Assembly: GCA_016792935.1 (NCBI GenBank)
Contig: JAEUJS010000249.1
Coordinates: forward strand, 1 to 64,000
Origin: Archangium sp.
Lineage (GTDB): Bacteria > Myxococcota > Myxococcia > Myxococcales > Myxococcaceae
DNA length: 64,000 nt
Direction: 5' to 3'
A model generated the notes under the pieces. The model saw only the letters and a list, made by a program, of their open reading frames with translations. It ran no database searches and had not been told where the DNA came from. The translations under genes and the position numbers were made by a program. Numbering within the stretch: position 1 is the first letter of the stretch; every line of letters begins with the position of its first letter. Below are positions 1 through 64,000 of this stretch, piece after piece.

Positions 1-2340
1 CAGCTCGAGCTCGACCGCGCCGGCTCTGTCTTCATCCGACGTGCTCGACTTGAAGCCGAGCGCAGTGGCGGCCTTCCACACCGATTTCTCGAGCTCGCGC
101 TGAAAGTCGAGCCCCGTGCGTTCGACGAAGTGTTCGAGCACAAGCGGCCACAGCGCCTCGCGCAGCGCGGTCATCGCGGCATCGGTCTGTTTCTTCTCCA
201 TCGAGGTCGCGGAGAAATAGAGCGCGTGTTTTCCGGCGTGCACGAAGCCGCCGAGCTTCTTCACCGCGGCGATGGCCTTCTTCTCGGGCAGCCGTTTCCG
301 GAACTCGGAGCCGTAGATGATCAGCCGCGCCCCGCGCTCATGACCGAAGAGCGTGTGCTGCTCGGCGTCGCTCGCGAGCGAGCCGCACGTCACGTCTCCG
401 CCGATGGCGAGAAGCGACTCGAGCCACGCGACGAACTGCTCGGGCACGCGCGCGTTCCACTGGAACTCGAGGCGGAGCTCCGAATCCCAGCCTCGACGGC
501 GCCGACCGAAGGTGACCTTTTCTTCGCTCCCGTCTCGATACAGCTCGAGGCGATGACAGCGCTCGTTGACGCCCCACTTCGAGAGCGTGACCGCGGGCTT
601 CGCGCCGAGCGGCCGATGCGCACCGCCGTAACCGACCCTGTACGCGTCGAAGGAGAAGCCGCTGCCGGTGAGCAGCGACCACACGGGTTCCATGTCTTTG
701 GTCAGGAACGTGCCGCCGGTGAGCTGCAGCGTGAGCTTCTCTCCGGTCTTCCTGACGACGGGCGTCGCGGGCGCGGCGACTTCTCGTTCCCACGGCACTT
801 CGATCTTCGCGCTCTTGAATTGAGAGAGCGTCTTCTCGGCGTGCTCCCGCTCGCGTTCCCGCAACGGCAGCGTGCGATTCGCTTCGATGCGCAGCGAGGT
901 CACCTTCGCGGGTTCGGTGGCCGCGAGGATGGTGCCGAGAATTTCCGTGTTGGTGGTGTAGCCGTTGACCGACGTGAACGGACCCGGACCTTCGCGCGAC
1001 AGACCGACCCGCCACGAGCCATCGGGGAAGAGCCACTCGTCGCCGGTGATGAACTCCAACGCCTTCACGTTGGGGAACTTCTTCGCGAGTTTGCCGACGA
1101 TCGCTTGCGCGTCAGCGTTGCCGCGGAACAGCACCTTCTCGACGCGAGCGAGCACCGGCAGCTCGTCGAGTGGGAACTCGTTGTAGCTGTTGAGCACGAA
1201 GCCGATGGTGTGGAGCTTCTTCGCAGCGCGGCACTCGCCGAGGCCGTTGAACGCTTCGTCGCCCCACGTGCGCCCGAAGGTGAGCACCTCGAGCTCGAGC
1301 GGTTCCTTGCCGTTGAGCACCTTGACCCACGCTTGCGGTTCGACGCCGTGCAGCTCGCGCAGCTGCTTCACGAGCGAAATGGGAGGCTGACCGTAGCGAT
1401 CGACCTCGAGCGCGCTCACCATCTTCCACAGCGGGTCTTTCAGCGACTCTTCGATGGGGCGCGGGAAGCGTTCGACGAGTTTTCCGCCGACGAGAAAGCC
1501 GAGCTCGAAGCGCCGCGCGTCGTGCACGAACCACTCGTCGAGCGAGCCGGCCCAGTCTGCGCCGTGTTTCTTGAGCAGCGCGTTGAGGCGCGACTGCTGT
1601 GCGCGCGTGCGCCCCGGAGAGAGCTGCAGCGTGATGCACTCGCCGCGCGGATCATTTCGTTCGGTGAGCCAGTCGGCGAAGACGGCGCGCGCCTGTGGAT
1701 CATTCGGTCGCGCGTAGATGGCCTCGAGGAGCTCCGCTTCTCCGCGCGCCTTCTCCTTCTCGCGCGACTTGTCTTCGGCGTAGCGCGCTTCGATGGGCGC
1801 GAGCTTCGCGAGGTCGCTGGCGCTGAGCTCGGCCGGTGTCGTCGCCTTGAGCCGCGTGATGGTGGCCTGCACCCACGACTGAAACGAGCGTCGGTACCAC
1901 CCGGGGTGAGCGCGCGAGTCTCCGGCTTCGAGCACCGGAATGAGGCGCGTGTCGGTGAGGCTGCGCAGCGCCTGGTGGAGCACGTTGAAGAAGCCCCACG
2001 ACGCCCAGCTGTCCCACGGCGGCTCGGCGAACGTCTTCGCGAGGTGCGCTTCGAGGCGCGGGTCTCCCGGGTACGACTCGAGCAACGCGCGGAGCAGCGG
2101 CAGGCCCTTCTGCCAGGTGCCGGGCCATTCGACCTGCGTGATTCGTCCGAGGTCCGCGAGGTCTTTCTTCTTCGCGAGCTCGGCCGCTGCGGTGAGCTTC
2201 GCGGTGACTGATTTTCCGGGCACGGGTCCGCGCGCCTTCGCGAGGTCGAGCGAGACGCGATCGATGGCGTCAGCGACGCGCGGCTGACGCGTCTTCTGAA
2301 AGAGAGCGAGCAGCGTTTCGAGTTCGGCTTCGAGAGTCAT
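1..2340 (-). CDS. TIGR02996-domain protein, C-terminus beyond the left edge
   Basis: The frame stays open for 780 codons from ATG at 2340 to the window edge, so the C-terminus is missing. Residues about 200-245 carry the repeat-companion domain TIGR02996, seen as VFADWLTERNDPRGE followed by a short hydrophobic run. That family is known from Myxococcus and Gemmata, where it accompanies repeat-rich proteins. The rest has recurring leucine-spaced stretches suggestive of solenoid repeats, and no signal peptide or membrane segment is seen, so a cytoplasmic location is likely. It is divergent from gnd with 38 bp between the starts. Function unknown. A second protein with the same domain lies at 17187-19271. 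An apparent long reading frame on the other strand here is a GC-bias shadow. Confidence 0.8.
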   Translation of the reverse strand, partial: MTLEAELETLLALFQKTRQPRVADAIDRVSLDLAKARGPVPGKSVTAKLTAAAELAKKKDLADLGRITQVEWPGTWQKGLPLLRALLESYPGDPRLEAHLAKTFAEPPWDSWASWGFFNVLHQALRSLTDTRLIPVLEAGDSRAHPGWYRRSFQSWVQATITRLKATTPAELSASDLAKLAPIEARYAEDKSREKEKARGEAELLEAIYARPNDPQARAVFADWLTERNDPRGECITLQLSPGRTRAQQSRLNALLKKHGADWAGSLDEWFVHDARRFELGFLVGGKLVERFPRPIEESLKDPLWKMVSALEVDRYGQPPISLVKQLRELHGVEPQAWVKVLNGKEPLELEVLTFGRTWGDEAFNGLGECRAAKKLHTIGFVLNSYNEFPLDELPVLARVEKVLFRGNADAQAIVGKLAKKFPNVKALEFITGDEWLFPDGSWRVGLSREGPGPFTSVNGYTTNTEILGTILAATEPAKVTSLRIEANRTLPLREREREHAEKTLSQFKSAKIEVPWEREVAAPATPVVRKTGEKLTLQLTGGTFLTKDMEPVWSLLTGSGFSFDAYRVGYGGAHRPLGAKPAVTLSKWGVNERCHRLELYRDGSEEKVTFGRRRRGWDSELRLEFQWNARVPEQFVAWLESLLAIGGDVTCGSLASDAEQHTLFGHERGARLIIYGSEFRKRLPEKKAIAAVKKLGGFVHAGKHALYFSATSMEKKQTDAAMTALREALWPLVLEHFVERTGLDFQRELEKSVWKAATALGFKSSTSDEDRAGAVELEL

Positions 2341-2378
2341 CGCGCGCGGGATGGTTTCACGTGAGGTAAGAGCAGGCC

Positions 2379-3884
2379 ATGGCGCTTTCACCTCCCGTCG
2401 CTGACAGTGCAGACATTGGTTTGATTGGCCTTGCCGTGATGGGCCAGAACCTGGCGCTCAACATCGCCGACCACGGGTACAAGATTGCGGTCTTCAATCG
2501 CACGGGCGCGGTGACGGAGAAGTTCGTCGCCGAGTCTCGTCACGCGAACGTGGTTCCAGCGCTCGAGCTGAAGGACTTCGTGCGCGCCATCAAGCGGCCG
2601 CGACGCATCGTGATTCTGGTGAAGGCGGGCACCGCGACTGACGCCGTCATCGACGGGCTCGTGCCGTTGCTCGAGAAGGGCGATGTGGTGGTCGATGGAG
2701 GCAACGCGCTCTTCACCGACACGATTCGTCGCGAGAAGGCGCTGACCGAGAAGGGGCTGTTCTTCGTCGGCTCCGGTGTGTCGGGTGGAGAAGAAGGTGC
2801 GCGGCTCGGCCCGTCGCTGATGCCGGGCGGTCGGGTGGAAGCGTGGAAGTTGCTCGAGCCGGTGTGGCGCGCGATTGCGGCGAAGGTCGATGAAACGACG
2901 GGGAAGCCGTTGCCGGGTGGAGCTCCTGGGAAGCCGGTCGTCGGAGGCGTTCCGTGCACCACCTACATCGGCGCGGACGGTGCGGGGCACTACGTGAAGA
3001 TGGTGCACAACGGCATCGAGTACGCCGACATGGAGCTCATCGCCGAGGCGTTCCACGTGCTGACGGCCGTGCTCGGCATGTCGGTTGATCAAACGGCGAA
3101 GGTGTTCAGTGAGTGGAACACGGGCGAGCTCGATTCGTTTCTCATCGAGATCACCGCCGAGGTCTTGAAGCACCGTGACGTGGTGACGGGAAAGCCGTTC
3201 GTCGACGTCGTGCTCGACGCCGCGGGCCAGAAGGGCACGGGGAAGTGGACGAGCACGTCGTCGCTCGATCTCGGCGTTCCGAGCGCGACGATTGCCGAGG
3301 CGGTGTTCCAGCGATTCCTCTCGGCGCGCAAAGAGGAACGCGTGGCGGCGTCGAAGGTGCTGTCCGCGCAGAAGCAGGCCCACTCACTGGGAGTGACCGT
3401 CGAAGCGGTGCGCGACGCGCTGTACTGCTCGAAGTTGTGTGCGTACGCGCAGGGCTTTCAGTTGATGGCGGCGGCGGCGGCGGAGCACAAGTGGACCCTG
3501 GATTTCGGAGCCATCGCGCAGATCTTCCGCGGCGGTTGCATCATTCGCGCGCGCTTCCTGCAGAAGATTACCGAGGCGTACGCGCGGAACCCGGCGCTCG
3601 CGAACCTGTTGATGGACCCGTACTTCACCGAGGCGGTGAAGAAGGCCGAGAGCGGCTGGCGCAAGGTGGTGGCGGCGTGCGCGCTCGAGGGCGTTCCGGC
3701 GCCGGCGTTCTCTTCGGCGCTGTCGTACTTCGATGGGTACCGGTCGGCGTCGTTGCCGGCGAACTTGATTCAGGCGCAGCGTGACTTCTTCGGAGCGCAC
3801 ACCTTCGAGCGCGTCGATCAGCCGCGCGGAAAATTCTTCCACGTCGATTGGCTGGATCCGAAGCGGCCGCAGCAAGACGCATGA
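2379..3884 (+). CDS. gnd: 6-phosphogluconate dehydrogenase, decarboxylating
   Basis: Oxidative pentose phosphate pathway enzyme that converts 6-phosphogluconate to ribulose 5-phosphate and CO2 with reduction of NADP+. The N-terminal Rossmann segment [19 protein letters not shown] (residues 13-31) is typical. The substrate-binding [11 protein letters not shown] lies at about 132-142, and the catalytic lysine region [15 protein letters not shown] is near residue 207. At 501 aa it is slightly longer than the usual 470-485, mainly because of a Pro/Gly-rich loop (about 170-190) just before the lysine motif. The protein is expected to be cytoplasmic and homodimeric. The start ATG has a GGTAAGAGCA stretch upstream. 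No other pentose phosphate genes are adjacent. Confidence 0.97.
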
Positions 3885-3885
3885 C

Positions 3886-3909
3886 GGGAGAGGGTCAGGG
3901 TGAGGGGAA
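3886..3909. repeat. Short dispersed repeat after gnd
   Basis: G-rich 24-bp block two bases after the gnd stop. Its last 19 bases (3891-3909) occur again, exactly and inverted, at 52627-52645. It belongs to the broad type of purine-rich intergenic words that end with TGAGGGGAA and scatter through GC-rich genomes. Function unknown. Confidence 0.5.
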
Positions 3910-4076
3910 GTCATGAAGCGAAAACAGCTTCGTCGCTTTCTCGCTGCGCTGCGGTTCTGACCGCTCGCTGCCTACGCGGCGGTCGACGAATCGACGCGCA
4001 CGGCGTGGGTATGTGGAGCGGGCCCGCGGTCCCGTCGTGTCAGGGCTGCCGGGAGAAATGGGCGCCGAATTCTGGC

Positions 4077-5516
4077 TCAGCGCAGCGCTTCGAGCTCTCT
4101 CAGCAGTGCCACGCGCGTGTCTTCACTCACGCCGAACACGCCATTCGGGATGGCGAGCATCGAGAGAATCGCTTCGCGGCTCTTCGCGCCGCCGGCGTCG
4201 AGCGCGGCGAGGGTGTGGCCTGCCGACGACGCGAGATCGGGGCCGAGGCGCTCGAGCAAACGCACGCTCTCCTCGGGCGTCAGGCCGAGGCTCGCCGTCG
4301 CGCGCGCGAAGTACGTCGCATCGGACTCGTGGGTGCTGAGGAGCCACGACTCACCGAGCGTAGCGAGGCGCTGCACCTGCTCGGGTGAGAAGCCGGCTTT
4401 GGCCAGCTCGCCGAACGACGCCGGGTTGCCGCGCGAGATGGTCTCCGCGACCGCAGAGTCGATGCCCAGCTCGGCGAGGCGCGCCGACATGTCGGCCACG
4501 CGCGCTTCGTTATCGCGCCACGCGCCGACACCGCTGGCTACCAGCGACACCGCACCGGCGGCGAGGCTCACCGGCGCGCTCACCGCCACGCCCGCCACCT
4601 TCATCACGCCCTGCGTGACGAGCACTCCGCTGGCGGCGAGGCCTGCGTAGTCTTCCGGCTGGCCATCTTTCAGCACGCGGTCGAGGAACGTCTTCCCGTC
4701 GACGAGCCCACCCACGACACCGAACGCGCCACCCGCGCGCTCGGCCAGCGACTTGAAGCGCGGAATCAACTCGGCGACGCCCGCTACTTGCTCCGCCACC
4801 GCGGCGCCCATCGACACGGTGCCGGCGCTGATGCCGCTGAGCGTCTCCTTCAGCTCGGGCGAGCCGGTCGGAGAGAGCGCGACGTGCTCCTCCAGCGCCA
4901 GCGCTGCGTCTTCGAGCGCGCGGCGGGTGAGCGGCGCGCCCTGCATCACCGTCTCGTAGGCTTCCGGCTGCGGGTGGTACGCGCGCACGTCGGCTTCCGC
5001 CTGCGCGAGCCGTCCGGTGTTGTCGGCGACGTAGCTGGCGAGCTCTTGCGCGGCCGCTGTCGCCTCGGCGTAGGCCGGCTCGTCAGCGCGGAAGTCATCG
5101 GCGTAGGCCTGGAGTTCCTCGGTCGACAGAGCGTGCTCGAGGTGTTTCAGGTGCTCGGCCAGCGTCGTCTCGGAGGCCTTCACCTTCTCGTTGGCCGCAG
5201 CGAGCGCCTCGGTGCGGGTCAGCACGCCGAGCTGCACGTCTTGAATCGTCTTGATGGCGTCGAAGCCGCGCTGCTCGACCTCCGCGGGGCTCTTGGCCGC
5301 GACCACTGGTGTCGTGAACTTCGCCGGAGTCGCGCCCACGGGCTGGAGGCTCGGCGAGCTGAAGCTGCTCGTGCCGCGCAGGTTCTGCAGGTTGCGCTGT
5401 GCGCGCCGGTCGAGCGGCGTGGTCTTCACGGGCTCCGGTGCCCGCGGAGTCTCTGCGCGACGGGTGGTGGTGCTCGCGGTCGTGCTCCGGGTCTCGGTGG
5501 TCGATTTCACGGTCAT
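4077..5516 (-). CDS. Hypothetical protein with glycine/alanine-rich core
   Basis: 479 aa, not recognised. The N-terminus (1-60) is Thr/Arg/Pro-rich and looks disordered. It is followed by alanine-rich helices with coiled-coil character (about 90-230), then a Gly/Ala/Val-rich hydrophobic stretch (about 230-320). The C-terminal 150 residues hold short HTH-like helical repeats such as FGELAKAGFSPEQVQRLATL. No signal peptide. The hydrophobic centre flanked by soluble ends could be a membrane-inserting segment, but this is a guess. The gene is convergent with gnd, with 192 bp between them. The ATG at 5516 follows an AT-richer leader. Confidence 0.75.
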   Translation of the reverse strand: MTVKSTTETRSTTASTTTRRAETPRAPEPVKTTPLDRRAQRNLQNLRGTSSFSSPSLQPVGATPAKFTTPVVAAKSPAEVEQRGFDAIKTIQDVQLGVLTRTEALAAANEKVKASETTLAEHLKHLEHALSTEELQAYADDFRADEPAYAEATAAAQELASYVADNTGRLAQAEADVRAYHPQPEAYETVMQGAPLTRRALEDAALALEEHVALSPTGSPELKETLSGISAGTVSMGAAVAEQVAGVAELIPRFKSLAERAGGAFGVVGGLVDGKTFLDRVLKDGQPEDYAGLAASGVLVTQGVMKVAGVAVSAPVSLAAGAVSLVASGVGAWRDNEARVADMSARLAELGIDSAVAETISRGNPASFGELAKAGFSPEQVQRLATLGESWLLSTHESDATYFARATASLGLTPEESVRLLERLGPDLASSAGHTLAALDAGGAKSREAILSMLAIPNGVFGVSEDTRVALLRELEALR

Positions 5517-5611
5517 GGTCGCCCAAGGACGGGGCAGACGCCGAACTGTCGCATCGAGACCTCAACATCCCAGAATCACGGTGGATTCGTCAGCTCGCGT
5601 CTTCGGATGCT

Positions 5612-6136
5612 CTACTTTTTCGGACGCGGGCGGAGCGCGGCCGCCATCGCCATCGCGGGACCCGGGCGCACCGTGTTCACCGCCTGACAATGCGTGCACG
5701 TCACGTTCTCAGTGCGGTGCTGCACGGCGGGCTCGGGCAACTTCGCTCCGCAGCGCGTGCACTTGAGGTCTCTCGCGGCGAGCTCTTCCTTCGCGAGCTC
5801 TTCGAGGCGCGCGAGCTGCTTCTTGCGAACGGCGTCATCGAACTCGTCGGCGGCGCGGAGAATCTCGGTCTCCAGCTCGCGGCCGAGGTCTTCGAGGTCA
5901 CGCTGCGCTTCGCCAATCTCCGCTTCGAGCTTCTTCCAGGCGGGGTCGATCTTGTCGCGCAGACCGAAGAGCCGGCCCTTCACTTCGTTGGTCGCCGCCG
6001 CGACGGGACCTGGGTCGATGACCTCGGTCGCGATGAGCTCGTCGAGGCCCGCGTCGGCTTCCGCCATGACTTCGCCGAACCGCGTGCGCACTTTTTCGAG
6101 GAAGGTCTTCCACCGCTGCACCGCTTCGTTGCTCAC
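5612..6136 (-). CDS. Coiled-coil zinc-ribbon protein
   Basis: 174 aa starting at GTG. GGAGGT lies just upstream (sense-strand bases complementary to about 6142-6149). The first 120 residues are strongly charged helices (coiled coil). The C-terminal part has a zinc ribbon with CTRCGAKLPEP and CTHCQAVNTV, two CxxC knuckles about 24 residues apart. It ends in a Lys/Arg-rich tail. No signal peptide. It lies directly downstream of another zinc-ribbon gene (6177-6716) on the same strand and is probably co-transcribed. Function unknown; a scaffold or nucleic-acid-binding role would be conjecture. Confidence 0.8.
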   Translation of the reverse strand: MSNEAVQRWKTFLEKVRTRFGEVMAEADAGLDELIATEVIDPGPVAAATNEVKGRLFGLRDKIDPAWKKLEAEIGEAQRDLEDLGRELETEILRAADEFDDAVRKKQLARLEELAKEELAARDLKCTRCGAKLPEPAVQHRTENVTCTHCQAVNTVRPGPAMAMAAALRPRPKK

Positions 6137-6194
6137 GAGACGACCTCCAGAATGAACGTCTTCACGACCGCACCGCTCACGAGACGACCTCGAG
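6131..6194. repeat. Short direct repeat spanning a stop and the next start
   Basis: A roughly 20-bp word, identical in 19 positions, occurs at 6131-6150 and 6175-6194 (offset 44 bp). On the coding strand each copy contains a GAGGTCGTCTCGTGAGC core. In the upstream copy TGA is the stop of the 6177-6716 gene. In the downstream copy GTG is the start of the 5612-6136 gene and GAGGT is its ribosome-binding site. It looks like a small tandem duplication that separated formerly overlapping genes. Confidence 0.7.
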
Positions 6195-6716
6195 CGACCC
6201 GCCGCAGAACGCGCAACTCAGCTCATCAGCGAGCCGCGGGGCGTGACACGCCGAACATCCGAGCACGTAGGCGGTCGCATTCAGCCCCTTGCCGTACTGG
6301 TGCTGCGCCGCGAGCGCCTTCGCCGCTCCGAACATGCCCTTCTTCTTTTCGGTCGCCTTCGCGCGGTAGTGCCCGAGCGCCTGGTCAGTGAAGCGATGCA
6401 CGCCATCTTCCATCGCGCGCGCCTGCTCAGCGGTGAGGGTCTTGCGCAGCGGCTCGAGCTGTTTCTTCGCCAGCATCGTGAAGTTCGCCAGACACGCGCT
6501 CACCTCGGGCAGCGGCGCTCCCCTGGTCTGCTGGTGTTCCTTGATGGCCGCGATGCGCGCGTCTTCTCCGAGCGGAGCGACGCCCAGCGACTTCAACCGC
6601 GCTGCCCACGAGTCGGGAAGTCCGCCCGGAGGCTCGACGTCGAGCGCGGCGTCGATGAGCTCGGTGAGCTCTTTGGTGAGGGCTGCCCAGGTGGAGAGGA
6701 ACGCATCTGCTGACAT
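6177..6716 (-). CDS. Zinc-ribbon protein, partner of the downstream gene
   Basis: 179 aa from ATG at 6716 (MSADAFLST...). Longer in-frame starts upstream would run through the divergent gene and are unlikely. The body is helical and ends in a compact zinc ribbon, CSACHAP (about 149-155) and CAFCGG (about 169-174). No signal peptide or membrane segment. It is transcribed with the zinc-ribbon gene at 5612-6136 and is divergent from the DUF2378 gene with 37 bp between starts. Not recognised beyond the metal-binding tail; function unknown. Confidence 0.78.
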   Translation of the reverse strand: MSADAFLSTWAALTKELTELIDAALDVEPPGGLPDSWAARLKSLGVAPLGEDARIAAIKEHQQTRGAPLPEVSACLANFTMLAKKQLEPLRKTLTAEQARAMEDGVHRFTDQALGHYRAKATEKKKGMFGAAKALAAQHQYGKGLNATAYVLGCSACHAPRLADELSCAFCGGSLEVVS

Positions 6717-6753
6717 GGTCGCGGAGCGTACTTTGGGCTCAACTTCGCTCCAC

Positions 6754-7308
6754 ATGCGTTCGGTTCCGGTGGGGGAACGACTCATCTTCGGCACGTCGGT
6801 CGGCGGAATGCTCCGCGCGCTCGGTGACGACGTCGACAAGCCCGAGGTGAAGAGCGCGCTCCTCGCCATCGGCATCGACCCCGGCCGACTGCTCCCCGCC
6901 TACCACGTGCCGGAATACGTGAAGCTCATGGAGTTCATCGGCGCGCACCGCTTCCCCACGCTGCAGGGCGACGCGCGAGATCGCGAGCTCGGCCGCGAGT
7001 TCATTCGCGGCTTCGGTCAGACGCTGGTCGGCAAGGCGACGCTCGCGATGGGCAAGGTGCTTGGCCCGATGCGCGCCACCATGCGGCTGACGCGCAGCAT
7101 GCGCACCGTGAACAACTACTCCACGTCGGGAGCCAATCAGCTCACCGCGCGCTCCGTCGAAGTGTGGTGCGAGCCGGTGTTGCGGCCCTGGTACTACGTC
7201 GGGGTGTTCGAGGAAGGCGGGCGCTCGCTGCACGGAGAGAGCTACACGGTCGAGCTGCGCAGCTTTCACAAGCAGAGCGAGCGCGCCGAGTTCCTCATCA
7301 GCTGGTGA
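6754..7308 (+). CDS. DUF2378 / TIGR02265 family protein
   Basis: 184 aa from ATG at 6754. ERLIFGTSVGGMLRALG at the N-terminus, the central LLPAYHVPEYVKLMEF and the terminal hydrophobic beta-rich part match the Myxococcales-restricted paralogous family TIGR02265 (DUF2378), whose members are typically about 180 aa. Their molecular role is unknown. The protein is soluble and cytoplasmic by composition. The family is present in many copies in myxobacterial genomes and is one of the best taxonomic clues here. It is convergent with the gene at 7315, with only 6 bp between the stops. Confidence 0.85.
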   Translation: MRSVPVGERLIFGTSVGGMLRALGDDVDKPEVKSALLAIGIDPGRLLPAYHVPEYVKLMEFIGAHRFPTLQGDARDRELGREFIRGFGQTLVGKATLAMGKVLGPMRATMRLTRSMRTVNNYSTSGANQLTARSVEVWCEPVLRPWYYVGVFEEGGRSLHGESYTVELRSFHKQSERAEFLISW

Positions 7309-7314
7309 CGTTCC

Positions 7315-7878
7315 TCAGAACCGGATGCCGAGGTTGATGTCGCCGCCCGGCGCGAGCAGCCGTTCCTTGTCGCCGTGCCGGTCGGTGCGGAAGAGGTGCA
7401 CGCCGAGCGCTCCGCGGATGTTGAGGTACACGCGCGGCGTCAGCTCGACCTGCCAGCCACCGTGCACCCACAGGCGGCCGGTGAAGCCGTCGAGCGTGCC
7501 GCCATCCCAGACGTTGAACTCTTCGTGTCGCCAGCCGAGGTGCACCGTGACGTCGAGGTGCAGGCCGTACGCGAAGAACTGCCGCCAGCCGAGCTTCGCC
7601 GCGATGAGGAACACCTTGCCGTAGCGGTCCGTCGGCCGCGTGATGGGGCCGAAGCTGAAGTCGGAATACAGCCCGGTGAGGAGCTCTCCGCGCAGCGTGT
7701 CTTCCGCAGGGCGGAGCAGCGGGAACAGCACCTTCAGCTCGGTGAGCCCGCCCGGGAAGATCGGCCAGAGGATGTTCACCTCGAAGGCAGGCGTTCGCGC
7801 GACTGGCTTCGGAGGCACGTCGGTCACTTCGGGAACGGCGAGCAACGACAGCGTGAGCACTGCGGAGACGAGAGACAT
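7315..7878 (-). CDS. Secreted outer-membrane-like beta protein
   Basis: 187 aa from ATG at 7878, giving a clear signal peptide (MSLVSAVLTLSLLAVPEV). The mature part is rich in alternating aromatic and polar residues (WRQFFAYGLHLDVTVHLGWR and similar). It ends in an aromatic residue (NLGIRF), as outer-membrane beta-barrels do. No named family recognised. The gene is divergent from a TetR regulator, and the space between them carries three operator-like palindromes. It is therefore the likely target of that regulator (inference). Confidence 0.75.
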   Translation of the reverse strand: MSLVSAVLTLSLLAVPEVTDVPPKPVARTPAFEVNILWPIFPGGLTELKVLFPLLRPAEDTLRGELLTGLYSDFSFGPITRPTDRYGKVFLIAAKLGWRQFFAYGLHLDVTVHLGWRHEEFNVWDGGTLDGFTGRLWVHGGWQVELTPRVYLNIRGALGVHLFRTDRHGDKERLLAPGGDINLGIRF

Positions 7879-7906
7879 GGGACGACACGGCTTTCTCCGG
7901 CCCGGA

Positions 7907-7964
7907 GTCAACGGTGTTGTCAACACTGTTGACCGGAAGGGACGGTCAGGTCAACACTGTTGAC
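7907..7964. promoter_or_regulatory. Three operator-like palindromes between divergent genes
   Basis: The 15-bp palindrome GTCAACACTGTTGAC occurs exactly at 7919-7933 and 7950-7964, 31 bp apart (about three helical turns). A third, degenerate copy (GTCAACGGTGTTGTC) lies at 7907-7921, overlapping the first exact copy. They fill the space between the outer-membrane-like gene (start 7878) and the TetR gene (start 7996). The simplest reading is a TetR operator array giving autoregulation and control of the divergent gene. Confidence 0.75.
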
Positions 7965-7995
7965 TCGGGAGGCGGAGAGCGCTGGGTTCGGGTGC

Positions 7996-8568
7996 ATGGA
8001 TGCCCGGGAGCGCCTGGTGGACGCGGCGCAGGACTTGATCGCGAAGAACGGGGTGCACGGCTTCTCGCTGCGAGAGGCGGCGCGGGCGGTGAAGCTCGAT
8101 CCCGCGATGGTGTACCGCTACTTCGAAGACCGCGACGACCTGGTGCGCGCGGTGGCAGATCGCGGCATCACGAAGTTGGCGAAGGCGATGCGCGCGGCGG
8201 AGAAGCGGGCGGGGTACCTGTCGCCCGTCGAGAAGCTGCGCATCTACGGTCGCGTGTACCTGCGGTTCGCGCTCAAGGAAGGCGACCTCTACCGCGTGAT
8301 GTTCGGGCCCGACCGCGGGCGCACGTTGCCGGGGGCTGAGACGCCGTTCGCGTTGCTGGTGCAGTGCCTGGTCGAGATTGGCGCGGCGCTGAACCAGAAG
8401 GTCGACCCGGGAAGAGCGGGAGCGTTGTGTTGGGCCGGCATGCACGGCGTCGCGATGCTCGCGCTCGACGGCGCCTTCGAGCGTACGCAGCCGGTGGCGG
8501 TCGAGGCGTTGGCCGAGTCGATGCTCGATGCGCTCATCGCTTCGGTGACCGCGCGCCCCACCCGCTGA
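7996..8568 (+). CDS. TetR/AcrR family transcriptional regulator
   Basis: 190 aa from ATG at 7996; an in-frame earlier start at 7960 would run over an operator and is less likely. The N-terminal helix-turn-helix is clear: RLVDAAQDLIAKNGVHGFSL, then REAARAVKLDPAMVYRYFED, residues about 5-50. The C-terminal ligand-binding part resembles the TetR_C_33 / WHG type. It is a DNA-binding repressor and probably dimeric. It is likely to bind the GTCAAC-type palindromes just upstream and to regulate itself and the divergent gene at 7315. The ligand is unknown. It is convergent with the hydrolase at 8573. Confidence 0.92.
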   Translation: MDARERLVDAAQDLIAKNGVHGFSLREAARAVKLDPAMVYRYFEDRDDLVRAVADRGITKLAKAMRAAEKRAGYLSPVEKLRIYGRVYLRFALKEGDLYRVMFGPDRGRTLPGAETPFALLVQCLVEIGAALNQKVDPGRAGALCWAGMHGVAMLALDGAFERTQPVAVEALAESMLDALIASVTARPTR

Positions 8569-8572
8569 CGGC

Positions 8573-9610
8573 TCAGCGCGCGGCGCGCCGAATCGCTGAG
8601 CCGAGCGCCGCGAAACGGAAGAGCGCATCGTACGGCCCGCGGTTGCCGTTGGTGACGATGGCGACCGCGAGTCGACGGTCGGGGTCGGCGAAGGCGAGCG
8701 TGCAGAAAGCTCCCGCGTGGCCGAAGACGCGACTGGTGCCCCACCACCCGTAGATGGACGGCGTGAGGTTGCCGAGCATGAAGCCGCGCGCCATGCGCAT
8801 CGGAATGCGGTTGCTGCGATCGAACGCGAGCGGCGCATCGCCGGCGTAGCGTCTGAGCGTCTCCATCGACACCAGCCGTCCCTGCAGCACGGCGTCGTAG
8901 AAGCGCGCGAGGCTGTCGGCGTTGGTGATGAGCCCCGCCGCGGGGACGAAGGCCATCAACGCCTCGGGCAGGTTGTTGTCGGCCTCGAAGGTGTCCTTGA
9001 GGTCACGCCCGGCGACGAAGACCGAGCGCGTGCCGACCCAGTGCGTGCGCGCGAGCGACGGCAGCTCTTCGCGTGTCGCGCCGAAGCGCAAGCCCTCGAG
9101 CCCGGGCAAGCTCGCGATGTCGGTGCGCACGAAGTCGTCGAGGCCGCGACCGAGCGCACCGCGTACGACCTCCGCGAGAATCCACCCGTACTCGTACGGC
9201 ATGTACGCCAACGTGCCGCGCGCATGGCGAGGCGTCGCCTGGATCAACGCCGCGCGCACCTTGCCGAGGTCACCCCAATCGCGCGGTGACGCGACGAGCT
9301 CGGGCGTGAAGATGCACGCGCGGTGGGTGAGCACGTCGAGCACCGTGAGCTCGGGCTTGCCGAACTCGGGGAAGTACTTCGCCACCGGCGCGTTCACGTC
9401 GACGACGCCGCGTTCCTCGAGCATCGCCAGGGCGATGGCCACCACGCCTTTGCTCGCCGAGAAGACCGAGAAGCGCGTCTGTGCGTTCGCTGCTCCGACC
9501 GCGGTCGCGAACAAGGTCTCGCCATCGCGCCGCACGACCAGCTGCCCCGCCGGAAAATCTCCGCGGCGGCACTGCTCTGCGAACAAGCGACTGACGGCTT
9601 CGAAGCTCAC
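8573..9610 (-). CDS. Serine hydrolase, beta-lactamase class C fold
   Basis: 345 aa, PF00144 type (esterase EstB or penicillin-binding-protein-like). The SxxK nucleophile motif is SASK near residue 52, within FSVFSASKGVVAIALAML. A tyrosine motif lies in YMPYEYGW near 150, and a C-terminal FGHAGAFCTLAFADPDRRL block corresponds to the HxG strand. No signal peptide, so it is predicted cytoplasmic. Substrate not deducible: esterase, peptidase or lactamase are all possible. The start ATG at 9610 is preceded by a GAGAC-type sequence. It is convergent with the TetR gene, 4 bp apart. Confidence 0.9.
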   Translation of the reverse strand: MSFEAVSRLFAEQCRRGDFPAGQLVVRRDGETLFATAVGAANAQTRFSVFSASKGVVAIALAMLEERGVVDVNAPVAKYFPEFGKPELTVLDVLTHRACIFTPELVASPRDWGDLGKVRAALIQATPRHARGTLAYMPYEYGWILAEVVRGALGRGLDDFVRTDIASLPGLEGLRFGATREELPSLARTHWVGTRSVFVAGRDLKDTFEADNNLPEALMAFVPAAGLITNADSLARFYDAVLQGRLVSMETLRRYAGDAPLAFDRSNRIPMRMARGFMLGNLTPSIYGWWGTSRVFGHAGAFCTLAFADPDRRLAVAIVTNGNRGPYDALFRFAALGSAIRRAAR

Positions 9611-9672
9611 GAGGTCTCACCGTCGCGTCGCACGACCAGCCTCGAAACTCACGCGCGAGGTGATGCCGTACG

Positions 9673-11046
9673 TCACACGTCGAGATCCGCGTCGGGATCT
9701 TCCGCGCCGGCCGAGTACTTCGCGGTGTACTTCTCCTGCAGCACCGGGAACTGCTCGGTCATCAACTTGATGTCGGTGGACATCTTCTGCGACCAGTACG
9801 CCGACGCGTTCGACCAATCGACGGCGTTCATGTTGAACACCTTCTTCAACATCTGATTCACGTCTTTGCCCTGCGTCGCCCAACACGACTGCGCGGTCAT
9901 CACCTCGACGTACTTCTCGAAGGTCATCGACCCCGCACCGCCTTTGGTCTTCGACGCCGCGACCTTGTCGTTGATGCCCATCGAGCCCGACGCCTGCTGC
10001 GCGCTCGCTCCGTACTGACCGACGCCGCCCGCCGCGAAGGCCTTGCCGTACTCGGTGGCGATCGCCGCGGCCGCCATCGGGTCGCTCTGGTCCGCCATGC
10101 GCGCCATCCACCCTTCGGCGACGCGCGCGAACTTCGCCTCGTCCAGCTTGTGCTTGGCGAGCAGCTTCACGAACGCCGCTCCCTGCACGCTCATCTGCTG
10201 CGCCGCGATGCTCGCGTACACCTGCAGCGACACGCCCTCGATGGGGTCGAGCATTCCCGGCTTCACCGCATTGCGCATCGCATCGCGCGTGCCTTCTTGC
10301 CGAGCGATGAGCGCCGCGTTGGTGAACTCCGGGTCCTTCGCGTAGTGCCGCAGGAAGCAGTGGTTCACGCGCTTCCAATGGTTGCGGTTGCGGAAGCCGT
10401 GCTTCTTCAGTTCCGCCACGTACGCCGGGTTGTCGTCGTTCTGCTCTTCCTGCCCCGCGTTCTCGAGCGCGAAGTTCACCTTCCAGAACTTCACGAAATC
10501 GCCGGGACGCAGGCGACCCCAGTCGGGCTTGAAGTACGTCTTGCCGTTCTTCTCGAACGTCATCGCGTCTTCATCGTCTTCGTCGTTGAAGCCCATGCCT
10601 TCGTGAGACACGTAGTCCCATTCCTGGCCGAAGCGATCGAGCGGCTTCCCGTTCGGGCCCTTTTTCTGCGGAGCGTCGTCTTCGTCGCCCGCGTCATCGT
10701 CATCGCCCGAGTCGTCGTCGCTCGATTCCTCGCCCTCGTCGGAGTCGACGTCGTCACCGAAGCCTTCGTCTTCTTCGTCGGACATCTGCTCCTCCTCGGA
10801 GTCGTCCGCGGCGAGCGCAGGCGTGGTGTTGGTGGAACCTTCGGCGTCGCCTTCATCGGGCTCCCGCCCCCCGTCGGAACCTTCGTTCTGCGAGCGCATG
10901 CGCGCTTCGAACTCTTCGAAGGTCTCCTCGGTCATCATGGTCGACGCGTCGTTGCCGATGAACGACTCGCTCTGCTTCTTCACGACAGGTTTCGCAGGGG
11001 GCTTCGCTGCCGCAGGCGCGGGCTTCCGGGGCGGAGGAGGAGGCAT
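9673..11046 (-). CDS. Hypothetical protein with long acidic tract
   Basis: 457 aa. Residues 1-25 are Pro/Ala/Lys-rich, and about 60-125 form a very acidic Asp/Glu/Ser tract (runs such as DDDSGDDDDAGDEDD). After residue 130 comes a folded-looking domain with many Trp and Phe residues. It shows repeated helices such as AAAIATEYGKAFAAGG and ends in an acidic tail. No signal peptide or membrane helix. The arrangement (disordered acidic arm plus conserved alpha-helical domain) recalls histone-like or chaperone-like charge mimicry, but I recognise no family. Function unknown. Confidence 0.8.
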   Translation of the reverse strand: MPPPPPRKPAPAAAKPPAKPVVKKQSESFIGNDASTMMTEETFEEFEARMRSQNEGSDGGREPDEGDAEGSTNTTPALAADDSEEEQMSDEEDEGFGDDVDSDEGEESSDDDSGDDDDAGDEDDAPQKKGPNGKPLDRFGQEWDYVSHEGMGFNDEDDEDAMTFEKNGKTYFKPDWGRLRPGDFVKFWKVNFALENAGQEEQNDDNPAYVAELKKHGFRNRNHWKRVNHCFLRHYAKDPEFTNAALIARQEGTRDAMRNAVKPGMLDPIEGVSLQVYASIAAQQMSVQGAAFVKLLAKHKLDEAKFARVAEGWMARMADQSDPMAAAAIATEYGKAFAAGGVGQYGASAQQASGSMGINDKVAASKTKGGAGSMTFEKYVEVMTAQSCWATQGKDVNQMLKKVFNMNAVDWSNASAYWSQKMSTDIKLMTEQFPVLQEKYTAKYSAGAEDPDADLDV

Positions 11047-11179
11047 GGGTCGGGCGAGAGAACAGCCGGAAAGTCCCCTCAGGGCAACGGGCGAAACGCG
11101 CGCGAAGATAGCGGCTGGGTTCGCTCCTTCCGCTCTTGCGCGTCGCCACGCGGTACTGCGGCGTCACCACTCGCTGGGG

Positions 11180-11617
11180 TCAGCGGCGTTTTTCGAGCTC
11201 GCTTCGCGTGGCGGCGAGCTGCATTTCCAGCTCTGCGCGTTCGAGCGAGGCTTTGCGACGCTGCCGCGCCGACTCGATGGTGTGCACCACCAGCGCGTTG
11301 CTGCGGAACGGTTTGGCGAGATACCCGTCGAGCCCGAGCTGACTGAGCGCGAGCGCTTCCGGAGCGGCCGTCATCAACACCGTCGTCAGCTGCGGAAACC
11401 GCGAGCGCGCTTCGATGACGACCTGCGTGCCGACCACGAGAGGAAGGTTCTTGTCGCAGAGCAACACGTCGATCGACGCGTCGAGTTTGTCGAGCGCGAC
11501 GCGGCCGTCTTCCGCGAGCACGACCTCGTACCGCGAATGCTTGAGCACGGCGTCGAGCAGCGCGAGCACTGCCGTGTCGTCGTCCACCACCAGCACGCGG
11601 GTCATCGGGGACCGCAT
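11180..11617 (-). CDS. Stand-alone response-regulator receiver protein
   Basis: 145 aa CheY-like receiver. The acidic pocket is VVDDD (residues 10-14), the phospho-acceptor Asp is at 55 (LLCDKNLP), the conserved Thr at 83 (LMTAAPEA) and the Lys at 102 (GYLAKPF). After the receiver there is only a charged helix of about 35 residues (RQRRKASLERAELEMQLAA), likely coiled coil; no DNA-binding domain. It may start four codons later at 11605. It would pass phosphate or signal to a partner kinase not present in the window. Divergent from the CxxCH lipoprotein at 11716. Confidence 0.9.
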   Translation of the reverse strand: MRSPMTRVLVVDDDTAVLALLDAVLKHSRYEVVLAEDGRVALDKLDASIDVLLCDKNLPLVVGTQVVIEARSRFPQLTTVLMTAAPEALALSQLGLDGYLAKPFRSNALVVHTIESARQRRKASLERAELEMQLAATRSELEKRR

Positions 11618-11715
11618 GCTGGATCAAACGAAGGGCACTTGGCTACAGCCCCGCACAGCTCAGTGCGTTGATGGCAGAACTTTCCAGATCGTTCGAGCGC
11701 GGTGGCGGATAAGCC

Positions 11716-12882
11716 ATGCACATGTCTCAGCGCCTCGTGATGACGTTCGCTGTTTGCGCGCTCGGTGCGAGTTGCGGTGTTCCGCCCTCTCCGCAGGATG
11801 GTGGCGCTGACGCGAGCGTCTTCGTCCCGACCGAGCGTCGCCCGCTGGGCCTCAACGACGTGACGTATTTCCTGCCGCTGGAACAGCTCGACGCGAGCAC
11901 GCCGTTTCCTCCGGCGTCGACGATTCTGCCGCTCGGTGCGTTCACGCGGCTCACTGAAGCGCAGCCCGTGGTGCGGACGGACCTCTCGCGGCTGCGCGTG
12001 CTCGCGGTGCGTGTCGATGCGTGCGACCGGGCCGACACCCTGCCGTGCGCGAGTGATGCCGACGGTTCGATGCGGCTGGTGTTGCAGCCCGTGTTCGGAG
12101 CTCCCGCGAACGTCGAGGACGTGACCTTCCACGCGTTCTTTCCGATTCCGCGCGCTCAGATGCCCGAGGTGGTCGACACGCTGCGCGCGCTCGGAGCGAT
12201 GCAGAACATCGCGCGTGGTGCTCCGCTGCAGATTTCCACCGCGTTCCGCAGCGACTCGGCGTTCCGTACGCGATTAGGAGCGCTCGTCGCTCGCTACGCG
12301 CAGAGTCAGCGGCTCAATCGGCTCACGCTCTTCGGCCAGGAATCAGAGCGGGCTGCCATCGTCTGGATTTTCCGCGGTGAAGAAGTGCCCACGGGTGGCG
12401 CGGTGCTCGGGCCCATCACCATTCCGTCCATCGCGATGCCGCAGCAGGAAGTGCTGCTGTTTGGTGGTGATTCGTATCAGGTGACTCCGGTGGCGGACGA
12501 GCCGGTGGGCTTCGCGCGCATCGTGATGGAGCCGATGTTCCGCGCCGGCACGAGCTCGCAGCAGCTCGATGGCGTGCGCGCGTTGTTGGCCGTCGACAAT
12601 CCTTCGTTGCACTCGGCGAACAGTGCGCAGTGCGTGTCGTGTCATGTCTCGACGACGCTGGTGCCGTTGCGGTCGGCCGATGCGGGAATTGATGTGCACG
12701 CGCTGAGTGAGCGGTACACGAGCGCTGAGTTTGATCTCACTCCGCTTGGTTCGACCGGACGCGCTCGGACTTTGCGTGCGCTCGGGTATTTCGGATCGAG
12801 TCCGTTGGTCTCTCAGCGCGTCGTCAATGAGAGCGTGAACGTCGTTGGTGCGCTCGAGAGTGCGTATCCACCTGCGCCGTGA
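11716..12882 (+). CDS. Lipoprotein with a single CxxCH haem-type motif
   Basis: 388 aa. Signal peptide with lipobox FAVCALGASC, so the lipidated Cys is at about residue 20. A QCVSCHVS motif near residue 306 could attach haem c. It is the only CxxCH, and it sits in a stretch resembling the cytochrome-like segment of DUF1592-type proteins. The rest is an unrecognised domain with several short beta segments. Possible start two codons later (MSQRL). It lies near, but on the opposite strand to, the DUF1592/DUF1552 operon. Outer-membrane or periplasmic location is likely; electron-transfer function is inference only. Confidence 0.8.
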   Translation: MHMSQRLVMTFAVCALGASCGVPPSPQDGGADASVFVPTERRPLGLNDVTYFLPLEQLDASTPFPPASTILPLGAFTRLTEAQPVVRTDLSRLRVLAVRVDACDRADTLPCASDADGSMRLVLQPVFGAPANVEDVTFHAFFPIPRAQMPEVVDTLRALGAMQNIARGAPLQISTAFRSDSAFRTRLGALVARYAQSQRLNRLTLFGQESERAAIVWIFRGEEVPTGGAVLGPITIPSIAMPQQEVLLFGGDSYQVTPVADEPVGFARIVMEPMFRAGTSSQQLDGVRALLAVDNPSLHSANSAQCVSCHVSTTLVPLRSADAGIDVHALSERYTSAEFDLTPLGSTGRARTLRALGYFGSSPLVSQRVVNESVNVVGALESAYPPAP

Positions 12883-12891
12883 GGTCCCCGT

Positions 12892-13785
12892 TCAACGGGC
12901 GGCGACGGGCGGCTTCTTCGCGATGACTTCGAGCACCTGACCCGGCGCAATCGTGATGCTGACGGGCTCGTCGAGGCGCAGCACCTTGTCGTCGTGGCGC
13001 AGCTCGAACACCGTCTGCCGCGCGGGCACTGCGACCTTGCTCAGCTTCGGCTGCATCGAGCGAACGAAGACGCCGTCGACGAGCAGCACCTCGGCCACCA
13101 CTTCTTCCGAATCCGTGCACGCGAACTTCTTCTGCGAGAGCACCGCCGGCAACACGTTGTCCGCGTAGTGCAGCGTGAGGTCCTTCAGCAGCGCGGGCGA
13201 CTTCTCCGCGGTCACCGTGCCCATCGCCACCACCTCGACGCGCGCGCTGCACGCCTTCGTCGGCTCGGGCGCGGCGACGTGCGTGACGACGTATTCACCG
13301 ACCGGCAACGCGTCGGACTTCTCGGTCACCAGCCCGCTCGACGTCTTGCGCTCGAACTTGAGCTCACCGCCGGTGTACGGCTTTGCGACCGCGAACGGTT
13401 CCTGCTCCAGCACCACCGAGCCGGCGTCGAACCAGAGGTCGGGCTTGAGCTGCAATTCCACCGCGCGCTCGGCGACGAAGTAGTTCAACGGCACGCGCTC
13501 GAACGAGACGCTGATTCGCTTCACCGCACGCGCCGCCGTCCACGCGCGCACGCACGACGAGCCGGCCTTCGTCACCTTCTCCGGCTTCTCACCATCGAGG
13601 AGCACGTCGAAGTCGAGCATCCACGTGTTCGTGTTCAGCGAGCGGAAGTACGGCTCGGCTTTGCTCGAGAACAGCTCCAGGCCCGCAGGTGTCTTGAAAC
13701 AGACCTGCACGGCGGCGGGCTTCGGGCCTCCAGCCAACGACACGCCTGCTGACAACACACACATCGCGACGAGGCAGCGCTTCAT
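12892..13785 (-). CDS. Secreted hypothetical protein
   Basis: 297 aa from ATG at 13785, with signal peptide MKRCLVAMCVLSAGVSLAGG. The mature protein has cysteines spaced for possible disulfides and many short beta strands, with no recognisable catalytic motif. It ends QVLEVIAKKPPVAAR. The last part reads like a beta-sandwich or sugar-binding style fold (DDKVLRLDEPVSITIAPGQ), but the family is unknown. Convergent with the lipoprotein at 11716, 9 bp between the stops. An 88-bp gap to the DUF1552 gene upstream leaves room for its own promoter. Confidence 0.78.
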   Translation of the reverse strand: MKRCLVAMCVLSAGVSLAGGPKPAAVQVCFKTPAGLELFSSKAEPYFRSLNTNTWMLDFDVLLDGEKPEKVTKAGSSCVRAWTAARAVKRISVSFERVPLNYFVAERAVELQLKPDLWFDAGSVVLEQEPFAVAKPYTGGELKFERKTSSGLVTEKSDALPVGEYVVTHVAAPEPTKACSARVEVVAMGTVTAEKSPALLKDLTLHYADNVLPAVLSQKKFACTDSEEVVAEVLLVDGVFVRSMQPKLSKVAVPARQTVFELRHDDKVLRLDEPVSITIAPGQVLEVIAKKPPVAAR

Positions 13786-13873
13786 GCGCGTTCGCCACAG
13801 CACTCCGCGTACCAGCGCGCGGACCGAATACGTTGATCAGTTGATCTGCCGGACTGGCGCTCCGCCGGGTGGG

Positions 13874-15379
13874 TCAGGAGAAGACGGGGAGCGTGCCCTG
13901 ACCCGCGGTGAAGTTCTGCAGACCGAACGACGTGACCGGCGCTCCACCGCCATCGCGCACGTCGAAGATGCGCAGCAACGTGTTGAGGACCTGCGACGAG
14001 TTGTACGCAGTGCGCGTGTAGAAGTCCTCGTTGGTGCCCTTGCCGTTGAAGTGGAAGTTGCTGCGCGCGCCGTTGAGATTGCCGGCGATGGTGAAGCCGA
14101 GCTTGTTCGACGAGTGGCCGTTGCCGTTGCCGTAGTCGCTGCACATCACGACCAGCGTGTTGTCGAGCGCGGTGCGGCCGTCGTTGCCTTCGGGAATCGC
14201 GCGCAACGCGCCGAGCAGCGCCGCGAGCTGGTCGTAGAAGAAGCGGTACCCATCGAGCAGGTACTGCGCAGGCGGCGTTCCGCGCGTGGGAATTCCATCA
14301 ACCGGTGACGGGTCGCCGTGCACCATGCCGTGCCAATCGCTCGGCGTCGGGGCGCTCGACCAGGCTGCCCTCGCGGTGTCGACGCTCGGAACTCCGAAGA
14401 ACGGGGACTGTTGATCGAGGAACTCCAATCGACCGACCGGAGCGAGGTCGCAGCCCATCGCGTTCGCGAGCAGCGGGATCATCAACTGGCAGCGCTCGCG
14501 CATCGACATCATCCGGAACGGTGTGTACGGCGCGTTGGGCCCGGGCGTGCCGTAATTTCCCGCCGGCCGCGCGCACGCCGCGTTCTGCACGTCGATTTCA
14601 ATCTGCCGCACGCGCTGCGCGTGTTCGTCGAGCCGCCGCTGGTCTTGTCCGTTCAGCCCGACCTTCAAGTCCTGGTAGCTGGAGCGAACGAGGTCGAGCA
14701 CCGACTTCTTCCGCTGACGGGCGCGGCGTTGCAGCGCGAGCTGCGCGGCGTCGGTGGTGACTCCGGCGAAGAACTGGTCGAACGCGCGTGCGGGGTTGCA
14801 CTGCAGCCCGACCGGAGTCGTCGCCGCCTCGAAGCAGAAATCCGAGCGCATCACGTTGATGTCGTAGTTCTCACCGCTGACGCCGAGATCGACTGACGCG
14901 AACGGCCGTGCCCCGCGAATCGCAGCGCCGATGAAGTGCTCGATGCTCGGCCCGTTGGGACCGCCCATCTCCGAGCCCGCGGCGTCGGCGATGACGTTGG
15001 CGAGCGTGTTGCTCTGGTCACCCGAGAACGCGGCGCGCATCAAGGTGCCGGTCAGCACGCTCTCCTTCTTCGCGGGGTGACCGAACGCGTGCTGCGAGTT
15101 CAAGTTGCACACCGCGTTGTCGACGTTCGACACCATCAGCAGCTGATTGCGGAACGGCTCGAGCGGCGCGGTGATGAACGGCAGCGTGAAGCCGACGCCA
15201 TCGACGGTGGGCTGCCAGTGCGTGCGAATGAAGCCCATCGGGTACGCCACCACGATGATTCGACGCGGTGGCGTCATGCCCTGCGCGTGCGCCTTGTTAT
15301 TGGTGAACGCCTCGAGCCACGGCAACGCGAGCGCGGCGCCGGCGGCTCCGGTCAGGAATCTGCGTCGAGCGAGCTTCAT
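13874..15379 (-). CDS. DUF1552 domain protein, Tat-exported
   Basis: 501 aa. A twin-arginine leader starts MKLARRRFLTGAAGAALALP, and the body matches DUF1552 (PF07586): PRRIIVVAYPMGFIRTHWQP near the mature N-terminus, the central GPSIEHFIG, and DNTLVVMCSDYGNGNGHS near the C-terminus. The family belongs to the sulfatase-like/DUF1501 group found next to DUF1592 proteins in Planctomycetes and myxobacteria. Its ATG overlaps the stop of the DUF1592 gene (ATGA at 15376-15379), so the two are translationally coupled. Substrate unknown. An in-frame extension to 15757 lies inside the DUF1592 gene and is rejected. Confidence 0.93.
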   Translation of the reverse strand: MKLARRRFLTGAAGAALALPWLEAFTNNKAHAQGMTPPRRIIVVAYPMGFIRTHWQPTVDGVGFTLPFITAPLEPFRNQLLMVSNVDNAVCNLNSQHAFGHPAKKESVLTGTLMRAAFSGDQSNTLANVIADAAGSEMGGPNGPSIEHFIGAAIRGARPFASVDLGVSGENYDINVMRSDFCFEAATTPVGLQCNPARAFDQFFAGVTTDAAQLALQRRARQRKKSVLDLVRSSYQDLKVGLNGQDQRRLDEHAQRVRQIEIDVQNAACARPAGNYGTPGPNAPYTPFRMMSMRERCQLMIPLLANAMGCDLAPVGRLEFLDQQSPFFGVPSVDTARAAWSSAPTPSDWHGMVHGDPSPVDGIPTRGTPPAQYLLDGYRFFYDQLAALLGALRAIPEGNDGRTALDNTLVVMCSDYGNGNGHSSNKLGFTIAGNLNGARSNFHFNGKGTNEDFYTRTAYNSSQVLNTLLRIFDVRDGGGAPVTSFGLQNFTAGQGTLPVFS

Positions 15380-17073
15380 GGCTCCTCCCGGCGGAATGAG
15401 GTGAACGCTTCGCTCTCGAGGAGCGGGAAGACGAAGCTCTGCACGCTGCCTCCGGTCTCGTTCACGCGCGCGTTGAGTGCCGGGAGATACGGCAGCTCCG
15501 AGGGGAGCAACTGCCGGCCGAGCGCGAAGCGGAAGTAGCGCTGCGTCGCGCACGAAGAGGTCATGGCGCTCGCTCCCGCCGTCGCGAGGAAGGCGTCGCC
15601 GTCGGTGAAGTCCCACTGCTCGCCGGTGATGGGGAAGTTGATGCTGCCCGAGGTGTCGATGGTGGCGCCGTTCTCGGTGGTGCGGAAGCGGCCGAGCGCG
15701 TCGTAGCGCTCGAGCGCGAAGCCGAGCGGGTTGATGTCGCGGTGACAGCCGCTGCACTCGCCGCGCGTCGTGGTGGGAGACAACCGCTCTCTCGCCGTCG
15801 GCAGCCCGCGCGTGTCATTGAGGGGCGCGTTGATGTCGATGTTGCCGGGCAGCGTGGCGAGCGGTTGGCAGAGCACCTCTTTGCGAACGAACGCGCCGCG
15901 AATGATGGGCGTCTGGTGTCCCGCCGGAGCGTGCGCGATGAGGAAGCCCGCCGACGAGAGGATGCCGCGACGGTCGGTGCGCGTGACGAGGTTGAACGAG
16001 CCCGCGCCTCCCTGATTCGGAGCGCCGTACAAGTCATCGGTCTGCGCCTCGAGCGCCATCTGCTGCGTGGTGAAGAGCTCGACCATCGAGCCGCGCGTCG
16101 GGCTCCACGAGTTGCGGGTGAGCGCTTCGACCTCGGCGAGCAACGCGTCACGGCGCGCGGCCGGAAGGTTGGGGTCCATGTCGTCGATGGACTCGAGCAG
16201 GTCGACGCGCAGCCACTCGCGCACGAAGCGACCGAGCGTGGCCTGCGTCAGCGTCGCTCCGAGGAGACGTTCGGCCTGCGCGTGCAGCACCGCGGGGTCG
16301 CTCAACGTGCCGTCGTCGGCGAGCGCGAGCAACGTCGCGTCGGGCGGAGCGTCGGTCAGGAGGAACGCGAGACGCGTGGCGAGCTCGTGTGAGGTGAGCG
16401 CGACGACGCCGGTGGTGCCGGTGCCCTTCTCCGGGCGGTAGATGAATGCGGGTGCCTGGAAGAAGTACTGCAGCACGGCGCTGAAGCTCTCCGCGGCGGA
16501 CTGTTCAACACGCAGCGTCGTGTAGAGCGCGTTGATGTTGGTGCGCTCGGTCGCGGTGAGCGGACGGCGGAACGCGCGGCGGCCGAAGTCGTCGATGAAG
16601 CCGCCCACGCACGCATCGACCTGCGCGTCGGTGAAGCCAGGCGCCAGTGACGGGCACAGCTGCGGGAGGAGCGACGACGCGTTGGTCATGAACGCCGCGG
16701 CCATGAACTCGCTGCCGTCTTCGAGGAGAATTTCGTCCTGCGTGCTGACCGTGCCGTTGTCGGAGTCGCTCGAGAAGCCGCTCGCGAGGCCCGTCTTCGG
16801 CGAAGCGCTCGGGTAGGAAGTCTGCGCGACGAGCGTGGTGCCGATGGTGCCCGGGAACAACGCGCGCAACGCGTTCTCGTACTGCACGCGATTGAGACGA
16901 CGGATGCCGACGAGGCCGAGCTCTGCGGGTTGAGTGGTGCCGCCGCCAGTTCCTCCGCCGATGCCGCCACCGCCGTTGCCTGCGCCGGGAGGACCGAGGC
17001 CGGGCGGGCCGACGATGGAGCCTTCACAGCCGACGAGCAGGAGAGCGGTGAAGAGGAGGGTCGGGCGCATCAT
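15376..17073 (-). CDS. DUF1592/DUF1588/DUF1585 cytochrome-like lipoprotein
   Basis: 565 aa. Lipobox LLLVGCEG, then a Gly-rich linker (about 28-46). Domains in order: a DUF1587-like block (LGLVGIRRLNRVQYENALRA), DUF1595 (RRAFRRPLTATERTNI), DUF1592 (LATRLAFLLTDAPPD), and DUF1588 (IIRGAFVRKEVLCQPLATLP through the motif ECSGCHRDINPLGFALE). The C-terminal DUF1585 block is YFRFALGRQLLPSELPYL. The CSGCH motif could bind haem c. Proteins of this type are known in planctomycetes and myxobacteria, usually with a DUF1552 partner, as here. Role unproven. Confidence 0.93.
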   Translation of the reverse strand: MMRPTLLFTALLLVGCEGSIVGPPGLGPPGAGNGGGGIGGGTGGGTTQPAELGLVGIRRLNRVQYENALRALFPGTIGTTLVAQTSYPSASPKTGLASGFSSDSDNGTVSTQDEILLEDGSEFMAAAFMTNASSLLPQLCPSLAPGFTDAQVDACVGGFIDDFGRRAFRRPLTATERTNINALYTTLRVEQSAAESFSAVLQYFFQAPAFIYRPEKGTGTTGVVALTSHELATRLAFLLTDAPPDATLLALADDGTLSDPAVLHAQAERLLGATLTQATLGRFVREWLRVDLLESIDDMDPNLPAARRDALLAEVEALTRNSWSPTRGSMVELFTTQQMALEAQTDDLYGAPNQGGAGSFNLVTRTDRRGILSSAGFLIAHAPAGHQTPIIRGAFVRKEVLCQPLATLPGNIDINAPLNDTRGLPTARERLSPTTTRGECSGCHRDINPLGFALERYDALGRFRTTENGATIDTSGSINFPITGEQWDFTDGDAFLATAGASAMTSSCATQRYFRFALGRQLLPSELPYLPALNARVNETGGSVQSFVFPLLESEAFTSFRREEP

Positions 17074-17186
17074 GTGGGAGAGCCGTGAGTGTAGAGAAAC
17101 AGCTCAGCCCAGATCAGCAGGCGCTGATGTCGGACACGCGCGCACCTCTTTGGAGCCACACCATATTCATTACGGGTGCTGCTCCC

Positions 17187-19271
17187 TCACCCCGAGCGAG
17201 TTCGTCGGGGGCGCACGGCGACGAAGCGGCCCGATGTTCGCGGAGTGCACTGCGCGCAGTTGAAGTCGCGACCGTCATCCCACGCGGCGAGTGACTTCAC
17301 GCCCGCGCACTCGCGGCAGACCTCGTCGCGACACACCGAGCACCGCATCGTCTCGCGAAGCTGTGAGCAGTGCGCGCAGGGCACAGCATCGGGCACGTAG
17401 GTGCCCAGCGGCAGCTCTCCGTCTGTCTCTTCGAACGTCTCTCCGATGGGAACGCGGTGGTGGTCCGGCAAATCCACCGGACCTTCGCTCCACACCTCTT
17501 CTTCGTTGTGGGTGGCGGACCACGCGTCGAGCGTCGGCGCGTCGAGGTCGTCTTCGGGGTCGTCGTCGAGCGCGTTGGCGGTGGGCTTCAGGCTCGCGCC
17601 GATGACGACCGGCACTTCGATTTTCAGCTGCTCACTGGGCGCGTTGGCGGGCGGGCCGGAGTCGGGGATGGTCTCAGGAGCCGCTCCCCACTCGTTGTCT
17701 TCGTCTTCGTAGAAGCGCCAGCGCGGGTCGCCGCGGTCTTCTTCGCCGACGGTGTGCGCGAGGGCGTCGCGTCGGTCGGCGCCGCCCAGGTCTTCGTATT
17801 CGTCGTAGTCGTCGTCTTCGTCGAGCTCTTCGTCTTCGTCTTCGTCGGGGTCGGGCTCGGGCTCGGCCGAGAAGTCGGTGAAGAGCGGGACCTCTTCGCC
17901 TGCCGCCGGTGCGTCACCGAGCAACGCGCGCACGGTCGCCGAGTCGAATGCGTCTTCCAACGCGTCGAAGACGTCGTAGCCCGGGTCGAAGCCCACCATC
18001 GCGTCGAGCAGCTCGCGCACCATCTGGTGACGCGTGAAGCGGCCCTCTTCGCGGCGCGCGACGGGAATCGACTTCTTCGGCGTGTCGGCCTTCGCGACGT
18101 GTGGACCGAACGACCACGCGCTGGTGATGTCGTTGCTGCTCGAGACGGTCAGCGCGATGGCGTCGAGCGCGCGGTCGGACTTCACGAGGTGCTGCGCGAC
18201 GACACGCGCGACGAGCGGCGCTTCTCCCGTTCCGTGCAGTCGCAGCAGCGTGAGCGTGCGCGGCCCGAGCGTGAAGCGGCGCAGGTACGCGATGAGGCGG
18301 GTGACGCCGGCGAGCTTTGCGTACTGCGTGATGGCCTTCTCATCGTCGGCGGTGAGCTCGCGGTTGAAGAGCGCGAACGAGGTCTCCGGCTCTTCGGGGC
18401 GACGAACGGCGAACGGCTCGGCCGTCGGGAGCGTGGTGCGCACCAGCACCCGCGCGGGCCGAACGGCTCCCGTGCAGGCGCGGCGGGTGAGGTCGCCGAT
18501 GTTTCCCTCGAGGACGAGCTCGTCGAGCTTCTTCCACGCGGGCACCAGCGCCTCGATGAGCTCGTCGAGGTCGTTCTCTTCGCGCTGCGCGTACTGGTTT
18601 CGCCGCGTGCGCACCTCGAGGCGCTCGAGCTTCTTCGCGCCGCAACCCATCAGCGCCCGGAGCATGCCGCGCGTCGCTCCGCCGAAGGTGACCGACTCGC
18701 AGTCGAGCCCCTCGAGGTCGATGGTCTCGGGCGGGTCGTCGAGCGCGAGCGTGAGGTGGCGCAGCCGCGGCGTGCGCTCGAAGAGTCTGCCCAGGACGAT
18801 TTCGTCGTCCTGCGCGGTGAGGTTGAGTTCGACGCGTCTCCACGGGAGCGGTGCCTTCACGCTCGCGAGCCAGCGCGTCAGCGTCTCGAAGTCGCCGGCC
18901 TGGAGGATGACCTCGTCCAGCAACGCGCAGCTGGGGTGCTCGATGAGCGCGCTGAAGTCGGCGTCATCGAGTGCGCCGGCCGAGACGATGAAGCCGCGGC
19001 GAAAGACCGGGGCGAGCCGCGGCGCACCGCGCGTGACGAGCGTCTTGAAGGGCTCGGGCGTCAGCTCGCTGATCAGCTCGGCGTGCGCCTTGAGCGCTTC
19101 GGTCATCGAGAGCGTGGACGTGACTTCGCGCCGCAGCATCAGCGACGCGAGCGCGCCGCGCGGACTTCCGTTGGCTTCGAGCCAGTCGGCGTAGACCGCC
19201 CACTCGCGCACGTCGTCACGACGTTCGAGCAGCGACGCCTCGATGCGTGGCTCGCGCGTGAAGAGCGTCAC
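17187..19271 (-). CDS. TIGR02996-domain protein with acidic tract and zinc-finger tail
   Basis: 694 aa from GTG at 19271. The N-terminal TIGR02996 domain shows WAVYADWLEANGSPRG (about 25-40). Leucine-spaced solenoid-like segments follow to about 430, then an acidic hinge rich in DEDEDEELDEDDD (about 460-500). The C-terminus (about 635-680) is cysteine-rich: CAHCSQLRETMRCSVC, CRECAG and CAQC, consistent with two zinc sites. No signal peptide. It is a modular cytoplasmic protein, perhaps a binding scaffold, of unknown function. It is a paralogue in architecture of the protein at 1-2340. Upstream lies a tandem-repeat tract. Confidence 0.82.
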   Translation of the reverse strand: MTLFTREPRIEASLLERRDDVREWAVYADWLEANGSPRGALASLMLRREVTSTLSMTEALKAHAELISELTPEPFKTLVTRGAPRLAPVFRRGFIVSAGALDDADFSALIEHPSCALLDEVILQAGDFETLTRWLASVKAPLPWRRVELNLTAQDDEIVLGRLFERTPRLRHLTLALDDPPETIDLEGLDCESVTFGGATRGMLRALMGCGAKKLERLEVRTRRNQYAQREENDLDELIEALVPAWKKLDELVLEGNIGDLTRRACTGAVRPARVLVRTTLPTAEPFAVRRPEEPETSFALFNRELTADDEKAITQYAKLAGVTRLIAYLRRFTLGPRTLTLLRLHGTGEAPLVARVVAQHLVKSDRALDAIALTVSSSNDITSAWSFGPHVAKADTPKKSIPVARREEGRFTRHQMVRELLDAMVGFDPGYDVFDALEDAFDSATVRALLGDAPAAGEEVPLFTDFSAEPEPDPDEDEDEELDEDDDYDEYEDLGGADRRDALAHTVGEEDRGDPRWRFYEDEDNEWGAAPETIPDSGPPANAPSEQLKIEVPVVIGASLKPTANALDDDPEDDLDAPTLDAWSATHNEEEVWSEGPVDLPDHHRVPIGETFEETDGELPLGTYVPDAVPCAHCSQLRETMRCSVCRDEVCRECAGVKSLAAWDDGRDFNCAQCTPRTSGRFVAVRPRRTRSG

Positions 19272-19274
19272 GGC

Positions 19275-19440
19275 GTCGCTCCGTCGTGCGTTGCGCGCCC
19301 GTGCGCGGCACGTGCTGTCGCTTCGTTGTGCCTGGCGCGAACTTGCGCGGAGCGTGCTGCTCCGTCGTGCGTTGCGCGAACGTGCGCGGCGCCGTCGTGC
19401 GCGCGTGGCGCTTCAGTGGATGGAGCGAGGAGCGTCACGC
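19275..19440. repeat. Imperfect tandem repeat tract
   Basis: About 165 bp between two minus-strand genes. The word CTCCGTCGTGCGTTGCGCG recurs at about 19278 and 19361, interleaved with variants of CGCGAACGTGCGCGG and CTTCGTTGTGCCTGGCG. Roughly three and a half degenerate units of 40-50 bp can be made out. No coding potential beyond shadow frames. It occupies the 5' region of the TIGR02996 gene at 17187-19271, so it may hold that gene's promoter or a recombination scar. Confidence 0.5.
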
Positions 19441-19441
19441 G

Positions 19442-19888
19442 TCACCGCACGTCGGTCCACGTGCCGTCGTTGCCCGGCCCCGCGTGCCAGTCGATGCGCG
19501 CCAGCCCGCGCGGAATGTTCGCGGCGGTCGCCGTGAAGTACTCGACGCCGCTGGTCGCCCGCGGCAGCCCGATGGCGAGGTAGCCGCGCGTCGAAGAGTC
19601 GAGCGCGAACTCATACACGCCCTCTTTGCTCGAGAGCGTCTCGAAGAGCGCCTTCGGCTCGACGCCCGCGTCGTTCTTCTCGTACGGGTTGGTGGCGAAC
19701 CACGCGACGTTGGTTCCCACGCGCGGCGCGCCGATGCAGCCCGAGCCCATGCAGCTCTGCGTGAGCTGACCGTAGAGGCCCTGCGTGATGGTGACCTGCG
19801 ATTCAATCATCGTGTTGGTGCCACAGCCCCACGCACACAACCCCGCGACCACCACGCCGAGTGCACGCTTCGATTTTCGCGAGTTCAT
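19442..19888 (-). CDS. Small lipoprotein
   Basis: 148 aa from ATG at 19888. Signal peptide with lipobox VVAGLCAWGC. The mature part has a CMGSGCIG cysteine motif (about 46-53), reminiscent of the start of a haem or copper site (CxxxxC) and of the SCxGxGCH signature of cytochrome-like lipoproteins, but without the histidine. The remainder is a short beta-rich domain. Its ATG overlaps the stop of the upstream lipoprotein gene (ATGA at 19885-19888), so the two are coupled. Function unknown. Confidence 0.78.
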   Translation of the reverse strand: MNSRKSKRALGVVVAGLCAWGCGTNTMIESQVTITQGLYGQLTQSCMGSGCIGAPRVGTNVAWFATNPYEKNDAGVEPKALFETLSSKEGVYEFALDSSTRGYLAIGLPRATSGVEYFTATAANIPRGLARIDWHAGPGNDGTWTDVR

Positions 19889-20415
19889 GGGTCGTTCCTG
19901 AAGAAGCCGAGGGCCGCGCGTGCCGCCTTCTCGTTCGAGTAGAGCGCCCACGCGCGCACGGTGGAATCCGACGTCAGCTCGGTGGTGCCGTCGAGCCTGG
20001 TGATGCACCAGTCCTTCGGAGCGTGAAACAGCGCCGCGGTCTGCGCGACGCGCGCGACTCCGAAGAACAGAGCGCGTCCATCGGCGAGCTGACGCGGCAG
20101 GAACCAGCACGCGTGCGAGCCCACGAAGACCGAGCGCGGCGACTCGACCTCTTCACCGACGAGGTAGTCGCCGCCCGCTCCGCTGCACTCGATTTGCGGC
20201 TGCGTCTTCACCAACACCAGCCGCTCGCCGCTGTCGTTGACGCGCAGGTCGCCTTCCACGCCTTCCGACGGGCACGGCGCGTTCTTGAAGACGTAGAGCG
20301 GTGATTCGCGCTGCTCGACCTTCGTGGGCTCCTGCATGCCCAGCAGCTCTTCCGAGAGGTCCGTCCTCCCACAACCGCAGAAGGCGACGAGCGTCAGCGT
20401 GACGAGGCGATTCAT
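19885..20415 (-). CDS. Small lipoprotein, coupled to the next gene
   Basis: 176 aa from ATG at 20415. Signal peptide MNRLVTLTLVAFCGCG carries a lipobox-like FCGC. The mature protein is a beta-rich domain with several cysteines (positions about 48, 78, 103 and 136). No recognised family. It starts a two-gene unit with the lipoprotein at 19442 and is divergent from the TPR-membrane protein at 20478, with 62 bp between the starts. It probably sits in the outer membrane or periplasm. Confidence 0.78.
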   Translation of the reverse strand: MNRLVTLTLVAFCGCGRTDLSEELLGMQEPTKVEQRESPLYVFKNAPCPSEGVEGDLRVNDSGERLVLVKTQPQIECSGAGGDYLVGEEVESPRSVFVGSHACWFLPRQLADGRALFFGVARVAQTAALFHAPKDWCITRLDGTTELTSDSTVRAWALYSNEKAARAALGFFRNDP

Positions 20416-20477
20416 TGGAGTTCTCGAGTCCTCGAAACGGGGACTGCGGCGGCCCGCGCGCACTGTACACTCACTGC

Positions 20478-21218
20478 GTGTTTCGACTGGTGCTCGTGGT
20501 CACCATCGCGGTCGCCGCCTCCGCGTTCGCCGGGCCGAAGAAAGTCAGCAAGCCCAAGCCGAAGGTCCCCGTCGCCGAGCAGCCGTGCGCAACGTTCACG
20601 GACTGCATGAAGGCGCTCAACGACGCGTTCGAGCGCGGCGACTTCGAGCTGGCGCAACGCCACGCCGCACGCAGCGAGACGTTCGCGCAGGCGCCGCAGG
20701 AACAAGCACAGCTCTTCGCGGTGAAGGGAGCGCTCGACGCGCAGAGCCTCGGGCTCGACGAGAAGACGAAGGAGAGCGTGCGGCGTAACTTCGCGCAGGC
20801 GCAACGCCTCGACGCGGCGCTGACCTTCCTGGCGATCCCCGCATACGCGCGCACCGAAGCGCTCGAGGCGTTGTGGACCGAAGCGCGCCCCGTCGTCGAG
20901 CCGAAGGTCGAGGTGCGCACGCAGCTCGTCGAGGTCCCGGTGGTCGTGCAGCCGCCGCCGCCTCCTCCGCCGGTGAAGAAATTTCCCGTCGTCACCACGT
21001 TGCTCCTCGCTGGAGGGTTGGCTGCGGCGGGCGTGGGCATCGGCTTCGGCGTCAGCGCTTCGGGCAACTACCAACAGGCGCAGCGAGCGCCCGCCGATGC
21101 GCAGCTCTTCCTGCGCGAGACCGACGCCAACCGGCAGGGGCTGGTGGCGACCATCTCGTTCATCTCTGCGGGCGTGTTCGGGCTCGCCGCGCTCATCGTC
21201 TTTCTCGCGGTGGATTGA
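20478..21218 (+). CDS. Secreted TPR-like protein with two C-terminal membrane segments
   Basis: 246 aa from GTG at 20478, which gives a good signal peptide (VFRLVLVVTIAVAASAFAG). After a Lys/Pro linker comes a helical repeat region (CMKALNDAFERGDFELAQRH and following, about 40-130). A proline run (VVVQPPPPPPPVKKFP) follows, then two hydrophobic helices near the end. The layout is shared with the gene at 56251-57285. The stop overlaps the start of the MopE-like lipoprotein (TGATG at 21216-21220), so the two are co-translated. Likely an envelope protein; function unknown. Confidence 0.8.
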   Translation: MFRLVLVVTIAVAASAFAGPKKVSKPKPKVPVAEQPCATFTDCMKALNDAFERGDFELAQRHAARSETFAQAPQEQAQLFAVKGALDAQSLGLDEKTKESVRRNFAQAQRLDAALTFLAIPAYARTEALEALWTEARPVVEPKVEVRTQLVEVPVVVQPPPPPPPVKKFPVVTTLLLAGGLAAAGVGIGFGVSASGNYQQAQRAPADAQLFLRETDANRQGLVATISFISAGVFGLAALIVFLAVD

Positions 21219-23128
21219 TGCGCGCGCTCTTTCTTCTTCTCTGCGCCGTGATGGTGAGCGCGTGTTTCTTCCAGCCCCTGGCCATCGGCCCGTGTGAGTT
21301 TGGAAACCCCGAGCGCGGCTGTCGACCGGGCCGCACGTGCACGCCGGCGAACGTCTGTGAGCTGCCCTGTTCCGAGGGCGCGACGGTCGAATGCGACGCC
21401 GACGGTGGAACGCGTACGTCGACGTGCGCCGCCGGTGCCTGGGGCCCATGCGAGCCGTCGGTGTTCGTGTGCACGCCTGGCCAGCGCCGTGACTGCGCCG
21501 TCACGCAGAACGGCCAGGCCCTCTTCGGTGAGCAGAGCTGCGTCGATGGCGGCTTCGGCGTCTGCGCGGTGACTGCGGCCACCGACTGTCGCAAGCGCCT
21601 CGGGGCCTGTTCAGGGGCGCAGCGGCTGTTCAGCGACCCGACGCCGGGCTGCAGTGACGTCTCGTATTTCGCGCTCGATGCGGGCTACGCGAGCGTCGAG
21701 ACCTGCCCCGCCGACGGAATCGACAACGACTGCGATGGGTACACCGACGAGACGCTGGTCGCCGATGCCGAGCCATGCGGCGTGGGCATGGTGTGTGGCG
21801 CTCGCGGTGACGGCGGGCTGCTCCTGGCATACCGGCGGTGTGGCGACACGGGGTGCTCGACGAACGAGTTGATGACGACGCTCGGCACACGGGGCTTCGC
21901 GCCGCTCGACCTGTGCGCTGGCGTGGACAACGACTGCAGTGGCGTAGTCAACGCAGGACGTGCGCGCGTGTTGTTCGACTCTGCCGACGAGGTGTCATTG
22001 CTCGGCGACGAGTGGCGAGGTGGCAACGACCGGCGGCTCTACCGCGCGGTGGTGGCAGAGCGTGTGAGCGATGGTGGCTTCAACGTCGCCTATTTCCGCA
22101 TCAACGAGGACCTCAGCATCGAGTCGGCGAGCCGGATGCCGGTCGCGAGCCGGACGGCTCCGTTCGCGGCGCGCATTCAGCCGCAGAGTGACTCGACGTC
22201 AATCATCGTGTGGCGTGACAGCGCTACGGCTGTCGGTCGCGCGAACGCGGTCTTGAACAACGCCACGGGAGTTCGGCTGCCCTTCAATCCCCCCGCCACC
22301 ATCGTCACGGCGCCCGAAGTGGCTCCGCTCGGCAGCGACGCCTTGCTGGCGGTGGGCATCAGACTTTCCGATGGAGGCACCGCGAGCTTGGTGAAGAAGA
22401 TGGTCAGCGCTGACTCGACCATCGACTGGGCGTGTGGCGGCGACGCCGGCCTGTGTTTGCCGGTGCGCGTGTGGCTGAGCGGCGACGGGCGGGCTCGCGC
22501 GACGGTGACGAGCAGCGTGGCCACGAATTCCAGCGGCATCGTGTCGGTGGACCCGAACGATCTCTGGACGCTCGCCGATGGCGGGCGGTGGGACGGAGGT
22601 CTGCTCGAGGCTGATGGCGGACCGCAGAGCTTCTACGCGCAGTTCGACGGGCTGAACGTCAGGCTGGTCTTGAACACCGCGTTGTTCGATACGAGCGCAG
22701 TGACGATCGCGAATGCCGGCGGCGTTCGTGTTGCCGGGCAGTTCGTCGCGTCGAACTTGAGGCTGCCCTTTGTGTATGCGTTCCGCGATGACGATGTGGT
22801 CGCGCGCGAGGTGTACCTCATGGGCACCGAACAGTTCGTTCGCAACGTCGTCGAGGAACAGAGTGCGATGGTGGCTGCCGTGGTCGATGGTGGTGTGTCG
22901 GTCTTGTGGTCGGGTCGTCTGGCCGATGGTGGTGACGAGTTGATGATTGCGCCCACCACGGTGGACGGCGGCTATCAGCAAATATCCACAGTCGTCGGTG
23001 GGCCGGCGTTGGGGTGGACGAGCAAGTTCCCCAACTATGCGCTCCTCGCCGCGCCCGAGCGCACTCCTGACGGGGGCACGGCGGTCGTCGGTCGCCTGGT
23101 GTGCATGCCGCAGAAGCCGATTCGGTAG
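21218..23128 (+). CDS. MopE-like cysteine-rich lipoprotein
   Basis: 636 aa from ATG at 21218. Lipobox AVMVSACFF. The first 260 residues are Cys-rich with EGF-like spacing. They contain a putative metal-binding NDCDG motif (GIDNDCDGYTDE) and a degenerate second copy (GVDNDCSGVVN), as in the MopE / PF11617 class of myxobacterial and methanotroph surface proteins. The C-terminal 370 residues look like a beta-propeller, with recurring DGG punctuation. It is co-translated with the TPR-membrane protein. Expected at the outer membrane surface; metal or ligand unknown. Confidence 0.85.
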   Translation: MRALFLLLCAVMVSACFFQPLAIGPCEFGNPERGCRPGRTCTPANVCELPCSEGATVECDADGGTRTSTCAAGAWGPCEPSVFVCTPGQRRDCAVTQNGQALFGEQSCVDGGFGVCAVTAATDCRKRLGACSGAQRLFSDPTPGCSDVSYFALDAGYASVETCPADGIDNDCDGYTDETLVADAEPCGVGMVCGARGDGGLLLAYRRCGDTGCSTNELMTTLGTRGFAPLDLCAGVDNDCSGVVNAGRARVLFDSADEVSLLGDEWRGGNDRRLYRAVVAERVSDGGFNVAYFRINEDLSIESASRMPVASRTAPFAARIQPQSDSTSIIVWRDSATAVGRANAVLNNATGVRLPFNPPATIVTAPEVAPLGSDALLAVGIRLSDGGTASLVKKMVSADSTIDWACGGDAGLCLPVRVWLSGDGRARATVTSSVATNSSGIVSVDPNDLWTLADGGRWDGGLLEADGGPQSFYAQFDGLNVRLVLNTALFDTSAVTIANAGGVRVAGQFVASNLRLPFVYAFRDDDVVAREVYLMGTEQFVRNVVEEQSAMVAAVVDGGVSVLWSGRLADGGDELMIAPTTVDGGYQQISTVVGGPALGWTSKFPNYALLAAPERTPDGGTAVVGRLVCMPQKPIR

Positions 23129-24403
23129 TCAGCGCAGCTCGGCCCATTCCACTGCGCACTCGGGATGATTCGAGTGGCTGATCAACACGCCGCTCTTCGG
23201 CCCGCCGCGCGCGACGCTCACCCACGCGGGTCCATCGACGGGGGTGTTGAGGTTGATCAACGCGCCCTGCTGATTTCCCTCGGGAGACAGGCGCGCGGCC
23301 ATCGCGCGGTCCTTGCGGTCGACGGTGTCGCTCCACACCACGAACCAGCCGCGCTCGTTGCCCGCCACGACGGGGCTCTCGGCGTCACCTCCGGCGTCGA
23401 AGCGGCCGCGCATCTTCACCGCTCCACTCGCATCGAGGAGCACGAAGACCACGCTGCGCCGAGGCAGACCCGGAGGCGGCGGCGCGTTGAATGGGCGCGA
23501 GGGCGCTGCGACTCCACCGGGAGCACCGGGCTTCGGCGCGTCTTTCGGAGCGGGTGTTTCCTTCGGCGCCTCGTCGACCCACACCACCAGCACCGAGCCA
23601 TCGGGGCGCACGCCGAGTGACGCCTGCGTCGGCGCCGTCGCGGACTTGTCGCTCACTGTCTGACGCGTCACCTTTTGCCCGCAGAACGTGGCGAACACGA
23701 TTCCGCCCGCCGACCCGCCGGCTGATTTGCTCTTGTTGTTCGCTTCCCACGCGGTGACGCCGCACTCGCCCTTCGCTTCGACCATCAGCCCGTGCGAGTT
23801 GCTGATGGACTCGTCGGCGTCGAGCCGAATCGGAACGGGAATCGCGCTGCCCTTCGCGAAGCTCGTCGCGAAGAAGTGGTGCGTGACGTAGCCGGGACGT
23901 TCGGTGGGCTCGGTGCCTTGAAACACGACGAGCCACTGCTTCGTCTTCTCGTTCCACGCCAGCGCGGCCTGGTCTCCGTGTGAGGTCTTCTGCTTCCACA
24001 CCGCGACGCTTTCACTCGTCGGCTTGCCGTTGAAGTCGAGCGTGCGGAACATCGCCGTGCGCTCCCCGCTCGCGTCGTCTTGCCAGACGAGCCCCAGCAC
24101 TCCGCTCGGGCCGACACGCAGGCGGCCCATCACCGACGAGAAGCCGTCGACGGGCGTGATGGCGATGGGCTGGTGGCCCACCATTTCGCCTTCAGGTTCC
24201 ATCAGCGCGAACTTCTGCTCGAACGAGACCACGCCCGCGTCGGTGCCGTTGTCGCGCGCGTACCAGGTGAGCGCGAAGCGTTTGCCGAGCCACGCCGCCG
24301 AAGGGAGATGTCCGTCGACGTCTTTGCGCAGCACGCAGTGCGCGGTCGGTCCCTCGGCGAGTGAGACGGTGCTGCATAGGACCAGGAGGAAGAGGGCACG
24401 CAT
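23129..24403 (-). CDS. Secreted repeat protein, probably beta-propeller
   Basis: 424 aa from ATG at 24403, signal peptide MRALFLLVLCSTVSLAEG. The body shows recurring strands ending in W (LGLVWQDD, AALAWNEK, VLVVWVDE, WFVVWSD) spaced about 45-60 residues apart, typical of propeller blades. A proline-rich insert lies between about 300 and 330. Not assigned to a family. It abuts the MopE-like lipoprotein gene (stops at 23128 and 23129, convergent) and is divergent from the SH3-like gene at 24429. Confidence 0.78.
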   Translation of the reverse strand: MRALFLLVLCSTVSLAEGPTAHCVLRKDVDGHLPSAAWLGKRFALTWYARDNGTDAGVVSFEQKFALMEPEGEMVGHQPIAITPVDGFSSVMGRLRVGPSGVLGLVWQDDASGERTAMFRTLDFNGKPTSESVAVWKQKTSHGDQAALAWNEKTKQWLVVFQGTEPTERPGYVTHHFFATSFAKGSAIPVPIRLDADESISNSHGLMVEAKGECGVTAWEANNKSKSAGGSAGGIVFATFCGQKVTRQTVSDKSATAPTQASLGVRPDGSVLVVWVDEAPKETPAPKDAPKPGAPGGVAAPSRPFNAPPPPGLPRRSVVFVLLDASGAVKMRGRFDAGGDAESPVVAGNERGWFVVWSDTVDRKDRAMAARLSPEGNQQGALINLNTPVDGPAWVSVARGGPKSGVLISHSNHPECAVEWAELR

Positions 24404-24428
24404 GGTGCGGGAGAGTATGGTGTGAGGC

Positions 24429-24902
24429 ATGACTCGTCTCGTACCGCTGGTCGTGCTGCTGGCCTCGAACGCGTTCGCGATTGCGAAGGGCGGCACGCTC
24501 TACATCGCGTGCAAAGACTCGAAGCTGCTCAAGGACGCGAAGGTGGGCGCGAAGCCCGTGAGTCCGGCGGTGCTCGCCGAAGGGTCCGAGGTGAAGTGGC
24601 TCGGCGCGAGCGAGAAGGACAAGTCGTTTCACGAGGTCGAGTACCAGGGGAAGAAGGGCTTCGTGCAGATGAGCTGCCTCAAGCCGCACAAGCCGCTGGC
24701 CGAAGCGGCAGCGGACCCGACGTTTGCTGCCCAGGCGGCGAACACGAAGTGCTGCACCACGGGTGCAGTGCGTTACGCCGGCGGCTCGAAGGAAGAGCAG
24801 GACGCGGCGGCGCAGTTGCTCAAGCTCGAGGAGTTCAACAAGACCGTCGCCACGTCCGCGGCCGTTGCGGAGAAGACGAAAGAGCTGCACGGTGCGAAGT
24901 GA
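24429..24902 (+). CDS. Secreted SH3-like domain protein
   Basis: 157 aa with signal peptide MTRLVPLVVLLASNAFAIA. Residues about 22-85 look like a bacterial SH3 / SH3b fold (GTLYIACKDSKLLKDAKVGA, then EVKWLGASEKDKSFHEVEYQ and GKKGFVQMSCLKPH). SH3b domains usually bind cell-wall peptides or other ligands. The tail is a charged helix. It is followed 48 bp later by ettA on the same strand. Periplasmic or surface location is inferred from the signal peptide. Confidence 0.72.
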   Translation: MTRLVPLVVLLASNAFAIAKGGTLYIACKDSKLLKDAKVGAKPVSPAVLAEGSEVKWLGASEKDKSFHEVEYQGKKGFVQMSCLKPHKPLAEAAADPTFAAQAANTKCCTTGAVRYAGGSKEEQDAAAQLLKLEEFNKTVATSAAVAEKTKELHGAK

Positions 24903-24950
24903 AGGCGAAGTGAAGTGACCGGCGCGGTGGCTTTGGAGTAGTTCGCCCGC

Positions 24951-26627
24951 ATGGCCGAAAATTTCATCTTCACGATGCAGGACCTCCGCAAGGTCAAGGG
25001 AGGGAAAGAAATCCTCAAGGGGATTTGGCTGAGCTTCTTCCCCGGCGCGAAGATCGGCGTCATCGGTCCCAACGGGTCCGGCAAGTCGACGCTGCTGCGA
25101 ATCATGGCGGGCTGGGACAAGGAGTTCATGGGCGAGGCCCGTCCCGACCCGAAGGCGAAGGTCGGCTTTCTCCCGCAGGAACCGCAGCTCGACGAGAAGC
25201 TCGACGTGAAGGGCAACGTGGAGCTCGCGGTGAAGCCGTTCAAGGACGTCTTGAATCGCTTCAACGAGGTGTCGGAAAAGTTGGGAGACCCCAACGCCGA
25301 CTTCGACACGCTGCTCGCGGAGCAGGCGAAGCTGCAGGACGTCATCGACGCCAACGACTTGTGGAACCTCGACACCAAGCTCGAGGTGGCGATGGATGCG
25401 TTGCGGTTGCCTGCCGGCGACATGGACGTGACGAAGTTGTCGGGTGGTGAGAAGCGGCGCGTCGCGCTGTGCCGCATTCTGCTCGAGAAGCCCGACCTGC
25501 TCTTGCTCGACGAGCCGACCAACCACCTCGACGCGGAATCGGTGCAGTGGCTGCAGACGCACTTGAAGGAATACCCGGGCACCATCGTGGCGGTGACGCA
25601 CGACCGGTATTTCCTCGATGAGGCGTGCCAGTGGATTCTGGAGCTCGATCGCGGCGAGGGCGTCCCGTGGAAAGGCAACTACTCGTCGTGGTTGGACCAG
25701 AAGAAGAAGCGCCTCGAGCAGGAAGAGAAGGCGAGCTCGTATCGCCAGAAGTTCCTCGAGCGGGAATTGCAGTGGGTCAGCTCGTCTCAGAAGGCGCGGC
25801 AGGCGAAGAGCAAGTCGCGTCTCGAGCGCTACGAGCAGATGCGTGAAGACTTCGAGCGCAACAAGAAGAACGAGTCGACGGGTGAAATCTACATTCCGCC
25901 CGGGCCCAAGCTGGGGGGCCGCGTCATCGAGGTGAAGAACTTCCGCAAGGCGTTCGGTGACCGGCTGTTGATCGACGACTTGTCGTTCAAACTCCCGCCC
26001 AACGGCATCGTGGGCGTCATCGGCCCGAACGGCGCGGGCAAGACGACGCTGTTCAAGATGATGCTCGGGCTCGAGAAGCCCGATGCGGGCGAGTTCCTCG
26101 TCGGCGACTCGGTGAAGGTGGCGTACGTCGACCAGTCACGCGACGCGCTCGCGGGCGAGAAGAGCGTCTGGGAAGAGGTGAGCGGCGGGTTGGATCAGAT
26201 CGATCTCGGTGGGCGCATCGTCGCGAGCCGTGCCTATCTGTCGTGGTTCAACTTCAAGGGCGCTGATCAGCAGAAGCGCGTGAAGGACCTGTCGGGTGGT
26301 GAGCGCAATCGCGTGCACCTCGCGAAGACGCTCAAAGAGGGCGGGAACCTGATTCTGCTCGACGAGCCGACCAACGATCTCGACGTCGAGACCATGCGTT
26401 CGCTCGAGGAAGCGCTCGAGAACTTCGCCGGGTGCGCGGTCATCATCTCGCACGACCGGTGGTTCCTCGACCGTGTGGCGACGCACATCCTCGCGTTCGA
26501 GGGCGACTCGCACGTCGAGTGGTTCGAGGGCAACTTCCAGGACTACGAGCACGACAAGAAGAAGCGGCTCGGAGCCGATGCGTTGATGCCCAAGCGCATC
26601 AAGTACAAGCCGCTCATCAGAAAGTGA
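24951..26627 (+). CDS. ettA: Energy-dependent translational throttle protein EttA (ABC-F)
   Basis: 558 aa, near the typical length of 555. Two ATP-binding cassettes: Walker A GPNGSGKST (about 39-47), signature LSGGEKRR and Walker B LLLLDEPTNHLD in the first; GPNGAGKTT, LSGGERNR and LILLDEPTNDLD in the second. No transmembrane segments. The linker between them (YLDQKKKRLEQEEKASSYRQ region) is the charged P-site tRNA interaction motif of ABC-F proteins. Ribosome-associated gating of translation initiation by ATP/ADP ratio is known for EttA. It is followed by an overlapping small gene (TGATG at 26625-26629). Confidence 0.97.
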   Translation: MAENFIFTMQDLRKVKGGKEILKGIWLSFFPGAKIGVIGPNGSGKSTLLRIMAGWDKEFMGEARPDPKAKVGFLPQEPQLDEKLDVKGNVELAVKPFKDVLNRFNEVSEKLGDPNADFDTLLAEQAKLQDVIDANDLWNLDTKLEVAMDALRLPAGDMDVTKLSGGEKRRVALCRILLEKPDLLLLDEPTNHLDAESVQWLQTHLKEYPGTIVAVTHDRYFLDEACQWILELDRGEGVPWKGNYSSWLDQKKKRLEQEEKASSYRQKFLERELQWVSSSQKARQAKSKSRLERYEQMREDFERNKKNESTGEIYIPPGPKLGGRVIEVKNFRKAFGDRLLIDDLSFKLPPNGIVGVIGPNGAGKTTLFKMMLGLEKPDAGEFLVGDSVKVAYVDQSRDALAGEKSVWEEVSGGLDQIDLGGRIVASRAYLSWFNFKGADQQKRVKDLSGGERNRVHLAKTLKEGGNLILLDEPTNDLDVETMRSLEEALENFAGCAVIISHDRWFLDRVATHILAFEGDSHVEWFEGNFQDYEHDKKKRLGADALMPKRIKYKPLIRK

Positions 26628-27040
26628 TGACCACGGAGGAGATCGCGCTCGCGTCGGAGAAAGACGAGGGCCTCGCGTGGCTCGTGCACGCGCTGATGCG
26701 TTCTGCGACTGAGTCTCGTTCCGATGCCGAACTCTTCGCGAACCTCGAGACCGTGCAAGCGCTCCTCGCTGCGCGCGAAGGGCGAGACGAGCTCATCGAG
26801 GCAGTCGGCGCGTTCATCAGCGCGCACCCGGCGTACGCGGAATTCAATGCGGAGCGCGAGCGACGATTCGAGGCCGTACTTCCACCGGAGCTTCTCGCGC
26901 TTCGCCAGCGTCTGGCGTCGGATTCCTTGAGCGATGAGGAGCGCGCTGCGGCGCAGAAGGAAGCAGCAGATTGGTTCGCGCGCTGGTCGGAATCACGAGG
27001 GTACGGCACGATCGTTGATCCACTGAAGGCGAAGCGCTGA
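26627..27040 (+). CDS. Small helical protein downstream of ettA
   Basis: 137 aa from ATG at 26627, which overlaps the ettA stop. The protein is almost wholly alpha-helical and rich in Glu/Ala/Arg (EEIALASEKDEGLAWLVHAL, then helices through KEAADWFARW). No signal peptide, metal motif or catalytic motif seen. Translational coupling to ettA suggests co-production, but the function is unknown. It is convergent with the LysR gene (stops at 27040 and 27042). Confidence 0.75.
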   Translation: MTTEEIALASEKDEGLAWLVHALMRSATESRSDAELFANLETVQALLAAREGRDELIEAVGAFISAHPAYAEFNAERERRFEAVLPPELLALRQRLASDSLSDEERAAAQKEAADWFARWSESRGYGTIVDPLKAKR

Positions 27041-27041
27041 G

Positions 27042-27908
27042 TCACGTCGCGGCGAGGCTCGAGGCCGTCGCGAGCACCAGCTCACGCAGCCACGTCGATG
27101 CGGGCGCGTCGTGCTGTGCGTCCGGCCACAACATCTGCATCTTCAGCGGAGGCACGGTCAGGTGCGCGGGGCGCTTCATCGTCGCGAGCACGCCATCTCG
27201 CGCGAGCGGCTCAGCGTAGGGAGCGGGCAACAACGCCCACGCGTCCGTCTTCCGCAGCACCGGAGGCACCGCGAGAAACGAGCTCATCGTCGCCGCAGCG
27301 TTCACGTGCGGCTGACCCTGAAAGCGAACGTGTACGCGTGGATATTCGGCGAGCGACGCGGGCTTCTTGAGCGCGGGGTGTTTCACGCGCAGCGCGACGA
27401 CGAAATCGACGGGGTACAGCACGCGCGCGCGCACCGTCGCTGAAGAGCTCGGCACCGGAGAGAACGCCAGGTCGAGCTGACCTTCCTCGAGCAGCTGCGT
27501 CGCGCGCGTGGGGTCGATGGCGGAGACGTGCACTTGCGCGTGCGGAGCTTCCGTCATGGTGCGCGCGAGCACGGCGGGCATCAGCACGGCGATGGCGGCG
27601 TCCACGGCTCCGACTCGCAGCACACGCGTGGTCGTCTTCGGATCGAACGTGGAACCCGCGAGCACGGTGCGCAGCTCGACGAGCGACTTGCGCAGCGGCA
27701 TCGCCAGCTCGACGCAGCGGTCCGTCGGCTCGAGCGAATTCTTCGCGCGAACGAAGAGGCGGTCGCCGAGCATTTCGCGGAGCCTTGCGAGCGCTCCACT
27801 GGTCGCCGGCTGAGAGAGACCGAGTCGCTTGCCTGCTCCGGTGACGCTGCGCTCGAGCCACAGCGCTTCGAAGGCGATGAGCAAGTTGAGATCGAGCTTC
27901 TCGGACAT
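27042..27908 (-). CDS. LysR family transcriptional regulator
   Basis: 288 aa. The N-terminal winged helix-turn-helix (residues 1-60) is typical: LNLLIAFEALWLERSVTGAG, then RLGLSQPATSGALARLREML. The rest is a periplasmic-binding-like effector domain. It sits 14 bp after the membrane-protein gene at 27923 on the same strand and may share its transcript, which is unusual for LysR genes that more often face their target. Effector unknown; the target may be that membrane protein or the nearby rarD. Confidence 0.93.
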   Translation of the reverse strand: MSEKLDLNLLIAFEALWLERSVTGAGKRLGLSQPATSGALARLREMLGDRLFVRAKNSLEPTDRCVELAMPLRKSLVELRTVLAGSTFDPKTTTRVLRVGAVDAAIAVLMPAVLARTMTEAPHAQVHVSAIDPTRATQLLEEGQLDLAFSPVPSSSATVRARVLYPVDFVVALRVKHPALKKPASLAEYPRVHVRFQGQPHVNAAATMSSFLAVPPVLRKTDAWALLPAPYAEPLARDGVLATMKRPAHLTVPPLKMQMLWPDAQHDAPASTWLRELVLATASSLAAT

Positions 27909-27922
27909 GCGCTTCAGCGTAC

Positions 27923-28645
27923 TCAGGACTGCCCCTCACTCTGCGGCATCACATTCTCTCGGCGAGCCAGCGCCTGCCGAATCGACGTGACGTGAAGTGA
28001 GATGGCGAGCGGCGCCAGGAACGCGGGCAGCCACACGACGGGCCAGCTCACGAGCGCGGTGAACGGAGCGCCCGGCCAATCGAGGTGCAGCGGTCCCGGC
28101 AGCGAGGTCACCGCCGTGACGATGGTGTTCAGCAACACGCTCAGCCCCAGCGCGTTCCACGCGATGATCTGGCCCGGCGAGAGCCGCTCGCGCGACACCA
28201 GCCACGCGACGAGCGGCGCGGTCAACCCGACGAGGATGTCGAAGTTGCGCCCCTCGAAGGTCATCTGCGCGGGCGCGTGCCCTTCCTTCCACAAGGCGAA
28301 GAGCGTGAGCTCGACGAGAACGCGAAAGCCCTGCAGCCCGATGACCCAGTGCATCGGCGTCGCAGCGAACAGCGCCCGCGCGGTCGGAGTTCGCGAGAAC
28401 GCGAAGAGCGCCCCCAGCGTGACGAGCGGCATGACGAAGAACCGCGGCGCCTCGAAGAAGCCGACCTTCGCCCCCAGCGCGGTCAGCCCGAGCCATGCAG
28501 AGATGGCAACTGCGAGTTGCCAACCGAGCTTCCGCGAATGCCGGGCGGCCAGGGCGACCACCACGAGACACATCACGACTGCCAGCGCTGCCATCAGATC
28601 AGCCGACGAGTCGGCTGGGGCGAGCGAGAGAAGCGAGAGGTCCAT
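27923..28645 (-). CDS. Multi-spanning membrane protein
   Basis: 240 aa from ATG at 28645; an alternative start at 28678 adds 11 residues. About six to seven hydrophobic segments alternate with short loops (DLMAALAVVMCLVVVALAA, LAVAISAWLGLTALGAKVGF, PLVTLGALFAF and others). Family not recognised. The coding sequence contains a 22-bp palindromic repeat (28501-28522) that also occurs in unrelated genes. Upstream, 28602-28620 holds another repeated word. It precedes the LysR gene in the same direction. Confidence 0.8.
   Translation of the reverse strand: MDLSLLSLAPADSSADLMAALAVVMCLVVVALAARHSRKLGWQLAVAISAWLGLTALGAKVGFFEAPRFFVMPLVTLGALFAFSRTPTARALFAATPMHWVIGLQGFRVLVELTLFALWKEGHAPAQMTFEGRNFDILVGLTAPLVAWLVSRERLSPGQIIAWNALGLSVLLNTIVTAVTSLPGPLHLDWPGAPFTALVSWPVVWLPAFLAPLAISLHVTSIRQALARRENVMPQSEGQS
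28501..28522. repeat. Palindromic dispersed repeat, copy 1
   Basis: Core GGCAACTgCGAGTTGCC within a membrane-protein gene. With the 10 bases before it (28491-28500) it matches 56202-56232 except for one inserted base. The coding frame across it differs from that at the other copies. Confidence 0.7.
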
Positions 28646-28724
28646 ATCGGTCTGAACGATGACGGCGGCCATATCCATTCGCCAATCGGATGGGCCGATT
28701 CACGTCATCGGTGCAGCGAATGGC

Positions 28725-29114
28725 CTACTTCTTTCGAGTCGGCAGCAGGTGTGCCTCAGCGTGACGCACCTTCACGAACAGCGTGATGAGCTTCGTCGGC
28801 AGCTTCTCGTCGTAGGAGAACTTCAGCGTGCCCTTGCCCGATTGATACGGAGCGATCTGCTTGGCCATCGCCGCACGCACACCGTCGGTCACCGGGTAGA
28901 GCGAGAAGTGCTCTGCCCAGCCCGAGAAGAAGACGCCAGTGCGCCCATTCATCTTGTAGCCGGGGATTCCGTAGCTGATGACTTCCTCGGCATCGGGAGC
29001 GGCCTTCTTGATCAACGCCCGCACCGCGCTCAGCACCTTGCGCGCCTTCGGAGGCTGCGCCTTCAAGAAGTCTGCGACGGTCTTGTGCTTCTTCATGGCG
29101 GGCATGGCTGTCAT
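28725..29114 (-). CDS. DUF1801 / YdhG-like protein
   Basis: 129 aa from ATG at 29114 (possible later starts at 29105 and 29096). The DUF1801 signature (PF08818) is visible: EVISYGIPGYKMNGRTGVFF (about 50-70), SGWAEHFSLYP and the C-terminal KGTLKFSYDEKLPTKLI. Members are small soluble proteins of unknown function, widespread in bacteria. It is divergent from rarD with 51 bp between the starts. Confidence 0.85.
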   Translation of the reverse strand: MTAMPAMKKHKTVADFLKAQPPKARKVLSAVRALIKKAAPDAEEVISYGIPGYKMNGRTGVFFSGWAEHFSLYPVTDGVRAAMAKQIAPYQSGKGTLKFSYDEKLPTKLITLFVKVRHAEAHLLPTRKK

Positions 29115-29165
29115 TCCTACCGGAATGCGGCGAAGTCGGCGCGGCGTGTATACGTAACGCGCGTC

Positions 29166-30083
29166 GTGAACGACTCCTCCACAGACAGCCACAAGCAAGG
29201 GCTCGCGCTCGGCGCCGCGGCGTACCTGATGTGGGGGCTGTTCCCGCTCTACTGGCCGCTGCTCAAGCCCATCGGCTCGTTCGAAATCCTCGCGCACCGC
29301 GTGGTGTGGTCGCTCGCCGTGCTCGTCGCGATGCTCGTGGCGACCCGGAAGCTCGGCTGGATTCGCGGAACGCCGCCACGCAAGTTGTGGTTGCTGACGC
29401 TCGCCGCGGTGCTCGTGTCGTTCAACTGGCTCCTCTACATCTGGGCCGTCAACAACGGGCACGTGGTCGAGACCTCGCTGGGCTACTTCATCAATCCGTT
29501 GGTGAGCGTGTTGCTCGGCGTGTTGGTGCTCAAAGAGAGGCTGCGTCGCGCGCAGTGGCTGGTGCTCGGCGGAGCGCTCGTCGGTGTGCTCGTGCTCGCC
29601 ATCGACGCGGGGCATCCACCGTGGATTGCGTTGGGGCTCGCTCCGTCGTTCGGGTTGTATGGGCTGGTGAAGAAGCGCGCGGGTGTCGGCGCCATCGAGT
29701 CGCTCTCGTTCGAGACGGCCGTGCTCTTCCCCGTCGCGCTCGGATTTCTCAGCTGGCTCGAAGTGCAGGGCACCGGCTCGTTCGGTCACGTCGAAGCGAA
29801 GACCAATCTGTTGCTCGCCGGAGCGGGCGTGATGACCGCGATTCCACTCGTCGCGTTCGGAGCCGCCGCGAATCGCATTCCGCTCTCCACGCTCGGCTTG
29901 CTCCAGTACTTCGCGCCGTCGCTGCAGTTCTTGTGCGGCGTGCTGGTGTTTCACGAAGAGATGTCGCGCGGGCGATGGGTCGGCTTTCTCATCATCTGGA
30001 CCAGCCTCGCGGTCTTCGTGGCTGAGGGCGTGCTGCACAACCGTCGCGCAACCGTAGGGAATACAGCGACTTCGCCGGCCTGA
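29166..30083 (+). CDS. rarD: EamA/RarD family transporter
   Basis: 305 aa from GTG at 29166, close to the usual RarD length of 295-300. About ten transmembrane helices. The RarD/EamA signature is evident: GLALGAAAYLMWGLFPLYWP at the N-terminus, and VSFNWLLYIWAVNNGHVVET in the middle. The second EamA half ends with GVLVFHEEMSRGRWVGFLII. Family members are drug/metabolite transporters; RarD was named for chloramphenicol sensitivity, but substrates are unproven. Inner membrane. It faces the DUF1801 gene across 51 bp. Confidence 0.93.
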   Translation: MNDSSTDSHKQGLALGAAAYLMWGLFPLYWPLLKPIGSFEILAHRVVWSLAVLVAMLVATRKLGWIRGTPPRKLWLLTLAAVLVSFNWLLYIWAVNNGHVVETSLGYFINPLVSVLLGVLVLKERLRRAQWLVLGGALVGVLVLAIDAGHPPWIALGLAPSFGLYGLVKKRAGVGAIESLSFETAVLFPVALGFLSWLEVQGTGSFGHVEAKTNLLLAGAGVMTAIPLVAFGAAANRIPLSTLGLLQYFAPSLQFLCGVLVFHEEMSRGRWVGFLIIWTSLAVFVAEGVLHNRRATVGNTATSPA

Positions 30084-30123
30084 AACTCGCGGTGTCGGAC
30101 CGGCGTGGCACGCTCGACCGGTC

Positions 30124-31347
30124 ATGCGCTCTCCGATGCGATGGGTGTCGATCGCCGCGATGTTGTCCACCGTCACTGCGTACGTGGTGCGCGCTCAAGA
30201 TGTCGCTGATGCGGGCGCGGCGAAGCCCGTCGAGATGGCAACTCCGAGTGGCCAACTGCCCAACGCGGTCGTCAATCTGCAGCCGCCGGTGGGCTCGAGT
30301 CTCGCGGTGGTCACGACCGACGGCGGCTACTTCTTCCGGCTCCACGGCAAGCTGACCATCGAGGCCAGCGGAGCCGTGGCCACCAACATCCGCACGCAGT
30401 ACGCGACGACGCAGCCCGGAAAGCTGGTGACGCTGGTGCTCGACGGCGTGCCGCTCAACAACCTGCCGTACGTCATCACCGACTCTCCGACGCCGGGGAA
30501 CGTGCTGCTGACCTTCCAGCTCACGCGCGACTCGAGCGACGACCAGAACCGCAAGGCATGGGACGCGCTGCTGACGGCGAACAGCTACGAGATGGAAGTG
30601 CCGGTGTACCTGTCGATCGCGAACGGCGTGGCGCAGGTGGTCTCGACGGGAAAACAGAGCGCGGTGCTCTCGGTCGCGAACGCCAGCACCGTGAAGGTGG
30701 TGAGCGGCGGAGCGTTGCTCGCCATCGTGCTGCTCCTCGTGTTGCTGGTGCGCAGCGACTGGTTGCGTGACGGCAACACCGGCTACTACTCGCTCGGGAA
30801 GAGCCAGATGGCGTTCTGGGGTGTCATCGTCTTCATGTGTGTCATTGCGGTGTTCCTCATCACCGGAACGCTGGAGCGAATTCCGCCGCAGACGCTCGGC
30901 CTGCTCGGAATTTCTGGAGCGACGGGCCTGGGCTCGTTGCTCATCGGGTCGAGTCCCTTCCCGGGAGCCAAGGGCGCGAAGCCGCTGCGCATCGAGCTCG
31001 AGGCGCTGGTGAAGAAGGGTGAGGCGGCGACCGCGGAAGAGAAGCAGCGCATCACCGAAATCAGCACGCTTCTCGATCGCCGCAATTTCCTGAAAGACAT
31101 CACCGACGACGGCAACGGCACCAGCTTCCATCGCGTGCAGGTCGTGGTGTGGACGGTGTTGCTCGGCGTCGTCTTCGTGCGCTCGGTCGCGGCGGTGATG
31201 TCGATGCCGGAGTTCCCGGAGTCGCTGCTGTTGCTCATGGGCATCAGCAACGCGACGTACCTCGGCTTCAAGTTCCCCGAGGGAAGCGGCGCTGCGCCCG
31301 CTCCGGCCCCCGCACCTCCGGCTCCGCCCGCGCCGCCGAAGTCGTGA
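30124..31347 (+). CDS. Membrane protein with signal peptide and four helices
   Basis: 407 aa. Signal peptide MRSPMRWVSIAAMLSTVTAYVV is followed by an extracytoplasmic beta domain (about 40-190). Then come a membrane helix (GALLAIVLLLVLLVRSDWLR), a Tyr/Ser motif (YYSLGKSQMAFWG), two further helices ending in LGISGATGLGSLL, a charged linker of about 75 residues, and a final pair of helices with LLLMGISNATYLGFKFP. The SLGKSQMAFW and GIS motifs recur in unnamed bacterial proteins I have seen, but no function is known. The tail is Ala/Pro-rich. The stop overlaps the esterase start. Confidence 0.8.
   Translation: MRSPMRWVSIAAMLSTVTAYVVRAQDVADAGAAKPVEMATPSGQLPNAVVNLQPPVGSSLAVVTTDGGYFFRLHGKLTIEASGAVATNIRTQYATTQPGKLVTLVLDGVPLNNLPYVITDSPTPGNVLLTFQLTRDSSDDQNRKAWDALLTANSYEMEVPVYLSIANGVAQVVSTGKQSAVLSVANASTVKVVSGGALLAIVLLLVLLVRSDWLRDGNTGYYSLGKSQMAFWGVIVFMCVIAVFLITGTLERIPPQTLGLLGISGATGLGSLLIGSSPFPGAKGAKPLRIELEALVKKGEAATAEEKQRITEISTLLDRRNFLKDITDDGNGTSFHRVQVVVWTVLLGVVFVRSVAAVMSMPEFPESLLLLMGISNATYLGFKFPEGSGAAPAPAPAPPAPPAPPKS
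30233..30254. repeat. Palindromic dispersed repeat, degenerate copy
   Basis: Matches the 28501-28522 copy in 20 of 22 positions. It lies in the 5' part of the membrane-protein gene and is read through in frame (VEMATPSGQ). Confidence 0.5.
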
Positions 31348-32159
31348 TGGAACGCGCGCGCGTGGTGGCGGTCGTGCTCGCGTGCGCGGCGTGCGCGCCC
31401 ATTTCCGGTGAAGTCAGCTCGCACGAGCTGAACAGCGACCTCGACACCTTCGCGCTGACGGTGCGTGTCCCTCCCTCGTACGCGACCTCGCCCGAGCGCA
31501 CGTATTCCTGGGTGCTGCAGCTCGACGGCCGCGTACCCTCACTCAACGAGTTCGACACCACCGCGCGGCTCGCGAGTGAGCAGAACCTCGACGTCGTCAT
31601 CGTCGGCATCAACTCGGCGACTGGAGAAGGCCCGGGTCGAGGCCGGCTCCGCGACTACACGATTCCCGCTGACCTCGCGCCGGACCAGTGGGGCGGCACT
31701 GGTGGTGCTCCGGCGTTTCGCGTGCTGGTGCGAGATCGGATCATCCCGTTCATCGAGCAGAACTACCGCGTGAAGCCCGACGTCTCGAAGCGCGCGCTCT
31801 TCGGTCACTCGCTCGGTGGGCTGTTCGGCGCGTACTGCTTCACCGAGGAGCCGCTCTTCGGCGCCATCGTCTCGGCGAGTCCTTCGCTCGTGTACGACGC
31901 GGGCCGAATGCACGGCGTCATCGACTCGATGCCGGTGACGGCGCGCACGCCGAGCACGCTGTTGATGACTGCGGGAATTCTCGAAGGCCCCGAGATGGTG
32001 GTGCCGATGCGAACGTTCGCGAGGCAGGCGCGCGAGAAGAACTTCGCGGGCCTCGAGGTCTCCGAGGAGACGTTTCCGGTCGACCACATCGGCAGCGTCG
32101 AGCCGTCGTTTCGTGCGGGGCTGCGTTGCCGTTCTCGAGCGGAGTCACCGGCTACGTGA
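31347..32159 (+). CDS. Lipoprotein esterase of the siderophore-esterase type
   Basis: 270 aa from ATG at 31347, overlapping the previous stop (TGATG). Lipobox VVLACAAC. The alpha/beta hydrolase has GHSLGG as nucleophile elbow (about 152-157) and FPVDHIGS carrying the probable catalytic His near the C-terminus, as in PF00756 (Fes/BesA-like). These enzymes cleave ester bonds such as those in ferri-siderophores or trehalose mycolates. It probably acts in the periplasm or at the surface. The C-terminal tail (AGLRCRSRAESPAT) is unlike the usual hydrophobic end; see the rejected items. Confidence 0.85.
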   Translation: MERARVVAVVLACAACAPISGEVSSHELNSDLDTFALTVRVPPSYATSPERTYSWVLQLDGRVPSLNEFDTTARLASEQNLDVVIVGINSATGEGPGRGRLRDYTIPADLAPDQWGGTGGAPAFRVLVRDRIIPFIEQNYRVKPDVSKRALFGHSLGGLFGAYCFTEEPLFGAIVSASPSLVYDAGRMHGVIDSMPVTARTPSTLLMTAGILEGPEMVVPMRTFARQAREKNFAGLEVSEETFPVDHIGSVEPSFRAGLRCRSRAESPAT

Positions 32160-32210
32160 CGTTCACGCTCGGCGCGGTCGTCGACTTTCCGTGACGCACA
32201 CGCGAGAGGC

Positions 32211-33167
32211 TCAGTTCGTCAGCGGCGCCACTGGATACACGCTGAGCCACGCACCATCAGACGTGTCTTCCGCCACCACGTAGACGGTCAACGCGCCGCT
32301 CTTCACCGTCCACGCGCGCACCGGCCACGTGAACCTGGTGGTCGCCGGACCCTTCGCGTTCACCTTGAGCACCGCCCCTGCTTTCCCAGCGCCCTCGGCG
32401 AGCACCGGCAAGAACTCGCTCATCCCCTTCGAGACGGTGATGGCCTTGCCGTTGCCCTTCAGCACCGCGGCGACCTGCATCGCGATCTCCAGCAACTGCT
32501 TCTTCTCGTCGTCATTGTCCGGAGTGACGTCGGTCAACTTCACCTTGCCGCCCTTGAACGCCATCGCGCTCACGCGTGTTCCTTTGAGCAGCGCGTCCGT
32601 GATGCTGGTGGACCATGGCAGCGGCGCCGACAACCCGAGCAGCACGACGTCCTTCGGAGCCGTGAAGCCCGCGCCCTCGGTCAGCACCGCCACGCACCAC
32701 GGCCGCAGCGGGTCTTTCGACGCCGGCTTGCAGTCCAGCTCGCGCGCGATGCGGGTGATGACGTCTGACTTGTCGACGGTCGCTCCACCGCGCCACCTCG
32801 TGAAGCCCTTCTTCTCGAGCGCCCCCGACGCGAGCGCGACCGCCGGGCCGCTCACCACGACCAGCAGCGCGGCTTTCAGCAACAGCTCATCGGTGTGCTC
32901 GGCGGTCGGCGCAGTGCCACCCCACAGCTGAGGCCCGACGACGTTCGCCGCGTCACTCGCTCCCGCGGCGTCGCCGAAGTCAGAGACGAAGAGCGTCACC
33001 AACTTCCCACCGCAGTCGAGCGGCTGCTTCGCCTTCGACTTCGGCGCCGTCAGGGTCACTTCGAAGCTGGTGTTGGCGTGCAGCGAGCCGCTGTCCGCTT
33101 TCGTCGCCTTGCAGCCAGTGACGTCGAGCGGCGCCACGGTCATCACCATCGTGAGGAGTGTGAACAT
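32211..33167 (-). CDS. Secreted hypothetical protein
   Basis: 318 aa. The N-terminus is hydrophobic (MFTLLTMVMTVAPLD) and then beta-rich. Mid-region EVTLTAPKSKAKQPLDCGGK and the C-terminal RFTWPVRAWTVKSGALTVYV suggest a two-domain beta sandwich. A conserved-looking Ala-rich helix lies at about 110-125. No active-site motif recognised. It is 10 bp downstream of the gene at 33178 on the same strand and likely forms a two-gene unit with it. Function unknown. Confidence 0.75.
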   Translation of the reverse strand: MFTLLTMVMTVAPLDVTGCKATKADSGSLHANTSFEVTLTAPKSKAKQPLDCGGKLVTLFVSDFGDAAGASDAANVVGPQLWGGTAPTAEHTDELLLKAALLVVVSGPAVALASGALEKKGFTRWRGGATVDKSDVITRIARELDCKPASKDPLRPWCVAVLTEGAGFTAPKDVVLLGLSAPLPWSTSITDALLKGTRVSAMAFKGGKVKLTDVTPDNDDEKKQLLEIAMQVAAVLKGNGKAITVSKGMSEFLPVLAEGAGKAGAVLKVNAKGPATTRFTWPVRAWTVKSGALTVYVVAEDTSDGAWLSVYPVAPLTN

Positions 33168-33177
33168 GCGCGCGAAG

Positions 33178-33726
33178 CTACTTCGTCTTGACCGCCTCGA
33201 ACGTCACCGGTTGCACGGCCTCTCCCGGAAAGTCGTTGGCCTGCAGCTCGATTTCCAGAGCGCGCACCGGCAAATCACCGAACTTGTACCGCTCGACGCT
33301 CGACACCGAGAGCAAGTCGACGTGCTCGTCGTCATCGGTGTTGGCGACGCAGGCGATGGTGAGCGCTCCCGTCTCTGAGGAGAGCCCGGGGTGCACGTTG
33401 TCTCGCACCAACTTCAATTGCCGCGCGAGCTCGTCGGGATTCGGCGCGTTCTTCCTGGCAGCGACCGTCACGTCGTCACTCAACACGTACGTGTACGGAT
33501 GCCGGCGCTCCGCATCGACCGACTTCGCCAATTCCTCGAGCGTCGGCTTCGTGCCCGCATCGGCCGCGCTCGCGAACGCGTTCATCACCGCGCGCAGCGA
33601 ACGCCTGCACTCGTTCTGTTTCAGGTGTTGCTGGTTCGTCATCCACACCGGGTACTGGGGCAACATGCACAACGTGCACGTGAACAACACGATGAGCAGC
33701 ACGATGATGCCCCTGGCTCGGTTCAT
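33178..33726 (-). CDS. Membrane-anchored hypothetical protein
   Basis: 182 aa from ATG at 33726. An N-terminal anchor helix (GIIVLLIVLFTCTLCMLP, about 6-23) is followed by a soluble domain starting HLKQNECRRSLRAVM. The length and anchored-helix plan recall pilin-like proteins, but the prepilin cleavage motif (G before F at +1) is absent. The rest is a mixed alpha/beta domain rich in Asp and Val. No family assigned. It heads the unit with 32211-33167 and is divergent from the PPC-repeat lipoprotein (56 bp). Confidence 0.75.
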   Translation of the reverse strand: MNRARGIIVLLIVLFTCTLCMLPQYPVWMTNQQHLKQNECRRSLRAVMNAFASAADAGTKPTLEELAKSVDAERRHPYTYVLSDDVTVAARKNAPNPDELARQLKLVRDNVHPGLSSETGALTIACVANTDDDEHVDLLSVSSVERYKFGDLPVRALEIELQANDFPGEAVQPVTFEAVKTK

Positions 33727-33782
33727 GTGACCCGCAGTTGTAGTAGAGGACTCGTCCCTTCGGCCGGCACGGAGTTCCAACC

Positions 33783-36173
33783 ATGAATCGTCTCTATGCG
33801 CTGATGTCTTCCGCGCTCCTCGCGCTCGTCTTCACGGCGTGTCCTCCTGCGAAGAAGTCCTGCAAGGACACGGGCTGTTCGGCCGGTTCGACCTGCAACG
33901 CCACCAGCGGCATGTGCGAAATCATCTCGCTCATCGGCGGCGGCGGTGGCGCCATGGGTGGTGGCGGCGGCATGGGCGGCGGCGGCGGCGGCGGTGGCGC
34001 GATGGGCGGTGGCGGTGGCGCGATGGGCGGCGGTGGCGGCGCGACGGGCGGCGGTGGCGGCGCGACGGGCGGCGGCGGAATGGATGCCGGAATGGACGCG
34101 GGCTTCGACGCCGGCATCGTCATCGACCCGCTCGACGACGGCGGCATGTTCTTGCCGGGCGAGATTTGCGGCCGCGCGATTCCCGTCGACTTCGACGGCG
34201 GCGCCGTGGCGACGCTGCAGGTCGACCTCGCTCAAGCGAGCGACGAATACGCGTCGAATTGCTCGAGCAGCAGCAGCACCGGTGCAGACATCCTCTTCGA
34301 GCTCACCTTCCCGCAGGACACCGGCCTCATCGTCACCGCGACCGACGGCACCGGCACGCAAGACCAGGACCTCACCGTCACGCTCGTCTCGAACCCGTGC
34401 CCCGACTTCAACCAGGTCGCGTGCGTCGACACCCTGGCTGCCTCCGAAGTGCTCAGTCAGGAACGCGTCCCCGCCGGCCGCTGGTACGTGATGGTCGAGA
34501 ACTACAGCGGCTCCAACACGCCGGGCGCGGTGGACCTGCAGTTCGAGCTCACGCCTCCCATCCCCGCGCCGGCCAACGACGCGTGCTCCGCGCCGACGCC
34601 GCTCGTGGTGATGAATGGCACCGCAACCGCCACCGGCACCACCGCTGGCGCGCTCAATGACAACGGCAGCTCGCCGCTGACCTGCAGCTTCAACTCCGGT
34701 CGGACCGGCGACGTCTTCTATTCGCTCACGCTCACGCAGGAACAGGACGTGCGCATTGCCGTCACTCCCGCCATGGGCTCGATGTTCCAGCCGGCGGTCG
34801 CGCTGCAGGTCGATTGCGCGGGTGGCATGGGCAGCGAGGTGTCGTGCAATTCCGCGACGCCGACTGACTTGTTCGCGCGCCGCGTCCCCGCCGGCACGTA
34901 CATCGTGGTCGTCGACGGAGACTCGACCAGCAACGGCGCGTTCGACATGCTGGTGACGCTCACCACGCCGCCGCCCCCTCCGATGAACGACAGCTGCGCG
35001 ATGCCGACCACGCTGATGCCCAACGCGTCGGTGATGATCGACGCCAACAACGGCGCGCAGGACTACATGCTCAGCTGCGGTGGCAACTCCGCTGGTGGCG
35101 ACGTGGTGTACACGTTCACCACCACGCAGGCGCAGAAGGTCACCCTCACCGCGAGCAGCATGAATGGTTCCGACGCGGTCATCTCGCTGCGCGGCATGCC
35201 GTGCGACGACGACACCGCGGAAGTCGATTGCCGCGACAACACCGGCATGAGCGCCGAAGTGCTCACCGCGCTCAACGTTCCCGCGGGCACGTACTTCGTG
35301 GTGCTCCAGTCGTATTACGCGACCAACGGTGAGTTCGGCTTGTCGCTGCAGCTCGACCCGCCCGTGCTGCCTCCGCCCAACGACACGTGCGCCACGCCCG
35401 CGACCCTCGTGCCCAACGTGAGCCAGATGGTCGACCTCGCGGGCGCCGTCGGCGACTACTTCACCGATTGCTCGTCGTACTCGGGGGGTGACGCCATCTA
35501 CCAATTCACCACCACCCAGCCGCAGCTCGTCGTCGTGTCGGCGGTCGGCGGCTCGAGCGCTGACGCGGTGCTCGAGATTCGCGCGGCGCCCTGCGACACG
35601 GGCACGTCGCTCGCCTGCGCCAACGGCACCTTCGGAGGCACCGAGACCGTCGGCGCGAACAACCTCCCCGCGGGCACGTACTACGTCGTCCTCGGCAGCG
35701 ACTTCACCGACACCGCGTTCGGCGTGGAACTCACGCTCTCTCCGCCCACCACCAGCTTCGCGAACGACACCTGTGCGGCGCCCGAGACGGTGACCTTCAC
35801 CAACAACGTCGCGACGCGCTTCCTCGACCTGCGTCTGGCGATGGCCGACTACAACGCCATCGACATCTCCAACACCGACTGCTTCGACGTGCCGACGGGC
35901 GCCGAGGTCGTGTACCAGGTCACCATTCCCGCGATGCAGACGCTGACCGTCACGGGCGTTGGCCTCGGAGACACCGACCCCGTGCTCCTCGAGATGTCCC
36001 CCATGTGCACCAGCACGGTGGCGAACACCTGCGCCGACGATTCCTTCACGGGTGGCTCGGAGACGCTGGTGGTGCCGAATACGACCGCGTCACCGGTGAC
36101 GACGTTCATCCTCATCAAGACCTACGACGCCACCACGACCGGCGACATGGCGGTGACGTTCTCGCTGCAGTGA
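33783..36173 (+). CDS. Large lipoprotein with Gly-rich stalk and five PPC-like repeats
   Basis: 796 aa. Lipobox SALLALVFTACPP, then a Cys-rich patch (CKDTGCSAGSTCN) and a long Gly/Met/Ala stalk (about 50-100, microsatellite DNA at 33940-34080). Next come five tandem beta-domains of about 130 residues, each opening with a NDxC-type segment (CSAPTPLVV, CAMPTTLMP, CATPATLVP, CAAPETV) and including a VPAGxYxVV strand. This resembles the PPC (pre-peptidase C-terminal) fold, common in secreted surface proteins. No enzymatic domain is present. It is a likely surface adhesin or matrix protein. Confidence 0.88.
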   Translation: MNRLYALMSSALLALVFTACPPAKKSCKDTGCSAGSTCNATSGMCEIISLIGGGGGAMGGGGGMGGGGGGGGAMGGGGGAMGGGGGATGGGGGATGGGGMDAGMDAGFDAGIVIDPLDDGGMFLPGEICGRAIPVDFDGGAVATLQVDLAQASDEYASNCSSSSSTGADILFELTFPQDTGLIVTATDGTGTQDQDLTVTLVSNPCPDFNQVACVDTLAASEVLSQERVPAGRWYVMVENYSGSNTPGAVDLQFELTPPIPAPANDACSAPTPLVVMNGTATATGTTAGALNDNGSSPLTCSFNSGRTGDVFYSLTLTQEQDVRIAVTPAMGSMFQPAVALQVDCAGGMGSEVSCNSATPTDLFARRVPAGTYIVVVDGDSTSNGAFDMLVTLTTPPPPPMNDSCAMPTTLMPNASVMIDANNGAQDYMLSCGGNSAGGDVVYTFTTTQAQKVTLTASSMNGSDAVISLRGMPCDDDTAEVDCRDNTGMSAEVLTALNVPAGTYFVVLQSYYATNGEFGLSLQLDPPVLPPPNDTCATPATLVPNVSQMVDLAGAVGDYFTDCSSYSGGDAIYQFTTTQPQLVVVSAVGGSSADAVLEIRAAPCDTGTSLACANGTFGGTETVGANNLPAGTYYVVLGSDFTDTAFGVELTLSPPTTSFANDTCAAPETVTFTNNVATRFLDLRLAMADYNAIDISNTDCFDVPTGAEVVYQVTIPAMQTLTVTGVGLGDTDPVLLEMSPMCTSTVANTCADDSFTGGSETLVVPNTTASPVTTFILIKTYDATTTGDMAVTFSLQ

Positions 36174-36174
36174 C

Positions 36175-36621
36175 TTACTCGCGTGGCCTGAACGCGCGGA
36201 CCACCTTGCTCAGGTCGGTCCACGCGTCAGCGCCGACCTCTCCGCGCACCACGTAGAGGCCGACGTGCGCCTCGTCGTTGTGCTCCTCGAGCAGCGCCAC
36301 GCCCGCGAGCTCACGCCCGAGGAGCTGCAGCAGCGTGCCCACCGTCGGCTCCGGCTCTTCTTCGGTGTACGCGACCCACGCGACGTCGGTCAGCTTGTCG
36401 GTGCCCGGCACCTTCGGGTCAGGGCCACGGCGCATCAGCACCGCTGCTTCCACCGCCTGCATCATCGTCAGCTTCTCGGAGTTGGTGACCGCCGCGCACT
36501 CCGTCTTTCCCTCGAAGCGCGGGCGAATCAGCTCGCACAAATCCATCGCCGTCTTCGGGCGGTAGTTCTTCGTGCAGCCCGTGAGGCTCAACAACGCGAG
36601 AACGAGCAGTTGTTTCGTCAT
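36175..36621 (-). CDS. Small lipoprotein
   Basis: 148 aa from ATG at 36621. Lipobox LALLSLTGC, mature N-terminus CTKNYRPKTAMDLCELI. The remainder is a soluble alpha/beta domain without known motif (PTVGTLLQLLGRELAGVALL). Two codons upstream a second Met (36627) is possible. Convergent with the PPC-repeat lipoprotein, 1 bp between the stops. Outer-membrane or periplasmic location inferred; function unknown. Confidence 0.78.
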   Translation of the reverse strand: MTKQLLVLALLSLTGCTKNYRPKTAMDLCELIRPRFEGKTECAAVTNSEKLTMMQAVEAAVLMRRGPDPKVPGTDKLTDVAWVAYTEEEPEPTVGTLLQLLGRELAGVALLEEHNDEAHVGLYVVRGEVGADAWTDLSKVVRAFRPRE

Positions 36622-36699
36622 GACCAAGGCCCCCCCGGGGCGACGGGCGTGTGAGGGTGAAATACGGAACGCACCGTACGTCGCGCGCGCTGGAAATAT

Positions 36700-37485
36700 T
36701 CAGGACGAGCGCAACGCAGCGAAGAGCAGCGAGGCCGACGCGACGAGCAGCACCACCGCGAAGCCGCGCTGGAGCCGCGCTGCGCTGACGACGCGCGCGA
36801 GTCGAGCACCGAGAAACGCGCCGCCGAGAAAGCCGATCGCGATGGGAACGAGGGCGCCCCACGGCATCGCTTCTTGCGCCTGCGCGTAGACGAGCACGCC
36901 GGGCAACGCGATGGGCGGCAGCAGCATCGCCAGCGACGTCAGCTGCGCCTGCTTCTGCGACATCTTCAGAAGTCGGCGGAGCAACGGAATCACCACGATG
37001 GCGCCGCCGATGCCGAGCAGGCCGCTCGCCAGTCCTCCGGCGAAGCCCGCGAGCACCGTCGGCCACACGAAGCGCGGAGGAATTTCGGCGTGGTCTGCTT
37101 CGACCTCTTCTTTCGGCGCGCGCAGCGTGCGAATCGCGGTGGCGAAGAGCAGCAGCGCGAAGATGCCACGCAGCACGTTCCCGGGGACGATGTTGGCGGC
37201 CGCGCTCCCGAGGGGGATGGCCACCGCGAAGCCGACGATGGCCGCCAGCACCACCTTCCACGAGAGCGGCACGCCGGCCTTGCGGTACTGCCACACCGCG
37301 GGAAGCCCGAGCGGCGGGAGCAGCGCGGCGAGCGTCAGCCCCTGCGCCTGGTGTTGAGTGAGCCCCAGCGCGAGCGAGACGAGTGGAATCAGCACCACGT
37401 TGCCGCCGACGCCGAAGAAGCCCGAGAGCATTCCTGCGATGACGCCCGAGAGTCCGGCGAGCAGTTGTTGCAGCGGCGTCAGCAT
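36700..37485 (-). CDS. TauE/SafE family anion exporter
   Basis: 261 aa from ATG at 37485. Two homologous halves contain GMLSGFFGVGGNVVLIPLV (about 16-35) and GLASGLLGIGGAIVVIPLL (about 140-160), the duplicated GGxxxxP signature of the TSUP family (DUF81), with about eight membrane helices. Members export sulfite, sulfoacetate or other small anions; the substrate here is unknown. The longer frame to 37941 runs into the neighbouring gene and is discarded. Divergent from the M20 peptidase, 31 bp between starts. Confidence 0.9.
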   Translation of the reverse strand: MLTPLQQLLAGLSGVIAGMLSGFFGVGGNVVLIPLVSLALGLTQHQAQGLTLAALLPPLGLPAVWQYRKAGVPLSWKVVLAAIVGFAVAIPLGSAAANIVPGNVLRGIFALLLFATAIRTLRAPKEEVEADHAEIPPRFVWPTVLAGFAGGLASGLLGIGGAIVVIPLLRRLLKMSQKQAQLTSLAMLLPPIALPGVLVYAQAQEAMPWGALVPIAIGFLGGAFLGARLARVVSAARLQRGFAVVLLVASASLLFAALRSS

Positions 37486-37516
37486 CGCGCGCGCAATGTT
37501 GCTACGAGGCGAGCCC

Positions 37517-38974
37517 ATGCGCTTCGCGTTTCTCGCGTCTCTTGGTCTCGTCGGTCTGCTCAGCGCGTGCTCTTGCGCGACTGCCCCGCGCGCGCTGCAC
37601 GAAGCGCCGGCGGGTTTGAGCAAGTACGGCGACGCGGTCGACTGGAAGGTCGCCGGTGACGAAGCGGTCGGCGTGCTCCAACAGTACCTCCGCATCGACA
37701 CCATCAATCCACCGGGCAACGAGACGCGCGGCACCGATTTCCTGAAAGCCGAATTGGCGAAAGACGGCCTCGACGCGGAAGTTCGCGAGTTCGCCCCGGG
37801 GCGCGGTTCGCTCATCGCGCGCTTGAAGGCGAGCGCGCCGAGCGGAGAGAAGCCGCTGTGTCTGCTCTCGCACGTCGACGTGGTGCCTGCCGAGACCGAC
37901 ACGTGGGAACCCGACGCTGGTCCACTCTCTGGCGTCATCAAGGACGACCAGATTCATGGCCGCGGCGCGCTCGACATGAAGGGCATGGGCACGCTCGAGC
38001 TGCAGACCTTCCGCCTGCTCGCGCGACAGAAGGTGCCACTCAAGCGCGACGTGATTCTGCTCGCGGTCGCCGACGAAGAAGTCAGCGAAGGCGGCATGAA
38101 GCTCATCGTCAGCGACGAGGTGTGGCCGAGCATCGACTGCGGCCATCTCGTGAACGAAGGCGGCATGGGCGTGAAGGGGCTGTTCAGCGAAGAGCAGACC
38201 GCGTTCGCCATCTCCATCGGAGAGAAGGGCGTGTTGTGGCTGCGCGTCACCGCTGAAGGTGAAGCGGGTCACGGCTCGACGCCCACCGACAATCGCGCGC
38301 CGACGCGTCTGGTGCAGGCGCTCGAGAAGTTGGCCGCGCGTCAGCCCAGGCCGCGCATTCAGCCCGCGCTCTACGAGATGCTGCGTCGCGCGGGAGAGAA
38401 GAACGGTGGCCTCAACGGCTTCGTGATGCAGCGCCCCGGGCTCGTCGACTCGTTCGCCATGAAGAAGCTGCTGGCCAAGCCGACCACGCGCGCGGGCATC
38501 ACCGATACGTGCCAGGTCACCGGCTTCGATGGGAAGGGCAGCGCGCCCAACGTGATTCCGTCACAGACCAGCGCGATTCTCGATTGTCGCTTGTTGCCGG
38601 GCACCACGCCGAAGCAGCTGACCGAAGAGCTGGAAGGCCTCGTGAAGGACGTGCCGGGCATCAAGCTCGAGCAGGTGCAGGCCTTCGAGGCGGCGGTGAG
38701 TGAATACGACGACCCATTCTTCGATGCGCTCGCGCGCTACGCGGTGAAGGGCCGCAGCGACGCCATCGCGGGGCCGGTCATTTCTCCGGGCTTCACCGAT
38801 TCGATTCTCGCGCGCGGGAAGGGCACGCGCGCGTACGGCTTCGTGCCGTTCGCGGTGACGGCCGACGAGCTCGCGACCTTCCACGGGAAGAACGAGCGCG
38901 TCAGCGTGGCCAACGTGCACAGCGGGCTCGAGATTCTCTTCCGCGCGGTCGTCGACGTGGTCGCGGTGCCGTAG
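37517..38974 (+). CDS. M20 family metallopeptidase, lipoprotein
   Basis: 485 aa from ATG at 37517. Lipobox LGLVGLLSACSC. The zinc-binding core shows LLSHVDVVPAE (first His and Asp), GRGALDMKGMG (bridging Asp) and VADEEVSEGG (Glu pair). The dimerisation domain shows RAPTRLVQALEKLA. Typical of ArgE/DapE/CPG2-like dinuclear zinc aminoacylases. Lipid anchoring suggests action at the periplasm or surface on peptides or acylated amino acids; substrate unknown. The frame 5' of 37517 is shared with the divergent gene and is ignored. Confidence 0.93.
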   Translation: MRFAFLASLGLVGLLSACSCATAPRALHEAPAGLSKYGDAVDWKVAGDEAVGVLQQYLRIDTINPPGNETRGTDFLKAELAKDGLDAEVREFAPGRGSLIARLKASAPSGEKPLCLLSHVDVVPAETDTWEPDAGPLSGVIKDDQIHGRGALDMKGMGTLELQTFRLLARQKVPLKRDVILLAVADEEVSEGGMKLIVSDEVWPSIDCGHLVNEGGMGVKGLFSEEQTAFAISIGEKGVLWLRVTAEGEAGHGSTPTDNRAPTRLVQALEKLAARQPRPRIQPALYEMLRRAGEKNGGLNGFVMQRPGLVDSFAMKKLLAKPTTRAGITDTCQVTGFDGKGSAPNVIPSQTSAILDCRLLPGTTPKQLTEELEGLVKDVPGIKLEQVQAFEAAVSEYDDPFFDALARYAVKGRSDAIAGPVISPGFTDSILARGKGTRAYGFVPFAVTADELATFHGKNERVSVANVHSGLEILFRAVVDVVAVP

Positions 38975-39274
38975 TCAACGCGGTTCGGTCGTGACGAGCG
39001 GCGGGGGTGTCGGCGTGTACTGCTGCGAGGGAACGAGCGGAGGCGGCGTCAGCACCGAATCATCGAGCCCGCCACGAACGTTCGCGTTGTAGCTGCGTCG
39101 CGCGGCGGCTCCTTCGCGCTCCAGTTGTTGGCGGTAGGCGGCTGCGCGAACTCGACCTTCCTTGAGCCGCTGTCGTTCCCCGAAGGGACTCAAGACGAAC
39201 GCGAGCGCTGGAACGCACGACGACGCCGACAGCATGGTCACTGCGAGAACGACGAGGAGTCGCATGGGGCGCAT
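38975..39274 (-). CDS. Small Pro-rich lipoprotein
   Basis: 99 aa (or 96 aa from the next ATG at 39265). Signal peptide with a lipobox-like LSASSC, then a basic helix (FGERQRLKEGRVRAAAYRQQ) and a C-terminal tail rich in Pro/Thr (PTPPPLVTTEPR). No known domain. It is convergent with the M20 gene (adjacent stops) and divergent from the YjbQ gene. Function unknown. Confidence 0.65.
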   Translation of the reverse strand: MRPMRLLVVLAVTMLSASSCVPALAFVLSPFGERQRLKEGRVRAAAYRQQLEREGAAARRSYNANVRGGLDDSVLTPPPLVPSQQYTPTPPPLVTTEPR

Positions 39275-39322
39275 GAAACGGTGAATGGCCGGAGCCTTTG
39301 ATTTCCGTCACAGTCCGCCGCG

Positions 39323-39748
39323 ATGAGTCTCCGGCAGGCCCACCACGAGTTGACGGTCGCCACGCGCGGCCGCGGTTTCTTCGACGTGACGACGGGGCTG
39401 CGCGAGTTCCTTCGCTCCGAGAACGCGGCCGATGGGTTGCTGACCATCTTCATCCGCCACACCAGCGCGAGCCTGCTGGTGCAGGAAAACGCCGACCCCG
39501 CGGTGCGGGTCGACCTCGAGCGCTTCTTCTTCGACCTCGTGCCGGACGGAGACGACCGCTTCACGCACGACGACGAAGGCCCCGACGACATGCCGGCGCA
39601 CGTGCGCGCGGCGCTGACGCAGACGCAGCTCTCCATTCCAGTGCGCGGTGGAGCGCTGCAGCTCGGAACATGGCAAGCGGTGTACGTGTTCGAGCACCGC
39701 ACCGCGGCGCATCGACGCGCGCTCGCGCTGCACTACCTGGGAACGTGA
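39323..39748 (+). CDS. YjbQ family protein (UPF0047)
   Basis: 141 aa, the usual length. Conserved HTSASLLVQENADPAVRVDL (about 47-66), HDDEGPDDMPAHVRAALTQT and GTWQAVYVFEHR mark the YjbQ/UPF0047 family, in which conserved His residues (HTSAS, H of AHVR) are thought to bind metal. The family has weak thiamin-phosphate synthase activity in E. coli; the physiological role is unclear. It is followed 4 bp later by the rhomboid gene on the same strand, probably one transcript. Confidence 0.93.
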   Translation: MSLRQAHHELTVATRGRGFFDVTTGLREFLRSENAADGLLTIFIRHTSASLLVQENADPAVRVDLERFFFDLVPDGDDRFTHDDEGPDDMPAHVRAALTQTQLSIPVRGGALQLGTWQAVYVFEHRTAAHRRALALHYLGT

Positions 39749-39752
39749 ACAC

Positions 39753-41393
39753 GTGAGCACCGAGCCTCCTCCGCAACCGCCGCAGGGTCAGCCGTCGTTG
39801 ATGGAACGTCTGCTCGCCGCTCCAGTTTCCGCGTTCCTCTTCGCGGCGTGCATCGCGGTCTTCTTCCTCGCGGAGCGCACGGGCTCGACCAACGACACCG
39901 CGACGCTGGTTCGCTTCGGCGCCAACTACCGCGGGGGCGTGTGGCACGGGGAGTGGTGGCGGCTCTTCACCTCGATGTTCCTGCACATCGGCACCATGCA
40001 CCTGGTGTGGAACGTGTGGGCCGGCTGGTCGTGGACCTCGACGTTCGAGCGCGTCGTGCGTGGCCCGCGGTTCGTCTTCATCTACGTGGTGAGCGGGCTG
40101 GTCGGTTCGGCGTTCAGCATCATCGGGCACGACGCGGTGTCCGCGGGCGCGTCGGGTGCGCTGTTCGGCGTCATCGGTGGAACGTTCGTGTTGATGCGCT
40201 ACCGGCTCGGCGGTTGGCGCAACGTGTGGAACGAGCCGGCGCTGAAACGGAACATCGTGATGTCGGTGCTGTGGTTGGCCATCGGTCCCTTCGTGGGCTT
40301 CGATTCGTTCGCGCACGCGGGCGGCATGGTGGCCGGCATGGCGCTCACCTCGGGCTTTCTCCCCGGTGGGCGGAACCGCCTCGCGCTGGCGACGTTCTTC
40401 TGCGCCATCTCCATCGCGGCGGCGACGCGCCCGTTGCCGAAGCTGCACGACGGGTGGATCGACGTGCGCGCGCTCGACGCGGCGTGGAGGAAGGGCGACT
40501 GGAACGAGGTGTTGTCGCTCACCTCGAATCCCGCGGCCATGCCCACCTTCGCCTTCGCGCGCGGAGCGGCCCTCATCGAGCTCGGGCGCTTCGAAGAAGG
40601 GGAAGCGCTGCTCCCGACCGTCGCCGAGTCGCTCGATGACGTGACGTATCTCTCGAAGCTGCACCTGCGCGCCGGGAGCTACGAACGCGCGCAACGCACG
40701 CTCGACGCTGCGCTCGAGGTCTCTCCGCGCAACCTCACGTTCACGCGCGCGAAGTACCAGCTGTATTGGGACGTGAATCACTTGAGCAAGGCCGACGAGC
40801 TGGCTGATCAATTGATCGGAGATCATCCCGGCACGCCGATGGCCTACGGACTCATGGGGCGCCGCTTCGTGCGAGATGGCGAGCCGAAGGAAGCGCTCGA
40901 GTCGTTTCGCAAGGCGTACGAAGGAGAGCCGGAAGAGTGGAGCACCGACCTGACGATGCTCCTCATCGAGGAAGGGGAACGCGACGAGGCGCGCAAGGTG
41001 CTGAAGGACTCTCCGGGGTATTCGTTTCTGGGCTGCTACCTCGCTGTGGTCGAAGGTGACTATGCGGGCGAAGGCCAGGTCTGCGAGACGCTGAAGAAGA
41101 AAGACGCGCCGACCCTCGAGGCGAGAGCGATGCAGCGCATTGGTCTGGAGAAGTGCGACGAGGCGCTGGCCATTCTCGAGGGCGTCGAGAGCAAGGTCGC
41201 GCAGGTGTTGCGAAACGTCTGCGCCACGCGACGCGGAGAGGCCATCACCACCGACTCCGAATACGAGCGCGCGACGTTCGAGTTCGCGAAGAGCAACGAC
41301 GTGAAGTTGCTCGGAGACGACGCGGAACGTTTGAAGAACAGCTGGCTGTGGCCGCTTCTTCCCGAGGCAGCGAGACGAGCGCTCCCGCGCTGA
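39753..41393 (+). CDS. Rhomboid intramembrane protease fused to TPR-like repeats
   Basis: 546 aa from GTG at 39753. Residues 1-210 are a rhomboid domain: first helix ending FLAERT, WWRLFTSMFLHIGTMHLVWN (the HxxxN-type loop), catalytic Ser at about 134 in SAGASGALFG and His at about 188 in FAHAGGMVAG. Residues about 230-540 form helical repeats (pairs such as LESFRKAYEGEPEEWSTDLT), interpreted as TPR-type. Such fusions may recruit a partner in the cytosol or periplasm. It is transcribed with the YjbQ gene 4 bp upstream. Ser and His catalytic residues are both present. Confidence 0.88.
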   Translation: MSTEPPPQPPQGQPSLMERLLAAPVSAFLFAACIAVFFLAERTGSTNDTATLVRFGANYRGGVWHGEWWRLFTSMFLHIGTMHLVWNVWAGWSWTSTFERVVRGPRFVFIYVVSGLVGSAFSIIGHDAVSAGASGALFGVIGGTFVLMRYRLGGWRNVWNEPALKRNIVMSVLWLAIGPFVGFDSFAHAGGMVAGMALTSGFLPGGRNRLALATFFCAISIAAATRPLPKLHDGWIDVRALDAAWRKGDWNEVLSLTSNPAAMPTFAFARGAALIELGRFEEGEALLPTVAESLDDVTYLSKLHLRAGSYERAQRTLDAALEVSPRNLTFTRAKYQLYWDVNHLSKADELADQLIGDHPGTPMAYGLMGRRFVRDGEPKEALESFRKAYEGEPEEWSTDLTMLLIEEGERDEARKVLKDSPGYSFLGCYLAVVEGDYAGEGQVCETLKKKDAPTLEARAMQRIGLEKCDEALAILEGVESKVAQVLRNVCATRRGEAITTDSEYERATFEFAKSNDVKLLGDDAERLKNSWLWPLLPEAARRALPR

Positions 41394-41411
41394 TGTTGTT
41401 AAGTCCGCGGC

Positions 41412-42005
41412 ATGAAGACACTTTCGCTCGTGACGTTGCTCGCGCTGCCGGCCTTCGCTGGCGCCGAGCTGGGGAAGCCCGCTCCGGACTTCAAGCTCAA
41501 GGACCTCGACGGCAAGGAAGTCTCGCTCAGCTCGTTCAAGGGCAAGACGGTGGTGCTCGAGTGGTTCAACCCCGAATGCCCGTACGTGAAGGCCTCGCAC
41601 GGCAAGGGCTCGCTGGTGGACACCGCCAAGAAGCAGCAGGCGAAGGGCATCGTGTGGCTGTCCATCAACTCGGGCGGCGAAGGGAAGCAGGGCGCTGGCG
41701 TCGAGAAGAGCAAGGCGGGCGTGAAGGCGTTCGCGATGGAGAACCCGGTGCTGCTCGACCCCACCGGAGCGACGGGCAAGGCGTACGGAGCGACCAACAC
41801 GCCGCACATTTTCATCGTCGATGGTACGGGCAACGTCGTGTACCGCGGCGCGATCGACAACTCGCCCGACGGTGAAGGCCAGTCGCCGCAGGGTGGCACG
41901 CTGATCAACTACGTCAACGCGGCGCTCGATGACTTGGCGGCGAAGCGCGCGGTGAAGACGGCAGACACCAGGGCCTACGGATGCTCGGTCAAGTACGCGA
42001 ACTGA
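41412..42005 (+). CDS. Secreted redoxin (AhpC/TSA-type) protein
   Basis: 197 aa with signal peptide MKTLSLVTLLALPAFAGAEL. Thioredoxin fold: GKPAPDFKLKDLDGKEVSLS, then VVLEWFNPECPYVKASHGKG, in which only one catalytic Cys (ECPYV) is seen instead of CxxC. The second redox Cys could be the one in the C-terminal YGCSVKY. NTPHIFIVDGTGNVVYRG is the cis-Pro region. Periplasmic thiol oxidoreductase or peroxiredoxin-like role. It overlaps the following lipoprotein gene by 25 nt, suggesting linked expression. Confidence 0.88.
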   Translation: MKTLSLVTLLALPAFAGAELGKPAPDFKLKDLDGKEVSLSSFKGKTVVLEWFNPECPYVKASHGKGSLVDTAKKQQAKGIVWLSINSGGEGKQGAGVEKSKAGVKAFAMENPVLLDPTGATGKAYGATNTPHIFIVDGTGNVVYRGAIDNSPDGEGQSPQGGTLINYVNAALDDLAAKRAVKTADTRAYGCSVKYAN

Positions 42006-42526
42006 GTGAGGCGAAGCCCCTGGGGGCGACGCGGCTGGGAGCGATCGCAGCTGCGGCGCTGCTGGCGCTTGCGGCGTGCACGAAGGACAAGCCTTCCGAG
42101 CCGACGGCGCCTGCCGTCGTTCTCGAGAAACCGGCCCCGGCTGACAAGCCGACCGGAGCGGAGCCGTTCGCGGCTTCGTTGCGCGCGAAGTCGGATGCGT
42201 ACGTGGCGGGGCAGAGTGGAATCGCGGGCGTGAAGATCGAAGCGCGCGACGGGTTTCACGTGAACCCCGACTATCCGGTGGCGTTCAAGCCGACGGCGGC
42301 CGAGGGCGCGGTGAAGTTCTCGCAAGACCGCATTCCGCTGAGCGATGGCGCCAAGACGGCGTGCGCCGAGAAGGCCGAAGACGCGTGCGCGATGGAATTC
42401 GATCTCTCGTTCATTCCGGAAGCCGGCGCGTCGTCGGTGCAGGGCGTCGTCGCCTTCAGCGTGTGCAGCGCTGAGAAGTGCCTCATCGAGAAGGTGCCGC
42501 TGACGCTCGCGCTGTCGGTGAAGTGA
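41981..42526 (+). CDS. Lipoprotein, possible DsbD-N-like domain
   Basis: 181 aa. Lipobox LLALAAC, then an acidic/proline linker, and a soluble domain (about 65-180) with EARDGFHVNPDYPVAFKPTA and a terminal GVVAFSVCSAEKCLIEKVPL. The domain style resembles the DsbD N-terminal/thiol-disulfide partner fold (CSAEKC pair), an impression and not a firm assignment. It overlaps the redoxin gene by 25 nt and is in another frame. A periplasmic redox partnership would make sense. Confidence 0.72.
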   Translation: MLGQVRELSEAKPLGATRLGAIAAAALLALAACTKDKPSEPTAPAVVLEKPAPADKPTGAEPFAASLRAKSDAYVAGQSGIAGVKIEARDGFHVNPDYPVAFKPTAAEGAVKFSQDRIPLSDGAKTACAEKAEDACAMEFDLSFIPEAGASSVQGVVAFSVCSAEKCLIEKVPLTLALSVK

Positions 42527-42538
42527 GCGTTCTGCTGA

Positions 42539-43474
42539 TCAGTCGTCGGCCTTCGCGACGGTGACGGGAATCACCTTCCACGCGCCGGCGATGTCGTAGC
42601 CGGGAGGAATCGTTCCAATCGCCCAGCCCGGCGTCGTCACCTCGACGAACGAGTACTTCTTTCCGAACTTCTTTCCGGGCGCGCCGACGTTGATGCCCAG
42701 CGCCGCGTGGCCGAGGCTCGAGCCGAGCAGCACCACCGCGTCGACGCCCAGCTGCCGCAGAATCACCACCGCCAGCAGCGCCTTGCTGTCGCAGTCTCCG
42801 CTGCCGTCGGCGACGACGATGGTGGGCGGCAAGAGCCCGAACGCCGCGGTCTCCTCGGTCGGGAGCCGGTACTTGATGTTCTGCACGAACGAGATGACGA
42901 GCTCGCTCGCCTGGCGTTGATCGAGCCCCTCGGTTTCCATGCGGTGTTTGAAGAGCGCGGTGAGCGCCTGAATGTTCTCGCTGTTGTCGTTGCTGAGCGA
43001 ATCGAAGACGCAGTTCCACTCGCGGCCGCGGCACGCCTGCGGAGGCGCCCACGTGAAGCTCGTGCCTTTTCCCGGCAGGTACTGAAAACGGTCTGACAGG
43101 TCGGAGAAGTCGTCTTCCACCTGCCGATGCACTTCGCTCGACACGCCGTACTTCAACGAGAACGCGGTGAGCCGCTGACGCCACGCATAGCGGCGCGCTT
43201 GTTCGGCGCCGAGGTCGGTCGGCACCACCGCGACGCCGAGGTTGTTGCTCGGGCCGACGTCGGGCGCTTGCACCACTTGCTCCCAGTTGAGCGGGTCTTC
43301 CGCGCTCTCGAGCGCCGCGCTGACGATGCAGCAACAGAAGAGAAACGACGCGATGAGGAGACCGACGACGATCTTGAAGCAGCCACCTCCGCTCTTCTTC
43401 GGCGGAGGCGCCATCGGACGCACGGGTGGCGGGAGGGGCTGCATCGGCTGCCCTGGTCCCGCCGCCCACCTCAT
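42539..43474 (-). CDS. Transglutaminase-like membrane protein
   Basis: 311 aa. Proline-rich N-terminus (about 1-28), then a membrane helix (IVVGLLIASFLFCCCIVSAA) and a predicted periplasmic domain. Catalytic-triad hallmarks of the transglutaminase-like cysteine peptidase fold: GSGDCDSKALLAVVILRQLG (Cys) and GHAALGINV (His). A Tyr/Trp-rich acidic region precedes them. Its start overlaps the stop of the DUF350 gene (ATGA at 43471-43474), an operon signature. Probably acts on envelope peptides or proteins; not proven. Confidence 0.82.
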   Translation of the reverse strand: MRWAAGPGQPMQPLPPPVRPMAPPPKKSGGGCFKIVVGLLIASFLFCCCIVSAALESAEDPLNWEQVVQAPDVGPSNNLGVAVVPTDLGAEQARRYAWRQRLTAFSLKYGVSSEVHRQVEDDFSDLSDRFQYLPGKGTSFTWAPPQACRGREWNCVFDSLSNDNSENIQALTALFKHRMETEGLDQRQASELVISFVQNIKYRLPTEETAAFGLLPPTIVVADGSGDCDSKALLAVVILRQLGVDAVVLLGSSLGHAALGINVGAPGKKFGKKYSFVEVTTPGWAIGTIPPGYDIAGAWKVIPVTVAKADD

Positions 43475-44007
43475 GAAGCGGTGACTCCCACGCCCTCAGG
43501 GAGAGCAGGCAACGGAATCAAACCCGTGAGCAGCGCCTCGAGACCGGGCGCCGCCAACAACGCGAGCGTGACGAGAATCGCGCCGAGCACCAAGGCGGGT
43601 CCGATCTTCCCGGCGCGCACCGCGGCGACCTCGTCGATGCCCGGCGTGAGGCGGTTGAACAGAAAGACACCGAGCAGCAGCAGCGTCGCACCGAGTCCGA
43701 GCGCGAGGCCGATGTGCAGACCGCCCAGCAACAGCACGCGCGGCAAGGTCTTCAGGAATTCTCCGCGCAGCATGAAGAGGTCGATGGTGTCGAAGAGCGC
43801 GCTCAACACCTGCCGCACGAGGATGCCGAGCGAGAGCAACGCCGTGGCGTGGAGAATGCCGACCGCCGCGTTGTCTTCGAGCGGAGGTCCGTCGCCACGC
43901 GAGAGCACGCGCGTCAGCAGCTTCCAGGTGAGGAAGACGCCGAGGCCGCCGAGGCCGATGCCGATGAAGAGTTTGACTGCGCCTGCGCCGAGCAAGGCTC
44001 CATTCAT
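43471..44007 (-). CDS. DUF350 family membrane protein
   Basis: 178 aa with four to five hydrophobic helices. Conserved acidic/Asn loop PPLEDNAAVGILHATALLSL (about 41-60), typical of DUF350 (PF03994), a family often duplicated and linked to transglutaminase-like and glutathionylspermidine genes. Inner membrane. The downstream transglutaminase gene overlaps by 4 bp. A gap of 46 bp separates it from the ABM gene upstream. Confidence 0.85.
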   Translation of the reverse strand: MNGALLGAGAVKLFIGIGLGGLGVFLTWKLLTRVLSRGDGPPLEDNAAVGILHATALLSLGILVRQVLSALFDTIDLFMLRGEFLKTLPRVLLLGGLHIGLALGLGATLLLLGVFLFNRLTPGIDEVAAVRAGKIGPALVLGAILVTLALLAAPGLEALLTGLIPLPALPEGVGVTAS

Positions 44008-44053
44008 GAGCGGAAGGCTACCCGGTCCGGAGCGAAGCCCGCTGCGAATCAGC

Positions 44054-44728
44054 TCACCACTCGACCCACGCGCCCGGAGGCTGCGTCCAGATGCTCGTCG
44101 CGGGCGGCTCGGCGAACGCAGACATCAGCCCTCCCATCGTCTCGGTGTAGTGCGCCGCCATGCCCGCGGCGTCGAACCAGGTGTCCACCGCGAGAATCTC
44201 GATGAGGCCGTCTTTGCCGGGACCGTCCAGCTTCACGTACAGGTCGTGCGAGAGCTGTCCGCGCTGCCGGGCGGGGTTGATGAACTGCTGCTGGTGCGCG
44301 CGGAACGCCTCGATGGCGGCCTCGGGCGACTTCACCTTCGCGCGCAGCACCGCCGTGTAGCGCTCTGGCTTGCCCATCGGAGCGACGATGTTGAACGTGA
44401 GCGCTCCCTTCGCCGGCATGAACACCGCGGGCTCGCGCGTCTTGAAGATCTTCGCGCCGCCGCTCTGAACGGCGCCGTTGCTGAAGAACTTCTGAATCGC
44501 GTCCGGCGTCTGCCACACGTCGAGGATGAGCAGCTCGTCGTCCTTCGCGCCGTTGTTCGGTCCGCCCGCGCTCACGAACACCTTGTGCGACAGGTCTCCC
44601 ATCGAGCGCGCGAGCTTCACGCCCTCGGGGTCGCCGGCGGTCAGGTTGTGCGTCTCACGCGAGACGGCATGGTTGTTCCCCGCGGCCAGGGTGCCGCGAA
44701 TGCACAGCAAAACGTGTTCGAAGCTCAT
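44054..44728 (-). CDS. Two-domain dimeric alpha/beta-barrel (ABM-like) protein
   Basis: 224 aa from ATG at 44728, which has an AGTGAGGAAAAAC leader with a GAGG box. Both halves look like ferredoxin-like ABM folds: LTAGDPEGVKLARSMGDLSH with LLILDVWQTPDAIQKFFSNG in the first, LRAKVKSPEAAIEAFRAHQQ with ILAVDTWFDAAGMAAHYTET in the second. Members are small monooxygenases or binding proteins. It is divergent from an ECF sigma factor with 82 bp between starts and may be under its control. Substrate unknown. Confidence 0.8.
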   Translation of the reverse strand: MSFEHVLLCIRGTLAAGNNHAVSRETHNLTAGDPEGVKLARSMGDLSHKVFVSAGGPNNGAKDDELLILDVWQTPDAIQKFFSNGAVQSGGAKIFKTREPAVFMPAKGALTFNIVAPMGKPERYTAVLRAKVKSPEAAIEAFRAHQQQFINPARQRGQLSHDLYVKLDGPGKDGLIEILAVDTWFDAAGMAAHYTETMGGLMSAFAEPPATSIWTQPPGAWVEW

Positions 44729-44810
44729 GTGTTTTTCCTCACTGGTTGGTCTGCTGGTGTGAAGACCAGACACGCGGCGAAAACTCATCGGTGGTTGTAG
44801 AAGTCGCACC

Positions 44811-45767
44811 ATGACCGACGTGCTCGCGGCCGCGCAGGCGGGGAACAAGCAGGCGTTCGAACAACTCGTCGCTCCGTATCGCAGAGAGCTGCGCGCGCAC
44901 TGCTATCGAATGAGCGGCTCCACGCACGACGCAGAAGACTTGCTGCAGGACTCGCTGGTGAAGGCGTGGAAGGGCCTCGGCGGCTTCGAAGGTCGCTCGT
45001 CGCTGCGCGGCTGGCTGTATCGCGTGGCGACCTCGGCGTGTCTCAACGCGCTCGAGGCGAAGAAGAACCGTGCGCTGCCGAGTGACCTCTCAGGTGCGAG
45101 TGAGCCGTCGGCGTCGGTGGTGTCGTCGATGCAGCCCAACCCCGAGGTGCCGTGGCTCGAGCCCTGTCCCGATGAGTGGATTGAAGCGGAAGAGCAGTCT
45201 CCTGAAGCGCGCTACTCGCGGCGGCAGAGCGTGTCGTTGGCGTTCCTCACGGCGTTGCAGCGATTGCCTCCGCGTCAACGCGCGGTGTTGTTGTTGCGTG
45301 ACGTGCTCGGGTGGCAGGCGAGCGAGTGCGCTGAGTTGTTGGAACTGTCCGTCGCCGCGGTGAACTCCGCGCTGCAACGTGCGCGCGCGACGCTGGAAGA
45401 GAGCCGCGCGGTGCGCCCCGTCGCTCCTGATGACGAGACGACGCGCTCGCTGCTGAAGAAGTACATCGCTGCGTGGGAACGATCCGACGTCGGGATGCTC
45501 GTGCAGCTGCTCAAGGAAGACGCGGTGCTGACGATGCCTCCGATGCCGGTGTGGTTCTCGGGCGCGGCGAACATCGGCGCGTCGTTGTCCGCGATGGTCC
45601 TGGTGCCAGGGAGCGCGGGCACGTACCGCGTCGAGCTCACCGCGATGAATGGTCAACCGGCCTTGACGATGTTCCGCGATGGGGTGAAGGCCGCGGTGCA
45701 CGTCTTGACGCTTGACGGAGACCGCATCGCGCGGCTCGATGCGTTCCTCGAACCCGCAGCCAATTGA
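44811..45767 (+). CDS. ECF sigma factor with SnoaL-like C-terminal domain
   Basis: 318 aa, the length of the TIGR02960 (SigX5) type. Sigma region 2 is ELRAHCYRMSGSTHDAEDLL (about 25-44) and KAWKGLGGFEGRSSLRGWLY. Region 4 is FLTALQRLPPRQRAVLLLRD followed by LGWQASECAELLELSVAAVN (about 145-185). The C-terminal part (about 215-318) has a SnoaL-like fold (AAWERSDVGMLVQLLKEDAV). In related ECF41/SigJ groups the SnoaL domain modulates the sigma activity and targets lie nearby; the divergent ABM gene is the natural candidate. No anti-sigma gene is visible. Confidence 0.92.
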   Translation: MTDVLAAAQAGNKQAFEQLVAPYRRELRAHCYRMSGSTHDAEDLLQDSLVKAWKGLGGFEGRSSLRGWLYRVATSACLNALEAKKNRALPSDLSGASEPSASVVSSMQPNPEVPWLEPCPDEWIEAEEQSPEARYSRRQSVSLAFLTALQRLPPRQRAVLLLRDVLGWQASECAELLELSVAAVNSALQRARATLEESRAVRPVAPDDETTRSLLKKYIAAWERSDVGMLVQLLKEDAVLTMPPMPVWFSGAANIGASLSAMVLVPGSAGTYRVELTAMNGQPALTMFRDGVKAAVHVLTLDGDRIARLDAFLEPAAN

Positions 45768-45783
45768 CACGAGGAACTCCGCG

Positions 45784-46515
45784 ATGCCCACGACTCCGAA
45801 GGTGAAGGTCTCCGATTTCACGCGCGCCAGCCGTTCGTACGTCGAGACCGAGCTGAAGAAGGCCAACCTCGATGGGAACGCGAGCATCTCGCTGGCGGAA
45901 GCGGCGCGGCTGCCGAAGGACCTGCAGGACAACTTCGTGAAGCACGCCAGGGTGTCGGTCTCGAAGAAGACCTTCATCAGCGACTTCATGAAGAGCGTCA
46001 CCGACGGCGCGAAGAAGGCCGACGGCAACAAAGACGGCTACCTCACGTTGAGCGACGGCAAGAAGTTGCCTGAGGCCGTGCGCGACAACTTCAAGGCGTA
46101 CGTCGCGGCGACGAAAGACGTGTTCAATCAGGGCACGGGCGTGAACGTGAAGGACACCACGAAGGCGTCCACCATCGCGGCGCACCAGAGCGAGTACGGC
46201 GACGCGCGCGTCTCGTACAAAGACGCGTTCAAGAAGGCCATCGACGCGGTGCTGAAGTCGGAAGACGGTGAGACGCCGCGCGCGATTCTGAAGGAATTCG
46301 CGGAGCCGCCGATGACCAGGTCGCAGCTCGATGCCGAGATGAAGAAGATCTTCAAGGGCCTCGAGCTGCTGCCCGTCGGTGAAGCGAGCGAGTCAGGCGG
46401 CGAGCCGGGGAAAGATTGGATCTTCTCCGTCGACGCCGATGCGGGCAGCGATCACGGCTTCTGGGTCAGCGTGAGCCGCGAGACCGGTGAAGCGACGGTC
46501 AGCGGCTTCAACTGA
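45784..46515 (+). CDS. EF-hand domain protein
   Basis: 243 aa from ATG at 45784 with GAGGAACTCC upstream. Two EF-hand loops: NLDGNASISLAEA (about 29-41) and DGNKDGYLTLSDG (about 81-93), each in a helix-loop-helix. The C-terminal part forms a further alpha/beta domain ending DHGFWVSVSRETGEATVSGF. No signal peptide. It is convergent with the peptidoglycan-binding lysozyme gene (9 bp between the stops). It could be a calcium-responsive cytosolic protein or a secreted effector exported without a classical signal (inference). Confidence 0.82.
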   Translation: MPTTPKVKVSDFTRASRSYVETELKKANLDGNASISLAEAARLPKDLQDNFVKHARVSVSKKTFISDFMKSVTDGAKKADGNKDGYLTLSDGKKLPEAVRDNFKAYVAATKDVFNQGTGVNVKDTTKASTIAAHQSEYGDARVSYKDAFKKAIDAVLKSEDGETPRAILKEFAEPPMTRSQLDAEMKKIFKGLELLPVGEASESGGEPGKDWIFSVDADAGSDHGFWVSVSRETGEATVSGFN

Positions 46516-46523
46516 TCAGCAAG

Positions 46524-48047
46524 TCAGTGGATCACTTTGAGCGCGCGCCGGTAGTACGCCTGACGATCTGCCAAACCGTTGGTGCCGCCGTTGATTCGAC
46601 GCGTGACGCCGATGAAGTCGCCGCGGTCCGCGAGCGCGTTGAGCCCGCGGCTGCTCCAGAACCAGGTCGCGGTGCGGAAGCCGACTGACGGGCGCGCCGC
46701 CATCTTCGGGTGTGCCTCGAGCGGGAGTCCGAGCGCACGACCCGCAGCGCGGTAGTTCGCACGGCCGGTGAGCTGAATGGGGCCACGGCCCTTGTAGCGA
46801 ACGCCATCGCCGGGCTGCGTGTTGCCCAGGTCGAGCCGGCCTTCGTACGCCGCGCCGCTCGCGAGCTCTTCGAAGAACTTCAGCGAGCCGCTCTCGTGCG
46901 CGAGCTGCGCGATGAACATCGCCTTGCGCTGCCGGGTGTTGATGTTCGCCTCGGCCATCGCGCGATTGAGCAGCGGCAGGTACGCGCGCGCCTTCGACAT
47001 CGGCAGCGACGGCATGATGGCGTGCAGCTGCCCGAGCGTGACGCCCTTCGACAGCTTCTTCATCTTCGCGAGCTGGCCGGTGCCGATGGCGCCGTCGACC
47101 TTCATGTGCTGCTGGCGCTCGAACGCGCGCACGGCCTTCTCGGTGCGCTTGTCGAAGAGACCGTCGACCTTGCCGGGGTTGAAGCCGAGCTTCTTGAGGA
47201 GCTTCTCGCTCGCCTTCACCGCGCCGCTGCGCTCGTTGAGTCGCTGGGCCGGAGACGTGCCGCTCGTCGCTTCCATCCGCGCCTTGCGCAGCTCGCGCCA
47301 GGTCTTCGAGTCGACGACGCCAGTCGGCTCGAGCTTGCTGCGGCGTTGGAAGGCCTTGAGGGCGCCGGTGGTGCGCTCGTCGAACGTGCCGCTGACGCGC
47401 TGGGGGTCGAAGCCCGCCGCGCGCAGGTGCTGCTGAATGTTCGCGACGACGCGCGAGTGGTCTCCCTCGCGAACGCCGAGGCGCGAGGCGTCGAGCGTGG
47501 CGCGATCGAGCTGGCGCGACGCAGCGGTTTCCTTCACCCGGCGACGCTCGGGGGCATGTGACAGCGCGTTCGCTTCACGCGCGAGCACCTTGAGCGCGCC
47601 TTCACGAACGGAACCGAAGCCGTCCTTGAGTTCCTTCTGATCAGCGCGGAACGCCTTCACCGCTTCGGCGGTCTCGCGCGAGTAGATGCCGTCACGCTTG
47701 CCGACGGAGTAGCCGAGGCGCGCGAGCTGGTTCTCGAATTCAGCGATGCGCTTCGACTTCTCTCCGATGGAGATGAGCTTTCCCTTGCTGTCGGCCTTGC
47801 GCTCGATGGTGTGGTCGAGCTTCGCGCGCGTCGCGTCGTCGAGCGTACCGGTGGAAGGCAGCCCCCATGCGGTCTGGAATTCCTTGAGCGCGTTGGTGAA
47901 GGCGGCGGTGGCGCGGCCATCTACGGCGCCGGGGCTGAAGCCGAGCTTCTTGAGCTGGTTCTCAGCGCGCTTGATCTGTCCCGGGGTTGGCGGAAGCGGA
48001 GTCGTGGGCGGGAGCGGAACCGGAGACGGGAGCGCAGGACGGATCAT
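46524..48047 (-). CDS. Four-module peptidoglycan-binding protein with GH19 lysozyme domain
   Basis: 507 aa. The proline-rich start (about 1-25) is followed by four peptidoglycan-binding type 1 modules, each around LKKLGFSPGAVDG, LARLGYSVGKRDGI, LRAAGFDPQRVSG and LKKLGFNPGKVDGL. The C-terminal GH19 chitinase/endolysin domain has the catalytic Glu in AQLAHESGSLKFF (about residue 387) and the typical GRGPIQLTGRANYRAAG (about 420-436), ending in WFWSSRGLNALAD. It cleaves peptidoglycan or chitin-like beta-1,4 links. No secretion signal, so export would need another route (type VI or phage-like contexts use such domains), or it acts after lysis. Confidence 0.92.
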   Translation of the reverse strand: MIRPALPSPVPLPPTTPLPPTPGQIKRAENQLKKLGFSPGAVDGRATAAFTNALKEFQTAWGLPSTGTLDDATRAKLDHTIERKADSKGKLISIGEKSKRIAEFENQLARLGYSVGKRDGIYSRETAEAVKAFRADQKELKDGFGSVREGALKVLAREANALSHAPERRRVKETAASRQLDRATLDASRLGVREGDHSRVVANIQQHLRAAGFDPQRVSGTFDERTTGALKAFQRRSKLEPTGVVDSKTWRELRKARMEATSGTSPAQRLNERSGAVKASEKLLKKLGFNPGKVDGLFDKRTEKAVRAFERQQHMKVDGAIGTGQLAKMKKLSKGVTLGQLHAIMPSLPMSKARAYLPLLNRAMAEANINTRQRKAMFIAQLAHESGSLKFFEELASGAAYEGRLDLGNTQPGDGVRYKGRGPIQLTGRANYRAAGRALGLPLEAHPKMAARPSVGFRTATWFWSSRGLNALADRGDFIGVTRRINGGTNGLADRQAYYRRALKVIH

Positions 48048-48264
48048 GCTCGATGGTCGGCCTTCGCAGCGATCGAGAATCCGTGTGGGCCTGTAAAGCG
48101 CGCGCGCAGATTTGCGGGAATTTCGGCGGGAATTTCTGTGAGGAATTCACGAGCGCGGACGGGAGTGCGGGGCGGCGGACTCCACTCGGTTCTCGGCGGC
48201 GAAGAATCCGCTCGGAGAACTCGCGCGCGGGGTCTTGGCGGCGCCGGTGCAGCGCTGAGCGCGC

Positions 48265-49008
48265 ATGATCTACGTGATGGAGTTCGGCCCGCTCCGAGTG
48301 GCCGGCAGCAAGGGGAAGCAGTGGGTGGTCTTCTCGGTGGACCTCGCGCCGAAGGGCTTCAGCGTGTTGTTCACGCACATGGCGCCTGATCAGGCGACGG
48401 CGCGGCGAGCGATGTCGGTGCAGCTCGGAGTGCAGGAAGCGCGGAAGGTGCAGTGCTGCGAATCGCTCGGTCGCTTCGGCCAGGGGAGAGGGTGGCAGGT
48501 GGCGCGTGCTCCGTTGTCGGTGTGGCGGCATGCGGCGGTGATTCACGCGAGCCTGAAGCTGCGCGACGAGCTGGGGGAGTGCGCGTTCACGCCGGAGCTC
48601 GAAGAGCTGCTGCGCTCGAGCGCGTTGTTCCTGTTGGCGAAGCCATGGGAACGGCCGCTGGCGCAGTCGTGTCATCCGCTCGAGAGTGGGGAAATCGTCG
48701 GCTTGTTCGGAGCGAATGGAGTCCCGGGCATCGCGATCGTTCCGAGTCGTGAGGCGTTCGAGCGCGCGCAGAGTCGAGACCCGCGGTTGTCGGCGTTGCC
48801 CGACGCGGTGTTGGTCTCGGTGGTGCCGGACGATCGCGACGAGTTCACGAAGAACGCGTTCGGCCTTGGCTTCTCGTTGGGCGCGCTGCGACGCAGGGCG
48901 GGGAGGGCGGTGCAGTTGAGCTTCGACGACGCGCAGTTGGCGGCGGCCGTGCTGCGCGAGTTCGCGATGGGTCAGGTGCCCGCGCGCGAGGCCAGCCATG
49001 GACCGTGA
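48265..49008 (+). CDS. Hypothetical soluble protein upstream of an AbiEi-like gene
   Basis: 247 aa from ATG at 48265. No signal peptide, with alternating alpha/beta segments (FSVDLAPKGFSVLFTHMAPD near the start; ELEELLRSSALFLLAKPWER in the middle). Not recognised. Its stop overlaps the next gene's start by 11 bp (48998-49008), so the two are co-translated. The gap of 217 bp upstream (48048-48264) contains a repeated GCGGGAATTTC word (48115 and 48127) and no gene. Confidence 0.72.
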   Translation: MIYVMEFGPLRVAGSKGKQWVVFSVDLAPKGFSVLFTHMAPDQATARRAMSVQLGVQEARKVQCCESLGRFGQGRGWQVARAPLSVWRHAAVIHASLKLRDELGECAFTPELEELLRSSALFLLAKPWERPLAQSCHPLESGEIVGLFGANGVPGIAIVPSREAFERAQSRDPRLSALPDAVLVSVVPDDRDEFTKNAFGLGFSLGALRRRAGRAVQLSFDDAQLAAAVLREFAMGQVPAREASHGP

Positions 49009-49915
49009 GCTGGCGTTGTTGAGGCGCGCTGCGAATCAGGACGGGCTGATTACGAGAGCAGACGCGTTGAAGTTGGTGACGCGGCAGCAGCTCGAGACTC
49101 GTCTGCGCAAGAAGCGCTGGGACCAGGTCAGGCCACGCGTGTATCTGGTGACGGGTGCGCCGCGCACACGGTCGCAGGCGCTGCGTGCGATTTTCTTGTG
49201 GTTGAGGCGCGGTTTTGCCTTCTCACACTCGACCGCGGCGGCGCTGCTGAAGTTTCGCGGCTACAAGAACGAAGGCGACGTCGAACTCACGAGGACACGT
49301 CGCACGAGAGCGGCGCGTGGGCTGCGCATCCACTTCGCGCGTCGGCTTCCCAACGAGGACCTGACGGAAGTCGGAGAACTTCCTGTCACGAACGTCGAGC
49401 GCACGTTGGTCGAGGTCGCGGCGCGTGAGAAGAACCTGAAGGCGCTCGTCGACGATCTCTTGTCGAAGAAGAGAACGACGCTCGACAAGTTGCTGCTCGC
49501 GCTCATTCGTCTGAATCCTTCGGGCAGTTCTCCGTTGTGGCCGCTGGTCGATGCGTATCGAGGTGGCGAGGCTCCGACCGAAAGCGAGCTCGAGCGCCTG
49601 GTGCTTGAGGTGCTGACGAAGGCCGGGCTTCCGCTGCCGAAGAAGCAGAAGGCGCTTTACATCGCGGGCAAGTTGCGTCGACTGGACTTCATCTATGAGG
49701 AGTTCTCGATCGTGATTGAGGCCGATGGCTACATCACGCACTCGTCGACCGAAGCATTCGAATCGGACCGGACGCGGCAGAACGAGATGGTCGTGAGTGG
49801 ACTGATTCCGCTGCGATGGACCTGGCGGGCACTGACGCAGATGCCGAACACGCTGACGTCGCAGCTTCGACAACTCCTGATCAGTCGCGGCGCAGTTCTC
49901 CCGCCAGTCGTGTAA
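48998..49915 (+). CDS. AbiEi-like winged-helix plus DUF559-like nuclease-fold protein
   Basis: 305 aa. N-terminal 100 residues: winged-helix of the type IV toxin-antitoxin AbiEi kind (LRRAANQDGLITRADALKL, RKKRWDQVRPRVYLVTGAP). C-terminal: RRLDFIYEEFSIVIEADGYI (acidic active-site-like D and E) followed by DRTRQNEMVVSGLIPLRWTW, matching the DUF559/Vsr-like endonuclease fold. Members with this fusion are usually annotated as DUF559 or AbiEi antitoxin proteins of unknown role. It may act in phage defence or as a regulator. Overlaps the upstream gene by 11 bp; no toxin gene (AbiEii) is nearby. Confidence 0.82.
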   Translation: MDRELALLRRAANQDGLITRADALKLVTRQQLETRLRKKRWDQVRPRVYLVTGAPRTRSQALRAIFLWLRRGFAFSHSTAAALLKFRGYKNEGDVELTRTRRTRAARGLRIHFARRLPNEDLTEVGELPVTNVERTLVEVAAREKNLKALVDDLLSKKRTTLDKLLLALIRLNPSGSSPLWPLVDAYRGGEAPTESELERLVLEVLTKAGLPLPKKQKALYIAGKLRRLDFIYEEFSIVIEADGYITHSSTEAFESDRTRQNEMVVSGLIPLRWTWRALTQMPNTLTSQLRQLLISRGAVLPPVV

Positions 49916-49949
49916 CAAATCTGTTCATTAGGTCGGGATTTGTTGCACG

Positions 49950-50255
49950 CAGTGCGCGTGACAACCGAACACCACTCGTCCGAATGCCGCAGTTCTCTGA
50001 GGTCGAAGTGAACTGCGCGTTGCGTGCGCGGTACCAAACGTCGCGCGTGCCTCACGACCTCGCGCGAATTCTGATCAAGTGAACTGAACATTCCTGCTCG
50101 GTGCGAGGGGCACATTGGCCTCTCGTCAGTGCGCGAGACCACCGAACACCACTCGTCCCCAATGCCGCAGTTCTCTGAGGTCGAAGTGAACTGCGCGTTG
50201 CGTTCGCGGTGCCAAACGTCGCGCGTGTCTCTCGACCTCGCGCGAATTTCGATCA
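49950..50255. repeat. Imperfect 128-bp direct repeat
   Basis: Two copies, 49950-50077 and 50127-50255, about 92% identical with one single-base indel, separated by 49 bp of unrelated sequence. Together they almost fill the 343-bp gap between the DUF559-like gene and the FAD oxidoreductase. Each copy contains GCCGCAGTTCTCTGAGGTCG followed by conserved bases; a short frame MPQFSEVEVNCALR occurs in both. No obvious gene. It may be a small RNA locus, a decayed mobile element, or a duplicated peptide. Confidence 0.8.
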
Positions 50256-50258
50256 TCG

Positions 50259-51347
50259 TCACAACACGTACGACAACACGCGTCGGAACATCCCGGGGCT
50301 GCGAGCCAACGCGCCGACCGTCACCTTCCGCAGCGCCGGTCTCCGCGCCAACCACAGCAACGAATTCGCCAGGCGCGCGTACCGCACGAACGACTTCTCC
50401 GCCGCGGCCTCGTACGCGGCGAACGCCTCGACCGCGCCGCCCTTCGAAATCACCGCAGGCAGCACGTCCACCAGCGCCGCCGACGCCTCGAACGCCTGCG
50501 TCAGCCCCTCACCCGTAATCGCATCGACATACCCAGCCGCATCTCCGACCAACGCAAAGCGCGGAGCGACGCGCCTCTGAACGTGCTGCAGCAGCGGACC
50601 CGCCCCTCGTGACGCCGAATCGAATTCCGCGCCGCGCACGCGCTCTGCCAATTCCGGAAATCGCCCGAGCAGCGCATCGAAGGACGCGTCTTCCGACACG
50701 CCGCCCGCGTCCCACAAGAACGCGACCCCGACACGCTCCACTCCAGCCGGAGTCACATACGCCTCGACTCCATCGGAGAAGTGCACTTCGACGGTGTCCG
50801 CCCACGGGCGCACCTTCACGTGCCGCCGCACTCCAAACCGACGATGACGAGCCACCGGCCCCGCAAGCCCCTCGCGCTGCCGCGTCATCGAGTTCAGACC
50901 ATCGGCACCAATCAACACCGCACACAGCACGCGCGCTGAATCCGTCTCGAGTTCGATTCCCCCGTCGACGTGTCGATGCGCACGCACGCCCGTCTGCTCG
51001 TGGAGCACGACTCCGGCTTCGCGCGCGCGCGCCAACAACGCCGCCGACAACGCCAACCGCCGCACGCCCAGGCCACCAGGCTCGGGCAACACGCCGACTG
51101 CGCGCGTGCCGGTCTCCTGCACGTAGGTGATGGAACGAAACGGAGCCGACTCTGCGCGATCGAGAAACTTCAGCGCGCCCAGCCGCTCGAGCGCCGACAA
51201 CCCCGACGGCATCAGCCCCTCACCGCACGCCTTGTCGATGGGGAACACCTGCTTCTCGAACACGTGCACCGACAGCCCACGCAGTGCCGCACCGATGGCC
51301 GTCGCCAACCCTGCCGGCCCACCTCCGATGATGGCGACGTCGATCAT
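50259..51347 (-). CDS. FAD-dependent oxidoreductase, geranylgeranyl-reductase/SrsC type
   Basis: 362 aa from ATG at 51347. The FAD-binding Rossmann motif is DVAIIGGGPAGLATAIGAAL (residues 3-22), followed by CGEGLMPSGLSALERLG, LIGADGLNSMTR and a terminal ALVGDAAGYVDAITGEG. It is a flavoprotein monooxygenase or reductase in the family containing hydroxylases of alkylresorcinol pathways (SrsC). It shares the direction of the GNAT, ICMT-like and type III PKS genes and its start overlaps the GNAT stop (ATGA at 51344-51347). Likely a late tailoring step of a phenolic lipid. Confidence 0.88.
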   Translation of the reverse strand: MIDVAIIGGGPAGLATAIGAALRGLSVHVFEKQVFPIDKACGEGLMPSGLSALERLGALKFLDRAESAPFRSITYVQETGTRAVGVLPEPGGLGVRRLALSAALLARAREAGVVLHEQTGVRAHRHVDGGIELETDSARVLCAVLIGADGLNSMTRQREGLAGPVARHRRFGVRRHVKVRPWADTVEVHFSDGVEAYVTPAGVERVGVAFLWDAGGVSEDASFDALLGRFPELAERVRGAEFDSASRGAGPLLQHVQRRVAPRFALVGDAAGYVDAITGEGLTQAFEASAALVDVLPAVISKGGAVEAFAAYEAAAEKSFVRYARLANSLLWLARRPALRKVTVGALARSPGMFRRVLSYVL

Positions 51348-51796
51348 GAGAGCTCGAGCTTGAAGCCAGTGTGCGATGCCTTGAAGCCCAGCCGCCCGTA
51401 GAACCGATGCGCTTCGGTGCGACGCACGTCTGACGTGAGCTGCACCAGGCGGCACCCATGCAGGCGCGCGAGCTCGATGCCGTACTCGATGAACTGCCCG
51501 CCGTAGCCCTTGCCGCGGTGGTCTGAGCGAATGCGAACGGACTCCAGCGTCGCGCGCCACGCTCCACTGCGAGACAAACCCGGAGTGCGCGTCACCTGCA
51601 TCATCCCGATGAGTTCTCCGCCGAGCTCTGCGACGAGCAGATGCTGATGCGGGTCGCTGCTCACCGCTTCCCACGCTGCGAGGTAGCGCGGATCATCGAC
51701 GCTCGCTTCGCGCCTCGTCCCCAGCGTGTCGTCACTCAACAGGACAATCAGCGCCGGGAGATCCGCTCGCACAGCCGGTCGGAACGAGAGCGTCAT
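51344..51796 (-). CDS. GNAT family N-acetyltransferase
   Basis: 150 aa. Acetyl-CoA-binding region RIRSDHRGKGYGGQFIEYGI (about 89-108) carries the R/Q-x-x-G-x-G/A loop, followed by GCRLVQLTSDVRRTEAHRFY and GRLGFKASHTGF. Typical GNAT fold; substrate unknown. It is wedged between the ICMT-like methyltransferase (10 bp upstream) and the FAD oxidoreductase (4-bp overlap), in an otherwise phenolic-lipid-like operon, where it is unexpected. Confidence 0.9.
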   Translation of the reverse strand: MTLSFRPAVRADLPALIVLLSDDTLGTRREASVDDPRYLAAWEAVSSDPHQHLLVAELGGELIGMMQVTRTPGLSRSGAWRATLESVRIRSDHRGKGYGGQFIEYGIELARLHGCRLVQLTSDVRRTEAHRFYGRLGFKASHTGFKLELS

Positions 51797-51806
51797 GCGT
51801 CACCAC

Positions 51807-52322
51807 TTAGCGCAGGCCGAGCGCCTGCTCCTCGACACGAATGCGCACGCGGAGAAGGAGCGCATTTCCAATCGTGAACACCACCGCGGTCAGCCACGCG
51901 CCGTGCACCAGCGGCAGCACGAGAAGTTCGAGGCACACGGCGACGTAGTTCGGATGCCGCACGAACTGGTACGGCCCGCCGCTCACCAGTTGCTCGCCCT
52001 TGGGCAACACGATGACGCGCGTGTTCCATCGAAAGCCGAGCGTGGTGATGGCCCAGTACCGCAGCAGCTGCGCGCCCACCGCGAGACCGAGCGCGATGAA
52101 GCCGAGCGCGCCCGGGAATTCGCGCGCGAACAGCCACGGCTCCGCGACGCACGAGATGAGGAACGCGGTGTGGAAGACCGTCATGAACGGGTAGTGGCCC
52201 TGGCCGTACTCGACCGCGCCGCGCTCGAAGGCCCACTTCGCGTTGCGCACCGAGAGTCGCAGCTCGACGAGCCGCTCGACGCCGACCAGCGCGATGAGTC
52301 CTGTGTAGAGCCACAGGCTCAC
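51807..52322 (-). CDS. Isoprenylcysteine carboxyl methyltransferase family protein
   Basis: 171 aa with four to five membrane helices. Signature SGGPYQFVRHPNYVAVCLEL (about 114-133) is the ICMT/PEMT-type SAM-binding motif (RHPxY), preceded by WAITTLGFRWNTRVI. Similar proteins (SrsB in Streptomyces, BpsB in Bacillus) O-methylate alkylpyrones or alkylresorcinols made by the adjacent type III polyketide synthase. That fits here, as the synthase lies upstream with a 361-bp gap. Inner membrane. Confidence 0.9.
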   Translation of the reverse strand: MSLWLYTGLIALVGVERLVELRLSVRNAKWAFERGAVEYGQGHYPFMTVFHTAFLISCVAEPWLFAREFPGALGFIALGLAVGAQLLRYWAITTLGFRWNTRVIVLPKGEQLVSGGPYQFVRHPNYVAVCLELLVLPLVHGAWLTAVVFTIGNALLLRVRIRVEEQALGLR

Positions 52323-52381
52323 ACTGCGACCTCACGCGCGCGCGATGTACCCAACCTCGCAACGAGCGGACCTTCGACCGT

Positions 52382-52619
52382 AGCGCGATGCGACGACGCT
52401 CTTCCGCGCACGCTGCTCACCGCAGCGCGATGCGATGACGCTGGGTGCCTTGCGCGCACGCCGCTCACTGCAGCGCTAAGCGCCGTCGCTCTTCCGCGCA
52501 CGCTGCTCACCGCAACGCGATGCGACGACGCTCTTCCGCGCACGCAGCTCGCCGCAGCGCGACGCGACGACGCCGAGTGGCTTCCGCCCAGGCTGCTCAC
52601 CGCAACGCGACGCGATGCT
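52382..52619. repeat. Imperfect tandem repeat, 42-48 bp unit
   Basis: About five and a half units, each resembling AGCGCGATGCGACGACGCT followed by CTTCCGCGCACGCTGCTCACCGC with variation (spacing 42, 48, 42, 42 and 48 bp). GC-rich and non-coding. Possibly a recombination or structural element. Confidence 0.65.
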
Positions 52620-52626
52620 GAGTGAT

Positions 52627-52663
52627 TTCCCCTCACCCTGACCCTGAGGCGGGGGAGAGGGAA
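52627..52663. repeat. Dispersed repeat, second copy
   Basis: The 19-bp word at 52627-52645 is the exact reverse complement of 3891-3909, followed by GAGGCGGGGGAGAGGG. The element lies in the gap upstream of the methyltransferase gene. Confidence 0.5.
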
Positions 52664-52683
52664 GGCCCGCGCGCGCGACGAAC

Positions 52684-53766
52684 TCACCATCGCAGCAGAA
52701 CCAACTCGGAGCAGAACCCCGGGCCCATCGCCATCATCAACCCGATGTCGCCTTTCTTCGCGACGCCCGAGTCGAGCAAGTCTCCGAGCACGTACAGCAC
52801 CGACGCCGACGACAAGTTCCCGACCGTGCGCAGCGACTCCCAGCTCCGCGCCAGCGCCGTCGGAGGCAGCTCGAGCGCCTGCTCGAACGCCTCGAGCACC
52901 TTCGGCCCACCGGTGTGTGCGACCCAGTGCGTCACGTCACTCCGCTTCAAGCCGTGCTTCTGCAGAAACCCATCGACGTTGCCGCGCACGTTGGTCAGCA
53001 CCATCTCCGGCACGCGCGCCGAGAGCACCACCTTGAACCCCGAATCGAGAAAGTCCCAACCCATCACGTCTTCCGTGTCTGGGTAGAAGACCGACTCGCT
53101 CGCCACGACGCGCGGGCCCACAGCAGTCGAATCGCCGCCGCGAATCACGACGGCGGCCGCTCCATCACCAAACAGCCCCGACGCGATGATGTTCGACAAT
53201 GAGATGTCGTCGCGCTGCACGGTGAGCGAGCACAGCTCGACCGACAACAGCACCGCGGTGTGCCCGGGAAACCCGCGCAGCAAATCACTCACGCGCGCCG
53301 TGCCCGCGACCCCGGCGACACACCCGAGGCCGAAAATCGGCAGTCGCTTCACGTCGGGCCGCAGGCCCAGCTTGTTCACCAGCCGCGCATCGATGCTCGG
53401 CGTCGCCAACCCGGTGATGCTCGTGAAGCACAGCGCATCGACGTCTTTGAGCTCGAGACCGGCCTTCTTCACCGCCGCGCGCACCGCTTCTTCTCCGAGC
53501 CGCACGGCCTCGCGAATCCACACCTGGTTGCGCTTCTCGAAGGTGTTGAGCGGAGGGTAGTCGGCCATCGGAATCGCCAGATGCCGCCCGCGCACCTGCA
53601 CCGAGCCGTGCAGCGCATCGACGCGGCTCTTGTTGAACGAGTGCCCGCCCTCGCGCCAATAGTCCTGCAGCCCCTGCGAGAGCTCGGCCTGCGAGTGGTA
53701 GTGCGGCGGCAGCGCGCGCACGACGGCGGCGACGACGGGTACGGGAGTGGTCACGGCGGTAGGCAT
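52684..53766 (-). CDS. Type III polyketide synthase
   Basis: 360 aa. Chalcone-synthase-like catalytic triad: Cys149 in FGLGCVAGVAGTA, His284 in WVAHTGGPK and Asn317 in TVGNLSSASV. The C-terminal GPGFCSELVLLRW is the usual end. It condenses malonyl units onto long-chain starters to give alkylpyrones, alkylresorcinols or related phenolic lipids in similar operons (SrsA, BpsA). Followed downstream by ICMT-like methyltransferase, GNAT and FAD oxidoreductase genes. Cytosolic homodimer. Product not deducible. Confidence 0.95.
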   Translation of the reverse strand: MPTAVTTPVPVVAAVVRALPPHYHSQAELSQGLQDYWREGGHSFNKSRVDALHGSVQVRGRHLAIPMADYPPLNTFEKRNQVWIREAVRLGEEAVRAAVKKAGLELKDVDALCFTSITGLATPSIDARLVNKLGLRPDVKRLPIFGLGCVAGVAGTARVSDLLRGFPGHTAVLLSVELCSLTVQRDDISLSNIIASGLFGDGAAAVVIRGGDSTAVGPRVVASESVFYPDTEDVMGWDFLDSGFKVVLSARVPEMVLTNVRGNVDGFLQKHGLKRSDVTHWVAHTGGPKVLEAFEQALELPPTALARSWESLRTVGNLSSASVLYVLGDLLDSGVAKKGDIGLMMAMGPGFCSELVLLRW

Positions 53767-53803
53767 AACCTCACCCGCTCACGATTGCCGGGAAGACACT
53801 TCG

Positions 53804-56254
53804 TTACTGCGTGCGGCGCAGAATCTGGCCATTGCTGCCCACCGCGAAGGTGACCGGTGTCGTGCCGCCAACCATCGTGATGTTGTTGAGCGAGTAGTAG
53901 TTCGGCGTCTCGGTGTAGTTGAGCGAGCCATCGAAGCGAATCGCGACGCCGCTCGAGCCGACGAGGAGGATGGTGTTCGGGTCGATCATCACCAGCCCGT
54001 AGTAGTCAGCCCAGCCGTCGGACAAATCAGTCCACATCCCCATCTCGTATTTGAGAATCGTCGAGCTCGGGCCGACACCCCACAACACATTGCCCATGCC
54101 GTACATCGCGTAGACGTGATTGGTGGTCGGGAGGGTCACCACCGTCCAGTTCATCCCGTCCCAGTGCCCCGCGAGGCCGTTGTCGCCGAGGCTCCACACG
54201 TCGTTCGCGGCGATGGGCCAGATGGTGTTGTAGTCGTTGGTCGTCATGGCGCCGGTGTTCACCGTCATCCAGCTGGTGCCCATGTAGCGCATCACCAGGC
54301 CATCCGAGCCCGAGGCCCAGATGTCGTTCGCCGACAAACCTTGAATGTCGTACAGCGGCCGCGGCGGAGCAGCCTGTGTGGTCCACGCCGAGCCGTTCCA
54401 CCGGCGCATCACGCCATCACCCACCGCCCAGACGTTGTTCGCCGCGCTGCCCCACACTGAATAGAAGTCGTTGGTGGTGTTGCTGGTGGTGCGCGTCCAG
54501 TTGGTGCCGTCGAAGTGCAGCAACGTTCCGCGCGCGCCCACGGCCCACACGTCGTTCGCCGCGAGCGCGAACACTCCGTACAGCGTGTCGAACGGGCCCG
54601 TGGTGGTCGGTGTCCACGACGCGCCACTGAAACGCATCGTCGCGCCGCCGATGCCGGTGGCGATGACGGTGCCGCCCGCGCCGGTCACGCTGCGCCAGTG
54701 CGCGTACGCCGGCGAAGTCACCTGCGACCACATCGTGCCGTTGAAACGCAACACCACGCCGTCGTCACCGACGACCCACACGTCGTTGGGTCCGGTGCCC
54801 CACGTTCCGTAGAAGGTCGGGTTGGTGGGCAACATCTGCGACTGCACCATCGTGCCGTTCCACCGCAGCACCACGCCGTCGCCCGCGATGAACACCGTGG
54901 TCGGGTTCGCGGCCCACACCGCGCCGAGCGCGTTCGATGTGCCGCTCGTCACCGTGGACCACATCGTGCCGTTGAAGCGGCGAATCATTCCGTTGTCGCC
55001 GACGGCCCACACGTCGTTCGCGGCGGAGCCCCCGATTCCGTAGAAGTCCTGCGTCACTCCGCTCATCACGGTCAGCCAGCTGGTCCCGTTGAAGCGGCGC
55101 ATCACGCCTGCCGAGCCGACCGCCCACACGTCGTTCGGCGCGCTGCCCCACAGCCCGAAGATGGTCTCGCCCGTGCTGAGCGAGCCCGCCAGCCACGAAG
55201 CGCCGTTCCAGTGGAGAATCACGCCGTCACGCCCCGCCGCCCACACGTCCGTCGCTGAGCTGCCCCACACGGCATAGAGGTCGTCACCGACAGGGCTGAT
55301 GGCGCGCGACCACGTCGACCCGTCCCAGTGCACGATGGTGCCGATGTCGCCGACGGCCCAGACGTCGTTGGCGCTGATGGCCCACGTGTCGTTGAGGCTG
55401 TTGCCTTGCAAGATGGGGTTGCTCCAACACCAGTCGTCGTTCTGCGTGCAAATCGGGCCGCCGCCGCAGACGTTGGGCGTGACGTTGCCTCCGCAGGTGA
55501 GCGGCGCCATGCACGAGCCACACATCGCGGTGCGCGGCACGTTGCAGTTGTCGACGTTGGTGTACGAGCCGCAGTCTTTTCCGAGCCGCGAGCAGAAGCC
55601 CTGGTCGGTCTCCGGTGGACACGTACCGCACACGTTCGCCGCGCCGCCGCCTCCGCAGAACTGACCGTTCATGCACGTGCCGCAATTCGCGGTGCGCATC
55701 ACGCCGCAGTTGTCGTTCGCGGTGACCATGTTGCAGTTCTTCATCAGCCGCGTGCAGAACTGAGGGTCGCTCTCCGGCGTGCACATGCCGCCGCCGCCAG
55801 CCGAGCCGCCGCCAGTCGCTCCGCCCCCCGACGCGGAGCCGCCACCGTTCGCGGATCCACCGCCGCTCGCACCGCCGCCTCCAGTCGCACCGCCTCCAGT
55901 CGCACCGCCTCCAGTCGCACCGCCTCCAGTCGCACCGCCGCCGCCGATTGGATCTCCACCGCCCGTCGCCGCACCACCACCGCTCAGGCCTCCGCCACTG
56001 CCTCCGCCGGTGCCGCCGCCGCTCGCCGCTCCTCCGCCAGCCGTGCCGCCGCCGAGCGGAGCATCAGGTGCGACGCACTCTCCATTGCGGCACTCGTGAC
56101 CATCGACGCAGTCAGCGGTCGTGGCGCATGCGAAGCGTTGCGAAGACAAGTCAGGCGGCGTGCACGTACAGCCCGCCAACGTGAGCGCGAGCACCGCCGG
56201 CAGCCATGCGAGATGGCAACTGCGAGTTGCCATCTGGAGCTGCGCGACCTTCAC
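53804..56254 (-). CDS. Lipoprotein with Gly-rich linker, Cys-rich domains and about 14 propeller repeats
   Basis: 816 aa from ATG at 56254 (overlapping the upstream stop; a second Met is at 56233). Lipobox LALTLAGCTC, then CATTADCVDGHECRNGEC, a Gly/Ala/Ser/Thr linker (about 65-155, 15-bp DNA units), and three Cys-rich segments with FCTRL/FCSRLGKDC patterns. Residues about 290-816 contain around fourteen 35-45-residue repeats, most carrying NDVWAVG-like motifs and a WNG/FNG turn (for example AANDVWAVGARGTLLHFDG). Fourteen would suit two seven-bladed propellers. Outer surface, ligand unknown. Co-translated with the TPR-membrane protein upstream. Confidence 0.88.
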   Translation of the reverse strand: MKVAQLQMATRSCHLAWLPAVLALTLAGCTCTPPDLSSQRFACATTADCVDGHECRNGECVAPDAPLGGGTAGGGAASGGGTGGGSGGGLSGGGAATGGGDPIGGGGATGGGATGGGATGGGATGGGGASGGGSANGGGSASGGGATGGGSAGGGGMCTPESDPQFCTRLMKNCNMVTANDNCGVMRTANCGTCMNGQFCGGGGAANVCGTCPPETDQGFCSRLGKDCGSYTNVDNCNVPRTAMCGSCMAPLTCGGNVTPNVCGGGPICTQNDDWCWSNPILQGNSLNDTWAISANDVWAVGDIGTIVHWDGSTWSRAISPVGDDLYAVWGSSATDVWAAGRDGVILHWNGASWLAGSLSTGETIFGLWGSAPNDVWAVGSAGVMRRFNGTSWLTVMSGVTQDFYGIGGSAANDVWAVGDNGMIRRFNGTMWSTVTSGTSNALGAVWAANPTTVFIAGDGVVLRWNGTMVQSQMLPTNPTFYGTWGTGPNDVWVVGDDGVVLRFNGTMWSQVTSPAYAHWRSVTGAGGTVIATGIGGATMRFSGASWTPTTTGPFDTLYGVFALAANDVWAVGARGTLLHFDGTNWTRTTSNTTNDFYSVWGSAANNVWAVGDGVMRRWNGSAWTTQAAPPRPLYDIQGLSANDIWASGSDGLVMRYMGTSWMTVNTGAMTTNDYNTIWPIAANDVWSLGDNGLAGHWDGMNWTVVTLPTTNHVYAMYGMGNVLWGVGPSSTILKYEMGMWTDLSDGWADYYGLVMIDPNTILLVGSSGVAIRFDGSLNYTETPNYYSLNNITMVGGTTPVTFAVGSNGQILRRTQ
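55876..55935. repeat. Perfect 15-bp tandem repeats in a lipoprotein gene
   Basis: Four consecutive exact copies of CGCCTCCAGTCGCAC, encoding a GATGG-type pentapeptide on the other strand. Copy-number changes would keep the frame and vary linker length. Confidence 0.85.
56211..56235. repeat. Palindromic dispersed repeat, copy at 56 kb
   Basis: Perfect palindrome with 11-bp arms AGATGGCAACT and its complement around GCG. It overlaps the signal-peptide region of the 53804-56254 lipoprotein. The flanking AGCCATGC (56202-56209) is also shared with the copy at 28501. Confidence 0.75.
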
Positions 56255-57285
56255 GGAAAGCTCCCGCTCACCAACACGCCACCGGGCGACGGAGCGAGGC
56301 TCACCTTCGTGCTCGTCTCCGGACCACCGACGATGAACATCACGACGCCCGCTGCGGCCAGCGCGCCCGCGCTCACGAAGAGCACGTTGGCGACCGTGCC
56401 GTCGGCCGCCGCCTGCACGCCGCGCGTCTGCGCCTCGCGCTCGGTGATGCCGGTGATGCGGCCATCGGCATCGCGCGTCGCGCCGTTGATGGAAGCGAGG
56501 GCCGAGCTGCTCTTGATGCCAAAATACGCACCGACGCCCGCGGCGACCGCGGCGCCACCGACGACGAAGTACGACGCCGTGCGCACGCCGCCACCCGACG
56601 ACGACGACTTCCCGATGACGGGGTCGACCACGGGCGAGGGCGGAGGAGGCGGCGTCGCCGACACCATCGGCGCGGGTGGCGTCGCCACCAACGGAGCGCT
56701 CTCACTGCCGAGCACCACCAGCTGCGCCTCGTTGTCTCCAAAGAGCTCGGCCCACCACTGCACCTCGGTGCCATCGACTGCAGTGCTCGCCTTGCCACCT
56801 TCGAGCGGCGCGTTCCGCAGCTGCCAGCTCCCGCTGATCAACACGTGGAGGACCAGCGTGCGCGCCTGCTTGAGCGGATCCTTCGGAACCTCGACGTTGA
56901 GCGCGACGACGCGGCCGTCTTTCGCGGTGGGCTGCAGCTGTTTGATTTCCAACGCGCCGGACTCGGCGACCGACGACGCCGCCTCGAGGTACGGAGTCGA
57001 GACACGCGGCGCGAAGTCTTCGCCGAGCTTGTGCGACGGGTCGAGCACCAGCAGCTCGGTGAAGGCGTCCTTCGCGGGGCCGGCCTGCCGCTGCTGGCCG
57101 GCGGCGATGCCCTGCAGTTCGAGAATTCGCAGCAAGCTCGCGCGATCGAGCCCCTTTGCGGCGCGCGCCTTCTTCAGGGCGGCCTGCGCCTCGGCGTATT
57201 TGTATTTCGTCATCAGGGCTTCGGCGGTCTTCAACTCCGCGGGAGCGACCGACAACGTCGCCACGAGCACGAGCGAGAAAGGCAT
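56251..57285 (-). CDS. Secreted TPR-like protein with C-terminal membrane segments
   Basis: 344 aa. N-terminal signal-like segment (MPFSLVLVATLSVAPAE), helical TPR-type repeats (about 18-100, LKTAEALMTKYKYAEAQAAL), a beta domain, and a Pro-rich hinge (about 200-225, SATPPPPPSPVVDPV). Two C-terminal hydrophobic segments follow (SYFVVGGAAVAAGVGAYFGI and VLFVSAGALAAAGVVMFIVG). This is the same plan as 20478-21218. Its stop overlaps the lipoprotein start by 4 bp, so both are made together. It is divergent from the kinase (96 bp). Function unknown. Confidence 0.8.
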   Translation of the reverse strand: MPFSLVLVATLSVAPAELKTAEALMTKYKYAEAQAALKKARAAKGLDRASLLRILELQGIAAGQQRQAGPAKDAFTELLVLDPSHKLGEDFAPRVSTPYLEAASSVAESGALEIKQLQPTAKDGRVVALNVEVPKDPLKQARTLVLHVLISGSWQLRNAPLEGGKASTAVDGTEVQWWAELFGDNEAQLVVLGSESAPLVATPPAPMVSATPPPPPSPVVDPVIGKSSSSGGGVRTASYFVVGGAAVAAGVGAYFGIKSSSALASINGATRDADGRITGITEREAQTRGVQAAADGTVANVLFVSAGALAAAGVVMFIVGGPETSTKVSLAPSPGGVLVSGSFP

Positions 57286-57381
57286 GCGCGCGACTCTACT
57301 CCCGCAGTCTCGACGTACCTGATCTCAAGCGCTCCAGAAGTGGTCCGCTCTGTATGCCGGGGTAAGCTCCGCTCCGACCGC

Positions 57382-59127
57382 GTGGATCAACCCAATTCCC
57401 CACTGCCGACCGACGGGTTGCAGCCCATCGAGTTCGGCAAATATCGGCTCATTCGCCGCATCGCCGTCGGGGGCATGGCGCAGATCTGGCTCGCGGTGCA
57501 GCGTGGCCCGCACGGCTTCGAGAAGACCGCGGTGCTCAAGGTCATCCTCCCCGAGCTCTGCACCAACGACGAGTTCGTCCAGATGTTCCTCGACGAAGCG
57601 CGCCTCGCCGCCGGGCTCGACCACAGCAACGTGGTGCGCATCTACGACTTCGGCGAAGTGAACGGTCAGTACTACCTCGCGATGGAACACCTGCCCGGTG
57701 AAGACCTCGCGAGCATCATGCAGTCGAGCAAGCGCGCCGAGCGGCTGGTGCCCATCGCCACCGCGTGCGACATCATCGTGGGAGCGGCGACCGGTCTGCA
57801 CTTCGCGCACGAGCTCACCGACGCGAGCGGCAAGGCGCTCAACGTCGTGCACCGCGACGTCAGCCCTTCGAACATCATCGTCACGTACCACGGCACCGTG
57901 AAGCTGGTGGATTTCGGCATCGCGCGCGCGGAATCGAACATCACCAAGACCGCGGCGGGCACCCTCAAGGGCAAGGTCGCTTACGTCTCTCCGGAGCAGG
58001 CCGCTGGTGACGTCCTCGATCGCCGCAGCGACGTCTTCGCGCTCGGCACCGTGCTTTACGAGCTCGTCACGCTGCAGCGCCCGTTCAAGCGCGAGAGCGA
58101 CCTCGCGACGTTGAAGGCGGTGGTGAGCGCGCAGATTCCGGTGCCGAGCAGCATTCGGCCGCAGGTGCCTCCGGCGCTCGACGCCATCATCTTGAAGGCG
58201 ATGGAACGCGACCTCGACGCTCGCTACCAGAGCGCCGCCGAGCTCGCCGACGCGCTCGCGGGGTTCCTGGTGAGTCAGCAGTACGTACGCAGCGAGCGCG
58301 CGCTCGCGGACTTCATGAGCGGTCTGTTCGAAGCGGACCGCCGCCTGGGCAAGTTGCGCATCGCCCAGACTGCACTCGAGCCCTCGGCGAAGACGCCTTC
58401 CCAGCTCAAGCACCTGCCACAGCACCTCTCGCCGATTCGCTCGCACCCGACGTTGCCGGCGGCCGACCTCGCGCCTGCGCCGCCGCCCGCTGCGCCACCG
58501 CCAGGCACGACGGGGTCGATGCCCATCGTGGAAGGCGTGGACGTCTCGATTCATACCGCCGACGAGTCGGCTGGGGTGATGGCCACGCAGGTCGGAGAGC
58601 CCACGCTCGCGCGGATGGATCGCGAGCGTCGTCAGCGCACGGCCATCGGCGTCGGAGTCGTCGTGGTGCTCCTCGCCGCCGTCGCGTGGTTCGCGACCCG
58701 AGGTCCGAGCGAAGACGAGAAGAAGCCGCCCGTGGTGGTGGTGAAGAAGGACCCGCCGCCTCCGAAAGATCCGCCGAAGGAACCAGTGAAGGATCCGCTC
58801 GTGGCAGTGGTCGACCCGAATCAGCCGAAAGATCCGCCTCCGGTCGAGCCTCCGAAAGATCCGCCTCCGAAAGATCCGCCGCCTGCGAAGGATCCCGTGC
58901 CGAAGCCGAAGCCCGTCGCCGCGAAGGGCAAGCTCACGCTCGACACCACGCCGTACACGGAGGTCTTCCTCAAGGGGAAGAAGCTCGGCGACACGCCGCT
59001 GGTCGACGTCTCGTTGCCGCCCGGCATCCACGTGCTCACGCTGGTGAACGACGCGAAGGGCATCAAGCGCGCGATCGAGATCGAGATCGCCGCCGGAAAA
59101 ACGACGACGAAAAAGCTGAAGCTCTGA
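57382..59127 (+). CDS. Ser/Thr protein kinase with PEGA tail
   Basis: 581 aa from GTG at 57382. Hanks-type kinase: glycine loop IAVGGMAQIW (about 28-37), catalytic Lys at 53 (AVLKVI), HRDVSPSNII (about 157-166, Asp159), DFGIAR (177-182), and the VSPEQAAGDVLDRRSDV activation segment. The core ends by about residue 300. A Pro/Ala linker follows, then a TM helix (RTAIGVGVVVVLLAAVAWFA, about 415-435), a Pro/Lys-rich stretch, and a C-terminal PEGA domain (VFLKGKKLGDTPLVDVSLPP). A myxobacterial-type transmembrane kinase. It is convergent with the graspetide precursor gene. Confidence 0.95.
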   Translation: MDQPNSPLPTDGLQPIEFGKYRLIRRIAVGGMAQIWLAVQRGPHGFEKTAVLKVILPELCTNDEFVQMFLDEARLAAGLDHSNVVRIYDFGEVNGQYYLAMEHLPGEDLASIMQSSKRAERLVPIATACDIIVGAATGLHFAHELTDASGKALNVVHRDVSPSNIIVTYHGTVKLVDFGIARAESNITKTAAGTLKGKVAYVSPEQAAGDVLDRRSDVFALGTVLYELVTLQRPFKRESDLATLKAVVSAQIPVPSSIRPQVPPALDAIILKAMERDLDARYQSAAELADALAGFLVSQQYVRSERALADFMSGLFEADRRLGKLRIAQTALEPSAKTPSQLKHLPQHLSPIRSHPTLPAADLAPAPPPAAPPPGTTGSMPIVEGVDVSIHTADESAGVMATQVGEPTLARMDRERRQRTAIGVGVVVVLLAAVAWFATRGPSEDEKKPPVVVVKKDPPPPKDPPKEPVKDPLVAVVDPNQPKDPPPVEPPKDPPPKDPPPAKDPVPKPKPVAAKGKLTLDTTPYTEVFLKGKKLGDTPLVDVSLPPGIHVLTLVNDAKGIKRAIEIEIAAGKTTTKKLKL

Positions 59128-59177
59128 AAAGAAAAGCCCCCGAGCCGGTCTCCCAGGTGCGGGGAGAGGCTCAGGGG
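59128..59177 (-). terminator. Rho-independent terminator of the precursor gene
   Basis: A stem of about 17 bp (arms within 59137-59154 and 59161-59177, loop AGGTGC) is followed, on the minus strand, by a T-rich run (CTTTTCTTTT, 59127-59136). It would end the graspetide precursor transcript; as a hairpin it could also act on the convergent kinase transcript. Confidence 0.8.
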
Positions 59178-59214
59178 TCTGGTCTGGGGAAGAGGTCGCC
59201 TCTGCCCGCGCTTT

Positions 59215-59823
59215 CTACTTCGAGCCGCTTCCTTCTTCGCCCACGGCCTGCGTCGTCACGGGACCCGGACCGCCGCCTTCTTCACCGACGGCCATGGTGG
59301 TGAACGTGGGCGGCTTGCTGGGCTTGCCGCCACCCTCTTCACCGACCGCGAGCGTGGTGATCGGCGGGGGCTTGCCAGGCTTGCCCGGCTTGTTGCCACC
59401 CTCTTCACCGACCGCGAGCGTCGTGATCGGCGGTTTGCCGGGCTTCTGACCGCCCTCTTCGCCCATCGCCAGGGTCGTGAAGTCACCACCGGGAGGCTTC
59501 GGCTTGGTCGGCCCTTCTTCTCCCATCGCCATCGTCGTGAAGTCGCCACCGGGCGGCTTGCTCGCGCCTTCCTCGTGGAGCGCCTTGGTGGTCACGGCGC
59601 CGGGCGGCTTGCTCGACCCTTCCTCGTGGAGCGCCTTGGTGGTCACGGTGCCGGGCGGCTTGCTCGACCCTTCCTCGTGGAGCGCCTTGGTCGTCACGCC
59701 CCCGGGCTTGCCGGGCTTCTTGCCGCCCTCTTCGTTGAGCGCGAGGGTGGTCAGCTTCTTGTCTTCTTTCTTCTTCGCTTTTCCGAGCTCGTACTTCGGC
59801 AGGCTCCGGGGCTTGATTTTCAC
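59215..59823 (-). CDS. Graspetide precursor peptide with ten TTxxxxEE core repeats
   Basis: 202 aa from GTG at 59823, with GAGGAG six bases upstream. Leader-like start MKIKPRSLPKYELGKAKKK (1-19), then ten cores at about residues 25, 44, 61, 78, 96, 116, 134, 156, 175 and 190: TTLALNEE, three TTKALHEE, TTMAMGEE, TTLAMGEE, two TTLAVGEE, TTMAVGEE, TTQAVGEE. Spacers are Gly/Lys/Pro/Ser. TTxxxxEE is the core motif of plesiocystin-type graspetides, in which an ATP-grasp ligase joins Thr hydroxyls to Glu carboxyls by ester bonds. The ligase is divergent 79 bp away. An in-frame upstream extension to 59904 is discussed in the findings. Confidence 0.9.
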   Translation of the reverse strand: MKIKPRSLPKYELGKAKKKEDKKLTTLALNEEGGKKPGKPGGVTTKALHEEGSSKPPGTVTTKALHEEGSSKPPGAVTTKALHEEGASKPPGGDFTTMAMGEEGPTKPKPPGGDFTTLAMGEEGGQKPGKPPITTLAVGEEGGNKPGKPGKPPPITTLAVGEEGGGKPSKPPTFTTMAVGEEGGGPGPVTTQAVGEEGSGSK

Positions 59824-59902
59824 GCGGTGCTCCTCGAGGAACGACGAGAGGTAAAACGACGGGCGGAGAGTACATTCGCCCCGCTCCCACGTCACCTCAA
59901 CC
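59824..59902. promoter_or_regulatory. Divergent control region of the graspetide locus
   Basis: 79 bp between the precursor start (59823) and the ligase start (59903). It contains the precursor's GAGGAG ribosome-binding site (59830-59835). Plus-strand TACATT (about 59871-59876) is a possible minus-10 element for the ligase, but no minus-35 box is clear. The region is in frame with the precursor upstream of GTG. Confidence 0.5.
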
Positions 59903-60874
59903 ATGCGGGTTGGACTCTTTGGCACCGACGATGATCTCCAGGTCCACGCCGTGGCGAGGGAAGTGCGCGCGCTCGGCGCCGAAGACGTGCTGATTCGCAG
60001 CGACGCGCTCGACGAAGGACTGCCGCTCAGCGAGCTCGATGGCCGCTTCATCTACCGCGGCTCGGACCTCACCGACCTCGAGGGCTTCTACCTGCGCAGC
60101 ATTCCCGCGCCGTACGCGCCGTCGTTCGAGCGCGACGATGGCGAGCTCGTCCTCTACGAGGACTGGTTCATCCACTACATGCAGGAACGCGAGCGCGCGT
60201 CGTACTTCGTCGCGTGGCTGCTCTCGCTCCAAGACCGTGGAGCGCGGCTGATCAACCCACCGCACGCGGGCAGTGTTCTTCAATACAAACCGTTCCAGCT
60301 CGAGACGCTGCGTCGCGCGGGAGCGACCGTGCCGCGCACGTTGCTCAGCAATGATCCGCTCGCGGTGCGCGCATTCCAGAAAGAAGTCGGCGACGTCATC
60401 TTCAAGCCGCTGATGGGAGGCGCCATCACGCGCTCGCTCTCCGAGGTCGACGACGACGAGCTCGACGCGGTGCGGAACGCGCCGGTCATCTTCCAGGAAC
60501 GGATCAACGGAGACGACTTGCGCGTGATGTTGGCGGGCGACGAGATCGTCTCGTGCGTCGCGATTCGCACGCCGGAGCAGCACCTCGATTTTCGCGATGA
60601 CCCGGTCTACTCGGGCGGTGACGCCGCGTACGAGCCGGTGACGCTCCCGGACGCAGTGGTCGCGCAATGCCGAGCAGCGGCGAAGAAGTGCGGGCTCGAG
60701 TTCGCGGGCATCGACATCAAGCGCGCGACCGATGGGCGCTTCGTGTTCCTCGAGCTGAACAGCTCACCCATCTACCTCGACGTGGAACTCAAGTTGGGTC
60801 ACCCGATTTCGCGAGCGATCGCCGAATTGGTGGTCGGGCGGCGCCAAAGTGCGCGAAGGTCCGGCGCGCCATGA
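59903..60874 (+). CDS. ATP-grasp macrocyclase (graspetide ligase)
   Basis: 323 aa, the length of MvdD/PsnB-like enzymes (about 320-330). It begins with a pre-ATP-grasp strand MRVGLFGTDDDLQVHA. ATP-grasp landmarks: VIFKPLMGGAI (Lys168), FQERINGDDLRVML (198-211), AGDEIVSCVAIRTPE, and the metal/ATP site GIDIKRATDGRFVFLELNSS (269-288, Asp271, Glu284 and Asn286). Expected to activate Glu side chains of the precursor as acyl phosphates and form ester links to Thr hydroxyls. Cytoplasmic. Divergent from the precursor. Its stop overlaps the lipoprotein start (ATGA at 60871-60874), so the lipoprotein is co-translated. Confidence 0.93.
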   Translation: MRVGLFGTDDDLQVHAVAREVRALGAEDVLIRSDALDEGLPLSELDGRFIYRGSDLTDLEGFYLRSIPAPYAPSFERDDGELVLYEDWFIHYMQERERASYFVAWLLSLQDRGARLINPPHAGSVLQYKPFQLETLRRAGATVPRTLLSNDPLAVRAFQKEVGDVIFKPLMGGAITRSLSEVDDDELDAVRNAPVIFQERINGDDLRVMLAGDEIVSCVAIRTPEQHLDFRDDPVYSGGDAAYEPVTLPDAVVAQCRAAAKKCGLEFAGIDIKRATDGRFVFLELNSSPIYLDVELKLGHPISRAIAELVVGRRQSARRSGAP

Positions 60875-61566
60875 CTCGTCCGTTCGTTTCGCTCCTCATC
60901 GCGTTCGCCGTGCTCGCTGGTTGTGGGCCCGCCACTCCGGAGCTGGGCAAGTTGATCAGCCCGGTGCTCACCGCGCAGCGTCGCAACGGCGGTGACCTGC
61001 AGGTCATCCTCACCTACGACAACACGCGCACGGCGTGCGGCGCGGTGCAGAACCTCCGCGCGACGCTCGATGGGCAGAACGTCGCGGCGTCTGCGGGCTC
61101 GTTCGATCCGATGGCGAAGACGGAATCCGAGAAGTGCCAATTCCCGGGCTTCTTGATCAAACCCGACATGAAGAGCACGCCGCGGGAAATCATCTTCACC
61201 GATGACGTCACCACGATGAACATGACGCTCACCACGCTGAACCTCGGCACGTCGGTGCCCGACTCTCCGCCGGCGACGTTGCGTTCCGGGTACATGCTGC
61301 GGTGGCTCAATTCGCTGCCGCCCGAGGGCACGACTTCCTACAAGGTGACCTTCACACCGATGGGCGGAGCGGAGGCCACGTGGACCGAAGGCACTTCGCT
61401 CGGCTCGACGCTGACCTCGGCGGTGCCGACGCAGACGGTGTCCGCGAGTGGAACGGTCGCGTTGACGTGGATCGTGAACTCCATGGTCACGAAGTGCGAA
61501 GTGGCGACCGCGTGCACGGCGACGATTCAGGGCGCGGCGAACTTCCCGGCGGTCGTGCAGCCCTGA
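60871..61566 (+). CDS. Lipoprotein coupled to the graspetide ligase
   Basis: 231 aa from ATG at 60871. Lipobox FAVLAGCGP. The mature part is beta-rich with cysteines near 51, 87, 211 and 216 and short strands (SYKVTFTPMGGAEATWTEGT). No protease, ligase or transporter motif. It is translationally coupled to the ATP-grasp gene. It could mature, display or bind the peptide at the envelope, or be unrelated. It is convergent with the TPR gene at 61582 (15 bp between stops). Confidence 0.8.
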   Translation: MTRPFVSLLIAFAVLAGCGPATPELGKLISPVLTAQRRNGGDLQVILTYDNTRTACGAVQNLRATLDGQNVAASAGSFDPMAKTESEKCQFPGFLIKPDMKSTPREIIFTDDVTTMNMTLTTLNLGTSVPDSPPATLRSGYMLRWLNSLPPEGTTSYKVTFTPMGGAEATWTEGTSLGSTLTSAVPTQTVSASGTVALTWIVNSMVTKCEVATACTATIQGAANFPAVVQP

Positions 61567-61581
61567 CCCTGAGTCAGCAGC

Positions 61582-62388
61582 TCACGCGAACCACTGCAGG
61601 ATTTTCTGCAGCCCTTCCTTCTGCTTCGCGGTGCGCGCCAGGCCCTGAGCGGCGACGAGGTGCGCCTTCGCATCAGCGACGCGCCCGAACTCGAGCAACG
61701 ACTCAGCGAGATTGGTCCGGTGCACCACGCTCGAGGGCTCACCGTCGACGCACGCCTGGTAATCGGCGAGCGCCAAGTCGCGCTTCTCGTTCATCGAATG
61801 TGCGGCGGCACGCTGGCTCAGCAGGTCGATCTTCAGCGCCGGTGACGCGGTCGGCAGCTTCTCTTCGACCAGCTTCAGCACCGCATCAGGCCCGTTGAAC
61901 AAGAACGCCTTGCCGACCTCGTTGGTCACCGCGACGTCGGCCTCGGTCCGCTCGAGCGCGTTGGGCGCGGCTCCATCTTGTTCATCGACATCGAGGAGCG
62001 GCGTGTCGAGCGCGAGCAATTCACCCCACACGCGGCCCTTCTCCGACGCGCTCTCGGTGAACTTCTGTGCGCGATCGAGCGCCTCTTGATCGACGCCGCT
62101 GCCCTTGAAGATGTCCGCGGTCAGCGGCTTGGGATTGGCTCCCACTGAGGTCAGCACGTCGTCGAGCAGCTTCACCGCGTCACGCAGCCGCGTGGTGCCC
62201 GCGTCGTCTTTCGCTTCGACGAGCGCTCCTTGCAGCGCCGCCAGCGTGGCCTTCGCGTCTTTGTTCGCCCACGCTTGCTGCGCCTGCGCGAGCTTCTGCG
62301 GAGCGTTCTTCTGCTCCGAGCGCCCCGAGGCGACACCGATGACGACGAGCAGAACGACGAGGCCGAGTCCGACGGCGAGCCAGATCAT
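61582..62388 (-). CDS. Membrane-anchored TPR-like protein
   Basis: 268 aa. N-terminal membrane helix (MIWLAVGLGLVVLLVVIGVA), then a soluble region with paired helices: KLAQAQQAWANKDAKATLAA, the LFNGPDAVLKLVEEKLPTAS segment and C-terminal TPR-type repeats (RDLALADYQACVDGEPSSVV, LAESLLEFGRVADAKAHLVA). Likely anchored in the inner membrane with the TPR part facing one side. Function unknown. It is downstream of the fatty-acid hydroxylase gene on the same strand. Confidence 0.8.
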   Translation of the reverse strand: MIWLAVGLGLVVLLVVIGVASGRSEQKNAPQKLAQAQQAWANKDAKATLAALQGALVEAKDDAGTTRLRDAVKLLDDVLTSVGANPKPLTADIFKGSGVDQEALDRAQKFTESASEKGRVWGELLALDTPLLDVDEQDGAAPNALERTEADVAVTNEVGKAFLFNGPDAVLKLVEEKLPTASPALKIDLLSQRAAAHSMNEKRDLALADYQACVDGEPSSVVHRTNLAESLLEFGRVADAKAHLVAAQGLARTAKQKEGLQKILQWFA

Positions 62389-62406
62389 GGCCGCGGACCT
62401 TACACG

Positions 62407-62973
62407 TCACGCCACGAAGAACACGTGCGCGTACTCCGGCCGCACCGCGCCGGTCTGCGGGTCCTTGAGCCACGGCATGACGAAGCGCGACGGCACGCGC
62501 ACCGTCGCCACCGGCTTGTAGGTGCGGAACACGATGTCCCACAGCGGGCTCGTCACGCCGTGATTGAAGCGCGTGTCGCTGTAGTGATGCGCGAAGTGAT
62601 GCTTGCGCGCCCAGCGGCCGTACGCGCCGAACCCGGCCGTCACGTGCTCGCGGCGATGCAGCACCTCGTAGAACACGTAGAAGCCGAGCAGCCCGCCCGC
62701 GTACGAGAGGCCGAGCGCGACACCCACCAGCCACGTGCAGAACGGAGTCAGCACCGCGAAGAACGCCGCCGCCGCGAGCGCCTTCTTCCACCACTCCGCG
62801 AAGTAGTTCCCCTCGGAGTGGTGTCGCACGTGCTCGGTGGCGAAGGGGTTGGGGCGCGTCTTTGGCTCGTGACCGAGGAAGCGGTGAATCAGGTACTCCA
62901 TCAACGACCACGTCAGGACTCCCAGCAGCGCGGCGAGAGTCAGCAGCAGGTGCTGCTGGGTGAACACGTTCAC
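62407..62973 (-). CDS. Fatty acid hydroxylase superfamily membrane protein
   Basis: 188 aa from GTG at 62973. Di-iron hydroxylase His clusters: YLIHRFLGHEPKTRP (HxxxxH), HVRHHSEGNYF and RKHHFAHHYSDTRFNH, within four to five membrane helices, matching the sterol desaturase/fatty acid hydroxylase family (PF04116). Likely modifies a lipid acyl chain. The GTG start overlaps the TetR stop (GTGA at 62970-62973), so TetR and hydroxylase form one operon. Substrate unknown. Confidence 0.92.
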   Translation of the reverse strand: MNVFTQQHLLLTLAALLGVLTWSLMEYLIHRFLGHEPKTRPNPFATEHVRHHSEGNYFAEWWKKALAAAAFFAVLTPFCTWLVGVALGLSYAGGLLGFYVFYEVLHRREHVTAGFGAYGRWARKHHFAHHYSDTRFNHGVTSPLWDIVFRTYKPVATVRVPSRFVMPWLKDPQTGAVRPEYAHVFFVA

Positions 62974-63671
62974 GATTTGCCTCCGGTTCCAGCGATTGAA
63001 GAAGCAGCGTCCACCCCGCGCGCCTTGCCGCCCCAACCGATGAGCAACGTGCGCACGGCGTGAGTCACGAGCGGGCCCAAATCCACCAGCGCCGACTCGA
63101 AGCGAGATTGTTTCTGCAGCTGCAGCAGACCCTGCAGCGTGGCGAAGAGCGTCAGCGTGCGCTCGAGCGGAGTGCCGGGCTCGTCATCGATGAGCTTCTG
63201 TGACGCCGCGTCACCGAGCGCCGTGGCGACCAGCTCGAGCAGCGCGATGGAACGCTCCGCGACGGGGTTGGCATCGGCGCCACCCACCAGAATCCGCGGC
63301 TCGGCGATGGTGGAAGAGAGAAAGCCGAACGCGTGTGGCCGTTCCCGCGCGAAGCGGCGGTACGCGTGCGCGAGCGTGAAGACCCGCGCGAGTGGATTGA
63401 CCACCTCGGCGCTCTGCACGAGGAACACCTGGAGCTCGTCGAGCACCTGCGCCAACAAGCCGGCGAGCAGCGCGTCCTTCGAGGGGAAGTAGCGGTACAG
63501 CGCGCCCGGCGTGTAGTCGACCGCCTCGGCCAGCCGACCCATCGAGAGCGCTTCCAGCCCGCCCTCGGCCACCAGTTCCATCGCCGCTTCGAGGATCCGC
63601 GAGAGGTTGGCGTCACGCCGCCGTGCGCGCGGAGTCTTCGAAGCCAGGTTCGACGTCGTTTCGTGAAGCAT
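62970..63671 (-). CDS. TetR/AcrR family transcriptional regulator
   Basis: 233 aa from ATG at 63671 (a longer frame to 63692 would overlap the palindrome). Helix-turn-helix: NLSRILEAAMELVAEGGLEA, then LSMGRLAEAVDYTPGALYRY and FPSKDALLAGL (about 20-70). The rest is an alpha-helical ligand domain. It is followed without gap by the fatty-acid hydroxylase gene. A perfect 10-bp-arm palindrome 6 bp upstream (63677-63701) is the likely operator. A lipid-sensing repressor is plausible (inference from the operon). Confidence 0.93.
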   Translation of the reverse strand: MLHETTSNLASKTPRARRRDANLSRILEAAMELVAEGGLEALSMGRLAEAVDYTPGALYRYFPSKDALLAGLLAQVLDELQVFLVQSAEVVNPLARVFTLAHAYRRFARERPHAFGFLSSTIAEPRILVGGADANPVAERSIALLELVATALGDAASQKLIDDEPGTPLERTLTLFATLQGLLQLQKQSRFESALVDLGPLVTHAVRTLLIGWGGKARGVDAASSIAGTGGKS

Positions 63672-63676
63672 CGACC

Positions 63677-63701
63677 AAAGAGTGAACGCCATTCACTCTT
63701 T
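63677..63701. promoter_or_regulatory. Perfect palindrome upstream of TetR, probable operator
   Basis: Arms AAAGAGTGAA (63677-63686) and TTCACTCTTT (63692-63701) with a 5-base spacer, a perfect 10-bp inverted repeat just before the TetR ATG at 63671. This is the size and placement expected for autoregulation. It also lies 9 bp from the end of the neighbouring hydrolase gene. Confidence 0.8.
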
Positions 63702-63710
63702 GAAGTCAAG

Positions 63711-64000
63711 TCACGGAGGGCAGCTCGGTGGGCCGCTCCCCGAACACATGGGCGGCGTGGTGCCCAGCGTCGTGGCCTCGGCCCAGGTGCGCACCAGCTC
63801 GACGTTGCGGTCGTAGATGTTGTTGTGCGCCGCGAAGCCGTCGGTGCAGTACGTCATGCGCACGCCGGCATCGCGCATCGCGGGCACGTTGCACGCCGCT
63901 TCTTCTCCGACGGGCATCACGGTGTCGAGACCGCCCTGCAGGTACAGCACCGGAGCGCCCATCGAGTCACCCGCCATCAAGTCGCTGACCAGCCCGTCGT
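63711..64000 (-). CDS. C-terminal part of an alpha/beta hydrolase, cut by the right edge
   Basis: The frame is open to the window edge, so only the last 96 or so residues are seen. VLYLQGGLDTVMPVGEEAAC carries the likely catalytic Asp and FAAHNNIYDRNVELVRTW the likely catalytic His of an alpha/beta hydrolase. The end is Cys/Pro-rich (CSGSGPPSCPP). Probably secreted or lipoprotein, but its N-terminus lies outside. Upstream of the TetR gene on the same strand, 9 bp from its operator. Confidence 0.72.
   Translation of the reverse strand, partial: DGLVSDLMAGDSMGAPVLYLQGGLDTVMPVGEEAACNVPAMRDAGVRMTYCTDGFAAHNNIYDRNVELVRTWAEATTLGTTPPMCSGSGPPSCPP

Follow-up and report, generated by a model that had tools for sequence, protein, structure and literature searches.

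Plesiocin, the group 2 graspetide of Plesiocystis pacifica, is made from the precursor PsnA2, on each repeat of which PsnB installs two lactones (PMC9484694); it inhibits serine proteases with a potency that rises with the number of cyclized motifs (PMC13097080). Group 2 loci often include an NHLM-type transporter, groups 34 and 35 often have long precursors with repeating motifs, and group 35 loci hold only a ligase and a precursor (PMC13097080). Corallotide (CorABCD, group 15), described as restricted to Corallococcus, is formed from a long repeat precursor by a related ATP-grasp ligase and contains isopeptides of the KxxxD type in which Lys is hydroxylated; an oxygenase is its partner (PMC13097080). 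In the multi-core precursors of the microviridin/AMdnA type an ATP-grasp ligase acts on several cores per precursor (PMC5934393), and these precursors have a different core motif, a caged topology and a leader that carries PFFARFL.

Within the window, by which we mean the whole 64,000-nucleotide stretch of Archangium sp. DNA that was analyzed, a repeat precursor on the minus strand and a divergent ATP-grasp ligase on the plus strand form a two-gene locus (Table 1). Like plesiocin, it joins a single PsnB-like ligase to tandem cores in one precursor, and the core octapeptide is nearly identical. It differs from plesiocin in having ten cores rather than four, a ligase about 34% identical to PsnB that belongs to a subclade of its own, a leader that is short, rich in Lys and without a match to that of PsnA2, and no transporter nearby. 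In holding only ligase and precursor it resembles the loci of group 35. With corallotide it shares the myxobacterial host, the long repeat precursor and the related ligase, whereas KxxxD cores and an oxygenase are both missing from it; with the microviridins it shares several cores per precursor. We consider it highly probable, from these sequence relationships, that the two genes are a plesiocin-type ligase and its substrate. The sequence-only reading had called the locus plesiocystin-type, and sequence, fold, tree and core uphold the graspetide class, the core type and the macrocyclase; the compound name has to be corrected to plesiocin, as "plesiocystin" was not found in the literature searched.

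Table 1. Features of the graspetide locus, in positions of the window.
Feature	Position	Strand	Remarks
Precursor gene	59215..59823	-	GTG start (likely), 202 aa = 24-residue leader + ten cores
GAGGAG, likely precursor RBS	59830..59835	-	6 nt before GTG, read directly from the sequence
Leader MKIKPRSLPKYELGKAKKKEDKKL	59752..59823	-	[KR]YE[LV]-type motif common to relatives
Core 1 TTLALNEE	59728..59751	-	
Core 2 TTKALHEE	59671..59694	-	
Core 3 TTKALHEE	59620..59643	-	
Core 4 TTKALHEE	59569..59592	-	
Core 5 TTMAMGEE	59515..59538	-	
Core 6 TTLAMGEE	59455..59478	-	
Core 7 TTLAVGEE	59401..59424	-	
Core 8 TTLAVGEE	59335..59358	-	
Core 9 TTMAVGEE	59278..59301	-	
Core 10 TTQAVGEE	59233..59256	-	
Divergent intergenic region	59824..59902	.	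79 bp; both promoters expected here
ATP-grasp macrocyclase (PsnB-like)	59903..60874	+	323 aa
Lipoprotein-like ORF	60871-61566		ATGA overlap with ligase stop

The ligase has the length and the four landmark residues that had been claimed for it, and K168, D271, E284 and N286 do not vary among 24 aligned relatives. Graspetide maturase models rank first in NCBIfam (TIGR04187 at 1.1e-34, below its curated cut-off), and the top PDB sequence match is the plesiocin cyclase PsnB (7drm, E 8.9e-46; next match 1.4e-23). With an AlphaFold model made from 24 sequences (pLDDT 88.9), Foldseek ranks 1 to 14 were all PsnB chains, followed by the graspetide ligases MdnC, AMdnB and PruB; RimK and ArgX came further down. 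As the enzyme also matches the Pfam RimK and GSH-S_ATP models above cut-off, and the NCBIfam RimK models weakly, one could take it for a RimK-like glutamate ligase or another non-graspetide amide ligase lying beside an unrelated repeat protein. This is extremely unlikely: graspetide models and structures outscore those of RimK, RimK structures fall below all graspetide ligases in Foldseek, the same repeat precursor goes with the enzyme across the whole clade, and the genome encodes its RimK-like protein elsewhere, in a gene that is separate and distant.

A tree of 42 rows places the window ligase with 24 others in a clade supported at 99/99. PsnB lies outside this clade, in a loose grouping with a different set of Myxococcaceae ligases (L032-L035). 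The deep part of the tree has long branches and is unreliable. Two members of that set have a single-core TTMAVGEE precursor adjoining the ligase. The tree check that had been proposed for the ligase came out on the graspetide side: the genome's RimK-like protein (L003) stands apart from the enzyme, on a long and insecurely placed branch. Viral contigs held no relatives of the ligase.

The ten TTxxxxEE cores reported were borne out; they lie in one minus-strand frame and are separated by Gly/Pro/Lys-rich linkers of 7-14 residues. When the residues of the ORF were shuffled, the motif occurred 0.03 times on average and at most twice in 20,000 trials, as against ten times in the actual sequence. 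Pairwise comparison of the Thr/Thr/Glu/Glu codons of the ten cores gave 94 synonymous differences and no nonsynonymous one; since every codon difference is synonymous, the four residues to be linked are held by purifying selection at the protein level. On the opposite strand an ORF of 125 aa (59477-59854, +) is open and is favored by a simple GC3 heuristic, and were it the coding frame the repeats would be its GC-rich shadow. Such a shadow does not explain purely synonymous variation at the T/T/E/E positions of the minus frame, whose core moreover matches that of the crystallized PsnA2 and is retained together with a leader in the precursor frame of single-core relatives, and we regard the chance that the opposite strand is the coding one as practically negligible.

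A profile of 14 leader plus first-core sequences was compared with the PDB (177,635 sequences). The best match was the PsnA2(14-38) crystal peptide GKGGPYTTLAIGEE, whose core TTLAIGEE aligned with TTLAVGEE; the E value of 0.012 is weak, owing to the shortness of the peptide, but this was the sequence to be expected among all those compared, and the next match stood at 0.42. One relative (L014) has exactly TTLAIGEE. The match takes in the core with a few preceding residues and leaves out the YELP region; this YELP-like leader motif is conserved in the relatives. The precursor by itself matched nothing in Pfam, NCBIfam, PHROGs or the PDB. The GTG at 59823 is likely, judging from the sequence, to be the start; a microviridin-like stretch upstream of it, SFYLSSFLEE, was considered as a leader and dropped, as it overlaps GAGGAG and the relatives start near the YELP motif. 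No sigma-70-like site was found in the 79-bp intergenic region.

Across 183 pooled cores, the first Glu (position 7) is present in all and the second (position 8) in all but one, and the cores differ chiefly at two sites, position 3 (M, L, K or Q) and position 5 (V or L). Lysine at position 3 goes with leucine at position 5 in 35 of 41 cores, compared with 22 of 138 for the other residues at position 3; since related sequences and duplicated cores are counted together here, the p-value overstates independence. The pairing is suggestive of two linked core types, K3 with L5 and L/M3 with V5. Of the Lys and Arg residues in the core regions, 179 of 261 precede Pro.

How unusual is a precursor of ten cores? 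Among 96 genomes (Myxococcaceae by the named MAGs L004-L006) about one quarter have a close ligase, 57-78% identical to that of the window when the window's own is set aside, and in about 20 genomes ligases of the clade are paired with the same core type while the neighbors differ. The precursors of these relatives have one core (L015, L017, L020), two (L021, L022, L024, L027, L028), nine by the strict motif (L014), 11 (L009), 13 (L019), 14 (L012, L018), 15 (L023, L025), 17 (L013) or 18 (L011), and where a contig end intervenes at least eight (L007), at least five (L008) and at least six (L010). High core numbers are not generally artifacts of assembly, as the 15 cores of L025 come from a genome in two contigs (G068). 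Ten cores are thus an ordinary, mid-range number among close Myxococcaceae relatives, and the description of the locus as an enlarged member of its class is true against the four cores of plesiocin and fails within its own clade, which spans 1 to 18.

Units 2-4 of the window precursor share 81-96% DNA identity, a sign of recent tandem duplication. As the assembly is fragmented (740 contigs, 81% complete) and two units share 96% of their DNA sequence, the figure of ten could be off by about one unit. No second TTxAxGEE array was found in the genome of the window; the single other match to the pattern is isolated, and a control pattern gave 2.

Several further precursors and ligases came to our attention among the genomes compared. 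The close-clade ligase of L026 (G040, 2358-3554, +) has a precursor with many TxAxPEE cores (TMAYPEE, TLAIPEE), mostly missing the first Thr of TTxxxxEE, so that each core would possibly receive a single ester rather than two. In L063 (G087) a long leader is combined with cores of the TLAIPEN type. In L064 (G181, 4739-6829) two adjacent precursors have long N-terminal domains and repeats of two kinds, VTSQAVGEEDG and DDVVTIQPIEE; a nearby ligase shares 42% identity with that of the window, and part of the array reads N.

Others carry KxxxD cores. The window's own genome has a second, corallotide-like graspetide locus (L002:856-3052, G000 contig 142) with a precursor of repeated KIRADEP cores, a ligase and a PF13640 oxygenase, and a congener (G009, L091) has a similar locus with KIRADDP cores. 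In the distant locus L059 (G182 contig 20, about 5045-8148, minus) one precursor, cut by the contig end, holds both TTxxxxEE and VIKVRADDP cores and is accompanied by two different ATP-grasp ligases in tandem. One of these is 45% identical to the window ligase; the other is of the type accompanying KxxxD precursors and groups with that of L002 at 100/99. A 2OG-Fe(II) oxygenase-like gene is also present and resembles the oxygenase gene that adjoins the KxxxD ligase in L002. By its gene content L059 looks like a plesiocin-corallotide hybrid pathway, and it may be more novel than the locus of the window. The pairing of two core types with two ligases supports assigning each ligase type to its core.

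Comparison of 13 loci by their ORFs revealed no conserved gene besides the ligase and the precursor. The span first proposed for the locus, 59215-61566, also took in a downstream lipoprotein, read as coupled; the precursor and ligase belong to it, and the lipoprotein does not. The ATGA overlap with the ligase stop may couple translation of the two genes in this genome, and on that ground the lipoprotein might be thought a functional partner for immunity, anchoring or export. However, its relatives (52-56% identity) occur in only four other genomes, all congeneric, and never beside a graspetide ligase: three of the four have no close ligase, in the fourth the two genes are on different contigs, and no relative of the ligase carries this lipoprotein downstream. 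The association is not conserved, and a role as partner appears very unlikely; by this distribution we treat the lipoprotein as a coincidental neighbor, outside the system.

On the other side of the locus, the long ORF at 56206-59127 (+) has a Ser/Thr protein kinase domain, a true start well inside the ORF and, by eye, a Pro/Lys-rich segment before a PEGA-like tail; in the 13 loci it was not conserved beside graspetide genes. Farther away, ORFs resembling by eye a type III polyketide synthase (52684-53766, -) and an isoprenylcysteine methyltransferase (51807-52322, -) were noted. No exporter or leader peptidase adjoins the precursor or ligase. A search for Peptidase_C39, a family of exporter/peptidases, found none in the 81%-complete genome of the window and detected it in 8 of 14 reference genomes as a positive control, and the window leader has no GG cleavage motif and no visible signal peptide. 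Release and export of the product are presumed.

By analogy with the plesiocin pathway, the stapling chemistry is very likely to operate at this locus, and we infer leader recognition and ring formation as follows. The ATP-grasp enzyme would bind the short leader at the motif around YELG, as its homology to PsnB, and that of the precursor to PsnA2, suggests. Using ATP, it would phosphorylate the Glu side chains in each core; attack by the two Thr hydroxyls would then form a pair of nested esters, which would make every core a hairpin-like bicycle. Ten cores could thereby acquire up to twenty esters, with a mass change of about -360 Da, and the Gly/Pro/Lys linkers would keep the stapled heads apart.

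As the system is analogous to PsnB and plesiocin, we read the product, with its up to twenty esters, as a multi-headed inhibitor of serine proteases, an assignment that we hold to be somewhat better than even. Position 3 of the core (K versus L/M) may set the protease preference of each head, and the K3/L5 pairing is suggestive, at the level of sequence, of two types of inhibitor head. The stapled peptide could conversely be a structural or surface material, repetitive, Gly/Pro/Lys-rich and cross-linked. The product is long and repetitive, with up to 18 cores in relatives and linkers rich in Pro and Gly; most Lys and Arg residues of the core regions lie before Pro, which would protect the array from trypsin-like proteases and leave it in one piece, and the related corallotide was inactive in a small panel and showed collagen-like behavior (PMC13097080). 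Members of the same clade with one or two cores are nevertheless hard to see as material, and the core is nearly identical to that of plesiocin, a protease inhibitor. We judge a material role to be unlikely, and prefer inhibition.

The locus is a further member of the known plesiocin-type graspetides and brings to them a clade of such loci, and core number alone is no mark of a new class. With naturally occurring precursors of 1 to 18 cores under closely related ligases, the clade offers a series in which to study how a cyclase handles many cores, and to see if potency scales with valency in the way reported for plesiocin. As most Lys and Arg residues precede Pro, an uncut chain would better survive, and it is conceivable, as a tentative and rather doubtful proposal, that the clade produces chains of stapled heads that stay intact and resist proteases, that the heads have two specificities (K-type and L/M-type), and that rapid gain and loss of cores adjusts their number and mix. 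If true, these chains would be evolvable inhibitors with many heads, directed at several proteases simultaneously, perhaps proteases from prey or competitors.
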